Source of the DNA: Lepus europaeus
Lineage: Eukaryota; Chordata; Mammalia; Lagomorpha; Leporidae
Assembly (NCBI RefSeq): GCF_033115175.1
Contig: NC_084831.1
Coordinates: 44,920,002 to 44,984,001 of the forward strand
DNA length: 64,000 bases
Direction: 5' to 3'
The notes below the pieces were generated by a model. It did no database searches and was not told the DNA's origin. It saw only the letters and a program-made list of their open reading frames with translations. Below are positions 1 through 64,000 of the stretch, piece by piece (the stretch's first letter is position 1; the number at the start of each line of letters is the position of its first letter). The position numbers were made by a program, and so were the translations under genes.

Positions 1-1200
1 GAATGGTAAGAGCAGTGCCCTGGCAGTCTGGAGGCCACAGACCTGCCACCAAATGACCACACAGCCCTAGGCAAGTCAGACCATCTCCTGGCTGCCTCCC
101 CACGGAGCCTGGACCTCCGTGCAGTTACAAGGGGCCATGGGATATTTGCCTGGGCAGTCCCTAGGATGGCCGTTCTAGGAGGTCCATTTGTTGAGCACCT
201 GCTACGTAAGAGGATCTCACTCCACTGTCCCATCTCAGTGGCCTCTAAGGGAGGAGCCACCAGTCCATCTTTACCAAGTAGAACCCTGGATTCAGGAGGT
301 GACCCTTTGCAGTGCCCAGACCAGACAAGCCGAGCTGAGCCCCTCGCACCTGGCCAGGCTGCCAGGCAAGCGAGAAGACGCCCGCCTGGCCACACTGCTT
401 ACATTCCTTTCTGGAACCTCTGAGGCATGCACAACAGTATAGAGAGCGGGGCAGGACCCCCAGGGACTCTGGATGGACCCTGGGGGAAGGTCCATTTCCA
501 GTCCCTGCCTGCGCTCAGCCCTCCAAATCACGCTGGAGCCCGGCTTGCTGGGGTTCCCTGTTCTGCCCGCCCCTGAGCCTGTGTGAGCACGGGTGACCCT
601 GCCCTTGGAGCAGACAGGTCTGGCTCCCGGTGGCGAGGCTGGCCCAGCACGGCTGGAGGCCCCAGACCAGGGCCCGGGAAGCACTGGCAGTGCCGGCGCT
701 GTGGTGCAGGGCTGCCAGGGCTGGCGGTTCCTCCCCAGCTGACGCTCGTTTGCATTTTCCCTAGAGACAAGACCACTTAGGAACCTATAAATCCCTGGCA
801 GGGCTGGCGGCCCAGGCGAGTACATAAACCGGGACTTGTAAACGCGTAATGGTCCCTTCTGGCCAGAGCACAGGGGCGTGTGCCAGGAATCCTTGGGCGG
901 CTCCTTGGGTCCCGTGTCTCAGTGTGGGACGCACATCAGCAGGACAGGGGGGCTGGCACTGGTGCCCAACCTGCCCTGGGGCCCCAACTCTGCCTGGCCT
1001 CCACTGTGGTCCTGGGTGAGCTGCCTCTGTGAGCCTCATTCATTCCATAAAATGGGGTGACAACGCCAACCCTGCAGCAGGATGTGACAAAGTGCACCGG
1101 CTCCTCAGGAGGCGGCAGGCGTGGGCTGTATTGGTTTTTCTGGTAGCTGCAAAGGATGAGGTGGACAGAACAGGGCTGGGGCTGTCCTCCACCGCCTGTC

Positions 1201-1232
1201 ACCGCCTGCTGCCTGCTGCCTGCTGCCTGCTC
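1201..1232 (+). repeat. CTGCCTG short tandem repeat
   Basis: About four copies of CTGCCTG/CTGCTGC units in a row, in otherwise unique GC-rich flank. Confidence 0.7.
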
Positions 1233-1710
1233 TGCGGCTTGGCACAAGGCATGTCCTCGTTTGGATGGGTCATCTGAGTTCACAGGCACGTGTTGCGGCC
1301 CTACTGTGCACAGGTGTTCTGCAGATTAGGCCCTTGTTTGCCTCTCTCTCCAGCTCCACAATGTGTTTAACAAGCAGGCATTGGGCACCTGCTGCGGGCC
1401 AGGTGCTGGTGTAGAAGCTGGGCGGTGAGCAGTGATGAGGACCTATCCGGGCTGCTCTCATGGACAAAGTCTGCCAGTGGGGGCTTCCCCAGCCTGGCCC
1501 CTTCGCAGCCGAGGGTGTCCTGAGGAGCAAACCTGATCCAGCACCCCCTGGGGACCCCTTGAGTCCCTCTTCTCCACTCTGGCTGGACCTGGATGCCAGG
1601 ATGGGGTAGCCTGAGTTTCCTGCTCTGTGCAGTGGGAGCAGGTGGGGCTCCGCCTTGAGGGTCTGGGCCCCTCCACCCTCCAGGACCTGCAGGAACAGCA
1701 GTCATCCGTT

Positions 1711-1985
1711 GGGGCCGGTGTTGTGGCACTGTGGGTGAAGCCACTGCTTGTGATGCCAGCAACCTCTATTGCAGCATTGGTTCAAGTCCCGGCTGCTCTG
1801 CTTCTGATCCAGCTGCCTGCTAATGGCCTTGGAAAGCAGCAGAAGATGGCTCAGGGGCTTGGGCCCTGGCTTTGGCCTGGCCCATCCCTGACTGTGGTGG
1901 ACATCTGGGGAGTGAACCAGTTGATGGGAGGATCTCCCACTCTTTAACTTTCAAATAAAAAAATAAAATATTTGTTTTTAAAAAA
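1711..1985 (+). mobile_element. CSINE, old copy
   Basis: The head GGGGCCGGTGTTGTGGCA, a B-box-like GGTTCAAGTCCC, the body string TTGGGCCCTGGC and the end GGGGAGTGAACCAG followed by an A-rich tail match the tRNA-related lagomorph CSINE. Many substitutions and a short tail indicate age. Confidence 0.9.
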
Positions 1986-2208
1986 GTGGTCTCTGGAGAG
2001 CAGGACTAGGAGTGGGAGGGGACCCTGGGCCTGTGCCTGGGTGGAGGAAGAGAAAGCCCTAGTGCCTCCATGACAGTCTCCTCCCTGCCAGTTAGGGGGT
2101 GGCCGATGTCCCCTGGAATGCTGATGGCTCCCTGCGCTGATGGCCCACAGCCCCCACACAGCGACAGAGTGAGCTCTGGAGGGGCTGTGGCTTTTGGTGG
2201 TTTCTAAA

Positions 2209-2243
2209 TAAGAGGAGGAGGAGAGGAGGAGGAGGAGGAGGCC
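2209..2243 (+). repeat. GGA (polypurine) repeat
   Basis: A run of GAGGAGGAG units, about 35 bp, all purines on the plus strand. Such tracts can form triplexes; no gene context suggests a role. Confidence 0.8.
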
Positions 2244-4399
2244 TGGCTGTGGGGGAGGGGCCCTGTGGCTTGTGCATTTGAAATGAGGTGCAAGACCCCA
2301 CGGTGGTCCCGAGTGTGTCAAGAGGAGTGGGAGCTCAGAGGGGCGACAGTGAAGTTGCCAGAGCAGCTGCACTGCGTGCTGCATGGCCCCGGACAGCACC
2401 CTCCTCCTTCGGCAGCCCCCACCGCCCTGTCTTGTGGGGCGCCCTTTGTCCTCCGAGCCTTCGATCCCTTCCCTCCCTCCCCTGCTCCTGCAGTTAACTA
2501 GGACCCAACTGCCGGCTAGTGTGTGTGCTCGCGACTCAGCCCTTGCATTATGAACAGACACCAGTCCTCCCTGCGTGGGGCTGAGCGGCTTCTGTGGAGC
2601 AGAAGGCAGGCGGGATCTGCACTGGAGCAGCCCTGCCCGCGGGGGCGGGGGCGCAGCGGGCTGAGGGACGGCGCTCTAGGTCCACTGCGGCAGGGGCAGG
2701 TGGGACCTGCAGGGTCAGGCAGGTGCAGAGGACGGGTGGGGGCTCTGGTGCCTGAGAACACTGGCGTTGAGCCTCGGCTCCCAGGAGCAAGCCCTTAAAC
2801 CACCACCTATAACGGGGTAAGCATCGCCGTAGGAAGGGAGGTAGTGGGCACAGGGGAGCTGTGGGCAGCCGCCATGCACAGCCCGAACCCCACCCTCTTC
2901 CATGTACAGGCAAGAAACAGCCACTACTGCAGCAGGCTGGGCTCCCATGGTGACCTTTAGGTCATTATAATAAAATTACCATGACTGGCACAGAAATGCC
3001 CATCATGCACCTGACTGCAGATTTCCACACAAGGGGCATGGAAAGGGGCGCTACTCAAGCCACGCCGTAAACTCCACCCCCTATCCTGTGAAAGCAGCAC
3101 CCAGGCTTCCTGAACTGCATGTCTCCACACCTGGTGCGTCCTCTCCCTGGGCCTTCAAACCTTCCCTGCTCTCCTGTGTCTATGGTGCTTCCTTGAATTT
3201 TTTCTTGCAGGGAGGTCAGAACCTGGGCCAAGCCCAGCCAAGGGCTTCACCGCAACAGCAGCAGCCAGGCCAGAAGCACGAGGGACGGCGCAGAGCCCCG
3301 CCTTCCCTAACACAGGGAGCCAGTCCCCTGCCCCACCTGGGAGAGGCAGCTGTGTGGATGGCGGCCAACCAGAGCCAAAACCTTCAGCGGAGGACACAGC
3401 CGCCCAGGGCACCTTCTCTACCATCTTCCCTCCCAAGGTGGGCTCCTCATTGGCCGCAGCCAGCCAGGAACCTGGGTGCCAGGCAGCCACGTCAGCCCTG
3501 GACACAGCAGGTGGAGCACGCCCCTGGGGTGCCACCTCCTCAGCTGGGTCTTGGGAGGAGCCAGGAGCACCGAGCTGCACCCACATGGACAGGTGACGGA
3601 GGAGTTGGGGATGGAGGAGACGGGGAGGGCCCAGGCACGTGTCACAGGTCTGTGTGCTTGGCCGAGTGACTTCTGTGACCCCGGTGTCCCCTCTACAAAG
3701 AAGGGGATTGGCTGGATCTCTTGCTTTGCCCACTGAAGCCAACTGTGTGGTCCAGGGGTGACCACTGCTGGGTGTGAATCCTGGCTGCTCCTCCCCACCT
3801 ACAGAGGGGAATAAGGAGGCCCCCTCTGGGGATGTTTCCAAAAAGGCAGAGGAGCGTCTGGCGTGCAGTAAGCCTGGCCTCCCTTCACTGTACCCGTTTT
3901 GGCCGTGGCGAGGCAGGAATTTCCCTTGTGAGTGACACAAGGGAGCAGCAGGACACTGTCTGGGTCACCCGCACAGTTGGTCACGGGAGAGAGGAGGGCA
4001 GGCAGGGTGGGGGCAGCCCCAGTGAGCCTCGGTACTCCCAGAGTCGACTTCTCTGCTCCTCCTGGCCCTCAGCCTGCAGGGTGGGCAGGGTCCTGGCTAG
4101 ATGCAGGATGCTCTCGCCCCTGCCTTCTGAGGGAGGTCAGAACCTGGGCCAAGCCTGGGCTCCCATTCCTGTCTGACTGTGGATCCCGGGGCTGGCCAGA
4201 GTGCCTCCTGCACTGCCATTGCTCACCTGTGTGCAGGGGACCCATCTCGCAGTGATGCCCTGTGCCCAGCACGCATGGTGGGCGCCTTGTGACACCGGTT
4301 CCACCCCCTGGCTCCCACGCTGCCCCGAGCCCTGGGTGCCGGCTCCTGCTGGCGCACTCCTCGGAGCCTCTCCCGGCTGAATCACAAGGCAGGGCCGGG

Positions 4400-4731
4400 C
4401 CCCTCGTTTCCAGTTTTTAATGTTTTTCTTGTAAAACCAAAAATATAAAACTGGCAGGAGAATGGAAAACACATCCTGTACATTTTATATACACGAGGTC
4501 TGTAATCTCAAAACCGAGGGAGAGAAACTGGGAGACACGATCCAGGGACTGTCGCAGGGTCACGGACCCTGAGCGCCTGGCTTGGGCACAACTGCTGCCT
4601 GGGCAGCGCCGGCGGCCACCGCGGCACCCAGCACCCCTGCGTCTGCGGTCCGGGGTGCAGAGGGAGGGGCGGGCGGCAAGGGGATGAGCAGCGTCTGCGG
4701 AGACGGCAGGCAGGTGCGGTGTGCACTTGCT
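4400..4731 (-). other. GLIS1: GLIS1 3' untranslated region
   Basis: This is the sequence from the TGA codon to the inferred cleavage point, about 330 bp. It is GC-rich near the stop and turns AT-rich over its last ~100 bases, which hold the candidate poly(A) signals. No further coding or intron signal is seen. The 3' end is inferred from the signal, not from transcript data. Confidence 0.6.
4416..4421 (-). terminator. Candidate poly(A) signal ATTAAA
   Basis: The minus strand reads ATTAAA, the second commonest mammalian poly(A) hexamer, about 310 bases after the stop codon. It is followed by a TTGTGATT stretch after the expected cleavage point (~4400). A weaker TATAAA at 4489-4484 lies upstream and could be an alternative site. 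Confidence 0.5.
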
Positions 4732-4889
4732 TCAGGTGTCTGTGTAGATGGAGGGGATGTGACTGAGGCAGTGGTCAAAGGCCCCGTTGGGGAAGAAGCC
4801 GCAGTCCTCGGGGCCGCTGGACACCACCTCTTCAGTCGGCTGCGGTGGCAGCACCGTGGGACACGGTGCCTCAGCCAGGGCCTCGTAGC
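4732..4889 (-). CDS. GLIS1: GLIS1 last coding exon and stop codon
   Basis: The coding part is 158 bp: two bases finishing a Gly codon, 51 codons and TGA at 4734-4732. The acceptor CCGCCCACAG ends at 4890. It encodes YEALAEAPCPTVLPPQPTEE, then VVSSGPEDCGFFPNGAFDH and CLSHIPSIYTDT. The acidic and aromatic mix (VSSGPEDCGFF, DHCLSHIPSIY) is the end of the GLIS1 activation region and the most recognisable piece outside the fingers. The same frame stays open to the right as far as 5067, but only as intron read-through; the acceptor and the phase of the previous exon fix the start. Confidence 0.96.
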
Positions 4890-6872
4890 CTGTGGGCGGC
4901 AGGAGAGGCTCAGCGCGGGCACTGCGGGGCCGAGCTTGCCCAGCTCTCGGTTCTAACCCTGCCTGCCCAGGGTCCCTTCTCATGGCGTCCCCTTGGTGGC
5001 TGAGCCTGCTCTGAGCCCTCTGCTCTTGCAGGTGGGGGGCTGTAGGTTCGGGTAGGCAGGGGGCCATGGGAGGAGGCCCAGGGCCAGGGCAGCTGAGGGG
5101 GCAGGTGGGCTGGCTGGAGGCGGGCTGTCACCCAGGGCTGGACTGTGGGGTAGAAGGCAGGCGAGGGGCTCCCCCTCTGCAGGAGGGCCCGGCTCACCCC
5201 CTTTCAGCATCCTCCTCCCACTCTCAGCGTCCTCCTCCCCACGAGCCTAAACGCACCGAGGCCCTGCTCTGCTTGCACAGCACAGCCGTCCCACTTTATG
5301 GAAGTAGGGCTCAGGGAGGGTCAGACACCTGCCTAAGGACGCAGTGCCAGGGAGTGGGGGAGGGGACGTGCTGTCTCCAGGTGGGGTCACTGCTCAGAGG
5401 CCTTCAGGCTCCTGTCCTTGAGCTGCTGTCAGGATCTTTGTGGCTTAGACAAGTGGGCCTCAGTCTTCCCCCCGCGCAGTGCGGTTGCACCGAAGCGTCC
5501 CGAGGCCCTGCCAGCCTGTCAGTGTAGGTTCAGTCCTGCATGTTGACCTCAGATGGCAGTTAGGCCACAGCGGGTGGGCTGGAGGTGGCTTGAAGTGGGC
5601 GTTAGGGAGGGAGCAGGCCAGAAGGCCTCCCGTCTGTGGTGGAGCAGGGTGTGGACGCCTCCTTTTGCTGGGAGCTGTTTGATTCAGACCCTGCGGCTAA
5701 GCGAGAAACCTCGCCTGCACTGGGTGGGAGCTGGGGAGCTTGGATGGCCGGGCCGGCAGTCAGGTTTCACTTGCGTGTGCACAAGCACGGAGCACTTCCT
5801 GTGCAGGCAGCCCACGTGCACACATCAGCCGTGCATGCATGTGGCGAGTGTCCACTGCACTCCCGCAGGCACACATGTGCACATACACACTCAGGTGCAA
5901 CAGCCCAAACATGCTAACACACACATCCGTGGACACTGACATGTGTCACGGGGTCAGTAATGTATCGTGCAGTGATGGGGCGTGTGAATGTCAGCACATG
6001 CACGATGCCAGCACATGTGTGCAGAGCTGACAGTGCATGCCCTGTGAGCTGCTGACACACTCAAGGGGGCTCCCCCGTCCTACTTCACACACACACACAC
6101 ACACACACCTGCTGCCCAAGCATGCAAAGAAAGAACATGGCAGGCACATCCGCAGACATGCAGGGCCCTATACACAGAGGGACCCACACGGTTTGTGTGT
6201 GCTCGTCTGGCCTCAGACCATATCCTGGTCCTTCTGCCCCTGGCTGCACAGGGCGGGATCTTGGGGTTCCCTTTGTGGGAGTCCTTGGACCCCCAGCTAG
6301 ACCCTGAGGCTGAAATGTGGTGGGGCTTGGGTTAGGGAATTCAGGGCCCCCAGTCTGATGTCCCTGCGCTGCCCAGGCTGGGCCCTGCTGGCTGAGCGTG
6401 CATCCACCGTGGCCACACAGGGCTTCCCTTCTCCCTTCTCCCTGGGCTGCAGCTGGGGGCAGTGTGTGGGGCAGGGCTCCGGGCCCTGCAGGGAGGTGCC
6501 GAGTGCACCGGCAGCCTGGGAGCAGGCACCGCCTCCAGTGCTCGGTGCAGGCCGGTGTTCGTCTCACTGCCCGTCACTCAGTAGGTGCTCATTCTATCAA
6601 GTGAGCCCAGGAGCTCCCAGCTGACTTTCCTGTTTGCAGAAACCTGTCAGTGGCCAGATTCATGCAAGCCACAGGACACTGTGGAAAGAACACTGACTCC
6701 AGCAATCCCAGTGCTGTGGAATCCAGGACCTCTCTGAGCCTCTGTAGAGTCGGGAGGATCCTACCACACAGGGCGGTCCACAGGATGTGCGACAAGGCGC
6801 ATAAACAGCAGCCAGCACAGGGCAGGGCCTTGTCAGGGGTTCGGGGGATGGAGGCTTGCAGGCGGGGCTCAC
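4890..6872 (-). other. GLIS1: GLIS1 last intron
   Basis: A GC-rich intron of 1983 bp. It holds a MIR-like minus-strand remnant (about 5280-5345), a CA-rich stretch from 5760 to 6110 with a pure CA run near its end, and otherwise unique sequence. Open frames in it overlap each other on both strands and carry no recognisable domain. Confidence 0.85.
6086..6109 (+). repeat. CA microsatellite
   Basis: About twelve CA units, preceded by 300 bp of degenerate CA/TG-rich sequence that looks like a decayed extension of the same tract. Confidence 0.9.
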
Positions 6873-7040
6873 CTGTGGCAGGTAAAGGTGCGGTGAGGCT
6901 GTGGTAGCCATTGGGTCGCAGAGCAGTGAAACCATGGGCCTCCCCGGTGAGTGCATCCCCACTGGTGGCCGGCTCGGTTGTCCGATAGCAGTCGCCATAG
7001 GGGAAGCAATTCTGGATGGAGTGGAAACTGCCCTGGTAGC
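6873..7040 (-). CDS. GLIS1: GLIS1 exon: aromatic/Gly-rich tail (YQGSFHSIQNC...LPATG)
   Basis: This 168 bp exon is phase 1 at both ends. Its acceptor TCCTCTGCAG ends at 7041 and its donor GTGAGC starts at 6872. Its codons read YQGSFHSIQNCFPYGDCYR, then TTEPATSGDALTGEAHGFTAL and RPNGYHSLTAPLPAT, with a split Gly at each end. Aromatic residues spaced by Ser, Gly and Asn recall activation-domain composition. Because it is symmetric (168 = 3 x 56), skipping it would keep the reading frame, so an in-frame isoform without it is possible but not shown by the sequence. Confidence 0.95.
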
Positions 7041-7366
7041 CTGCAGAGGAGGGAGGGTTGTCAGCCAAGCAGAAGTACCTGGCGGGGTGAGGGTGGGGGC
7101 ATCCACAAGGCACCACTCAGCTCCCACGTCATCTGGTCCAGGCATTGTGGGCGGGAACGAGAAGACTGTGCCAGGGCACAGAGGGTGCTAGAAGCCAGTT
7201 CCTCCCAGGAGTGCCCCTCCCAGAGTCACTGACACCCCCCCAGTTCCTGGCCTGACATCCCCTGGTGCCTGCCTACCCCTGTGGGTGGCTATAGCGGTCC
7301 TACTGGCTCCTAGAGCGGAGGGCGGCGGGTGCAGACAGAGGCAGAGGGCCTCCAGCTAGGGCTTAC
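7041..7366 (-). other. GLIS1: GLIS1 short intron (326 bp)
   Basis: A short GC-rich intron between two proline- and aromatic-rich tail exons. Nothing beyond its splice sites is recognised. Confidence 0.9.
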
Positions 7367-7533
7367 CTTGCGGGCTGGGCAAAGGTGCAGGCGCAGGGCT
7401 CTGGAAGGGCGGGTAGGACGGCTTGCTGGGCAGCGTAGAGAAGGACTGGCCCCCTGGAGAACGGCTCTGGGAGGCCACAGGCCCGAGTCCCTTCAGTGGG
7501 CTCACCATGGGCGAAAGCAGGCTGGGCCCTAAC
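7367..7533 (-). CDS. GLIS1: GLIS1 exon: proline-rich transactivation segment
   Basis: This 167 bp exon enters in phase 2 and leaves in phase 1. Its acceptor CTCTGTCCAG ends at 7534 and its donor GTAAGC starts at 7366. It encodes LGPSLLSPMVSPLKGLGPV, then ASQSRSPGGQSFSTLPSKP and SYPPFQSPAPAPLPSPQ. The repeated Ser-Pro and Pro-Pro pattern indicates a disordered region, in GLIS1 assigned to transcriptional activation; the Ser-Pro sites could be kinase targets, which is inference. The intron that follows is only 326 bp, by far the shortest in the window. Confidence 0.95.
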
Positions 7534-8029
7534 CTGGACAGAGCAAAGGTGACCGTCAGCAGCTGGGCCTCAGCAGTGGGGGCCATGGGCCTGGCTGCTG
7601 CACCTGCTCCCCCCTGCTGGCCCTGGTTGACCCACAAGGGTGCGGACCGGAGGGGAAGCTTTTCCTACAGAGTGGGTTCAAGTCGGAAGGGTAGTTTGAA
7701 ACCCATTAGAATCCAATGGGATCCACAGAGGGACACTCAAACAGGCAGCCGGAAGCAGAGGTTATGAGCAGGGCAGGGCAGACAGGACCGCATTCAAAGC
7801 CCGCATGCTTCCCTGGGGGCTGTGATGTCTCTGCACCTGGGCTTCCCTGCGCGGTGCCATGTTCACCACCGGCACACAGCAGCACTCCACACCGAGCGCT
7901 AAATGCCAGCCAGCCCTGCCAGGTGCCCAGGGCACTTGGGCCACCTGGAGGAGGGGTCCTATGACAGCCCCCCGCCCCCCAGAGCTGTGGCCGCTCCTGA
8001 GCAGGACAGCCCATGGCAGTAACAATCCC

Positions 8030-8170
8030 CATACACTGACCTCCACCTTTCCCCCAGCCCCGTGAGGCCAGAGTCCCTGTGCCTTCTTATAAATCAGAAA
8101 ACCGAGGTCCAGAGAAGTTGCCAAGGTGCCCCCGGCCACAGAGCGCTGAGCTCACAGGTTACGGTGAGGC
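8030..8170 (-). mobile_element. MIR remnant
   Basis: The TAAATCAGAAAACCGAGG...CCAGAGAAG...GGCCACAGAG pattern is the minus-strand view of the MIR core. Confidence 0.55.
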
Positions 8171-9589
8171 AACAACCTGAGACCAGTGCAAAGCACAGAG
8201 AACGGCATAGTGTTCTCGGCCCCTTCGCCACCCATCATCGCGGCCAGCAATGGGCTCGCGTTCAAGCCGGCTTTGCTCCTGCACGTGTGCTTGAGGGCCC
8301 TTCTCCCATCTCTGGCCATCTCTCCTCTACTTGCACACCTCCTGAGAGGGTAGGCTCACTACCTCCCTTCACATACACCCTGCAGGATATAGACCCAAGA
8401 CTGCTCTCTGGAAGATCAGGGCAGAGCAAAAGCTGTGGTGGTTGAGAGCTGCACAGGCACCCAGAGCCCGGCTGAGCCGAGTGCCGAGTGGGCCTGTGCA
8501 GCCCCCTTCCCAAACCTCTGGGTCCTGTTCCCAGGGACCACTGCGCTCTGGCATCAGTTGGGCTTGAGGGCAGCTCTGTGGACCAGGCAGATGGCTTACA
8601 GCCTAGGAAGCATTTACATCCTTCGCAGGAAGAGTGGGAGCTCAGTCTCCATTTCCCTGTTGGGATTGACAGAATTGTTGGCCCATCCACATTAGAATAT
8701 GCTGCAAGTTCAATGTCACAGCCCCAGGGAACCCTGGGAAGCGAGGCCTGCTACCCACGCCTGCTTCCAACCGAGCAGATCAGTGCCTCTCTCAGAGGGA
8801 TGGAGAGCAGGGAGAGCCAGAGCGAGGCCGGGGGTTCCCGTCTGCTGCTGCCCTGAGCACCCTCTGTGCCTTCCAGCCTGAGCATCATGCTGCCGCTGCC
8901 CCTCCACTGTGCCGTCACTACTCACGGCTGGGACCCTGTCACCGTGAGCCCGCTGAGAGCAGGGGCCCAGGCTCAGCAGCTATGCTCCCTAGGTCCCCGT
9001 CTCCTTCGTAAGCTCATGAGCTGGTCTCGGTGGGTTAATTACTGCTATTAGTACCTGTAGGCCTGTCTCCCAGGGCCACCTTGACCCCTGTGTACTGGAA
9101 ATGGTGGAAGCCCTTGCACAGTCGGGCGTCCACAGCGTGGGTTCTGCGGGCCGCAGCTGGGCCAGGGCACAGCCAGCAGCGTGGAGCCTCCTTCCTGCAG
9201 GCTGGCCGCCCGGTGCTTACCTTCTCCCCTCCCCATCTGGACACCACAACCCTGCTCCCTCCAGGTAGCTCCTGCGGGGAGGGCCAGCTCGCAGCCCCCT
9301 GGGTCACCTGGTGCCAGCACTGGGCATGGCACATGGAGGACAACTGACCACGCTAACCAACAGGCTCCTGAATGGTTCTGCTCCGAAGCCTGCAGAATTA
9401 AGAGAACCAGATCTGGCAGGGGGAAGCATGCATTTTCAGAGTTTGCTTTTCCTTTCTCAATCCTGCCAGAAATTCCCACTTGCCACCTTCACAGCTGGCG
9501 TCACGCCACAGACACCATCACGTCGCTGCGGCTGCAGGCCAGGCTGCTCTACCTGAACGCTTTAAAAGGCAAAATGACAGCCTGTGTGC

Positions 9590-9880
9590 AGGGCCTCTTC
9601 TGAGTCATGCAAATGATCCCTAAATCAAATATTTTTGCTCCAATTGGAACCTATAAAAATTGGGATAAAACCTCACTGGCCTGGCAGGCGGCAGGTTTCA
9701 GACCTTGCACAGGGCTGGGGGAAAAAAAAAACCCCACTCTCTCCCGCATCTTCTCTGAGCCAGGGTAAATACATTTGGTCATGAAGTCAGGCCCTCTTAG
9801 AATATTTCTGAGTGAATCAGATAATCCTGTCAAGCTATTTAAACGCCCCAGCAAACCACTGGGGAGCCCCGAGTGGCCGC
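9590..9880. promoter_or_regulatory. Candidate conserved non-coding element
   Basis: An AT-rich block in a GC-rich intron, free of recognisable repeats. It contains ATGCAAATGA (octamer-like), CAAATATTT, CCAATTGGAACC, TGAATCAGATAATCC and CTATTTAAACG. Motif density and composition suggest a constrained enhancer; no alignment was possible here. Confidence 0.4.
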
Positions 9881-11069
9881 TCCCTGTTGACTTTGGCAGG
9901 CAAGGGAGGCTGCAGGCCTGGCCCCCCACTCTCTTCTCAGGGGATGAAAAAAGAAACCCTTGCAAGCCGGGCCTGGGCCTGGTGTCCGGCACGAGGGCCC
10001 TCCTCTGTGCGGCCGGAGCAGCGGGCACCCGGCTGCTGCTCCGGCAGGTGGGGGTGGCGGGCGGGCCGGGGTCCTGTCTTGTCATCACTCTGCCTCTCAC
10101 TGGCGGCAGCAGGTGATGAATGAGGCGAAGCAGGGCGTGCGAGCCCAGCGGGGAAGGGCTCTGTGTTTATTTTCCTTTGGTGGGAGGTGTTTGGGAGCTG
10201 GCTGGTGGCTGAGCAGGTGGCCTGAGGGGGGCGGGGCCTCAGGTCCACAGAGCCTGTCCCAGGTGGTGGTGCATCCACGGCCAGGGCGTGTGAGGCTGCT
10301 CCTCAGCCCCCTCTCAGGGGAGCCTGTTTTCATGCATTTTGCAGAGGAAGAAACAAGCTCAGGAGGGCTCCATTGTCAGTGTCGACTTGCCTTATGCTGT
10401 AAACAGCCCCTCGGCACACCGCAGGCTCACCCCGATGCCCAGCCAGGGTTCCGACTCCTGCTCCTCCTGTCCTGTCCCCTGCAGCCCAGTCCCGTACAGC
10501 GGGCTGACCACACTACTGTTCAGCGCCGCTCAGACACAGCCCCCTCTCAGGTTTGGGGATCTGGCCCTGGTGGCCTCTCACCCAAGCGCATTGCCCCACA
10601 TGATGGCTCATGTTCCCCAGAACACACCCAATCTCTCCAATCACCTTCACAAGGAAGCCTTCCCTGGAAACCTCCTCCTCCCCTCTACTGGGCTCTCCTC
10701 TGGGCTTCCAAAGCCCTGTCTGCTTCCTCTCTCAGGTGTCTGCGCAGGTCTGTCCGTCTCCTTGTCCTTACACTTCAGGATGGGAGCCCTAAGTAACCCC
10801 AACACCGGCTCCAGGGCCTTCCCACAGGGGCTCCCTAACCACACACAGAATGAATGGCAGGAGAAGCCCAGTTAGGAGCAACCACAATGGTGATGAGGCC
10901 AGGCTGGCCCTAGGTGCAGGCGAGCCAAGGCCAATGCCGTATGTAGCCTTGCAGAGGAGAGGAGAGGCAGGGGAGGGGGAAGGCGTGGGGACAGATCTGC
11001 TTAAGTCACTGCTGGCGATAAGCAAAGACGGCAGGGAGGGCAGAGGGTAGGGCTGAGTCCTCCCCCGCT

Positions 11070-11220
11070 CTTCTGCAGGCAAAATAGCTTTCAGCCGCAC
11101 ACACAAGGGCCAGCAATTAACACATTCGCCATTTCCAGCCAATTAAGCGGCCACAATGAGAACCACATTGCACAAGAAGCTGCCCCTCTCTGCAGAGCTC
11201 AAACAGTAAGGGCTCCCAGA
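11070..11220. promoter_or_regulatory. Candidate conserved non-coding element
   Basis: About 150 bp, repeat-free, with CAGCAATTAACACATT and CCAATTAAGCGGCC (two homeodomain-type AATTAA cores 40 bp apart) and CACAATGAGAACCACATTG (a SOX-type ACAATG). It lies about 350 bp on the exon-downstream side of the 11569-11725 exon. The regulatory role is inferred. Confidence 0.4.
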
Positions 11221-11568
11221 CAGCCCCAGCAGCCCGGCCATGGTCACAGCCACAGGCCCAGGCCGGCACTGCTGGTGTGTGCAGGTGGCAGGCTGCTTAC
11301 CTAATGCAAGGATGTGCTGTGGAGAAGCTGGAGTGGGTCTCCAGAGGTGGTCAGGGGAGGTAGCTCAGAATGAGGGTCAGGTGGGGAGCACACAACCTCC
11401 CCAGGAGGAACGGGTGGATGAGATCCAGAGCGTGAGCACCCAGACCACCCGGCTCAGGGGGCTGCTGGGAGGCCCCAGTGACATGGCACACAGAGCCGGT
11501 GACAGCCAGATAGTTTGCAGGACCCCTGCCTTTGTGCCCCTGGAGGAGGACTGGCTGGAGGTACCTAC

Positions 11569-11725
11569 CCGTCCCTGGTGCCCTCAGCTGCAGGCAGAGG
11601 CGAAAGATGGTGGTGGGAACCAGCAGTGGCATCCAGCGGGTGATGCCTGGGAGGGCCCTCGTGCGCGGGGGACAGGATGCCTGGAGCAAGCCCATTATGG
11701 GGAGTGACGGTGCCAGGATACACAC
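11569..11725 (-). CDS. GLIS1: GLIS1 exon: His/Ser/Pro-rich tail (GVYPGTVTPHNGL...EGTRDG)
   Basis: This 157 bp exon starts after one base of a Gly codon and ends after two bases of another. Its acceptor TTTCCTGCAG ends at 11726 and its donor GTAGGT starts at 11568. The product begins VYPGTVTPHNGLAPGILSPA and continues with a His/Ser cluster (GSHHHLSPLP) and EGTRD. The Ser-Pro pairs and the His run are typical of the low-complexity, probably disordered GLIS1 C-terminal half. Reading straight past the donor would hit TAG immediately, so splicing is required. Confidence 0.95.
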
Positions 11726-14700
11726 CTGCAGGAAACCAAGCATACGGCACTGGGCCTTAGCCACTCCCTAGAGATGCCCGTGGCTGGCCCAGGAGCTGTG
11801 TGTGCCTGCTTAGGGAGAGAAAGACAAGAAGGAAAACAAGCCAGGTTGCATTAACAGACGTTTAGGGGCCCAAACAAGGGAGGTGATGGCCCCATTCTGA
11901 TTGGTGCAGGCCCGGGTAAAGGGCGATGCCTGTGGCTGGGACCAACCCTGAAGCAGACGTGGACTGGCACGGGGTGGCCAGGCTCCTTATGTGTGTAGTG
12001 AGTGGGAGAACTGTGTGGGGCAGCTGCCTCGATCTCTATGGAGATGTTCCAGGTGAAAACAAGGCTTGCTCTGGACAGCGCCAGAGGCAGATAGGACCCT
12101 GAAATGGAGACATGCAGAAACCAGCCTAGGGCTCGGTGGCAGTGCTGTTGCCTTTACACAGAATGAACCCCCCATCCTCAGAGGTATGCAAGCAGAGCCT
12201 GGGGAGCCTCTGTGAAGTTCCCATAGAGAGGGTCACTGCAGAGCTGGGGGGCAGACCGGCCTGGCACATCTCTGAGAAGGGCTGCCGCGGATGGTTGCAC
12301 AGGCTCAGGTGGTACACGTACAAGGCTCCAACTGAGGAGAGGAGTCAGCCACACGCATCCTGGCCTCAGATTGCCAACGTACCGAAGACACCTGCAGAGT
12401 GACATCCCCTTGCATCAGCTTTTCCAGGTTCAGACAGGTAGGTTAACCAGACAGCGGAGGACACGTGGTCAGAGGCAGATGGTGGTCCAGGGGCCCAGCA
12501 GAGGCTCTGGGAGTTTCTGAGGCTGATGATCCCCAGATGTTTTCACAAAGGAACTCCAATCGGGGAAAATGACCCCCGATTCTTAGAAGGACACAGCAAG
12601 GCTACAAGTTTTGAAGCTCGTAATTTTATCTGAACATAGGGGGCCCATTAGTAGGAACTGACATCATTTCTGCTAAGATCAATGCATCAGGTTGGTGCCC
12701 AGGGTGATTGTGGACCAGGGGCTATGCCCAGGGTGTGACCAGCCAGTGCTTCCCTGCGCCAGCAGTTACACTCTGAGTATCACTCTGGTCATTGTAGGTC
12801 CAGATCCAAGGCTTTTCATCATCCAACAAGAGCCAATATGCGGACACACCAGACTCCGCTCATGGATGGGGAGAAGAGAGAGACAGGAACAAGGACCTTG
12901 GACGAGCAGAAGTCCCATGGTGGGCAGCTCCCTGTCTCCCAAGTGGTAGGGACAAAAAGCCTGGGACTGCGGCGTGGAGCGTGGTCTGGGTATCCAGCTC
13001 AGGGCCTCAGCTCTGGTCGGGGCTTTGCAGCTGCCTGGCTGCTGGGGTGGGCTCTCACATGCTCTCCCGCTGCCCATTTCAGTCCTGGGCCTACAGCCTC
13101 GGGCATCTCCACTCCCAGGGGTAGTGCCACTCATCCCTCCATCTCTCGGTCACACTGTATGCTGGGGTGGGGCGGGGCAGGGGGCAGGGAGGCACCTGGA
13201 GGGGTGATGTGAGGGAGCCTGGCTCAGTACCACTCACCACTCTCCCCAGCACCTCCTCGTCTGCCATCTTGAACCAATTTGGAGGCATGACAGCTGGGAA
13301 GGCCTGGAATCCCGATAAATCCTGCCCTTCTCCCTCCGCTCACATCCTCACGGCTCGTCAGTCACGCTGGCCTGGGTCTGCTACACATAGGCCTGTGGGT
13401 AAACGCCTGAGGTGTCCCAGGAAGGCGGCAGCCGGCCCCTCCTACGCGACCAGCATACAGGAGCTCCCTACAGCCAGCCAGTGGCCATCTCTCCTCACTC
13501 TGCCCTCTCTGTTCCTGATTCTCCCAACCTGTCTCCTGCTTCTCTCGTGTCTGTAAAGCCCTGGGTGAACGGGCACATGGAGGGCGGCTGCGTGTGTGCA
13601 CGAGAGACTCTGAGCCCACGGACAGCACTGAGTGGTAATGATGGACTCACTGACATGAGCTACAGGCTTGGCCGGCCTCTCCCCGGGATGCCCCTCTTGG
13701 GGCTGTGAAGCAATGTCATCAATCATTGGCCACGAGTGCTTAACCTCCGGCCCTAACATCTGTTCCTAACCATACCGCAGGCGTCTGCTGCGTGGTCTGC
13801 AGAAGAGGCTGGCCGGCCCGGACCCCTGGGTTTGACTGCTCGGTTCTTCCCTCTCTGCTGCGCTGGAAGCCCCTCAAGGATAGGGAACCAGCACAGGGCC
13901 TGGCATACAGCAGGTGCTCAGTGTGGCACAGGAGCAAGCCGCTAGAGGGCATCAGGCTGGCTAAGAGCACAGTCAGCAGTCAAATGGTTTGGGTTCAAAT
14001 CCTGCTTGGGCTGCTTGTTGGTATGGGGGGAGCATGAACCTCAGGAGGCTGGTGTGAGGATCATGGGAGTTTCCGCACATGGCAATAGTCCCGAGAACAG
14101 CTCCTGGGACATGCTCTTGCATTTGTACTCCCAGCAGACCTGGGAGGGAAACTGAGTCAAAGCAAGGAAGACACTGCTTCCTGGCTGACACGGAGCAGGA
14201 GCAGCAGGTGCTGGCAGTCACAGTGTCAGCCCTGAGGCCCCGCAGACCTGTGGTGGTGCCTCAACGGACTTTTCCCGTCTGTAGCATGGACATCACAGCT
14301 GGGGACTGGACAAGATGCTGCTTTTGAAGTGACTGGCCAGGCACGTGTTCACGACATGATTGCTGCTGGCTTTGTCCCTCTCCCCAGGACAAACCCTGGG
14401 TGGGCACCTGGGGGAACAGGCTTCTAATTGGCTCTGCTGGTGACCCCTCTGGATGACCCTGCACTAAGCCCTGCTCCATCCCAGGCCTGAGTCCTCCCAA
14501 GGTATGGGTGATGGGGCTCACAGAATCTTTGCCCTGGGGGAGTCACGGCTCAGCAGCTGCAGCCCTCCTCCCTGCTGCATCGGGAAGCAGCCTCAGGGTC
14601 CTCCTCAACACTGGTCCCCATGCAGTCCCTGGGACACTGAGATGGCACTGGGGATACCCTCGCTCGGGCTGGGGCATCCCTACGGTGCCTTCCCAGCCCT

Positions 14701-15828
14701 GCTGCTTTAGAATTCTGACCCTGTGAGGCAGCCTGCAGCAGGGGGACCCCGTCCCTCCTCCAGGGCAGCCACCCTGAGGTGTCCCCGCCCTTGTCTGAGC
14801 ACAGAGCCCTGCAAAGAGGAACCCATGAGAAGGGGTTAAAAGCCTCTTCCCAGGGTTGTGTGGTGAGTGCTCTGACTTAGTTTAAATCTGCTGCTGCTTC
14901 AACATTGACAGGAAAGAATAAAACACTAGAAAACTTTTTTTTAAAAAATGCTGAAAATTGTTGGAGTAATTCAAGAAATCCCAGAGGGTGGCCAGAGCTT
15001 TCTGCTGGGACGCTGTGGTTTCTTTAGGGACAGTGGGGGGTGGAGCACAGGCGCTGTTCGCTGGAATCCAAGGCCAGGCTGCTCGGGTCTGGGTTGGAAT
15101 GCCTGCCCCGTGGCCACAGCTGCAGGAGGGTCAGGCAGAATGAGCCTGCAGGGTCGTGTCCTGGGCCACTCGGGCTTCGTGATGAACTGGAAGGAGCCCG
15201 TTTTCTCCCAAGGCAGAAGTCGTGCTGGGGATTAAGTGAGTTTCATGTGGAGGCCAGGGCTACATGGGCACATGCAGGTGCCCAGGGCAGCTTGGGCCAC
15301 GAGGAAGGGCCCAGAGTAAACCCTGGGAGTGGCATCTCTCTCTACCAGGTGTCCACGTCTCCCCTGCCCAGCTCTGCACGTGAGCCACGCTGGCCCTGCC
15401 CTGGAAGAGCTCACAGTGTGGTGGGAGAGACAGACAGGAAACAGGGAGACTCCCTGCAGGAGGGGATGAGGAGGCAGGGTCAGAAGGAAGGGCAGGAGCC
15501 CCCTTAGGGAAGGGAGAGAAAGGCGGGGGCAGGGTCCTGAGAACCAAAGGGAGCCGAGTGTTTGGGGGACCACAGCCAGTGAGGCCCCAGGAAGCCCGTG
15601 GGGCCCTGGGGCAAGGCAGCGAGGAGCGTGAAGGAATGGCTGACTCACGACAGGAGCCGCAGGGAGATGATGGAGAAGCAGGGAGCTGGCAGCAGAGAGG
15701 CAGCCACATCCAGAGGAGTGGGTGTCCCACCCCGAGTGCCCATGGCACCTCACTGCTGTCCCAGGGGGAAGGCTGGCAGAAGGGGCCCTCCCAGGCTGTG
15801 CCCCGGCCCTGCCTCCCCACACACATAC
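11726..15828 (-). other. GLIS1: GLIS1 intron
   Basis: A 4103 bp intron. It holds a MIR copy (13960-14100), a gene-free AT-rich patch at 12540-12680, an A/T tract at 14930-14947 and otherwise unique GC-rich DNA. Long minus-strand frames at 15232-16066 are read-through of the neighbouring exon, not a separate gene. Confidence 0.85.
13960..14100 (+). mobile_element. MIR
   Basis: TAAGAGCACAG near the start, followed by TGGGTTCAAATCCTGC, matches the tRNA-derived head of MIR, including its B box. Confidence 0.65.
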
Positions 15829-15961
15829 CTGGAAGCAGCTCCTGGCCCAGGGCACGGCCACCCTTCCCATCACCGGTGGTCAGCTGTGTGGACGCCTGGA
15901 GCTGCTGCAGGGCCAGGCACTCAGCCAGGACATCGGCCTCGGCATCAGGGCCCACGTGCAG
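15829..15961 (-). CDS. GLIS1: GLIS1 exon after the zinc fingers (LHVGPDAEADV...ELLPG)
   Basis: This 133 bp exon starts in phase 0 and ends in phase 1. Its acceptor TACTCCCCAG ends at 15962 and its donor GTATGT starts at 15828. It encodes LHVGPDAEADVLAECLALQ, then QLQASTQLTTGDGKGGRALGQELLP and the first base of a Gly codon. The segment just after finger 5 combines an acidic Leu-rich stretch with a Gly-rich patch. No catalytic motif is expected; in GLIS1 this region links the DNA-binding domain to the transactivation tail. Identification rests on the match to the GLIS1 tail in order, and on the phase fit with both neighbouring exons. Confidence 0.95.
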
Positions 15962-16300
15962 CTGGGGAGTAAGCAGAGGAAGGGGGGTGCTGGCGTGAGA
16001 CCACCTGTCTGTCAGTGCAGGGGACAGGACAGGACAGGAAGGGACGGTGATTCCAGGGCAGGACACTTCTCACCGTGCCTGCACGTCCTCCTCTGTGAAA
16101 TGGGGCTGCTGGGTACGCTGTGAAGATCATGTTAGCCTGGATCATCTGAGAGGCAGACAGATGCCAGGATGAGAGTCACGTGCAAGGATTTTCACGGAGG
16201 AAGTGCTGTGTGTGATGACAGGGGCACAGCCAGGAAGGGACCCAGGATAGGAGGGAGGGAGGAGAGGCAGATGGAATCTTCCTGGATGGGAGCCAGAGAT

Positions 16301-16315
16301 GGGGGGGGGGGGGGG
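16301..16315 (+). repeat. G15 homopolymer
   Basis: Fifteen G in a row on the plus strand, within a purine-rich stretch. The GLIS1 transcript carries C15 here, while the template strand could form a quadruplex. It is also a plausible sequencing-length error site. Confidence 0.9.
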
Positions 16316-16544
16316 CGTGTGACTCTCAGGATCTTGCACACTCAGGCACTGGCTGGGAGCAGCACAAATGCCAAGACTCGGAAGAAAGTGCATGACTGGG
16401 ACCCCCAGGAGGAAGCTGGGGGCCCACGAGGTGCACTCCATGGCTGTACCAGGGAGAGCTGATGGGGAAGGGAGTGAGACACAGCAGGCAGGCAGCAAGT
16501 GTCTGTCTCTCCCCCCTACTCCCCCCCTGCTCCATCCTCCTTCC

Positions 16545-16690
16545 TCTGTGGTGCGAAGAGCAGTGGAAACTGTCCAGGAAAAACTGGGTCCAAACCCACT
16601 CCACCTCTTACTCCCTGTGTGACACTGAACAAGTGACTAAACCTCTCTGGGTCTCACCATCCTGCCCCAGGCTGCTGGGAAGTAACAAGA
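16545..16690 (+). mobile_element. MIR
   Basis: CTGGGTCCAAACCCACTCCACC...TTACTCCCTGTGTGACAC...ACCTCTCTGGGTCTCACCATC follows the MIR consensus order. Confidence 0.7.
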
Positions 16691-17189
16691 TCAGGATGCA
16701 AAGTCACTTTGTGCAGTGGTGTGGGCGGGGCTGGCTGGAGGCCAGCTGGCTGAGCCACACGTGGTGGCACGTGGACTCGAGGTCATTTGGCTCAGGGCAA
16801 GCCTGGGCTGGGATGTGCTCAGGAACCTGAATGGTTGTCTGGCCAACAACTCTGGGCCATTCCCAATGACAGTCACCATAGACGGTCACCCCAGAAGGAG
16901 GGATGGCACCCTCAGGGTGCTGGGCGGTGAGGGTGCAGGCGCTGGATGGGAAAGGCCCTTTCTCCCAGGGATATCCCGCTGCTCGACAACCCCAGCCAGA
17001 AGCCCCGGAGCCTTGATGCCCCAGATGCTCATGGTACCCAGGACAGGAGAGACTCAGGGACAGTGAGGGCCCCGTCCTCCGCCACCCAGCAGCTGAGAGT
17101 GAGCCTCGAGGGTTACTCCACTCTGCTTGCGGAGGGCCAGGCCCTGGGCGCGGAGAAGGCATGGCCAGCCTTGCTGAGGCGCTCAGCTC

Positions 17190-17450
17190 CCTGACCCAGC
17201 AGCTGTTTTCCATGTAAATTAAGTTTCTGGCAAGAGAGGGCCAAGGCATGTTCTTGCAGACCACGATGTCGATCGGATTAGGAGCAGCAGGAGAGGAGAA
17301 TTAAGGAAGAAAAGCATTTCTAATTCTCTCTGAAACGCAGCGGGGCTGCCAAGGACTTGTCATAATACAGGGTCGCTTTACCCAGAGAGACACATCAGCC
17401 CGCCGGCTCCTAATGGACGCTTAGTGTTGGGAAGTTTGCAGATCCGCGGC
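17190..17450. promoter_or_regulatory. Candidate conserved non-coding element
   Basis: About 250 bp, repeat-free. It contains ATGTAAATTAAGTTTC, TCGATCGGATTAGG (a GGATTA bicoid/OTX-type core), GAGAATTAAGG, TTTCTAATTCTC and CTCCTAATGGACGC. It has several CpGs and an AT-rich spine, unlike the flanks. This looks like a developmental enhancer; inferred from composition only. Confidence 0.45.
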
Positions 17451-17639
17451 CTCCAGTCCCCAGGGGCTCTGTGTGCGCCAAGCACAGGGCCTGGGAAAAC
17501 CAGGGCAGGATTCTGGTCCTCGGGCACAGGTTTGCTGGCTCAGGACACAAGCCTTCCTGGCGTGGAGCCCCAGCCTACCGAAGCTGGGCCACTCCTTGTC
17601 CCCACTCCGGCCCCTCAACCTGACAGCGGTGGGAAAAGC

Positions 17640-17795
17640 TCAGGCCCTGGAGACAGCTGGGCCTGGGATGGATCCCTGGCTCTGTCACCCTGGGCTGCAT
17701 GACTCTCGGAGCCTGTTTCCAGATATCTAAAATGGGAGTAAAAATCATGCCCGCTTCTTGGGTTACAGTACGTGAAGCACCAGGCACAGCGTCTG
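17640..17795 (+). mobile_element. MIR
   Basis: TGGATCCCTGGCTCTGTCACC, then TCTAAAATGGGAGTAAAAAT and GCACCAGGCACAG follow the MIR layout from core to 3' end. Confidence 0.7.
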
Positions 17796-19472
17796 AGCCG
17801 TGGAGGCGCTGGGACCAGTGCTCAGCCTCCCTTCTCAGGGTGGCGTGCAGGTGGCACTGCCACAGTGAGCTCACTGCGCAGGCTGAGACCACGTCCCTTC
17901 TATGCTCCATGGCATCCAGTGGCACTCCACTGCGTAGAGAAAGTCTCAAGCCGCTGCCCTCTCCCCATCACCTTTGCCACCCGTGTCTGCTCACTCCCAG
18001 CACCCATCTCTGCCTGCCCCAGCTCACGGACTAAAGCAGCCTGCAGGCCTTGCTGTTTCACCCTCGCTGGACCACAGTGCAGGGAACGGTGGCTGCTACA
18101 CAAGGTGCTCCACAGATCTTGCTGAGCAACGACTGAGCTCCTGCCCTCTGTCGCTCTTGTGTCCTGCTCATGTCCTCCCAGTCCCTGGTGCTTCTCTTCA
18201 CCCCTTGCCCTCCCCGGCATCCAGGCACCCCCACTCCCATGGCCCTCTGGAACCTGCATCAACCCCATGCAGCAGGCTCTGCCCCAAGTTGTGATCCACC
18301 TGAGGCCTGGGTCCCTGAGCAGCTCACCCAGTCCTCATCTCAAACGGAAGCCTCTGCTCTCCCCTGCAAACCCGCTTCCCTCTCAGGTTCTCTGTCTTGA
18401 GAGGATGGAAAGGTACCACTGTCCTTCCTGTTCCCTGAAGCCTGGCCCTGGGGCTCCCGCTGCTCCCCCTCCCAGCCCAGCCCAGCCCCTCCTGTCGGCT
18501 CCTACTCTGCCCCAAGCTAGTCGCCACCATCTCTCTGGGTCTGCAGAAGCAGCTTCCCTGCCTCAGATTTCCAGCCAATGTCCCAAGCCTTTCTCCCCAA
18601 GGCCTCAGAGCCGGGTCTCCAGGTGCCATGACCATCCCCTGCTCCTAACTCCTCCAGGGCACCCGCTGTCCATCAGACATACTCAGCCTCTGTGGCAGCT
18701 ACCCCTCTTCCTCCCTGTGCTGCCCGGCTGGAGACAGGTGAGTGCCTGCTGGTCCTGCACACACCCTGGGCTTCAGACTCCAGTCCTCACTCAATGCCGG
18801 GCTCTCTCTGGGGCGCACAGTTTACCTGCACTGCCCTGCCCAGTGCTATGAAGACACACACCCTTCCTGTTCTGAGTTTTTGAGTCTCTGGTCAGCACGG
18901 CTGTAAACCCGTTACAGCAAGTCTACTCCCCAACCTGATGGTGAGGAACAAGAAGCAGGAAGGTGCCAGCCAGGGTTTCCAGCATGCACACCCCTCACGC
19001 CTGGGGCCATTTCTCCCATAGACCCTCCTGCTCCTACCTAGATGGGCTCCAGCCCCCTCACGCGTGCCCCTGACGACTCCTGCACCCCACTATCATCATC
19101 GATGTTGTAACACAGAATCATCACTTCCCGTCTGCCTCACCCACCAGGCATTGAAAGCGGGAATCACCTTTTCCCTTTCATAGCCTTAGTGCCCAGCACA
19201 GGGCTGGACATCAGATGTTTATGACGGAAGTTGTGGTAAGCAGGCAGGCGGATGGAGAGCGGAGCTGCTTGGGGCCAGTGGGTAAGGAAGGAAGGGCTGT
19301 GGGTCAGACACACTTGGGGCCTGGTGGGAGGCAGATGCATGGGTGGACGGACAGGTGGATGGCGGTATTCCCAGTGTGTGGACAGGGAGCAAGGGCTCCT
19401 GATGTGACAGGACAGGCGGCCGGGAGGCACGGGGTCATCTGTGGAAAGGGCCTGGCACAGAGGCTGTCTTAC

Positions 19473-19583
19473 CTTCTCACGCACCTGTTGTTCTTTGGCC
19501 GAGTGCGCCTTCACGTGCTTGCGGAGGGAGCTGGGGTCTGTGTAGCGCTTGGAGCAGCCAGGGATCTGGCAGGCATACGGCTT
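19473..19583 (-). CDS. GLIS1: GLIS1 exon: zinc finger 5
   Basis: This 111 bp exon (37 codons, phase 0 at both ends) has acceptor GATGTTACAG ending at 19584 and donor GTAAGA starting at 19472. It reads [19 protein letters not shown] and continues through [18 protein letters not shown]. Ligands by exon residue are Cys5, Cys10, His23 and His27, so it carries the whole fifth finger; the preceding exon's LDT joins KPY to form the linker. The finger is followed by a charged, probably helical segment ([10 protein letters not shown]). The human protein as I recall it has two lysines near the end where this sequence has Glu-Lys, a possible lineage substitution outside the zinc ligands. A one-exon fifth finger fits GLIS gene structure. 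Confidence 0.97.
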
Positions 19584-20977
19584 CTGTAACATCAGAGGGC
19601 ACAGGTGGGGATGTGAGGAGCCCCTCTCAGGGCCAAGGTCCCCTGTGTCACCTGACACGGGCAGGATGATAGGTAAGGGTAGGCTGCAGGCCACAGGGGT
19701 AGGCAAGGGGGTGGGGGGCAGGGCCTGTGTCTCCACTCCACCAGCATGCTAGGACTTTGAGTTTCACTTTTGTCCTCTGAAAACCGGGGCTGACTGAGTT
19801 CTAAGGGTTCTTGCAGCTCCGGTGTTGATCTGAGGAAAGTGTCCCCATTGTGTCCCATAGCTGCGACGTAGCAGCGAGAGCACAAGGGGTAAAGTGAGCC
19901 AGGCACCTTGCAGAGAGGTGGAGGAGGAAGTGGAGGAAGAGGGAAGAGAGCGGTAAGAGGGGTACAACCCAGGGCAGGGAGTGCGATCAGCAGGGCCAGC
20001 CTTGGGGGATGGGCTGCACCTGGCATGTAGCCCCAGAGTCCCCAGACTGCTCTCTGGGTCACAAGAAACACAGCTCCTCCTCCCAACAACTGAGGGAGGC
20101 CACAAGGGAGCTGGCTCTCAGCACAGGCCTTGGGTACTGGGGGTAACGTCCCTGTGTGATGAGTGGGTGGTCCCTTCCCATGGGCTCCCAGTAACCACCC
20201 ACAACATATAAGGAAGACCCCAAATCCACCCCCCTGCCTCTGCTGGGTTCCTGCCCCCAGGCCTCTGTGCCCCCCGCCCCTGCAGGCAGATGGTCTTTGG
20301 AGCAGGCCATGCTCTGGCCTCCTACTCCCCTCAGGGGCTCCACGCTGCTCTCAGAACACCGGCCACCTCTCGGCACCGGAGGCCTTTGACATGAGCCTGC
20401 AAGCCTTCGCTCCTCTGCCTGCCCCTGCACCCAACCAGCCCCCCACTGGACTGTCTCCCCTCCCCCTCAGCCTGCACTGGCCACCCCATGCAGCTGCTGC
20501 ACATGTGCAGTGTCCCTCCACTGTCGGGCCTCGGGCCTCGTGGCTCCCACTGCTCCCAGTCTCTCTCAAGGGGCTTCCACAAGGCCCTGCCTGGGGCCTC
20601 CAGCTGCTTCTGGTGCTTGCAGTGGCTCTGCCCCCACAGAATCCTCTGTCCTCCTGGGGCTGCGGGGGACAGCAGAATGTTTGGAGGAAATGACACCTGC
20701 CAGAATAAGCACCAGGGACTGCTGGGCCAGCATGCACCTGCCCTCAATCCTGCAGGTAACAGTGCCCTAGAGGCCGCTCTGATCTCGGGCCCAGGGGCCT
20801 TGTGGGAAGGGGAAGCCGAGGAGACAATCATACCTGGGTGCTGCCGCAGAGGGTTTCCGGGTAAAGAAATGGAGGAGAGCAAAAAGAGAGAGACAGAGCA
20901 GTGAGAAGCCCCAAGGCTGACGGGAGGGGTGGACGGCCGCAGCGGACTGCCCGCCCTCCGCCCCCAACCCCACCCTG

Positions 20978-21019
20978 AAACACACACACACACACACACT
21001 CACACTCACACACACACAC
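20978..21019 (+). repeat. CA microsatellite
   Basis: (CA)n with a CTCACACTCA interruption in the middle, about 42 bp. TG runs on the transcribed strand. Confidence 0.9.
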
Positions 21020-22578
21020 AGCCTCTCTCTCCCAGGGCCCTGCCCTGGGGCCCACTGAGCTCTGTCCCCCTGGGAGGCTGATACCCATCGACAAGGATCT
21101 GTCAAAAAGCAAACAAACAGCTTGGTAGATGCAGGCACACTGGGGGAACAGGGCAGCGAACCCCATCTCTGTGTTTGTCTTTCCAGGGCCTGACGCGTGC
21201 AGAACATTCCTTGGGCCCAGCTCCCCCCGGGCGCCCTCAGGAAACCCTGTGGCTGTCCCAAGCCAGCAGCCAAACCTCAGGCGCGAGTCCCCTCGAGGCT
21301 CCAAGCCCTCTTGTTAGTGACAAGGCTGCTCTGCCGAGTGCTGGGCGGATGGTCCACTGCGCCCCACGGAGCCACCCGGGTCTCTGTGGCTCATTCACCT
21401 GGTGGTCCCTGGGCACGGGCACTTTGCCAGCACTGGCCATCCACAATCACGCTGATGCCCGCTCTTGCCCCACAAGGATCAGCCTCGCAGATCCCCGCAA
21501 ATGAAAAATCAAGGCTCATCTTTTGCCCAAGATGTCATAGTGAATATACCTGCAGGACGCCCCATCTCCTCTGTGACCGTTATCGGTCCAGGGAGCGGGC
21601 AATGGCGAGATGGCTACTTCCCCAACCTGCCGGTGGGGAGACAGCACCAGAGCATGACAACAGCCTAACTTGGACCCCCACGGGAGTCTGTGTCCCCAGG
21701 CCTGGGGCAGAGCAGGACTCAGGTGTGCTTGGGCAGCGAGGGACAAGGACGGGCAAAGCAAGGCTGAGCAGACGGTGACTATGCGGCCCCCAACCTGGTA
21801 GCTTGGTGGTGCTCGCTTTCCTGAAGGAACCGAGGCTTGCAGAGAGAGGCAGCTTTCCTCAGACCTCCAGGAGCAGAGCAGGGCCAGTTTCAGAACCCAG
21901 CCCACTCCTCTCTACTTCCCTTGCTCTCATTCCCTGTTGCCAGGAAGCTGGAGACATAGCTGGGTCCTCTCTGGAAAACTAGGCCCCCATGGGGCCTTGG
22001 GGAATTTGTGCAGGGAGTGTGGGTGCCAGTGGGTACAGGCTTGGCTGCTGCACCTCCCAGGCTTCCCGGGCCCTCTTGGGGAGACGAAGGCCTGGGATCA
22101 GCCTGCGGGCTCATTCTGTGCCTGCCTTGACCGTCACATGCCAGGGGAGGGCCAGAGGCCTGTTGCTTTGGGGTTGGGTCCAGGAAATAGTGGGGAGGCA
22201 AGGACGAGGGGGTGAGTCAGGGTAGATGACCTGAGAGCCCAGGGAGACATCTCCCAGGTCCCCAGCGGGGAGAAGGCGGGGTTGGGGGGGACTGGTGCTG
22301 GCAGTGCTGCCCTGGGGCCTGTGAGAGACACAGCCAAGGGTGCTGGGGCCAGAAGCATGGCTCTCAGGGCCCTGGCCAAGGGCCATAAGGGCTGAGAAAG
22401 CAACGGAGGGGTAGCCCACGGCCTGTTAGAACCCACTCCTCACCTCACACCCCAGTATGTCCTGGGACGGCGAAGCCTGGTGTGGGTAGGAGTCTGATTC
22501 AGGCTGGGAGAACTCTGCCTTGTCCCCTGTGTTCAGCTTCATTGCCCCGGGGTGGCAGCTGAGTCAGCATTTCCAGCA

Positions 22579-22705
22579 AAGATCACTGGACTTGGGGTCA
22601 CACAAAGCTGGGTTTGCATCTCAACTCAGCCACATGCCTCACAGGCAGAGTGATCTAGTTTCTCTGTTTTTTAGTTTATAAAATGGGAACAATGGTCCCT
22701 ACACT
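22579..22705 (+). mobile_element. MIR
   Basis: GCTGGGTTTGCATCTCAACTC, CAGAGTGATCTAGTTTCTCTG and TTTATAAAATGGGAACAATGG follow the MIR head and core. Confidence 0.7.
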
Positions 22706-23538
22706 TTGGGCTGTCACCAGGTGTAAACTGGGGGTGGGGGTTTGTGGGTGACTCTGTGGGCACCTGCTCCAACCCCAGGAACACCAGTACCCTGTTATTT
22801 CCTGTGCATCCCTCCTGCCCCAAACCCTGCCCTTTTTCTGGGTCTCAGTTTTCCCAGCTGTAAGATAAGTGTCGGAGGCCTGCAGCTGGGACCTCTTTCA
22901 CAGCCTCCACTTACCCTGTACGTCTGCACACTGGACAGTCTGGGCTGCTGACCACTTGGGTCTCCCAGCCTCCCACCCCTAGCTTTCCCCAAACATCCGC
23001 AGGAGAAGCAGAGAGCAGGCCTGGGGCCCTGATGCGGACTCTGGCTGCAGACCCCAGTGTCCTGTTGTCCCTTCACCAAGGGCCTGTGAGACTGGAGCCA
23101 AGACCGGGCTGAGTCAGCTCTGCCATCATCCAGTGGTGCACTTGTGAGCAGGCACTGGCCTCCTGGAGCCCCTGACGGCAGAGTTGGCATGAGGCATATT
23201 GTTTTAGGGAGTGCTCTGTCAAACTCTGTGATCTTATGCACATGGGGAGGCTTGGCTATACCTGGGCCTACAGCTGCAGGCTACCCAGATCTGGCACAAA
23301 TGAGGGGAGAGAATAGAGACACGGGTGTCTGGAGGTCACTGTGGCAGCAGCCCAAAGTCTTAGGGGCTACCCACCTCGACTCCTTACCTACAGTTCTCAA
23401 CGGACAGAGGACTCGGGCCTGTCTCTGGAGGGGGTGACAGAGGCCTGCTCTGAGTGGGATGGTGCAGGAGAGCAGGCACACTCTCCCCATGGTGATACAC
23501 AGGATGCCAGTGCCCTGGCTGGTACCATGAGCCAAAAT

Positions 23539-23765
23539 ACTGGTTCTCAACTGGAGGCGAGTGTGCTGCCACCCCACCCCTAGGACAACTGACAATGTCT
23601 GGAGACATTGTAGGCAGTCACCATGGTGAGATGGGAAGTAGTCTCCCCTCTGTCTAGTGGATGGCGGCCACAGGTAACTGCTAACATCCAGCAGTGCACA
23701 GGACCCTCCCTATCAAAGACGTTTCCTGCCCCAGATGTCAGCGTGGCTACAGGGCAAAGGCAGGG
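23539..23765 (+). mobile_element. MER20-like hAT-Charlie DNA transposon fossil
   Basis: It starts CTGGTTCTCAACTGGAGGCG, contains GACAATGTCTGGAGACATTG, TCTAGTGGATGG, CTAACATCCAGCAGTGCACA and CCCCAGATGTCAGCG in the MER20 order. The fossil is near full length. It lies in the intron about 40 bp past the donor of the 23808-23969 exon. Confidence 0.75.
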
Positions 23766-23807
23766 TCTGCACACGGACACGGTTCTCACTGGAGACAGGG
23801 GGCCTAC

Positions 23808-23969
23808 CGTGTCGAGGTGAGTGCGCTGGTGCTTGGCACGGTCGCTGGAGTTGCTGAAGGCTTTCTGGCAGCCCGGGTGCTGGCACAGGTACGGCTTCTC
23901 GCCCGTGTGGCTCCGCAGGTGGATCTTGAGGTTTTCCAGACGTGAAAACGCTTTACTGCAGCCTTCAAA
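23808..23969 (-). CDS. GLIS1: GLIS1 exon: end of zinc finger 3 and all of zinc finger 4
   Basis: This 162 bp exon (54 codons, phase 0 at both ends) has acceptor CTCCTCCAG ending at 23970 and donor GTAGGC starting at 23807. It begins [15 protein letters not shown] and ends QRTHLDT. Counting from the exon start, Cys4, His17 and His21 complete finger 3, whose first Cys must come from the upstream exon. TGEKP at 22-26 is the canonical inter-finger linker. Cys29, Cys34, His47 and His51 form finger 4 ([18 protein letters not shown]). These fingers make DNA contacts in GLI/GLIS proteins. No substitution affects a zinc ligand. The acceptor end of this exon is duplicated at 25443-25553, and a MER20-like fossil lies just past the donor. 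Confidence 0.97.
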
Positions 23970-24066
23970 CTGGAGGAGTGGCCAGTGAGGAGCGCTCTTG
24001 GCCTACAGGCATGCCCCCAGGCCCCTCCCTGCCCACCTACCCTCTCCCCTCCTGCCCGAGCCCCCA
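23955..24066 (-). repeat. Duplicated unit, copy A (contains the real exon acceptor)
   Basis: This 112 bp includes the first 15 bases of the finger 3/4 exon, its 3' splice site and polypyrimidine tract, and about 95 bases of upstream intron. It matches 25443-25553 almost base for base. Confidence 0.9.
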
Positions 24067-27000
24067 AGAGCTCTGGGTCAGCTTCCCAGGAAGTGCTCCG
24101 ACTCAGAGAAAGTACATGCCTAAATTAGAAACAGGCCACCAGGGCCAGGGAAGAACATGGTCTTGCCACTCGTGGGTCTGAGAGGACCCCTCATAGGGCC
24201 ATCGGAAATACTGCGGCCACAGCAAGCCTGAGTCAGGGCTCTGAGGGCAGCTGTACACTGCAGCCCAGACAGCCTGAGATCTGGAGCTGTGTCAGGCTCT
24301 GTCCCAGTGAGGCTCTGACCCCTCTTGACTTAATTCCCTGTCTTCACACTTGGGGCTGTGAGGCTACTGCTCAGTGCTGATATGAGGGACCCAAGGATAG
24401 GGGACACTGAATGATAAGGGGGTTCGTCCACCTGCAGGGCATGATCAGCATCCACCGACTGCTCTCAGAACTACCACCACTCCCATACCTAAGGTATCTG
24501 ATTTATCATCCGGCCGTCTGACTGCTCAGTGCCCACCATACACCAAGCCCTGAGCTGGGCAGTGTGGCATGGTGCAGCTGTGTCACTGCCTGCCCGCAGT
24601 CAGAGGGTGGGTAGTGGGCAGGCAGAGCAGCAATGAATCCCAGAGAAGAGGAAACAGCAGTGGGCTGGGGGGCTCTGCCCACCCAGACCTTCCTCCCAAG
24701 GCGCCAGGCCGCCTGTTCCCTCAGCCTCCACCCAGCTCTGCCCTCTCCCGGGAGTCCCCTACCTTCTAACTCCTCCCTGCCTCCTGCTGCCCCATTCTTG
24801 ACACAGGAGCTCAGAAGAAGTTGCTGAAGTAGCAATAGGACCCTGAAGCTCTCTTTTCTGAAGTGCCTCTGGCCTGGCACTCAAACCCCTGCACACCTTC
24901 CTGCCTCTCTCCTCACTCACCCACATTTGAGAATAACATCAGGACTCAGCCAATTTTGAGCGTTTGCTCATGGAAGTTGCTTAGCAAAGAATGTCCTCTC
25001 TCATAACCACTCACCCCATTCCCCCTCGGCCGTCAAAGTCCAGCTCCAGTGCTGGCCAGGGCAGGCTGCCTCTTCTTGCCACCCCCCTCCCCAACGCCCA
25101 CCATCTGACTTGATGGACAGTTCCTGAGTTAATGTTCTGGCTGCGTGCAGGCACCTGCAGCCTCTGGGCACGGTGCTGGGTGTTTAACCACACAACAAAA
25201 ACCATGAAGTATGTGCCTCAGGCACAGTGACCTGCCCAAGGTCACAGGGCTGTGACAGGACGCAGACAGGACTTGGACCAAGTCTCAAGTCTCACGCTAA
25301 GGCCCAGGGGGCTCTGCTCTCTCACTGCCTTCCCAGGGGCAGGTGACCCTTGAAGAGAGACAGCAGTGGCAGGTCCCTCCCCAAGCGAAGTGTTCACTCC
25401 CTGGGCCCAGGGTGGAGTTACCACTACTGATTAGGAATGGCAACTGCAGCCTTCCAACTGGAGGAGTGGCTGGGAGGAGCACTCTTGGCCTACAGTCAGG
25501 GCCCCAGGGCCCCTCCCCATCCACCCGGCCCCTCCCCTCCTGCCGAGCCCCCAGCCTCTGAACCAGGGCCAGTCTGGGCTTCCAACAGCAGATGGCCTGG
25601 CACAAAGTGGGCATAGTTTCGTTTCCCAGGGCCTAAAGCTCCACAGGCCTGCTCATCCACGCCTTTTCTCTAGGGGCTCATCTGCAGGGGGAAGAAGAAG
25701 GGACTGGCTCCTGTTCACATCTACATTTGGAACCCGACACCTCCCTCTTCAGAGATGGGCACCCCAGCTTTTGCCCTCCCCAGCTTCAAAGGAACCTTAT
25801 CTGTTAACAAGGCGGGTAGGGGTAATGGCTGGAGAGGACCAGTGGCAGTGTTCAGACGCTGTAGTCACCCTGGGAGGTCAGTGTCCCCAGGCTGGGGCAG
25901 CTCAACCCATGTGGTGATTTTCCATGCAGGCCCATTCATTTGGACAGAATGGCTCCAGCCTGCTGGGTGAACCGAGATACAGCAGGAACACAGACACAGG
26001 TCCTCCCCTCCAGCTGCTCAGAGCCCATGTGAGAGACACACACACTGCCCCTCCCCCTCATAAAGCATCACAGTTGAGCTGTCATGGAGTGACACACAGG
26101 GGCTGTGGCAGCCCAGAGGAGACACCTTAGCCAGCCCGGGGGCCATGAGGCATCTTGGGGGGACAGATGGCTGCACCAAGTGGGGTGCTGGGTGGGAGGC
26201 GTGGAAGACACAGGCAGGCAGTTACTCAACACCCATGCATTTAGTTTATTCAACCACTGGCTCACCTGAGCCTGGAACCATGACCCTGTGGTTTACCAAA
26301 GACAGTGGGGCACATGGGCCTTGAAGGCCAAGGGAAGGCAGGCTCAGGGGCACCTGAATCCCTGTGGAGGCCTCTGAGGCTGATGTGGGCTCCAGCAGGT
26401 GAAGAGCCTGGGGAGGGAGGTCAGAGGCCAGACAGTGGGGCTCAGACTCCAGGCTGACGTGTCTGGACACCACCTTGGGGACGGCGGGGACCATGAATGG
26501 GCCTGAGAGGGGACAGGGACAGATATGTGCTCTAGGAAGCCCCCTCTGGCTGCTGGCAGTGGTTGTAGGCTGGAAGACAGACAGGGAGAAGGCAGTCACA
26601 GCAGAGAAACGAGGGTCACCAAGGCCCAGTCCAGGGCAGAGGCACTGGGTAGAGCAGAGGCCAGGGTAGACGGCCTGAACGTAAGGATAAGGGCTCAGGG
26701 ACAGCAATTGGGTCGCAGGTGAGCTCCATGCTCGCCTCTCTGTGGAGGCCCCACTACACTGCAGGCTGCGTGTGCTGGGGCGGCTCCAAGGCCACCTACC
26801 CACAGCTGGGTTATAGAAGCTGTTCCACTTCCCACTTCCAGATTGTTGGGCCTTTCCCATGCACGCAAACCCAAAGGAAATCCCAGTTGGGGAGCAAAGA
26901 GGCCACAAGCCTACTTGCTCAGCTGCCATGCCCTGTGCGGCGGAGGGGACTGGGCAGGAGAGGGGGCTTCCTTCTGGCATTTGGCTTGCCCCACTGCTCC

Positions 27001-27740
27001 ACTCCAGCTGCACAGTAAGGAGACTGCAGCAGAGAGCATAACTCGTGAGCCCCGTCTTCTTCCTGATTTTGGAGAGTGTGCTGGTCCCTGAAGACCGGTA
27101 TATCATCTGCTTCCCCAGGCTCCATGAGTTCCTGCTGGGGCCAACCCTCCCATCTCAGCACCACTGCTCCCACCCCTGCCTTTGTTCACCCTGTGCCCCT
27201 CCTGGGACACCTTCCCTTCCGACTCTCCTACAGCCAAATTTATACATTTTTCAAAAGTTCAGGATCCACGGTTCAGTGTTCACAGTCTTCCAACCCGGCC
27301 AGTCTCTCCCATCTGTGTGCCCCCCACGTCACGCCACAGCTGCAGCCGTCTCTGAACCTGCCACGGAGTTCCATGCTCTCAGGGCTTTGCCGGGGCTGTT
27401 TCCTAGCCTGGAATGCCTTTCCTTCATTCTCATTCAGCCAGCACCGTGTAAGCACCACCTGCTCCGACACGCCATCTCCACCCCCTCCTCCGAACACCCG
27501 AGTTTGCAGGGAAGGTTTTCGTTGCAGTCACCCCTCACCTCCACATTCCATGCTGAATTTGAGAGCTCCCTGAATGCAGGGCTGGCATCTCAATCACGGG
27601 GCACAGGGGCGTTCCGACGTACGATCCAGGGAGCAGGCATGTTATCCAGCCGCTAGATACCTGTGTCCCACCCTGGGGTGCCCACGTTTGATTCCCACCC
27701 CTGGCTCCTGACTCTAGCTTCACACTAATGTGCACGCTGG
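24067..27740. other. Intronic DNA, mostly unique
   Basis: GC-rich intron with the duplicated acceptor unit, a MIR-like minus-strand remnant (25205-25290) and an L2-like stretch from about 27170 to 27560 (CTGGAATGCCTTTCCTTC and similar). The 286-codon minus-strand frame at 26246-27106 has no zinc-finger or other domain and is not called. Confidence 0.7.
25443..25553 (-). repeat. Duplicated unit, copy B (decoy acceptor in the intron)
   Basis: A near-identical copy of 23955-24066 in the same orientation, 1.5 kb upstream in the direction of transcription. The acceptor AG is kept at 25459-25458 with its pyrimidine tract. The exon-like part reads TTGGAAGGCTGCAGT (LEGCS against FEGCS in the real exon), diverges after 15 bases, and meets TAA at 25433-25431 after eight codons. 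It is not coding. Confidence 0.9.
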
Positions 27741-27746
27741 GAGGCA

Positions 27747-27880
27747 GCAGGTGATGGCTCAGGTAGCTGAGTTTCTGCCACCCAGGTGGGGCATCTGGAA
27801 TGAGCTGCTGGCTTTGATCTAGTCCAGTCCTGGCCACTCTAGGCATCTCTCTCTCTCTCTCTCTCTCATTAAAAGCAGTA
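27747..27880 (+). mobile_element. CSINE fragment (3' half)
   Basis: CAGCAGGTGATGGCTCAGG...CTGCCACCCAGGTGGGGCAT...CTTTGATCTAGTCCAGTCC, then a CT run and an A-containing tail, match the second half of older CSINE copies. The tRNA-like head is missing. Confidence 0.6.
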
Positions 27881-30500
27881 ATAGAGAGGTGTGAATAAGA
27901 GTAGGGATCCATGCATACCAGTGAGTACAGCTCCGCACTCTAATGTTCCTTAAAGTACTGCAATGCATGTGTGTGCACACGGATGCTCACACCGTGCCCA
28001 TGGACCTCAGCCCACCTGCGTCCTGCTCCCCACCCCCGAACTTCCCTGAGCTGGGACACAGGCTGGACCATAACATGCAGCTGGTCAGATCTGGGATGAG
28101 CACACTCCAGGTGCTCCAGGAAGAGCCACGCCCCCACCAGGACCAGCACTGAGATACCCAGGAGTTCATCCCTACTCAACAGCCTCATGGAGCAGAGAGG
28201 ATGGGAGCTCTCACTGGGTCAACACCTGCTGTGCTCGGCTGAGCTGGGCCCAGTGCTGTCACAGATGTGACCACCCCTCTTCGGCCCTCTGGGTAAGTAT
28301 GACTGTCCCCACTGTCAGAGGCAGCTCAGTGGTGACAGACATGGGGTTGGGGTGGGCTGACCCAGGCCTGTGTCTTGGCTGCTCCACTTACTGAGTGGCT
28401 CACACTGTCAGTTCTCTGAGTCTCAGTTTCGTCATCAGCCTCACCCACCATGGAGAACGGTTGTGAGGAACAAATGAAATAATGCATAGCAGGTGCTGAT
28501 CCTGGACCAAGTTCCCTCCACGGTAGAGATCCCTTGAGGACACAGCAGGGAAGCTGTGGTGTGGCACTCCACCCAGGGTGGCTACCCCGACCACTGTCCC
28601 TCTGCAGGGCTGGGGGCTGTATGGATGCATGTGTGACCTCCCATTCCCTAACCCCTGCACTCACTCCTCTCCACCTCTGCCTGAGTGCTGCCTGGACCAA
28701 CCTCCTCTCTACACCCTGGCCTACAAGGTGGCAGGAGGGTATCAGGCTCTGCCCAGACTAGGGCTGTGCAGCAGACTGGGGATGGAAGTGGGGCAGCTGG
28801 AGCCCCCGCCCTTCTGCCCCAGATCACCGGCTGTGATCTTCCCATCATTCCACCCCCGACCCCGCAGGTCCTTCATGCTCTAGGGCAGGTTGTGTCCTGG
28901 ACAGACACCTGCCTCTGTGTATCCCGCCTGCAGAGCAGACCTTGGGCAAGGGCTGGGTACCTATACGTGGGAGGCAGGGAGGGTGACTGCTCCCATGGCA
29001 CTAAGGGCACTGAGTCTGGGCTAAGCTGCAGTTGGAGCTTCCATCTCTTCTGAGAGGGGAGTGGACCATCCACCCGCAGCATAGCAGCCCCTTCCCTCCA
29101 ACCAGTCTCTTCCATCAGGCGTCTGCCCACTCTTGCCCCACGCCCTTCAAGGGCCCCCTGCCTCCTCTCCTCTCTTGGCACATCGATTCCCATCTTCTTA
29201 CCTCCCTCTGCTGCACTCTTCTGTACCTGACAGCCCGCTGGAGTGGGAATGCAGAACGCCCGTGACTCCAAAGCAGAGAGAGCTCAGAGTGCTGGGAAGG
29301 GGTTGCTCTGGGGGCTCGGGCAGGCAGGAGCCGCTTGCCTGGGCAGGACGTGGACAGCGGGTGCCGGGGAAAGCATCGTGCAGAGGACGAGGCTTGACTT
29401 GGGCAGCGAGGCTGCTGGGGGTCACTGTTCTGGAAGCAGCAGAGGAGCTGCTGAGCCAGAGCGAAGAGGGGCAGGGAGGGGACAAAGGAGGAGGACTGGG
29501 AGCCTGGGGCTCCTTCACTCACAGACACACATGGGTTGGGGACTGATTCCGGAGCAGGCGAGTTGGGGGAGCAGTGTCCCCCACAGGACATCTCAGACAC
29601 CACTCTGTGCAGTGACTGGTGTGGCCAGTGAATAAGGTGGCATGAGGCTGTCCACACGGGGACTCTGGAGCCATGTCCATGGCTAGACCACCCCAGCCTC
29701 TGGCTCACCCTGCACCTGATTGCCCGTTCCCTCTTCCCTGGCCCTGTCCCAGGGGAATGCCTCCTCCGAAACATCTTTCAGGTCTGCCTGTTTCACGCTT
29801 CTCCGCCTGCTGCCCTGGTCCAGGCTGCCAGCACTGCTGTCCTTCTCTGCCCCTCCTGACTATTCCCGTGGGCACCCAGGACAAAGACCTGAGCCTAGGG
29901 GCCTGGCCCTGTCTCTCCCTACTCGAACCCAGAGTGGCTCCCCAGCGTCTCGGCATGTACAAATCCTGACCTGGTGTTCTGGCGTGGCACCACTGCCTTC
30001 CAGCACCACAGTGGGCCAGAGGCCAGTCTGGCTGCCACACTTCCCACCTGTACGACTTTGGGTGAGTTCCCTTCAGTCATCAGGGCCCAGATACCTCACG
30101 CAGGGGCACACTTGGGCACACGGTGGGTGCTTTCCACCAACCACAGCATGCAGGCAGCATCCTATGGCCACCTGTGCCCTCCCACAGCCCCATGTGGGCA
30201 CCTCTCGCTCGGTGAGTCTCGAACACACAGGCTCACGTAACCAAGCACCGACTGGCACCCTCATCCGGCCAGAAGGAAAGGCCACACCACAGGGAGGGGT
30301 GGACACAAAGAGGGACAAGGACAGTCTTGAAAGCTGTAAGAAGGGTGATCAAGTTTTCCTTATTAACCTTAAAATACACCTTAAGATGAAATTGGGGTGA
30401 ATTTAGAAATGTCCTAAATGGCAGGGGGCACCCTCTCAGACACCTGTCACTGGCGGGGTGCCAGGGGTGTGTCACTGAGTCAAGACAATGTGCCCTGCCC
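27881..30500. other. Intronic DNA, no gene seen
   Basis: GC-rich intron. Apart from the MIR at 28370-28495, no repeat, RNA gene or exon is recognised. Overlapping open frames of 100-226 codons on both strands are domain-free. Confidence 0.65.
28370..28495 (+). mobile_element. MIR
   Basis: CTCCACTTACTGAGTGGCTC, TCTGAGTCTCAGTTTCGTC and TTGTGAGGAACAAATGAAAT match the MIR core and 3' part. Confidence 0.75.
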
Positions 30501-30509
30501 ATGAAGCTG

Positions 30510-30630
30510 CTTCCCAGACCCATTCTGCAGATGAAGAAACTGAGGCTCAGAAAGGTGCCATCACTGGCCCAGGTCACACAGCTGGCAAGTGACAAAGCTG
30601 GGATGCGACCACAGGTCTTGCTGATGTGGC
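30510..30630 (-). mobile_element. MIR
   Basis: CCATTCTGCAGATGAAGAAA, CTGAGGCTCAGAAAGG and GGTCACACAGCTGGCAAGTG are the minus-strand MIR core. Confidence 0.8.
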
Positions 30631-30734
30631 TGTGTGACCCTAAGCACTACATAAAGCACCCACCACAAGTTGTCCCTGAGGAGCGATTACTGTGACCTGA
30701 GCTTTAAACTGAGCCATCATGGGTTCTGCTCCTG

Positions 30735-30758
30735 GGCCGGGGCCGGGGCCAGGCCCTA
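30735..30758 (+). repeat. GGGGCC-type short repeat
   Basis: Three to four GGGCCG/GGGGCC units (GGGCCGGGGCCGGGGCCAGG). Too short for expansion-type behaviour but G4-capable. Confidence 0.6.
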
Positions 30759-30879
30759 CATGCACACGGAGCTGAAGCAGGGGAGGTGGGCGCCCTCTGT
30801 GACGTGCCACACAGAGAGGAAAAGCAGGCAGCACAGAGCAGAAGAAAGCCTGGCGGATCCACAGAGCACGGCCCTCACA

Positions 30880-31030
30880 TGTGGGGCGTGTTAGGAAAGA
30901 AGATGAAAATAATGGGGGAAAACACCCCAGGAACCGTGAAGGCCCGGACCATCTGGAGTTTTATAGTAACAGGCAGAGGAAAATCAGAGCCTAATTGAAA
31001 AAAGTCCACTGCAATCCATTACTGCTGCGT
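30880..31030. promoter_or_regulatory. Candidate conserved non-coding element
   Basis: Repeat-free and AT-rich relative to its flanks. It has AGATGAAAATAATGGGGG, TTTTATAGTAACAGG, GCCTAATTGAAAAAAG and GCAATCCATTACTGC (homeodomain-type TAAT cores). Its function is inferred only. Confidence 0.4.
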
Positions 31031-31454
31031 GCAGCTCCACAACGGAGGGCAGGAGATGAAAGACAGGGGCGCCATCGTGGGAGCTGGGAAGGGGGTGGCA
31101 TCTTCCCCCAAAGGCCTAGCCCAGGAACCCCGCACATTCTGCCTGGGTTGGGGTGGGCTGAAGCCCTAGATGAACTGTACACGGGACGGGACACCAGCGT
31201 CTGCAGGCCTGGGTTCACCCCACACCCCACCCAACAAGCAGCCTTCTCAGCTCAGATCCTGCAAATGAGCCCTGCACGGTGCCTGGCACACAGCTGCGCC
31301 AGGAAACAACCACTCTCCCCTGGCCCCTGGGGAAGAATCCAGGGTTCTGGTTCCCACGTGAGGGCGAGCCAGCATCACAAACCGGAAGCCAGGACGTCAC
31401 ACACCAAGAGGCCGGCGCTGGGGCTCCCTCTGCCTGGAGGGAGCCTCGAACACG

Positions 31455-31590
31455 GGCAGGTCACATCCCGCCTGGGTCCTCATTTTCCTCCTCTCTAAAA
31501 TGGGGCCACCACAAACAGCTGTTAAAAGTAAACAAAAGGAAATGCCCAGCGCAACAACTGGCACACAGTTGGTGCCTAATGAATGTCAAG
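31455..31590 (+). mobile_element. MIR
   Basis: GGTCCTCATTTTCCTCCTC, CTAAAATGGGGCCACC, AACTGGCACACAGTTGGTGC and CTAATGAATG match the MIR 3' half and its L2-like end. Confidence 0.75.
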
Positions 31591-31729
31591 TTTCATCCCC
31601 GCGGTGGGCACAACCCCAAGAGGAGGGTAGGCCTGGTTTCTCATGCTCTCACTAACAATCTGGACGCAGGGGGCAAGCAATGAGTTTGGGGGAACAGGGC
31701 ACGAGGCGGGCCAGGGGAGGAAATGCCTC

Positions 31730-31965
31730 CAGTTCTGGCATTTGTCAGTGACTTGCTTCTAAACAAACACATTTCTGGTTTAAGGGTAAAATATATTGGG
31801 TTACAGCAGTCTGGCAGGCCATTCAGGGATCGACTTCTCGTTTTTGTACAAACTTTTTAAGTTACTTACAACAATGATTTGGATGGCAGAAACGTGCGGG
31901 GCCAGATCCTTCTCCCAGATGTCACCTAATTCTGTATTTGGCCGGCCTTAAAGGCCAGCCAGCCG
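31730..31965. promoter_or_regulatory. Candidate conserved non-coding element
   Basis: About 230 bp, AT-rich, repeat-free. Contains CTAAACAAACACATTTC (forkhead-type TAAACA), TTTGTACAAACTTTTTAAG, ACAACAATGATTTGG (SOX-type) and CACCTAATTCTG. Flanks are GC-rich with short repeats. The enhancer role is inferred. Confidence 0.45.
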
Positions 31966-34900
31966 GCGCTGAGGTCCATTCCTCGGGCCTGCACCCCGGG
32001 AGGGGCACGCCAGCCGGCCTGAGGTTGCTGCACTCAGATTCCCTTGGGGCTCCTGTGGGGTCACCTCAGGCCTCACCGTCCTTGGGAGGGGGGACACATC
32101 GAGGCAAGAAAGAAGGGACAGATGTGGACGAGAGCCCGGGATGGTGTGGGAAGGTTTGGGCCAGACCCTGTGCTCAGCTCTGTCAGACTGCTGAGGGTGG
32201 GGTCTAAGCCGTGGGCTCATGCTGGACTTCCCAGCATCCCACTCAGATGCAGGACTGGACAGATGTGTGCAGGAGGGCAGCTGGGACCTTGGACTGGGCC
32301 GAGCTCTCCCTCAAAACTATCTCCTTGGTCTCGCCAGATGGGTACAGCAACCCTGTGGTTACAGAGGTGGGAGCCAAGGCCCGAGAATCCAGGTTACGGT
32401 CGAGGGTCCCTGAGTCCCTGAGGAGAGGTACTGGGCTTGCCCTGGCATTGGGCTCTGCATCCAGGAACCTGGGGCCAGTGCTGTCCTAGGCAGCCATGAC
32501 TAAGGCCACCATGGGCATCTCCCAATGCCTGCTCTGCTCACTGGGTGGCAGACAAGCTGGCAGGTGGAGGAGGGCTGGGGTGCAGAGCAAAGCAAGGGAG
32601 GTCAGGACAGAGGGGCCGCATGCTCCCCACCCCAAGCTGGCTAGGGGTTCCCGGTTCCTGTGGAGAAGGTTCCAAGGCTGGTGGGGCAGGAGCTGCAGAT
32701 GCCCTGATCCTTCCTCACCAGGATCCCACTCACGGCTCTGGCCTAGGCCCTTCTCCGGCAGAAGTCTCTGGGCAAGCAGTGGGTTCCTGTTCCCAGAAGT
32801 TGAGGGAAACCTGAAAAGGTGGCTGGCCAGCGAGGGCCAACAGGGCCAGGCTACCTCTTCAGGGTATATGGAACTTCCAAAAGTAGGAAGTGCACTGAGG
32901 GGGCTGAGTCTACTCCCACCGAGGCCCAACTGTACAGGTGAGGGTCCGGGGTGCCCATGCACTCAGCTGTAGCTAGACATCCATCGGGATGTACAGAGAG
33001 GCTGGGCTAGGGGCAGACGGTGCAGAAATGACCACAGCATCAAGCCCCAGCTGCACCTCTCCTCCCAACCAGCCCCATGTCAGAGACACAGACCCAGGAC
33101 ACCCACACACAAACCCTGATCACACACACCCCACACACTTCCCAGACTCACATCACAGAGACATACATGCTCACACATATATCCAAACATACCCCCCACC
33201 CCACAGCCTAGGACACGCACATTGGCCCATGCCTGGGATCAAGGAGGCCTCACGGGGGTTGACGTGTGCCAGGGAGACACTGCAAACAGAGTCAACATTC
33301 AGACAAGGTTTCCAGGTCAGTGGACATCCTGCATCCCTAACACAGCCAAATCCCCAGACAGCCACACCACCACAAGCTGCTCTCCGTGGCTCTACACAGC
33401 TGCAGGTGGGAGGGGAGGAGCTCCTGGAGTCTCCTGACTTCCCTGGACCGTCCTGGCTCTGGGGAGGGAAACATGGCCCAAGAGAATGCTGAGAAAGGCC
33501 TCAGACCACCCTCTGGCCCTGCTGTCCTCTCTAGCTCAATACCCCCGCCCTGTGTCCAGCCCTTTATCCACACTATGTCCTCTGTTCACAATGCCTCTCC
33601 CTCTGTTGTCCACGCCTCTCTGTCCTTCCAGGCGTGGATCAAGACTCAGGCCCCAGCCCGAGGCCTCCCCAATCCTCCCGCTCACCCTTCTCTGGATGCC
33701 CAGGGACCTCGTCCAGCACCGCCATTACCAAATCCACTGCCTGTCTCTCCCTGCTCACCCTCCCTTCACGCACTACACGATCCTGGGGGCCTTGCAGTAC
33801 CCAGTGGCCTGCAGGGGCCCACCATGGGAGGAGGCACACTGCAGCCCATCCCATCCCACCTGCACAGCCAAACCATGCGGCAGGAGTCTGCTCCTGCTTG
33901 CTGAGGAGACATCTTTGCAGGTGGGTGCCAGCCCTCCACCAGAAGCCCTTCCTGGAGGACGAAGAAAAGGAACTTCTGGCCTCCACCCGCCCTGTAAACA
34001 CACTCACCCCCATGGCCCTGACAGCATGTCCTGTTCCTGGCAGAACGGTCTGGGGCTCAGGTCCCATTCCCTCCCTTCTCTGCTCCTGTGAACCCCAGTG
34101 TTCTCACCACAAAATGGGGTGCCACTCCCAGCCCCAAGCCTGTTACGGGCATGGCCTTGGTACTGGGCCCAGATCAGGTGCTTGGTAAACATCAGTGCCC
34201 TTTCAGGCCCCCTGCCTCCCCTGCACCAAATTCCATGAAGAAACAGCAGGGGAGCAGTAGTGAGAACATCAAGGTCAGATGACCTCTGCCATGGTTGCTA
34301 TGACCTTGACCTAGTTACCTGTCTTCCCTGGCTGTACCCCAGGGAGGTCTGCCCACTGGGGCCTGCCTGCCCAGGAGGGGCCAGTGTGGTAACTGCACTA
34401 GAGGAGCTGCATTCCTGCCCAGCCCTGTACGACAGACACCTGGGGGCTGTGTGAGCGAGGAAGAGGTTACAGACACTGTAGAGTCCCCTGAGAGCCACCT
34501 ACACTGCAGATCCCACCAGAAAGGTCCTTTGGAGCTCCACCATGCAGGGGGCAGCTGGGGCTAGGGGAGGCAGCAAGGGCAGTGGTCAGAACCAGGCCAA
34601 GGAAGTTGTGGGCAGAGGAGTCACAGAGCAGACTGCTCAGCGGCACGAGGGATGATGTGCCATGCACTCTGGGTGCTCAGGAACAGGGCTGGGCAATTGT
34701 GTACACATCAGGGCTCTTGGGAGGGTATGGCAAGGTTCCTAAAGTTACCTCTAGGGGCCATCCAATGGTTTTAAATGGGGTTGCAACTGCCACCTGGGGC
34801 CAGTCTGACCTGTCTCAGCCTTATCACCACATACCCACCTAGCCCATCATAGATCAACTGAGAGGCCCCAAGGTGGGCCAGTCCTGTGCCAGCAACTCAG

Positions 34901-37190
34901 GGCCACACCTTGCACAGGGACAACTGGCCCTGTGTCACCTGCCTGCCTCCGTTGGAACCTGAGGCCTGGGCTTGTGGTGGGTGCCTGGTAAAGGCAGATG
35001 GAAGAATGGTGATAACCTAGACCCAGAGACTCAGCCCTGTGTGCCCACTTGAGCTAGTGAGGGAAGAAACATGACAATCAGGAGCCAGTAACACACAAAC
35101 CAGTTGAAGGACACCAACCATGGAGAGAAGAGAAGCTGAGAAAGGCAGGGGTCAGCCCTTCCAGCTGCTAAGTGCCTCAATCTGCAGGGCACGCTCCTCC
35201 TGGTCTCACCAGCATCACAGCTACCCCTGGAGAGGCAGCTCTGGGCCTCTGCCTTTCAGATGGGTAAGCCGAGGCACCGAGTGGTGAAGGGGACATCTGA
35301 GGGATCCAAGTGTGGGTCTGTGGCCGTGAGAGATGAGAAAGTGCCCAACATACAGTAGGTCCGCGTGCAGCTCTTCCCATGGCCAGAGCTGGCAGTGGCC
35401 TGGTGAGTCACCCCAGAGGCCAAGGAAGGAGGAAGGCCCACAAGGAGAGGCCTGTGATGACGGCGGCTGCTGACTCTGCTCCACGCCCTCGCCTTCCACA
35501 GTGACATCTGCTGAGAAGCCAGGCTGCTGCCTCAGGCCAGGCACCCTGGGAAGTCAGGCCTCAGCTGTCCTCTGTCGAATGGGTATGGAACAGCACTGAG
35601 CCTCGACTCCAGTGCCTGAGGGAGGAGATGACTTAGCGGAATGCAGAGTGGACAAGGGCGACTTCCTGCCTGTGGGTTTCAAAATCCCAGGCCTCAGGGC
35701 TGCATGGAAAGAACGCTGCAGACGGGGTGAGTCACGCGCACTTAATATTTCCAACCAGGCGTCTGCCATGGGCCCATCTGCCAGCTTAGCACAGAGCCTG
35801 GCATAGGGCGAGTGTCCCTGAGGACCTGACCATGAACAAGCCTTGCAGGAGTGGGGAGCGGGACAGTGAGGAGCTCCTAGACAAGCGGGTGGGAGACCCT
35901 GTGGGAAAGAGTGAAGCTTCCTATGCTCCCAGTCCCCAACCCATGCTTGGCCTGGGAAAGGGGCATTGGAGGACAAGGAAATGCATGGAGACAGCAGGGG
36001 ACCCTACACTGGGGAGGCTCTGAGCTCAGCCTTGTCAGCCCCAGGGCCAAGCCTGGGGAAGGGATGGGCTGTCAGTGATCCCCATCCAGGTGTGTAGGAC
36101 TTGCAGCAGGGCTCCCCAAAGCCAGGGCCCAGGCAACCTGGCACACCCCATGGGGAGGGCAGAGGTCTCCTCTCAGGGAGGGCCCACCCCTGAGCCCAGC
36201 TGGCCCCATGCAGCCCTTCAGACAGACCAGAGGCAGGACTCTGGCTGGGTGGGAAGGCTGAGCAGGTGACAGTGTGAGAAACGACTCCAAGGACCCCTTG
36301 GTTCTGTGTAAACCCCCATGCCCCAGAACTTACATGCAACCAAGGAAAAAGGCAGTGGTGTGTGAACTCCGAGACTTAGACCCAGCACATGGGGGCTCAG
36401 TGCATGAAGGGAGTTCAAGAAAAATTCAAAGGTACATTTTTTACCCCTCACACTCACATTAAGTGAAGTCAGATCTGACACAAGCGAAACAGAGACCACT
36501 GATGGGGCGTGGACAAGAGAGAGGGGAGGACAGCCTGAATGGGCGCAGCCGGGTGGGGTTGGGCAGCCCTCTCTGTGCATGGCCCTGGTGGGCCTTCAGA
36601 GCACCCCCACAGAAGGCGCCACCCCAGCCTCCTCTCCCAGACGAGGAAGCCAGGCTCCCAGAGAGGGGCTCGGGATACCCAGGGATGTGTGCAGCAACAG
36701 AAAGGACCTTGCCCCAGTTCCTAATTGAACCGGATCCAACAGAGCGGTGTGGACTTAAGAAGCACTGGGCTATGGGGCAGAATGGTGCCAGAGAGGAGAA
36801 AGTGTCTGCATCAGCAGAACCCACACAAGCGGTAGCAGCCATCACGGTGCTAGCGCCCCAACCTCCAGCTCTCAGCCCAGCATGGCTTGGAAGGGCCTGG
36901 GGGAGGCTTCCCACTCCTCATTTGTACCCAGGACATCCCACGGCTCTGCTGGCTGTCTCTCACCCGAGCCTTCCCTTCCCCATCCTGGGCCAGGGAGAAG
37001 CACCCTGAGACCACCTCCCAAAACACAAGCCCATGTTCACTGCAAAACAAACAAAAACCAGTTACATCCGTGGACACCGTGGGCAGGGGTCCTGAGGGAA
37101 AAGTGCACAGAGGCCTTCTGCTGAGAACTGAGGTGCGTTCTGTGCAGCCGGCACAGATACCCGGCTCGGCAGAGCTGTACCGCTGGGCTC
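31966..37190. other. Intronic DNA, no gene seen
   Basis: GC-rich intron with a short CA-rich patch (33090-33200). Open frames of 150-201 codons at 32.5-34.2 kb and 36.4-37.0 kb show no domain. Nothing else is recognised. Confidence 0.65.
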
Positions 37191-37199
37191 AGGGCAGCA

Positions 37200-37375
37200 C
37201 CTGGAACTCGTTAGCATGATGGCAGGAATAATGTAAAATTAAAACATTTAGCTCTGGCTTCTAAAATTAAGGAGGACAAAAAGAGAAGGATGCCATTGTG
37301 CTGAGCCACTGGGCATGACTCGGGTACCACCAATAATTTACAGAAAATAAACTGCTGCTTTGCACTTGGGCCCAG
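37200..37375. promoter_or_regulatory. Candidate conserved non-coding element
   Basis: About 175 bp, AT-rich and repeat-free. Contains GGAATAATGTAAAATTAAAA, CTAAAATTAAGGAGG, GGGCATGACTCGGG and CCAATAATTTACAGAAAATA. The sharp composition change against both flanks suggests constraint. Confidence 0.4.
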
Positions 37376-37908
37376 CTGGGACCTGGCATTGGCAGTGGGG
37401 GCTGAGGACCAGAGGGGAGACTACAGCTCCACTCAGGGGGAGGCAGGTTGGGTGAGGCCTTATCCAGGCCAGGGCAGTCCCAGGTACATGTCCATACTGC
37501 CACTTTTCTCACTGCCTCTGTCTCTACCCTGGGCGTTGCTGCTCAAATCCATCATCCATCCTCCAGTCATAGAGATTCCTACGTAGCAAGCCTGCCCTTG
37601 TCACTGCTCCAAGTCTATGGACGGCTCCTTGCTACCTTCAGACACAACCTGCGCCCCTCAGCACAGCACTTCCACCCTCTTGCCACCTGGCCTCTGGGGC
37701 CTTCAGGTTGTGGCAGGCTCCCCTCCTCTCCATTCCCTCTCTACACTGACCACTTGAGCTCCTGGAATTTCCTATCTCTGTGTGTCTGCATAGGCTAGTT
37801 CCCTCAGCCTGGAACTCCCTCAAGCATCAGAGTTCAGCTCCTCTGAGGGATCTGAGCTTTGAGGCAGGTCCTGAGCCGGGCCCCTCTCTGGGTCCACCCA
37901 GGGTGGCT

Positions 37909-37930
37909 GGGCTGGGCTGGGCTGGGCTGC
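37909..37930 (+). repeat. GGGCT pentamer repeat
   Basis: Four copies of GGGCT in a row inside an L2-like stretch (about 37480-37880). Confidence 0.8.
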
Positions 37931-38448
37931 ATGGGTACATGAGACTCACACAATGCCAAGACGGGGGTTGGGGGAGCCTGCAAGGCCCTGTGTTATAGGT
38001 GAGGGCAGCAAGGCAGCCCCGAGAGGGCAAAGCTTCCCAAGGCTCCTCCCATGCCCACCCCAGCTTTGGCAGCGTGCGGGCCTCACGAGGCTTACAGCAA
38101 GCCCTTCGTGCCCCTGGACAACGCTGGCTCAGATCCCAACTCTCCCCCATGTCTGTGCTGCGCACCGTCACCTGGCCTCTCCAGGAGTCACGTTCCTTGT
38201 TGCATTACAAGGGTGTTAACAACAGCATCAGACCTATGGACAGTGAGCATCACACTTGCAGGAGCACAGTTCATCACCACCTGCCTGCCCTGTGCACACA
38301 GACACACTGAGGTCCTAGACCCCAGAGGACAGGGGGTGTGACAGCACAGGGACACTGGCTCTGGGCTTGCAGAGCTCACAAGGCCTGCCATGTCTCACTG
38401 CAGAGCAGAGCAGGCTACAGTACATCCAGGGGTGACTTTTCCTGCTTT

Positions 38449-38785
38449 CTTTCTTTTTTTTTTTTTTTTGACAGGTAGAGTTAGACAGTGAGAGAGAGAC
38501 ACACAGAGAGAAAGGTCTTCCTTCCGTTGGTTCACTCCCCAAATGGCCAACATGGCCGGCGCTGCGCCAATCCGAAGCCAGGAGCCAGGTGCTTCCTCCT
38601 GGTCTCCCATGCAGGTGCAGGGCCCAAATACTTGGGCCATCCTCCACTGCCCTCCCGGGCCACAGCAGAGAGCTGGACTAGAAGAGGAACAACCGGGACT
38701 AGTACCTGGCACTCCAACTGGGACTAGAATCTGGGGTGCCAGTGCCACAGGTGGAAGATTAGCCAAGTGAGCCACGGCGCCGGCC
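38449..38785 (-). mobile_element. CSINE, minus strand
   Basis: A T-rich end, CTCTCTCACTGTC-type region in reverse, CAAATGGCC...CCGAAGCCAGGAGCCAGGTG...ACTTGGGCCATCCTCCACTG...GAGAGCTGGACTAG, and the head GTGAGCCACGGCGCCGGCC give a full-length reversed CSINE of the younger type. Confidence 0.95.
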
Positions 38786-39100
38786 TCCTCTTTTCTTTCT
38801 ACTTCATTCTCCACTTCCTACTTCTGTATACCTACTGCTTTGCAGTTTATATGATGCTATCGTGTTGGAGTTAAAGAAAAATGACAGTGGGCAGTGTGAC
38901 CCAGCGCACCCCCTGCACCCCGAGTTCTGCGTCTTCAGACTTCACCAAAGGTGCATCTGCGGAGGGGAACACGGTACTGACTCACTCTTATTCCCCAACC
39001 ATACAGGATAAGAACTGCACCTGGTACTGTGAATCCTTCAGAGGGGATTTAAAGCACACGGGGCCGGTGGGTGGGGCAGGGAAGGAACACGTATGGGTTC

Positions 39101-39165
39101 CCGGCAAATACCACACCATTTTATATAAGGGGCTGGAGTCCAATTCCAGTCACTGCAGGGGTGGG
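39101..39165 (+). mobile_element. Tigger/MER2-like DNA transposon fragment
   Basis: GCAAATACCACACCATTTTA then TATAAGGGGCTGGAGTCCAA matches the 3' third of the same element type seen in full at 55328-55657. Confidence 0.45.
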
Positions 39166-39775
39166 GGCACGAGGGAGAGCGTGTGAAGCACTGCAGAGGG
39201 CAGGACCCTCTACATCTTCACCCTCCAGGTGGAGCCAGAAAGTTCAGAGTCGGGTCTGAACAGGTCCTGGCTCCTGTCCTGTGTGAGGAGGGCAGAGGGC
39301 TCCCCTCTGAACTCAGGTTCCTCACAAAACATGGGGATGGCACGATGACTTCCAGAGGGGATCTGAGGATTAAGGAAGACACGGACGGTGGCCAAAGGTC
39401 CACATGGCTGGGGATGCAGCCCCTGGTGGTGACCGCTGTGTGCCTGTACCCACTACATGCACCGAAAGGCACGGATGGCTCCTCGTGGGGCTACCATGGA
39501 GCTCTGACTGCTCACACAGCCACCAGTGACTACTGGGGAGTCTCCAGCAGACAGAGGGGCTGGGTGATTAAACTGCGAGGGACAGTCTCACTCCTTAGGC
39601 AGGGGAGCCAGAGAAGCTGAAGTCACAACCCTCGTTGGTGAGAGCCAGGGTTCCCTGTCCCTCCCCCACAGCAGCCACCAGCCACAGACCTGCGGGAGGT
39701 GCCGGTGCTGCTGCAAACCCATCTCCCACAGGACCAGCTATCTGGGGACACAGCCCTAGGCCACCTGCGAGGGGT

Positions 39776-39908
39776 ATGACCTTTGGATCAGGTAGACCAG
39801 GTTCAAGTCCCAGCTCTGTTGCTCACTGGCTTGGGTCCTCAGCCTGTTACTTATCCCCTCTGGTCCCAGAGCTATCTTCTAGGAAACAGTTGACTGTGAA
39901 GACTAAAT
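39776..39908 (+). mobile_element. MIR
   Basis: ACCAGGTTCAAGTCCCAGCTC, TGTTGCTCACTGGCTTGGG and GTGAAGACTAAATGGGG match MIR head to 3' part. A CSINE follows directly. Confidence 0.75.
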
Positions 39909-40236
39909 GGGGATAGAGAAGTAGCACTGTGACACAGTGTGTTGAGCCACCACTTACAATGCTGGAGTCCCATATCTGAGTGCCTGTTGAGTCCCAGCTA
40001 CTCTGTTTCTGATTCAGCTCCCTGCTGATGGCCTGGGAAAGCAGCAGAAGATGACCCGAGTAATTGGGCCCCTGTAACCAAGTGAGAGTCCTGGAAGAAG
40101 CTCCTGGCTTCTGGCTTCAGATCAGCCCAGCCATTTCAGCCATTTGGGGAGTGAACCAGCAGATAAATGTCTGTCTGTCACTCCCTTTTTCTCTTTCACT
40201 CTTTCAAATAAATAAATTAATATTTTAAAAAAAGCC
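39909..40236 (+). mobile_element. CSINE, old copy
   Basis: GTAGCACTGTGACACAGTGTG head, CAGCTCCCTGCTGATGGCC body, CATTTGGGGAGTGAACCAGC and an AAATAAATAAATTAATA tail match older CSINE copies. Divergent but full length. Confidence 0.9.
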
Positions 40237-42420
40237 TAAATGAGGGAAGATATGGTGGGGACTACCATTTCTGGGCTTGGGACAGGGTTCACCCAGCAAA
40301 ACCAGTATGCCAGTGGAGGGTGCACACACCATGCAGACTACACCACTGTGCCTCCCTCTGTCATTCTCCACACAGGATGCCCTTCTCCTGCCAGCTCTCA
40401 TAGCCAAGTCTTGCTCATCTTTTAAGTGGCAGCAAATAAGCCACCTTAATCAGGCAGGCTTCCTCAAGTCCCCTGGGGTCTCCCAGCCGTGCCCCTCCCT
40501 CCATCACAGCCCCTGGACTGGACCCTGAAACAGCCCAGGTTCTGTGCCTTTTCTCCCACTGGCTGGGGGTGGGAGCCAAATGTGGGATGGTCCTGGTGCC
40601 AAGCGGCCTTTTTCTACAGGCCCAAGGTGCCCTGGGCAGGCCTGCTGGCTACCACAACCTGCTCAGTCAGGGTAGCAGTCCTTGACACATGCCACTTCTG
40701 GGAAAGGAAGCAGGTTCTTTAAAAGTCACAGAAGGTGTGAGCTAAAAGGGATGTCAGAGAAGTCCACCCATTTTACAGATGGGGCTTCTGAGACTGAGGA
40801 AGCGGAGCTTGGCCAGACAGCGGTGAAGCTGATGTCACCTGTGTTCGCTGACCTTTGGCTTCAGGGCACTCTTCCATACCCAGACAGGGCTGCAGCGGTA
40901 GCAGCCTCCCCATGTCCTCGTTAGCACAGACCTCACCTGACTGCTGCATGCTCTCCGCTGGCTCCTGCTTTGGTAGGATGGGAGGTGTTTCTCATTCCTG
41001 GGTTCTATTCCTTGGCCCTCACCCTGGAGAAGCTCCCCGCAGTGTATCTAGCCCCCACCTAAACTTCTGCAGCCACAGCTCTCCCGTGCACCCTGCAGGC
41101 CCATTTGAGCCTGGAACCTTAAAGGTCCCTGCTTTGAAATGTATATGCTGACTGTCACACAGTGGATTGTTGTCATCAGTAGAATGACTGCACGTTCTGG
41201 AACACACACTTGGTGACGCTGGCATAGACTGGGTCTCATAGATCCTATTTCCTAGCCTGTCCTTCCCGACCAGCCAAGCCTGGCTCTCAGGGATCACCAG
41301 AACACATGGTTATAGTTTCTCACGAGAAACATGGTTCACAAAGTCTATTGCTAGCTTATTCCAGCAGCCAGGAGCAGGCCGAGAGGGCCAACTGAGGCTG
41401 TGGGTGGGCAGCAGCGAAGACTCTGGTCTCTTACCAATGCTTTACTGTATTTTCTGTTTCCTGCAGCACGCACATCAAACTTTCACACCTGTTCATTTTC
41501 AAAGATAAAGGCCTGCCTTCCCCTGCCCACCCCTTCCTGCCCGCTGGCCTGCCTCCTCGTGGCTACTTCAACACAGGGGCTGTTTCTGCCGAACACAGGC
41601 TCAGTCTCTCGGTTCTGGCTGCCAAGCTCTATTGGATCAGAGTCTGCTTGCTTTACCTGCTCAGCAACTCCACACTGGAAAGCTGACTTGGCCAGCTCCA
41701 CCCCAGGAGTCCCTGGAGGACTGGAACCCAAATCCAAGTCTGATTGAACTGTCTGTATGTCCTCTTTCCCACTATACCAAACCTCTCTCCTGGCCTCAGT
41801 GTCCCCACTTATCAAATAAGGATGGCTCACAAGGGCCATCTCACAGATCCCTTCTGGCTCTGGCTTGTCCCAGGGAGTGCATGACCCAGGGCACCAGAAA
41901 TCGGGACTCAGGTGGGTGAGCTGTGGCCTCCTCGTCACACCAATACTGTCCTGTGACCTTTCCAACAAAAGGCCCATCTGTGTGCATCTCGCACGAGAGC
42001 ACTGGGGTCTGCATGCAGCCTGAGTGTTTCTCTGTCCAGGCTTTCAGCAGGCTGTCACCCACACTGCCATGTCTGTCATGGGTGAGGACCGAGACATCGC
42101 ATGGCAGGAAGGGGAGTGGACACCTTTCTGGCGGATGCTTCCACCACAACCTTGGTCTATCCTGTGATACGTCAGTGCCATCCCAGCCTAAGCTTTTAAC
42201 ACTTTGCCGTGCCACCTTCTGCTATGATCAGAGCCCTGGGCTTGGCTTCTGGGGACAGGTCTTGCAGGAGCTCAGAAGTTGCCCAGGCACTCAGCTAGGT
42301 AAGGGCTGCATGGAGGTAGCTTCTTCCCTGTGAAGGGGAGGAAGGTCAAGGGTGGGGCCAAATTTTCTCAGCTGATTTTTACAATGAGTCTCTTTCCCTG
42401 TGGTCACGTGTGTGCCTTCA
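40237..42420. other. Intronic DNA, no gene seen
   Basis: Mixed composition with an L2-like stretch (40385-40490) and a MIR-like minus-strand remnant (40770-40850). Open frames up to 164 codons have no domain. Confidence 0.65.
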
Positions 42421-42439
42421 GTATAAAGTCAATTTTTCT

Positions 42440-43300
42440 TTCACAGCTCTGTTGAGATGCAATTTGCATAACCATAAAATGCAACCATTTAAAGTACACA
42501 GCCCAGTGGTTCTGAGTATACTCAGCCTCTTGCAGCCATCCCCACAATCGATTTTATAACATCTTCATCACCCCCAAAAGAAACCCTATACCTACTGGCA
42601 GCCAGTCGCTCCCTCACCCCAGCGCCCAGAAACCACTAATCTACTTTCCACTTCTATAGATTTTCTATTCTTGAGACCTCATGTATGAGGGTTTGGCTTG
42701 CCTCACCCAGGAGCATACGGTTAGAGCTTCTGTGGCTGTGAGAGTCAGTACTTTGCTCCTTCTCCCTGCTAAGTCACACTCCATTGTGCGGATGTCGTAC
42801 CCTTCCTCTGTCCTTCCACCCATCAGGGACTGCAGGTGTTCCCACCTGCTGGCCATGAGGACCAGTGCTGCCAGGAACATTCCCATGCAGCTCTTGGTGT
42901 GGAGGTTTACTCCCATCTCTCTGGGTAGACACCTAGGGGTAGAGCCGAGAGATCATATGGCAACTCTGTGTTCAATCACTGGATACACCTAGGTGCAGAA
43001 TGGACAGATCACATGGAAACCCCGTATTTAATCACTCGGGGACCAGCCTGTTTTCCTAAGATGCTACACTATTTCACAGCCCCACTGCGGCATGTGCAGG
43101 TGCCCGTTTCTCCACGGGTTCCACCGTCGCTGGGACTCCAGTCATGCCGGTGGGTGTGCAGTGGGATCTCACTGGAGCTCTGCCTGCGTTCCCCTGGTGG
43201 TGCATCCGTTCACATGCTCTTGGCCACTTGTCTTTGGAGAAATGGCTATTCCAGTCCTTTGCCCATTTTTTAACTGGTTTATGTAGCTGGTTTATTATTA
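42440..43300 (-). mobile_element. L1 fragment, minus strand, with inner tandem duplication
   Basis: The 42440-42660 part (TTGAGATGCAATTTGCATAA, CATTTAAAGTACACAG, CACCCCCAAAAGAAACCC, AGAAACCACTAATCTAC) and the following text up to TTTGGAGAAATGGCTATTCC follow an old mammalian L1 3' region in reverse. Heavily substituted, no intact frame. A 56 bp stretch inside is tandemly repeated (42929-42984 and 42985-43040). Confidence 0.8.
42929..43040 (-). repeat. 56 bp direct tandem duplication inside L1
   Basis: Both units start ACACCTAGG and share AGATCA, CATGG-like, TTCAATCACT/TTTAATCACT landmarks in the same spacing. L1 relatives as I know them carry only one copy, so this is a private duplication that has since diverged. 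Confidence 0.7.
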
Positions 43301-43494
43301 AGTTGTACGGTACTTAAAATAGTCTAGGGATAAGTGCCTTCCTGATAGACAATTGCAAAAGCAAACTTTTTTTAGCTAAAACAGCAAACACTGGCAAACT
43401 GCTTACTAATGTGCTGAGCCCGGTGCCAGCTGCTTTACACAAACTGAGTGTTTTTGGTTCTCTCTGGAAGATAGGTATTATTGCTATTGTTGTT

Positions 43495-43600
43495 GTTGTT
43501 ATTATTAGCATCCCCATTTTACAGATGGTCAAACAGAGTCACAGATCAGTACCCTGTCACATCACCCGTCTAGGAAGTGCCGGAGTGGAATCTTGGGGCA
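43495..43600 (-). mobile_element. MIR
   Basis: CCCCATTTTACAGATGGTCA, CAGAGTCACAGATCAG and TCTAGGAAGTGCCGGAGTGG are a minus-strand MIR core. A GTT/ATT short repeat (43486-43506) precedes it. Confidence 0.7.
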
Positions 43601-46140
43601 TTAGGGAAGGTTGTGGCCCACCCCTGAGTTCATGCACCACCCGGGAAGTGGTGCCTCCAGTGGATGGCATGAGGCAGCAGCAAGAGACCCTTGAGAGGGG
43701 CAGGGCCACCAGGTTTAGCCTGCTTCACCAAGCTTCCTCTCTCCTTTGCCAACCTCAGGGGATCTGGATTCGATTTTATTCAGAAAAGAGTTGGTTTCCT
43801 CATAGGCGTGCATGCTCAAATTGGGTGGAAAAGGAATTTTCTCCCACAAGAGATTCCAGACTCTGGCTCAGGAACCAACCCACTGCAAATCATGGATGAT
43901 GATGTTTCAGGATGATGATGTCAGCACCAGAGGGGGCTCAGCCCATTAACACATTAGCAAGTGTGCCTGCCTGGCCTTTCTGTGCAGGAGGCCTGGGCTG
44001 GAATGAAGCAGCACTGGCGGGAACAGGGGCCCAGGAGGATCCTATCCTTGGGAGCCAGGCGGTTAGGAGTGAACACAGACTCACAGAGCCAGGCACAAAC
44101 CGCCTTTGCCACTGTGGTTCTGGGCACCTGCCCAAGGCTAGGGCTGGAGATCAGATATGCTTTGTGCAGGAAGATAGCTAATGAAATCTTCTCATTATGA
44201 AGAGTAGATCAGTCAAAAGATTTTAAAAAGAAAGGTAGAGGAAAATGCAGGACAACCCACGCGATGGCCCACGATTCTGCTGTGATATCCATAGCATGAC
44301 AGAACGCGTCTTAACTCTCATTCCCAGTCCTCCCACCAACCCCACTGGAAACACAGGGCACGGAGACGGGGAGCACCTCAGCCAACAAGGGGGTGACTGG
44401 GGTTCCTTCTCACTCTAGGAGCCGGGCAGCGGTCACCTGGGAGCTGCCCCTTGTCAAGCACTCACTCTGCCCGTACCAGCTCATATAGGGTTGATGGCAG
44501 GTGCAGAAGAGACCATCCTCCCTCAGCCATTTACAGTCACCTGCTCTCTTTCTATGCTTTGTAACACATCTTAATGCACGACTATGTCACCTACACACAA
44601 AGAAATCTCAAACACTGCCTCTTGGGGCTGTTCAGAAGCCGGGGGGAATCAGGTAGCAGTGCTCTGGGAACCGAGTCTGCCCATCCACGCCCAGCACCCT
44701 GTGCCCAGCGAGGAGAAACAGAGGCTGAGAAATTGCCCCAGCTGCCACTGAACCATGGGCCTCGGGATCTCCCTGCCTCCTTGCCCCAGGTCCGTATCTG
44801 TCAAACAGGGTAACAAACCACGCCCTGATGTCTCCGGGGCTGCTGGGAGGATGCCAAATCAGCCTCCCTACTGCTCAGAGCCCCGGGGACCCATGTGAAG
44901 CCTCACAAAGCGGGGACCCTGCGAGTGCGACTCACAGAGCATCCTTGGCAGTTCTGCCCCTGCCTGGGCCTCTTGGTGACATCTGTCGCACAGCCTGCTC
45001 CCATGGTTCCCTCCCTGCCTGGCATTCCAAGTCCCACCCAGTGTGACCGCTTCTCCATGCCTGCTGCTCTTCCTGGATGTGCATGGTCTCCTGCACAGTA
45101 CCCTCCAGGTACTCTCAGTCACACCCCCAGGGCCCCCCAGATACCCCCTCCAATGTCCCCAGTGAGCCTCAATTTGAGGAGGAAGGAGTGGGAACTAGAG
45201 CTTCCTGGGTTCAAGTTAACAGCCTGGGCCTGCCAGAGGATTACCTTCTCTCCTCTGGCATGAGCCCTACACCCACTACACACACTCGGTGCACACACAT
45301 CCCACCACACACCTGAACACACACACACACACAGTCCAACACCAGCTCACATTCCCATACTTCATACATACACACACACAACATAGACTCTCAAGTACGG
45401 GCATCTCTGGACCACACATGCACACCCAATGCTCACACACAAACTACCCTCCCCCAACATAAGCACATGCCACAGCCACACCCCCACCATCACCCATACC
45501 AACATATACCTAGACACACTCATTCAACCCAGCCTTGCCCACATGTACTTACAATGGAGTGTGTGTGCTGTGGGAATGCGTGTTGCTGTGGGGGGTACAC
45601 ACTGGGTGCTGGGGTGTCTGGGCGTGCCCTTGGTGCTGATGTATAGGACTGCAGTGGGTGTACATGTGTATTTGTCTGTCTCCATCAAACACTCCCCCAG
45701 TTGCACCCCTGACAGATACTTATCTAACTGTACCAATATGGGTCCCACACCAAAACCCATGCCCACCCATCCACATTCTTGAATACAATTAACCACTCCC
45801 AGCCCAATCACAAGCCCAGGTGTACACTCTGCAACCACATACATCACAACATACTGCACCCCCCATGCTCTCAGTGACCCAGTCACCCCCACATACCTCA
45901 GCCACACTCAACCACACACACAGCTCCGGGACTCTCCCTACTAGCTCCAGTCCTCACCACACCCCAACCTTGGAATTCTATGGGTGGAGAGCCCACCCCC
46001 TTGGGAGAGGGCCCAGACAGGTGCCCCCTGCCCCTGCTGCTCCCATGCATGGGCCCACTCTGCAGGAGCAGCCCACCCACCCCGGCCCTCCTCCTCGGGT
46101 CCCCTGCCTGCCTGCCTGCCTGCCTGCTGCTCCGGGGGTT
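43601..46140. other. Intronic DNA with long CA-rich stretch
   Basis: Unique DNA to about 45240, then a CA-rich region (45250-45920) with ACACACAC runs at 45309-45335 and 45370-45380. Frames there are low-complexity Thr/His translations. No gene seen. Confidence 0.65.
46098..46128 (+). repeat. CCTG tetramer repeat
   Basis: About six CCTG/CTGC units (CCTGCCTGCCTGCCTGCCTG). The CCTG motif is the same unit that expands in human CNBP, but this tract is short. Confidence 0.9.
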
Positions 46141-46310
46141 TATCCTTCCCTTGTTCATCGATGACTAAAATACTTTTAAACTGACCACAAAGATTGTTGT
46201 CTTTGTCTTTTTCTTTTTTTTTAAAGCAAACCCAACAGATGTGTTCGGCGACCCTCTGGTTTTCCTCCGGGTGATTTGCAGACCACAATCAGTTCCCAGA
46301 GAAGAAACGC
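46140..46310. promoter_or_regulatory. Candidate conserved non-coding element
   Basis: AT-rich, repeat-free block after the CCTG repeat: CATCGATGACTAAAATAC, TTTAAACTGACCACAAAG (RUNX-type ACCACA), a T-rich run and CCACAATCAGTTCCC. Function is inferred only. Confidence 0.3.
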
Positions 46311-49300
46311 CAGCATTCCCATGGCCTCTCAGAAACAGCCCTCGCTGTCCATCCCCTGCTGGCCACCCCCTGCTCCCCAGCCCCCTCAGCCCCACTGCGT
46401 GGCCTGGGCCAGCAGCCCGCGAGGCCTCAGGAGGCCTCTCTAAACGCTTTCCTGTATGAATCTTGTCATAACCCCAAGACAAGACAAGCCAAGACACCAC
46501 GTGACAGGGCACTCCCCAACATGCATCAACCCCAGGAGGGAGACACCCGTGGGTGCTGCGCTCCCTCCATTCTGCATCCAAGAGACTGAGCTTCTGGGCT
46601 ATCACCGACTGGCTTACTCAGCCTAGGAACAGGCAGAGCACTTTTCCAGCTCAGGCTGTGGGGCCTCCACCTTCCCCAAGACCCCTTCTCCCCAGGCAGC
46701 CAGCCCAGAAGGCTGATCAGGAAGCTGTAGGATGACCCCACCCTGGGAGCCCTGGGTGGACACCAGTTCAGCTTCAGAACTAATGTAGGTACAACCTCAG
46801 GGCTGTAGGGATTCATGGGGTTACCTAACTTAACCTTCCCCAGGGCCAGGCACCCACCACACGTCCCCCTGCCCTGGTTCTCACACAGGCTGCGGCAGCC
46901 TTTCCCATCCATCCGTACACCCAGCCAGCCAGCACCCCTAAGAGTTTCTTGTCAAGTGCCCACAAGATGACAGTGTCACTGCAGCTACTGGTGACGTGGT
47001 AGTGAACAGGACACACTGTCTACCCTTGTGCAGCTCACAGCCCAGTGACAGCAAAACAAGTAAGGTAATGCCAGACCACAGAAGTGACGGGGAGTACTGC
47101 GGGGAAGAGGCTGAGCTGAGAACTCAACGCAGAGGAGAGCCGCCCATGATGAGTTCTGGGGACAGGGAGTTGCAGAAGGGACTAGCCAGTGCTAAGGCCC
47201 TGCGGCAGGAGAAGAGGTGGACTCCGGAGGACAGTGTGGCTGGTGCAGGTGGGCAAGGGGAGGATGGCCAGGAGGGTCTGGAGCAGCGGGCAGGTGCTGC
47301 AGCTCAGAGGGAGGGTCTGGCCAGCTGTTCTGGACACAGGGCTTCCTACAGTGTGGCAGCAGCGGTGCCCTGACACCCTCCTAGGTCCCTAAACAGAAGA
47401 GAGGACACACGGCTCCCCAGAGTCTGGCTCTGGGACTCTGGGCGGGGCTAAATGCCATGCTGCAGCAGGAGGCTATGGCTCGTCTGTTCCCTTCCCTTCC
47501 CTGGCCCTTGTGGGACGTCCCCATTTGCCATCCCATCTGAGTGCCCCCAAAACAAGGAAGGAAGGATGGGAGTAACAGCAGCCTCTTCCTGGCAGATGAG
47601 AAAACTGAAACACAAAGAGGCAGGACAACCAACTGAGGTCCCACGATGAGCCACGAGCACAGCAGGACTTGAGCACGTGTTCTGTCTTCAGGGTGCCAAG
47701 GGGGACCATTCTGATAACTGAGGTAGTGGCAGGCAGCCGGGCCAGGTACCGCGCCAAGGTACTTGCACAAGGTAGCTTAGAATGTTAGTGAACACACACT
47801 CAGCAAGGGGAAGCGACTTGCCCCAAGTCTGAGGCGGAGCCAGGATGTGACCTAAGCCTGGCACCACAGGACTCATCAAGCGACTCGTGATAACAACAGG
47901 TTTGAGCCTGCGAGCACCGGGACACTGGGGAAGGGTGTGTGTGGGGACGGGAGCAGGTCCCACAGGGAAGGCAGTAACAGAGGCCTCCCCACCTGACCGT
48001 CACGAGCCTGCCTTCAGGCTCCACCTGGGGCTCTGCAGGGCTGCCCTGCCCCCAACACACCCTGCTGAGGCCACTGCTGAGGGACACGTCATCCTCCCAA
48101 GCTCTGGTCAGGGCCTTTGAGGCCTGCAGCCCAGAATGGGAAAGACCTCACAAGCTGGGCAGGGTTTACATGTACCTAAGAGGGGCTGGCAGCTCCCTGG
48201 GCACCTGAAACTCTCTCTGGCACCTGTGGGGCTGCCATGTTCTGGAAAGATCCACATGGACTCTCAGCTGTAAATCTGGGCCGCCCCAGCTCCCCATTCA
48301 GGTGAGTAAGCCTCTCCCTTTCCTAAAAAGATGCTGGGATATAGGTCTCTGGCCACCTGGTTCTGCAAATCCCCTTAGACCTTGCCTGTGGCTCCAAGGG
48401 CTGCTGAAGATGTTGGCACCACCAGATGTAATACCATGTGTTTGTGATTTAAAAAGACCACCCTAGACACAGTATGTATGGAGTAAAGGGGCCCAGACAA
48501 AAGGCCATGCAGGTGAGCAGGTGCATATGTGCCAGTACGCCACAGACACGTGTGTACACATGGGTATGGCCCTGCCTCATCCACCACGGGGCTGTGATTG
48601 TGCTGCTGGCTTTCAGGCAAGGTCAGAGGAACAAAAGCCCCTTTCTCTGGTGGTTGGTTTGCCCCCACCGACTCAGATACCAGGCACATCAGTCAAAACA
48701 AAGGGAGCCGACTCCCAGTTTGGGAGGAGGGTGCTAAGTGGTAGGCTGCATTTACCTTCTACTCACAGCCAGGGTCCACCTTCTGGGATAGTGGCCCAGA
48801 GCTTGGGCAGGTGCACAGTGCACTCAGGCCACACAAGTGGCACAAGGCTGGCATTCACAGACCCTCCTGCCTCCCTAACCTCAGGGTGAGTCCTCAGGCC
48901 AGGGCTGGGACTGGAAACAAAGTGCCCATTTGGCCACATTCCTGCCCTATGTGCTGAATATCCTGGATACCTTGTGCATTCTGCCATCGGGTCCCAGGAT
49001 GGCTCTGGGGGCAAGCATCAGCATCTTGATGCCCATGTATAGATGATGACCACCCTGCAGAAAGTTGTAGCAAGGGGGTTTGAATCAAGCATTCAGTCAC
49101 ACCAGAGAGGTGCCAGAGCCTGGGCACCAGCACCTGGCAACTGGAAAGGTGCAAAGAAGCTAAAAAGAGTCCTAGGAACCTATAGGGTTCTGGAGGAACG
49201 GAGAGAAGGACGGCAGCAGGTGCCCAGAGGCAGAGCAGCCACACGAGGCTGGCCGGGGGAGGGCCAGGCACTCTGACCCCATCAGGTGAGCCTTGGAACA

Positions 49301-49379
49301 CACACGGGGCAGACAGGTCACGTGGGCACACGGTGCTGATCTCGTTGCCCCAGTTACATTTCTGAATACCTCTCCTAAT
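46311..49379. other. Intronic DNA, no gene seen
   Basis: GC-rich intron with two MIR-like minus-strand remnants (47560-47690 and 47740-47850). Open frames of 100-146 codons show no domain. Confidence 0.65.
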
Positions 49380-49640
49380 CCACTTCCTGCAAAGTCAAAC
49401 AGACTAGGTAAACATATATCTTTTTTTTTTAATGAAGCATGTTATAGTACCTAAACGTTTTTATCAAGTTGTTTCCAGTCTCTCGAAAATTTCTGATTTC
49501 TAAATAATCCTTTATCCACTCCAAGTGTGCCTCTGAAATCACTGAATAGAACAGGAGAAAACACACAAATAATCTTCCCTTTTGTATGAGCTTATGGTTG
49601 GCTCCAGTTACTGCCAATCAAACGTTATTAGGAGAGCCCC
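49380..49640. promoter_or_regulatory. Candidate conserved non-coding element
   Basis: About 260 bp, strongly AT-rich, no repeat match. It has TTTTTAATGAAGCATG, CTAAACGTTTTTATCAAG (GATA-type TTATCA), TTCTAAATAATCC, CCAATCAAACGTTATTAGG. A young CSINE inserted immediately to its right. Confidence 0.45.
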
Positions 49641-49654
49641 AAATCAAAGCAGGA

Positions 49655-50000
49655 TGGACTCTGGCACCGCAGCTCACTAGGCTAATCCTCCACCTGTGGT
49701 GCCTGTACTCCGGGTTCTAGTCCCGGTTGGGGTGCCATTTCTGAGCTGCTCCTCTTCCAGTCCAGCTCTCTGCTGTGGCCCAGGAAGGCAGTGGAGGATG
49801 GCCCAAGTGCTTGGGCCCTGCACCCCATGGGAGACCAGGAGAAGCACCTGGCTCCTGGCTTCGGATCGGTGCAGCGTGCCGGCTGTAGCAGCCATTTGGG
49901 GGATGAACCAACAGAAGGAAGACCTTTCTCTCTCTCTCTCTCACTGTCTAACTCTGCCTGTCAAAAAACAAAAACAAAAAACAAACAAAACAAAACAAAA
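49655..50000 (+). mobile_element. CSINE with target-site duplication
   Basis: Full-length younger CSINE: CACCGCAGCTCACTAGGC head, GGGTTCTAGTCCC B box, CAAGTGCTTGGGCCCTGC, an AAAAC-rich tail. It is flanked by the 10 bp direct repeat CAAAGCAGGA (49645-49654 and 50001-50010). Confidence 0.95.
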
Positions 50001-50010
50001 CAAAGCAGGA

Positions 50011-51620
50011 CAGAGTGCTAATTAGATAAGGAACCAGGCTCTGGATGATGAAGCATGGGGTCTAGCACAGCTGGCAGCAGCAGCCCTGAGGTGGACATTG
50101 CTTGTCAGGCTGGAAGGGCCACCATCAAGTGCAAGCCACACAACACAGAGCCTGAGCTCAGGAGGTGCAGCAGCACTAGGTGGGGACGGCAGTGGGCAGG
50201 GAGGCAGGGGTCATAGTCAAAGGACCTGGATGCAGAGGGGTAGCCTGGTGACTCCTCACGGCAGCCCGGGGTCATGCTGAGTGTCGGCCTCTGGGGTCAG
50301 TGCCCATCAGTCACTTATTCTAGGCAAGGTCTTTTGGAGGCAGTACTGGTGGAGGCCGACAGAGGCCAGCAGTCATCACCCCTTCAGGGGTCTCTAAGAC
50401 AACACCCCGATTTCCCTGTGTGCCTCCGCCTCTGCCTGGTCCCTGGGGCTGCGGCTCCAGCCAGGCCATACCCAGCAGCTCCCAGCAGTCCCGCCACTAT
50501 CGACACTGTTCCTGTGTCTCTTCCTAACGAACTCGGTCTCTGAGGTCCACTCCCTTGCACCAGTGTCTGCCTTCCCCACTGGCCTTGGGGCAGGGTCAGA
50601 ACAGGTGTCTCATTTGTGCTTGTGGAGCCCAGCAGCACACCAGAGCCTGGCCCAGAGAGGCTGTCAGCAAAGCCTGCATGAGTGAGTGAATGAGAGTGAG
50701 TGAATGAATGAATGCGTGCATACCTTCCCCTGGTGCTGATCCTGTTATCTCACTCTATTCGGGACCAAGTACCCTAGGACACCCTCAGTCTGTCCTCTAC
50801 TTATCTATCCCAGGATTGCTGGAGCCTGCCCTGACCGGGAAGAAACGGCCAGAGCTTAGCAAGCGGCCACCTGACTCCCGGCCCCCATTGGGCCTGGGGG
50901 TTGCGGTGTCCTTCAGCCTGGAAGTTAAAACATCTGGAAGGCAGACAAGGAAAGCTACAAATCTCAAACCAACAAGAGCCTACAGTGGCAGAGGAAGAAA
51001 CCAAACCAGAGTTTGAAGGCCCAGAGCATTGTGAAGGCCTGAGAGATGGCAGGCTTCTCAGATACAGTAACAATGGCCTCCATCATGGGGCATCCACCCT
51101 GCCTTTGTGGACTTTGGCTTCCTTGGGGGCGGCAACTGAGTCAGTCTTGCTGTGTCCACACTCTTTCAGAGTCCAGCCTGGCACCGAGTGGACAGGACAG
51201 AGGCCCTCAGACCCACAGCCACAGGCCATCATCCTCCCTGTCATTCATCCCCATTCCTGAGTTAGAAGGCTCTGGGCCCCTGCTTTTACCTGTTCCTTGC
51301 CTCCCGTGAGTGCCATCCACCCAACAGTCCTGTGACTGTCCTGTGGGGCACCCCCTACTTGCTCGGCCCCTGCCCTGACCCTGCAGGCCACATCGAGCTG
51401 GGAGAAGCTCGGCAGGCTCCTTGGGGTCCCGCTGTTGGCCAGCCCCTGCCACCCATTCTGACTGGTGCACTCCCCTCCTCAGGATCGCAGCTGATGGCTG
51501 TCAGTCAACACAGAGCCTGCTTGTCCGCGCTGGTGCCTCTCCTAATCACACCTAGCGCCAGCTCCTTCCACTCCTGATGCTGGCCACCTGCCAAGCATGT
51601 GACAGCTCTGTCTCTGCTCT
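50011..51620. other. Intronic DNA with an L2-like 3' end
   Basis: GC-rich intron. An L2-like 3' end with a GAGT/GAAT tetramer tract lies at about 50590-50722. No gene seen. Confidence 0.65.
50683..50722 (+). repeat. TGAG/TGAA tetramer repeat
   Basis: GAGTGAGTGAATGAGAGTGA continuing as GTGAATGAATGAATG, at the end of an L2-like remnant. Confidence 0.8.
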
Positions 51621-51630
51621 TCCCTGACAC

Positions 51631-52207
51631 ACATATGCACACACTCCTCCACATACACTCTCATCCATGCACACACACTGGCATTCGCCCACACACTCAT
51701 CCGTACTCACACTTCTCTGCACACCCATACTCACTTATCCACGTTCACACATTCATCCACAGTTGTCCACACACACTCATATATACTCACACTTGTCTCC
51801 CCATACACACACACTCATCTACACATTTATACTAATTCACACCCATACTCACTCATCCACACTCACACACTCATCCACACACCATACTCACACTCCTCCA
51901 TACAGACTCACACTGATCCATTCAGATATGTATCCACAGCTGTCCACACACACATACATACTCACAACACTCATCTGCACACACTTAGCTGCACACATTT
52001 ACACTAATCCATACCCATACTCACACTCACCCACGTTCACATATTCACCCACACACTTATCCGCTTTCACAGTTATACACACACACACTCATCCATACAC
52101 TTATCTATACTCATATATTCATCCATACACTCATCACACACTTACACTCACCTTCATTCATACATACACACTCATACACACTCACCCATACACACACACA
52201 CTCATGT
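51631..52207 (+). repeat. CA-rich minisatellite
   Basis: About 575 bp of imperfect repeats built from CACACTCATCCA and CATACTCACACT-type words. The plus strand is almost free of G. It creates an apparent 191-codon frame of Thr, His, Ser, Pro and Tyr, which is a by-product of the repeat. On the GLIS1 transcript it appears as a long G/T-rich (UG-rich) stretch. Confidence 0.9.
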
Positions 52208-53390
52208 CTTTGCCCACACATCCCCTTTCATCCTTTAGCTAAAGTATCCTCATCTTTCAAGGTCTGGTACAAGTGCCTCACCCTCCGGGAAGCCCTCCCT
52301 GACTTCCCCAGGGCCAGGGGCCCTCTAGACTCTCACTGCTGTATTCCCAGCAGGCACACACACAGCAATGCCATGAATGTATAACTGGGAACTTCCAGCG
52401 TGCAGGGAGCACCTCCTTGATGGGGCCACAGAAAAGAACCCCGCATGAAGGCGGAGCTCACAGTTCACCAGAGAAGGCACACAAAGGAAAGTTTGCTCTG
52501 TGCGGTCCCGGGGCAGCAGCCACATGTGCACCGAGGAGGACACCCGGTGGCTGTCAGACCTATCCCCACCCCCTCGCTTCAGGGCAGGAGCTTCCTCCAT
52601 GCTTGCAGAGGAAGTTCTGATTGGAGACACCTGAACCACACCAGCCTGGCACCAGTCTTCCTGCAGCACCCACCAGCTAACCTGTCCTACTTCCAGTGCA
52701 AGTGGGAGCTGCAGTGAGGAGGTCTGGGTGGGGTGTGGTATGGCCGCAGACAGCGCCCACACTGTCTGCTTGGCCGAAGGGCATACCGGCCTAGCAAGCC
52801 TTCAGGAAACATTTGTTGAGGGCCGTGTGTCCAGCACTGTGCTAGGATCTGGGGCAGCCGTGCACACGGTAGGTGCTTTAGGAAGGCTGCAATCACAGTC
52901 CGCTCAGTGAACTCCTTAGACGCAGCCTATGCTGGTGGTGGTGAGTCCAGGGCAGGAGACTCCCAGGCCCTGATGCCTGATGGACCACAGGCAGAATACC
53001 ACACTCCACCCCCTGACCCATCCCACCATGTCCCCCACTCACATCTTCCCCTCGCCCCATCCAGGCGGGGCAATAGAGAGGATGTCAGGCCCATGCTGGG
53101 TCTTTGCTCCTTCGAGGATCTCTAACATGCACTCCACTACTGAGCACCTACTCTGTGCTCAGCCCTGTGATGGGCTCTCTGCAGTCACTACCTGGCTTGT
53201 CTGGTTCCCGCAGGGCAGTGTCTACTACCCTTCCCAAGTCCCACTCAATGGCCAAGTCACAGATAAAGATGACCGGGCTCAGAGACGCTAAACCACTCGC
53301 ACGAGGTCACACAGTAAGTACGGGAGAGCCAGGACTGCAACCAGGTCCTTCTTTGTAATAATCTCCTGGAGATGCTTTAACGAGCAGGAG
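52208..53390. other. Intronic DNA, L2/MIR remnants and a finger-like scrap
   Basis: An L2-like stretch (52225-52320) and a MIR minus-strand remnant (53260-53345) are present. At 52445-52500 one frame reads ELTVHQRRHTKESLLC, which resembles the HQR.HTGEKP..C spacing of C2H2 fingers but lacks the rest. No gene is called. Confidence 0.6.
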
Positions 53391-53399
53391 GCCTCGCAG

Positions 53400-53720
53400 G
53401 TAAGCAGAGCAGCGGGGTGGTTAAGAATATGCCGCATTTATAAATGGTGCGAGACTTTACAAGCCTGCAGCTATAATTTCATCACAGCCCAGGACCTGGA
53501 AAGTCTGCATAATCCTGGAAGGCACAGGGCTTTGGCTAAAAGACTGCTCTGACTGCTAATTGGATCCTCAGCCCATGCTGTAAATCAGACCGCAGGGTGG
53601 GCACCTGAATGCAATCTTTTTTTCAAACAGGCACTGTATGTCTTTACATTATCGTTGGCTGACCAGGGCCTTAAATAATTTCTGTGTAACCCAGTTCATA
53701 AATCTGCCCTCGCTCCTGGC
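53400..53720. promoter_or_regulatory. Candidate conserved non-coding element (largest)
   Basis: About 320 bp, AT-rich and repeat-free between GC-rich flanks. Contains GCCGCATTTATAAATGG, GCAGCTATAATTTCATC, TGCATAATCCTGG, ACTGCTAATTGGATCC, TGCTGTAAATCAG, CATTATCGTTGG and CCTTAAATAATTTCTG. This is the densest cluster of TAAT-type homeodomain cores in the window, and the best enhancer candidate by eye. Confidence 0.5.
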
Positions 53721-55320
53721 TGGCAAACGCTGCGGGAGAGGAGACCACGCTCCCAAGGTAAACAGTGGGGCTGGCAGCTGCCTCCTGGCCACGCAAGCGC
53801 CAGAGCCGTGAGCCTGTGGCGGGGGCGGCACATCAGGGAGCCTCGGAACATGCCAGGCTTGGCAGAACTGACAGAGGTTGGTAGGTCCAGCAGCTCAGGG
53901 AGAGTCATCCGAAGGTGTGAAGCCGGGGAAGTTTTGGCCTGTGGAAGCTGGGGTGTTCTGGTTTGGGGGGAACCTGCTGGCAGTCAGGGCAGGTCCAGAG
54001 GCTGGCCAGAGAAAGCGTGAACCTCTGGCACGCACATCTTGCCACACCCCTGGGTGGCAGCCCCATTATTCCCATTGTAGAGGTAGGCAGACAGAGGCTC
54101 GCACAGGTTATACCATTTGTCTCCTCAGAATCAGCAAGTGGTGACTTCACAGTTTGAACCCAGGGCTGCCTGGTTTCCCATGTCACACACGAAGGAGGAC
54201 CTGGGACAGACAGGATCTCAGAGATCATCTTCACCAGACCCACACTCTGCCCATCAGAAACGGTTACACACGAGTGTGACTGCGAGGGTGGCCCGACGGA
54301 GCATGCGTCCAGGGATGGGTGAGCAGAGGCTGGGGGACCTCAGCCCACGATGATGCCACACAGGGGTCCCCGGAGGACGTGGCAGGGCAGATCCACCAGG
54401 TATTCTTTCAGTCAGGCCCTCGCCAAGGGACAAAGGTAAGAATCGCTGCCTACCTTTAAGGAGCTGAGTGGTAAGTGGGACACTCTTACAACTGGAGGCA
54501 CAGGGACAAGACACAGAACAAACCAGGGACCACAGAGATACGGCTCCCCACAGGAGCCGTATCGCCATGGTGACTCAGGTGTAGGGATACTCTCCTGCCC
54601 CTACAGCCCACTCATCTGTTCCTAAGAGGCCAACAGGTAGGGCTACGTGCAACCAGCACTCCAGACGATAAACTGAGATTGCTAACGAGCCTGGGCAAGA
54701 ACCTTCTACACCACACTTCCCCTCAACCAATAGGCAGGCACCCTGCCCCCTTATACCCTTCACCGCAGTACCCATAGATCTCTCCTGCCCACAACATCAA
54801 CAACATAATAGCAAGAGTGATAAAGATGAGCCCTAACCACTTGAACCTTCCACCACCTCATCTGTAAAATGGAGGTGGTGACAGAACCAGACCTGCTGAG
54901 GGTTGCATGAAATAATCCATGTACAGCCCTCAGTGCCACAAAGGATCCACAGATGGTAATTATCATGGTGTCTGCCATCTATGATTTCCTGCGATCCTCA
55001 TTACCCCTGGGGACCGTTTTACAGATGTGGATGCTCGAGTATTTCCTCTGAGCTGATCTGCTGCCTTAACACCCAGGTCACCCATCACACACACTTTTTG
55101 TTGTGTGGCTTGGGTCACATGAGGTGGGAAAATGGCAGGGACAAGGGGAGAAACACAAGCAGAAAGCCAGGAGCTAGAACGCAGTAGGGGAGAGGTGGTG
55201 TTCCCCGAGGGCTGGTGTTGACAGCAGGATACAGCCTGGGAGGGTTGGACCTTCAGCTCCTATACTGAGTCTGGGGGTGGCATGGCCCTGAGTTCTCCCT
55301 GGCTTCTGGCAAAAGCAAAC
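53721..55320. other. Intronic DNA, no gene seen
   Basis: MIR remnants on the minus strand (54055-54165) and plus strand (54850-54960). Otherwise unique sequence. Composition begins to turn AT-rich at the right end. Confidence 0.65.
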
Positions 55321-55327
55321 CCTAACA

Positions 55328-55657
55328 CAGTGGACCCTCTGTAGTCATGGGTTCTACATCCATGGATTTAACCAAACAAGGATTGAAAGTATTTGGAAAA
55401 AACATTGTGTCTGTATAAATGTGTACAGACTCTCACCCTTGTCATCATTCCCCAAAGCAAAGCAACACTGAGTACAACCGTTTGCATAGCATTCACGCTG
55501 CACTGGGCATTATAAGTTATTGAGAGATATTTAAAGTACGTAGGAAGATGCGCGTAGGTTACATGCAATCGCATCATTTCATATAAGGAGCTTCTACTGC
55601 TTTAAGTTTCTGTGGGAGGCCCTGGTCCAATCCCCCACAGATACAGAGTGATGGCTG
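55328..55657 (+). mobile_element. Tigger/MER2-like DNA transposon, near full length
   Basis: 330 bp starting CAGTGGACCCTCTGTAGTC and ending ACAGAGTGATGGCTG, whose reverse complement gives a matching terminal inverted repeat (CAG...CTCTGTA). The inside (TCCATGGATTTAACCAAAC, CATTATAAGTTATTGAGAG, CATTTCATATAAGGAGC) matches a TcMar-Tigger non-autonomous element. I am less sure of the exact subfamily. No clean TA duplication is seen. Confidence 0.7.
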
Positions 55658-56668
55658 GGCTCTTCTCCCTCGAAGGCACACTCAGCTTGGCCGCTGGTAT
55701 GTCCAGGAGCAAAGACCAACCCCATGCTCGCACGCTCAGAGACTGCAAACACATGAGCACGCAAACAGAGGGCCTCTGGAGAAACGAGTGTGGAGTCAGA
55801 CATCCAGGGGTTTCAACTTCAAAATGATCAGACTGAGCATACAAATTCATCCGTTTAAACAGAGAAAGCATACATAACGCGCACGTGATAGATGACTATC
55901 AAAAACAGCCAGGCAGATTTGAAAGGGAACAAACAGGGTTTCTGGAAATGAAAAATATAATTGTTGAAATACATTTTTTTAAAAGTTAATAATTTTAAAA
56001 ACTTCTGACCGAAATGAGTCCCAGAGCAGCTGAGACAGGGCAGAAGTGGAAGAAAGAGCAGGACGACCTCCAGGGGCTCCAGACGGGGGAAAAGAGGTGG
56101 ATGGCGGGCAGAGCAGCACACTTGGACTGCAGTCCTGGGAGGAGAGAAGAGGGTGTAGGAAGAGGCAAGAGATGAAGAGGTAAGCGCTGAGAGCTTTCCA
56201 GAGGAGGAGAGAAAAGAAAAGGAAGCGACATCAACTCACAGAGTGGTGCACAGTCAGAACACCAGGAGTTCTTAAAAGCCATCAGCATGACAGGCAGATG
56301 GCCAGGCTTCTCCATCACACTGGGGCCAAGGGCTGGGGTAACATTTTCAATGTGCTGAAAGTCAGGGTCCAAATGGAAGCTGGTACCCTGAAAACCATTC
56401 TTCAAGATGAGGGTGACTTTTTCAAGGATGAATGCCAGGAACTGGAAGGCAGCATAAACTATCAATGATGAGCAACTGAATTTGTACATGTGGAAGGAGA
56501 GCTAAAGGAATATTGTTTTATAAAGTTACGGTGTGCTCTTACATGTGGAGCTGAAAAAAGACTGGAACCAGCGAACTGGACAACCAAACACTGACAGGTC
56601 CTCAGGCTCTTGGACAAGGGGTGAGGGTACTAATTGTAGGCTCTTTTAGGTTAAGAACACTTAATAGG

Positions 56669-56887
56669 GGGTGGTGTAGTGGCACAGGTTAAGCCAATTC
56701 AAGTCCTAGCTGCTCTACTTCTGTCCAGCTCCCTGCTAATGTGCTTGAGAAAGCAGTGGCAGATGGCCCAAGTGCTTGGGCCCCTGCACCCATGTAGGAG
56801 ACTAGGATGGAGTTCCTGGCTGCTGGCTTTGGGCTGGCCCAATCCTGGCTGTTGCGGTCATTTCAGGAGTAAACCAGCAGAAGGGAG

Positions 56888-56925
<38 letters not shown>

Positions 56926-56961
56926 CAAGTAAAAGAAAGAAATCTTAAAAAAAAAAAAACT
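56669..56961 (+). mobile_element. CSINE, old copy in L1
   Basis: GGTGGTGTAGTGGCACAGG head (partly deleted), CCAGCTCCCTGCTAATG, AAGTGCTTGGGCCCCTGC, a CT run at 56889-56918 and an A tail. Confidence 0.9.
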
Positions 56962-57138
56962 TAATAACAATCTAGAGGTAATCACTAAGAAAATGGAGAT
57001 AGGAGTACAACTTCCAACCCAGCAAAGGCGAAAAAGCAGTGAGGTGGGATAAGGAGGCGGGAACCTCTTCATCAAAAAAGCAGAACAAACCAACCAAAAA
57101 GTAAGCACAGAAAGAGCAGAGGTGGGCAGTAAGTTGTA

Positions 57139-57470
57139 GGGGCCAGTGTTGTGGCACAGCAGGTTAAGCCATTGCCTGTGATGCCAGCATCCCATATCAG
57201 AACACCAGCTGGAGTCCTGTCTGCTCCACTTTCCATCTTGTTCCCTGTCAACTGCACCTGTGAAAGCAATGGAAGATGGCTCAAGTACTTGGGCCCTTGA
57301 CAACCACACGGGAGACCCAGATGCAGTTCCAGGATCCTGGTTTCAGCTTGGTTCAGCTCTGGTTGTTGTGCCCATTTGGATAGTGAATCAATGTGGATGG
57401 AAAGTCTTTGTCTGTCTCTGTTTCTGTCACTCTGCCTTTCAAATAAATAAATAAACAAATAAATCTTTTA
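57139..57470 (+). mobile_element. CSINE, old copy in L1
   Basis: GGGGCCAGTGTTGTGGCACA head, GATGCCAGCATCCCATAT, body GAAGATGGCTCAAGTACTTG and an AAATAAATAAATAAAC tail. Confidence 0.95.
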
Positions 57471-57484
57471 AGCAAGGAAAGATG

Positions 57485-57800
57485 TGGGCTGTTGTTGTGG
57501 CATAGCCAGCAAGGCCAGTGCCTGCAGCACTGGCATCCCATACAGGCGCTGGTTCACATCCTGACTGCTCCACTTGCAATCCAGCTCCCTGCTAATGGCC
57601 TGGTAAAGCAGTGGATGAAGGCGCAAGGGCTTGGGCCCTTGCACCCACATGGGAGACTCAGAGGAAGCTTCTGGCTCCTGGCTTTGGCCTGGCCCAGTCC
57701 CAGCCTTTGTGGCCATCTGGGGAGTAAACCAATAGATAGAAGACCTCTCTCTGTCTCTCCCTCTCTCTCCCTGTAACTCTATCAAAATAAATAAATCTTT
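57485..57800 (+). mobile_element. CSINE, old copy; host of a nested CSINE
   Basis: GGGCTGTTGTTGTGGCATAG head, CTGGCATCCCATACAGGC, GGGCTTGGGCCCTTGCACCC and CATCTGGGGAGTAAACC. Its AATAAATCTTT tail is the insertion site of the next element. Confidence 0.95.
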
Positions 57801-58124
57801 TTTATTATTATTTTTACTTGACAGAGTTAGACAGTGAGAGAGAGAGAGAGAGACAGAAAGAAAGGTCCTCCCTCTATTGGTTCACCCCCCAAATGGCTGC
57901 TACGGCCAGAGCTATGCCAATCCGAAGCCAGGAGCCAGGTGATTCCTCCTGGTCTTCCATGCAGGTGTAAGGGCCCAAGCACTTAGGCCATCCTCCACGG
58001 CCCTCCCGGGCCATAGCAGAGAGCTGGACTGGAAGAGGAGCAACCGGGACTAGAACCTGGCGCCCATATGGGATGGCGGCGCCGCAGGCAGAAGATTAAC
58101 CAAGTGAGCCACGGCGCCAGCCCC
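57801..58124 (-). mobile_element. CSINE nested in the tail of another CSINE
   Basis: A reversed young-type CSINE (T-rich end, GAAGCCAGGAGCCAGGTG, GGGACTAGAACCTGGCGCCC, head GAGCCACGGCGCCAGCC). It is flanked by the 11 bp direct repeat AATAAATCTTT at 57790-57800 and 58125-58135, which marks the younger insertion into the older element's tail. Confidence 0.95.
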
Positions 58125-59780
58125 AATAAATCTTTAAAAAATAAATAAATATCCTCTAAAAGAAAGATGTAAATCATCAGAAACATGTCCAAATACATCA
58201 GTAATCACAGTAATTGAAAATTCACTAAATTCCAAATAAAAGAGGGCATGCTGGAATGAACTAAAGAAACAAAACAAAACGAATCACCCTGTTTGCCAAT
58301 CACAACAAACATACCTGCAACGTGAGGCCATGAACAAGTGGACATTTAAAAGATAGGGAAAGCTATGCATGTAAACACTACACCAAATTAGCTGGTGCAA
58401 CCATGGAAATACTAGATGAAGCAGAGTTCAGGCCAAAAATGATTAGGAATAGAGTTATTATCTAATGTTATTATCTAATGAGGAAAGTTTAAGTTTCTAG
58501 AAACTTTATGATGCTGCAATGAAACCTAATGATGTTGATGGAGATGCACAGCCAACCACCTTGCTAGGGGAGTTCAGCACCTTTCTCTCAATTGTGATCA
58601 GAGTTAAACACAGAACAAATTAGCGATGCTACAGAAAATGTGAACACAAGACTTCTGGACTAAAGAAGAAAAATAGTGCATACACACTCTCCTCAAGCAC
58701 ACGTGGAATCCTGACCAAAAACTGTCATATACCAGGTCAAAAGGCTTATATCACATAAATCAAGTTCTCCAAACACAGTGAAATTAAATTAGAAGTCAAT
58801 GACACAAAGGGGAAGAACACTCCTGTGCTTGTAAAGCGAAATACTCACTGCATCAATCAAAGCACCATACTGGTTATTTATGAAATTCAGAGCTGAACAA
58901 TATACCACATACCAAAATCCTGAAATACAGAAAAGCAGCACTAAAAGAGAAATTTATTCTGTTAATGACTATACTAGAAAAAAGGGACAGAAAAATAAAT
59001 CAGCAATGTAAAAGGAAGGAGATAATAAAGATAAAGCCAGAATTTAATGTAGCAGAAACAAAGATACAAAAGCAGGACCCAACCAAGCCAGGAACTAGTT
59101 CTTAGAAAAACTCATAAAATTGACAAATTCCTGGTAAATGAATTAAGAAAAAACGAGAGAAGACATTTAAAAAAGGATAATATTAGGAATAAAAAGGGAA
59201 CTATAATCCAACAAAGATTTTAAAAATAGTAAGAGAACACTACGATTTCATGCCAATAAATTTGAAAACATATACAAATGGACAAATAGAAAGCCTTAAC
59301 AGTTCTTTACCAATTAAAGTAATTGTAACAGAAGCTTAAAATCTTCCCACAAAGATAATATCAGACTCAAGACAGCTTTACAGGGAAGCTTTACCAAATG
59401 TTGAAAGTAAACATCATCCAAATCTTATACAAATTCTCCAAGGAATAGGAAAGGAAAAAAAAAAAAGAGGAATACTCCTCAACTCATTATATGAGACCAA
59501 TAAATTCCTGACATTAAAATCAGAAGAGTATGTGAAATGACAGCTATAGGCAAACATCACTGAGAAAAAAAAACATGTAAACATCTTCCATTGAGTTATA
59601 TGCAAAAGAAAAACCACATTATCATCAAGTTGGTTGTGTCCTAAGAATGATTTAACATTGGAAAAATCTGTAAATTGAACTCACCACATTTAACTACACA
59701 TTTACAACTGAAATACTTGAACTATATACATTATGACCACAACAGAGTTAGAAAGAATGCTGGAAAAAAGTTGATGCTCA

Positions 59781-60042
59781 GGGACCGGTGCTGTGGCGCA
59801 GCGGGTTAAAGCCCCCGCCTGCCGTGATGGCATCCCATATGGGAGCCGGTTCAAGTTCTGGATGTTCCATTTCCAATCCAGCTCCCTGCTGATGTACCTG
59901 GGAAAGCAGATGAGGATGGGCCAAGTCCTTGTGCCCCTGCACCCACGTGGGGGACCCAGAGGAAGATCCTGGCTCCTGGCTTCAGTCTGGCCCAGTTCCA
60001 GTCTTTGCGGCCATTTGGGTAGTGAACAGGCAGATGGAAGAC

Positions 60043-60073
<31 letters not shown>

Positions 60074-60117
60074 TCTACCTTTCAAATAAATAAATCTTTT
60101 TTTAAAGAAAAAATAAT
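59781..60117 (+). mobile_element. CSINE in L1 with short target-site duplication
   Basis: GGGACCGGTGCTGTGGCGCA head, CATCCCATATGGGAGCCGG, a B-box-like GGTTCAAGTTC, a CT run at 60043-60068 and A-rich tail. ATGCTCA at 59774-59780 recurs at 60121-60127 as the target duplication. Confidence 0.95.
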
Positions 60118-60187
60118 TCAATGCTCATAAATCGAACAGTTAGGTATATATCTAGCAAAATACAGACAGTTCTCCATGTTAAAATGC

Positions 60188-60480
60188 AGTAAAACTGCTG
60201 CCTGTGACACTGGCCTCTCACATGGGTGCTAGTGGGAGTCCCAGCTGTTCCACTTCTGATACAGCTCCCTGCTAATGAACCTGGGAAAGCAGCAGAAGAT
60301 AACACAAGTGCTTGGACCCCTGTCACCCATGTGGGAGACCCAGAAGCGGCTCTTGGCTCCAACCTGGACCAGCCCTGGCTGTTGTGGCCATTTGGGGAGT
60401 GAACCAGCATATGGAAGATCTCTCTGTCTCTACCTCTATCTGTAACTCTGCCTTTCAAATAAATAAAAATAAGTCTTCTT
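60188..60480 (+). mobile_element. CSINE lacking its head
   Basis: Starts inside the element (AAACTGCTGCCTGTGACAC), then TCCCAGCTGTTCCACTTC, GTGCTTGGACCCCTGTCACC and AAATAAATAAAAATAAG tail. About 40 bp of the 5' head with the A box is missing. Confidence 0.9.
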
Positions 60481-60593
60481 TTTAACAAAGAAGAGTTAAA
60501 TAGATATTTCATGTTCATCAATAGGAAGACTCGATATTTGTCAAGATATTTGTTCTACAGATTCAATTCAATCCTAATCAAAACCCCAGCAAG

Positions 60594-60899
60594 GGGGCCA
60601 GCGCTGTGGGGCAGCAGGGTCTGCAGCACCAGCATCCCATATGGGTGCTGGTTTGAGTCCTGGCTGCTCCACGTCCAATCCAACTCCCTGATACTGTGCC
60701 TAGGAAAGCTGCAGAGGATGTCCCACGTGCTTGGCCCCCTGTACCTATATTGGAGACCTGGAAGAAGTTCCTGGCTCCTGACTTTTGCCTGACCCAGCCA
60801 TGGCCATTGCTGCCATTTGGAGAGTGAACCAGCAGATGAAAGATTCTCTCTCTCTGTAATTCGTATAAGTAAATAACATAAATCTTAAATCTTTTCAAA
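60594..60899 (+). mobile_element. CSINE in L1
   Basis: GGGGCCAGCGCTGTGGGGCA head, CAGCATCCCATATGGGTG, GGTTTGAGTCCTGGC B box, CCACGTGCTTGGCCCCCTG and a shortened CT run and tail. It sits between two L1 ORF2 pieces that join across it. Confidence 0.95.
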
Positions 60900-61359
60900 A
60901 CACCCAGCAAGTTATTTTGTGGACATCAACTGGTTCTAAAGTTTACATGGAGAGGCAAAAGACCCATGATGGCCAGCACAATACTGAAGGAGAAGAACAA
61001 CATCCTAGGGGCTGATACAACTCATCTTCAGGACTTTCTATAAAGCCACAACAATCAAGAAGGTCCAGGATTCAGAGGAACAGAATGGAGACCCCCAAAA
61101 TAAACTTACACAATTGTAGTCAATTGGTCTTTGGCAAAAGAGCAAAGACAGTACAACGGAGACAAGACAGCCTTCTCAACAAATGGCACAGAAACAACGG
61201 ATGACTACATGCCAAAAAAAAAAAAAAAAAAGATTCTAGACAAGGATTTTACACCTTTCACAAATGTTAGTTCAAAATGGATCACAGACCTAAAACACTA
61301 AACTGTAAAACTCTTAGAAGGTGAAGAGGAGAAAATCTTGGTGACTCTGGGTTTGGGGT

Positions 61360-61390
61360 GTGTGTGTGTGTGTGTCTGTGTATGTGTGTC
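61360..61390 (+). repeat. TG microsatellite in L1
   Basis: TGTGTGTGTGTGTGTGTCTG followed by TGTATGTGTGTC, interrupting the L1 ORF2 3' part. Confidence 0.9.
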
Positions 61391-61424
61391 TTCACTGCCA
61401 TCCCCAGCCTGGGGGGTGGCAAAT

Positions 61425-61749
61425 TTTTCTTTTCTTTTCTTATTATTTTATTTATTTGAAAGGCAGAGTTACAGAGAGAGGGAAAGACAAATCTTCTATT
61501 TGCTGGTTCACTCCCCAATTACCACAACAGCTGGGACTGGGCAGGCCAAAGCCAGGAGCCAGGAGCTTCTTCTGAGTTTCCCACACAGGTGCAGGGGCTC
61601 AAGGACTTGGGCCATCCTCTGCTGCTTTCCCAGGGACATTAGCAGGGAGCTGGACTGGAAGGGGAGCAGCCGGGACTCAAACCACCACCCACATGGGAAG
61701 CCAGCGTTGCAGGCAGAGGTTTTATCTGCTACACCACAGCATCAGCTCC
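61425..61749 (-). mobile_element. CSINE, minus strand, in L1
   Basis: Reversed older CSINE: TTTATTTATTTGAAAGGCAG, CCAGGAGCCAGGAGCTTC, GACTTGGGCCATCCTCTGC, GGAGCTGGACTGGAAGGGG and the head CTACACCACAGCATCAGC. Confidence 0.95.
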
Positions 61750-61915
61750 AGTGACTATGAGTTTGATGATGACTTTTTATAGATAACATCAACTGCATGA
61801 TCCATGAAAGAAATATTTCATAAGCTACATTTCATTAAAATTAAAAAAAATTCTGTAAAAGACACTGTTAAAAGAATAAGACAGACCAGAGAAGACATAG
61901 ATGATATAGATATAG

Positions 61916-63130
61916 CAAAAACAAAAACAAACAAAAAAAAAAAAACCACTACAAGACTATGGTAGTTAAGGTGGTATGGTATCAGCACAGGGTCAGAAAA
62001 CCAACTAATCAAACAGAAGCACCTTAAAATGGACTCACAGACATAGAGATAGGGTGGCAATGCAGATTGTTGTACGAAGAATGAGAAATTCAATGAATGG
62101 TACCCAGGATACTGGACATCCAAATGGAAAAAAGAATAAATTGGCTCCCTACCTCCCACCACACACTCCACTACCAATGGATTCAAATTCTAAGTATGAG
62201 AGTAAAATCTAAATATATTCTCCACTTTGATACAATAGGATTTATTTATGACAGCAATGTAGAGAATGATTTCTTAAACATAAGAATACAAAGGCAAGAT
62301 TAAGTTTGACTGATTAAAATGTAAATCTCCTACCCAGGAAAGTGAAAATTTTAAGTCACAAACCAGCAGATGTCAAATATTCCTATAAAGCAGTAGGAGA
62401 AAGACAAACAACTTATAGAAAAGTGAGCAAAGGCTATGAAAGACTGTTTCCAGAAGAGTAAATATGAAAACATGAATGGTCTATAAACTCTCTCTCTCTC
62501 CATATACATATATATGTATGTACAGATCATTAGTAACATATATATTATATATATAACAATACTGCATATTGTAGGTGGGAGTATAAATTGGAGCCACCGC
62601 TTTGGAAAACAATCTGGTACTAGTTTGCATTCCCTAGCCCAGCAGATTTCATTTCTGGGCCCACATCCTAGGAAAACTGTTCCAGAGGTCCAGAAAGAGA
62701 CATGAACAAGAGCATTCACAGCAGCATAGCTTACTGTTCAGAGAACTGAAACACCCACAAGTCTATCAACAAAAGAATGATCACAGATTGGATTATTCAC
62801 ACAATGTAATACTACATAGCAATGAAAATGAATGAATTATAGCTACAAACAATCATATGGGTAAAATCTTAAAAAACATAATATTACACACAAAAAAATG
62901 GCAGAGCCCGCATCCAGTATACTATTTTTATGAAGCTTTAAATGAAGCGAAACTAAACAATATGTTGTTGAAGGATGTGTTTGTGATGGAACCACGTTAG
63001 GAAAAGCAGAGAATGCTAAACGGAAAATGGATAGTGGTGCCAGGAACTCACGCATGTTCACTTTGTCATGCTTTGTTACTTACACATATTTCCCTGTATT
63101 TTTCTGAATGTATCAAACACGACATAATGA
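61916..63130 (+). mobile_element. Second decayed L1 3' part
   Basis: This repeats ORF2 positions already passed in the previous L1 (GGTGGTATGGTATCAGCAC, ATGGACTCACAGACATAG, GGATACTGGACATCC), so it is a separate copy. It continues into the old L1 3' end (GTGGGAGTATAAATTGGAGC, TTTGGAAAACAATCTGG, ACACAATGTAATACTACATA). No intact frame. A TA-rich patch lies at 62500-62560. Confidence 0.75.
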
Positions 63131-63134
63131 AACA

Positions 63135-63328
63135 AGTTCAACAAGAGCAAGGGCTCTGAAGCTAAAGAGTACATGTCAAAGCCGGGGTCTCCACTTCCTA
63201 GGGTGTGACCTTGGCAGTTGCTCCCTTGCCTAGGCTGCTAAGTCTTCAGCTACAACACGGGGACAGCAACACATGGCTCACGGGTATAGGGAGCTAACCT
63301 GAACTTAGCACAGCATCTGGCCTGTATT
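63135..63328 (+). mobile_element. MIR remnant
   Basis: GGGCTCTGAAGCTAAAGAG, GGGTGTGACCTTGGCAGTTG and GCACAGCATCTGGCCTG match MIR head, core and 3' end. Confidence 0.65.
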
Positions 63329-63341
63329 ACAAATAAAGTAA

Positions 63342-63672
63342 ATGGCCGGTGCCGCGGCTCACTAGGCTAATCCTCCACCTTGCGGCACTGGCACACGGGG
63401 TTCTAGTCCTGGTCGGGGCACCGGATTCTGTCCCGGTTGCCCCTCTTCCAGGCCAGCTCTCTGCTGTGGCCAGGGAGTGCAGTGGAGGATGGCTCAAGTG
63501 CTTGGGCCCTGCACCCATGGGAGATCAGGATAAGCACCTGGCTCCTGCCATTGGATCAGCGTGGTGCGCCGGCTGATTGGAGGGTGAACCAACGGCAAAA
63601 GGAAGACCTTTCTGTCTCTCTCTCACTATCCACTCTGCCTGTAAAAAATAATAATAATAAAATTAAAAAAAA
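63342..63672 (+). mobile_element. Young CSINE with perfect target-site duplication
   Basis: GGCCGGTGCCGCGGCTCAC head, GGTTCTAGTCC B box, GTTGCCCCTCTTCCAGG, CAAGTGCTTGGGCCCTGC and GGGTGAACCAACGGCAAAAG. It is flanked by a perfect 13 bp direct repeat ACAAATAAAGTAA at 63329-63341 and 63673-63685. Confidence 0.98.
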
Positions 63673-63728
63673 ACAAATAAAGTAAGTGGTTTTTCCTATA
63701 TTATCATGTATTAAAAGTAAAGTAGGTG

Positions 63729-64000
63729 GCCAGTGCTGCGGCTCACTAGGCTAATCCTCTGCCTGCGGCACCGGCACCCCCGGTTCTAGTCCTGGTCAGG
63801 GCGCCAGATTCTGTCCCGGTTGCCCCTCTTCCAGGCCAGCTCTCTGCTGTGGCCCAGGAGTGCAGTGGAGGATGGCCCAAGTGCTTGGGCCCTGCACCCG
63901 CATGGGAGACCAGGAGAGGCACCTGGCTCCTGCCTTCGGATCAGTGCAGTGCGCCGGCCGCAACGCACCGGCCATAACAGCCACCTGGGGGGTGAACCAA
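63729..64000 (+). mobile_element. Young CSINE, cut by the window end
   Basis: GCCAGTGCTGCGGCTCACTA head, CCGGTTCTAGTCCTGG, GTTGCCCCTCTTCCAGG, up to GGGTGAACCAA at the edge. About 40-60 bases of tail would follow outside the window. Confidence 0.95.

Follow-up and report, generated by a model that had tools for sequence, protein, structure and literature searches.

Pace et al. (2009) described 824 proximal repair duplications in the human genome, whose copies lie 1.2 kb apart on average and have a median length of 147 bp (maximum 619 bp); by the authors' own warning, their method may have produced the peak of distances at about 1.2 kb (PMC2671141). In the sections of that paper drawn on here, these duplications show the hallmarks of synthesis-dependent strand annealing, and intron splice sites are among the duplicated elements, with 4 of the 824 donors being partial exon/intron sequence (PMC2671141). 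The class is also present in mouse, rat, dog and cow, at 0.18-0.26 per Mb in non-primates versus 0.52-0.65 per Mb in primates (PMC2671141). Introns also contain pseudo splice sites, which, according to the part of the source consulted, are an order of magnitude more numerous than authentic ones (PMC5578058). A related notion is the decoy exon, defined in the cited section as a non-productive engagement of splice sites that promotes intron retention (PMC8819188). Such exons have been proposed to hold back introns, as in OGT, and the excerpted text names OGT, SF3B1 and ARGLU1 (PMC12017769).

A splice acceptor that appears to have been duplicated within its own intron was examined in the window, by which we mean the whole 64,000-nucleotide stretch of DNA that was analysed. 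The features of the pair are as follows.

23808..23969, minus strand: real exon of 162 bp, FEGCSKAF...RTHLDT (54 residues), phase 0, donor ACG/GTAGGC
23955..24066, minus strand: parent block, made up of 97 bases at the intron's end and 15 at the start of the finger 3/4 exon
25443..25553, minus strand: copy block, consisting of a G-rich tract, a pyrimidine tract, an AG at 25459-25458 and then 15 exon-derived bases at 25457-25443
25431..25457, minus strand: frame that would be read if the copy were used, LEGCSCHS, with a TAA stop at 25433-25431

The peptide of the real exon matches Pfam zf-C2H2 and residues 72-123 of the GLI five-finger structure 2gli_A, which was fifth of 212 matched sequences; the top match was another C2H2 protein, ZNF568. 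We take the exon to encode fingers 3 and 4 and the gene to be GLIS1 itself, no paralogue. GLIS1 is in use as a reprogramming factor. Upstream, the exon that we read as fingers 1-2 terminates in HSGEKPNKCM with donor ATG/GTGAGT at 81559, beyond the window, so that the host intron extends from 81559 to 23970 (57,590 bp, phase 0), and splicing to the copy would give M/LEGCSCHS and then the stop. Among the listed titles and openings of abstracts on GLIS1 in rabbit and on GLIS1 isoforms and splicing, none mentions the copied site, which is no proof of absence. Relatives of the finger 3/4 exon, sought in viral contigs by an exact degenerate pattern, numbered zero.

When the two blocks were aligned, as the sequence-only reading had proposed, 96 of 113 columns were identical (85%), with shared orientation and an offset of 1,488 bp. 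The differences comprise 14 substitutions, 9 of them transitions, and three one-base gaps, giving a K2P distance of 0.141. The local alignment score was 135; shuffled sequence (300 dinucleotide shuffles, 2-kb target) averaged 23.7 and never exceeded 36. That reading had reported a copy of about 111 bp, lying 1.5 kb upstream in the direction of transcription in the same orientation and carrying 15 bases of exon; alignment and coordinates bear this out, and the frame LEGCSCHS followed by TAA was also read correctly. Its further statement that the pyrimidine tract and AG are kept needs a qualification, because the tract is not intact. A duplication created in assembly is unlikely, because the copies differ in 17 of 113 columns. 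The real junction was presumably the source, since coding sequence follows on from that junction only.

The block has sharp ends, since the sequence on either side is at background level. Along four diagonals, identity over 80 and 300 bases either side fell inside the range of other diagonals; the top value over 80 bases was 0.338, and the background reached 0.388. Local alignments of the 40-base flanks were equalled or exceeded by shuffles in 332 of 500 trials on the 5' side and 133 of 500 on the 3' side. A scan for target-site duplications of 4-8 nt found none at the copy's junctions, and on reading the sequence no run of A or T of at least 5 was seen there. Within the block, identity is not confined to the splice site: 12 of 59 columns differ in the 5', G-rich part and 5 of 54 in the 3', acceptor part (Fisher p = 0.12).

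When 25380-25620 was searched against the animal's own genome, just two places came back, the copy and the parent; by its own warning, the tool used passes over simple repeats and words that are very common. At E 1e-8 the two blocks each have a single partner in the window. On these two results the possibility that the match is a dispersed repeat found at many loci was rejected. Scanning the window for Rfam families and for tRNAs gave no matches (0 each). In the 264 kb around the gene, 17 duplicate pairs were recovered after pairs in higher-copy repeats were dropped. Four of the 17 are in direct orientation, span 100 columns or more and lie less than 5 kb apart: the copy and parent, and pairs of 110, 101 and 195 columns, the last at 75% identity. 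Small local duplication is therefore ordinary here. Among these four the copy and parent form the only pair spaced by more than 250 bp, and the direct pair at 51694-52056 sits in CA-rich satellite-like sequence. The array to which this sequence belongs (51694-52205) has several overlapping periods, from 10 bp up to 38 bp, and matches itself over 195 columns at 75% identity. Elsewhere in the window, 63323-63573 and 63707-63958 are direct repeat copies, 88.5% identical with starts 384 bp apart; they are dispersed repeats, because they have up to 7 partners in the window. A 56-bp unit is repeated 1.9 times at 42929-43036 (76% matches).

Acceptor and donor sites were scored with a weight matrix uncalibrated on known sites. 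With this matrix the copy's acceptor scores 6.76, compared with 6.32 for the true site and 6.49 for the presumed finger 5 exon acceptor (19583). By its score the copy is thus at least the equal of the true site; it is not visibly dead, and this speaks against a description as degenerate. Scores of this order are common in the intron: by the same matrix 220 of 4,645 intron AGs reach 6.76, with the copy counted in, and 259 reach the score of the true site, with the true site counted in. Between the copy and the true site, the AGs at 25348 (8.09) and 25249 (7.01) both outscore the copy on this matrix. Around the acceptor itself, loss of one A has changed CTCAC at -17 to CTCCC. In the parent this motif, at 23984-23988, is the sole yTnAy within 80 bases upstream of the true acceptor, its A lying at -17, near the AG. 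The copy has gained a branch-point-like CTGAC at -39. Two further features bear on the use of the copied site.

25470..25471, minus strand: new AG, whose G occupies position -13 relative to the acceptor of the copy; the parent is without it
25416..25421, minus strand: highest-scoring donor-like sequence up to 250 nt from the copy, GTG/GTAACT, score 6.00 (uncalibrated matrix), which would define a 36-nt exon

Other donor-like sites lie at 132 nt (4.56), 162 nt (4.20), 226 nt (4.08), 303 nt (5.21) and 356 nt (6.09), all scored with the same matrix. Of the 220 high-scoring AGs, 76 are followed at 30-250 nt by a donor scoring 6.09 or more, and the copy, whose best in that span is 6.00, is outside those 76. 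The copy does combine an acceptor-like site with an in-frame stop, as a poison exon requires.

Retention of the acceptor can be accounted for without selection. Neither the distribution of differences within the block (Fisher p = 0.12) nor a neutral simulation showed selection on the copy's acceptor. In the simulation, which comprised 20,000 runs that start at the present-day parent site and admit substitutions only, the AG was retained in 86% of runs at 7% divergence and in 74% at 14%; in 65% and 45% of runs, respectively, the score was at most 1 bit below the parent's. Since neutral drift predicts that the AG will be retained, survival of the site is no evidence of function. If both copies drift alike, the K2P of 0.141 would correspond to about 0.07 per copy, and from this distance an origin inside the lagomorph lineage is likely. 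For comparison, 83 rows in the 264 kb matched a C-SINE consensus, as would be expected in a lagomorph; the top row is 92.4% identical over 303 columns, and the 12 rows listed of the 83 span 87-93%. The description of the duplication as recent, made in the sequence-only reading, is a relative one when a K2P of 0.14, or about 7% per copy, is set beside these C-SINE matches.

We consider it very probable that the copy arose by repair-mediated proximal duplication and is now an inert pseudo-acceptor, one among many in the 57.6-kb intron. About 111 bp spanning the intron end and the first 15 exon bases would have been copied once, in direct orientation, to a place 1.49 kb upstream in the same intron. 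The likely event is a double-strand break that was repaired off the nearby template by synthesis-dependent strand annealing. The copy would then have drifted, leaving a plausible-looking 3' splice site that is most likely ignored and has no good exon attached. Two interpretations had been offered before this analysis, a poison acceptor or a harmless duplication. The harmless one fits better, because the copy is one of 220 intron AGs that reach its score (uncalibrated matrix), because neutral drift predicts that the AG stays and because no good exon partner stands out; the length, spacing and orientation of the pair fit a known mutational class, which gives this interpretation a likely mechanism. 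The other was left unsupported, with a small probability. Some observations do run against the preferred reading. The copy slightly outscores the true site on the uncalibrated matrix (6.76 over 6.32) and has gained CTGAC at -39, and its acceptor part differs less from the parent than the remainder does, though not significantly (p = 0.12). As for the mechanism, the pair is 85% identical, whereas most of the duplicated conserved segments in the cited part of the Pace et al. study keep more than 90%, and such events are rarer per Mb in non-primate mammals (PMC2671141).

Were the copy a poison or decoy acceptor, it would engage the donor at 81559 or define a stop-containing exon, and GLIS1 output would be cut by decay or the 57.6-kb intron held back. 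An acceptor score that matches that of the true site (uncalibrated matrix), the CTGAC at -39 and the in-frame stop after 8 codons would all suit such a role, as would the length of the host intron, because retained introns with decoys tend to be longer in the portion of the source used here (PMC12017769). We nevertheless regard it as improbable. With the uncalibrated matrix, 220 intron AGs, copy included, are equal or better, and two of them, 25348 and 25249, would be met before the true site; the copy has gained an AG at -13 and lost CTCAC; and its best donor within 250 nt would define an exon of 36 nt, and the next, at 132 nt, scores 4.56 on that matrix. It is very unlikely that a repair event in the lagomorph lineage gave GLIS1 a second acceptor that now serves as a stop-bearing decoy tuning the level of finger-containing transcripts.

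We give an equally slight chance to the proposal that the block was copied, or persists, as a G-rich element of regulatory or structured DNA, to which the splice site is incidental. G4-type motifs do lie just upstream of both acceptors, at 24014-24065 in the parent and 25502-25537 in the copy, and fork stalling at such motifs could have triggered the copying. The motif is common here, however, with 19 G4-type islands in the 64 kb on this strand and 18 on the opposite one, and the G-rich half has diverged more (12/59) than the acceptor half (5/54). The least probable of the readings considered is that the copy is the remnant of a larger tandem duplication whose remaining parts were deleted. Direct orientation and close spacing would be expected of one, but flank identity is at background on both sides along all four diagonals, 25000-26000 is without a second match to the parent's surroundings, and 23600-24500 matches the copy alone. 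At E 1e-3 the sole other match of 25000-26000 in the window is a direct one of 30 columns between 25872-25900 and 21682-21710 (90%, E 2e-4).

On the preferred reading, that of an inert product of repair, the locus is a tidy case of a splice acceptor copied by local duplication, and a natural test of what an acceptor needs beyond the site itself. It would gain larger importance only if a lineage-specific use in GLIS1 proved true.

Comparison with the described systems places the pair closest to the proximal duplications of Pace et al. The shared traits are these: the copy is local, single, 111 bp long at a distance of 1.49 kb, and includes a splice site (PMC2671141). The pair is also within the limits given for the class in the section cited, the copies being less than 5 kb apart and their length below 619 bp (PMC2671141). 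It does not look retroposed or dispersed, having two places in the genome, no A or T run of at least 5 and no target-site duplication. It departs from the class in its setting, because the copies treated in the cited part of the paper are inside transposons, whereas the surroundings of the GLIS1 copy are without a repeat partner in the window (PMC2671141). Pseudo splice sites and pseudoexons, as the consulted parts of the sources present them, resemble the copy in being intronic look-alikes with a stop close downstream; unlike them, it would derive from the genuine acceptor of its own intron and not from chance (PMC5578058, PMC8819188). Like the decoy and poison exons of OGT, SF3B1 and ARGLU1 in the excerpted account, the GLIS1 copy, if it were used, would add a stop codon and might rival the true site (PMC12017769).
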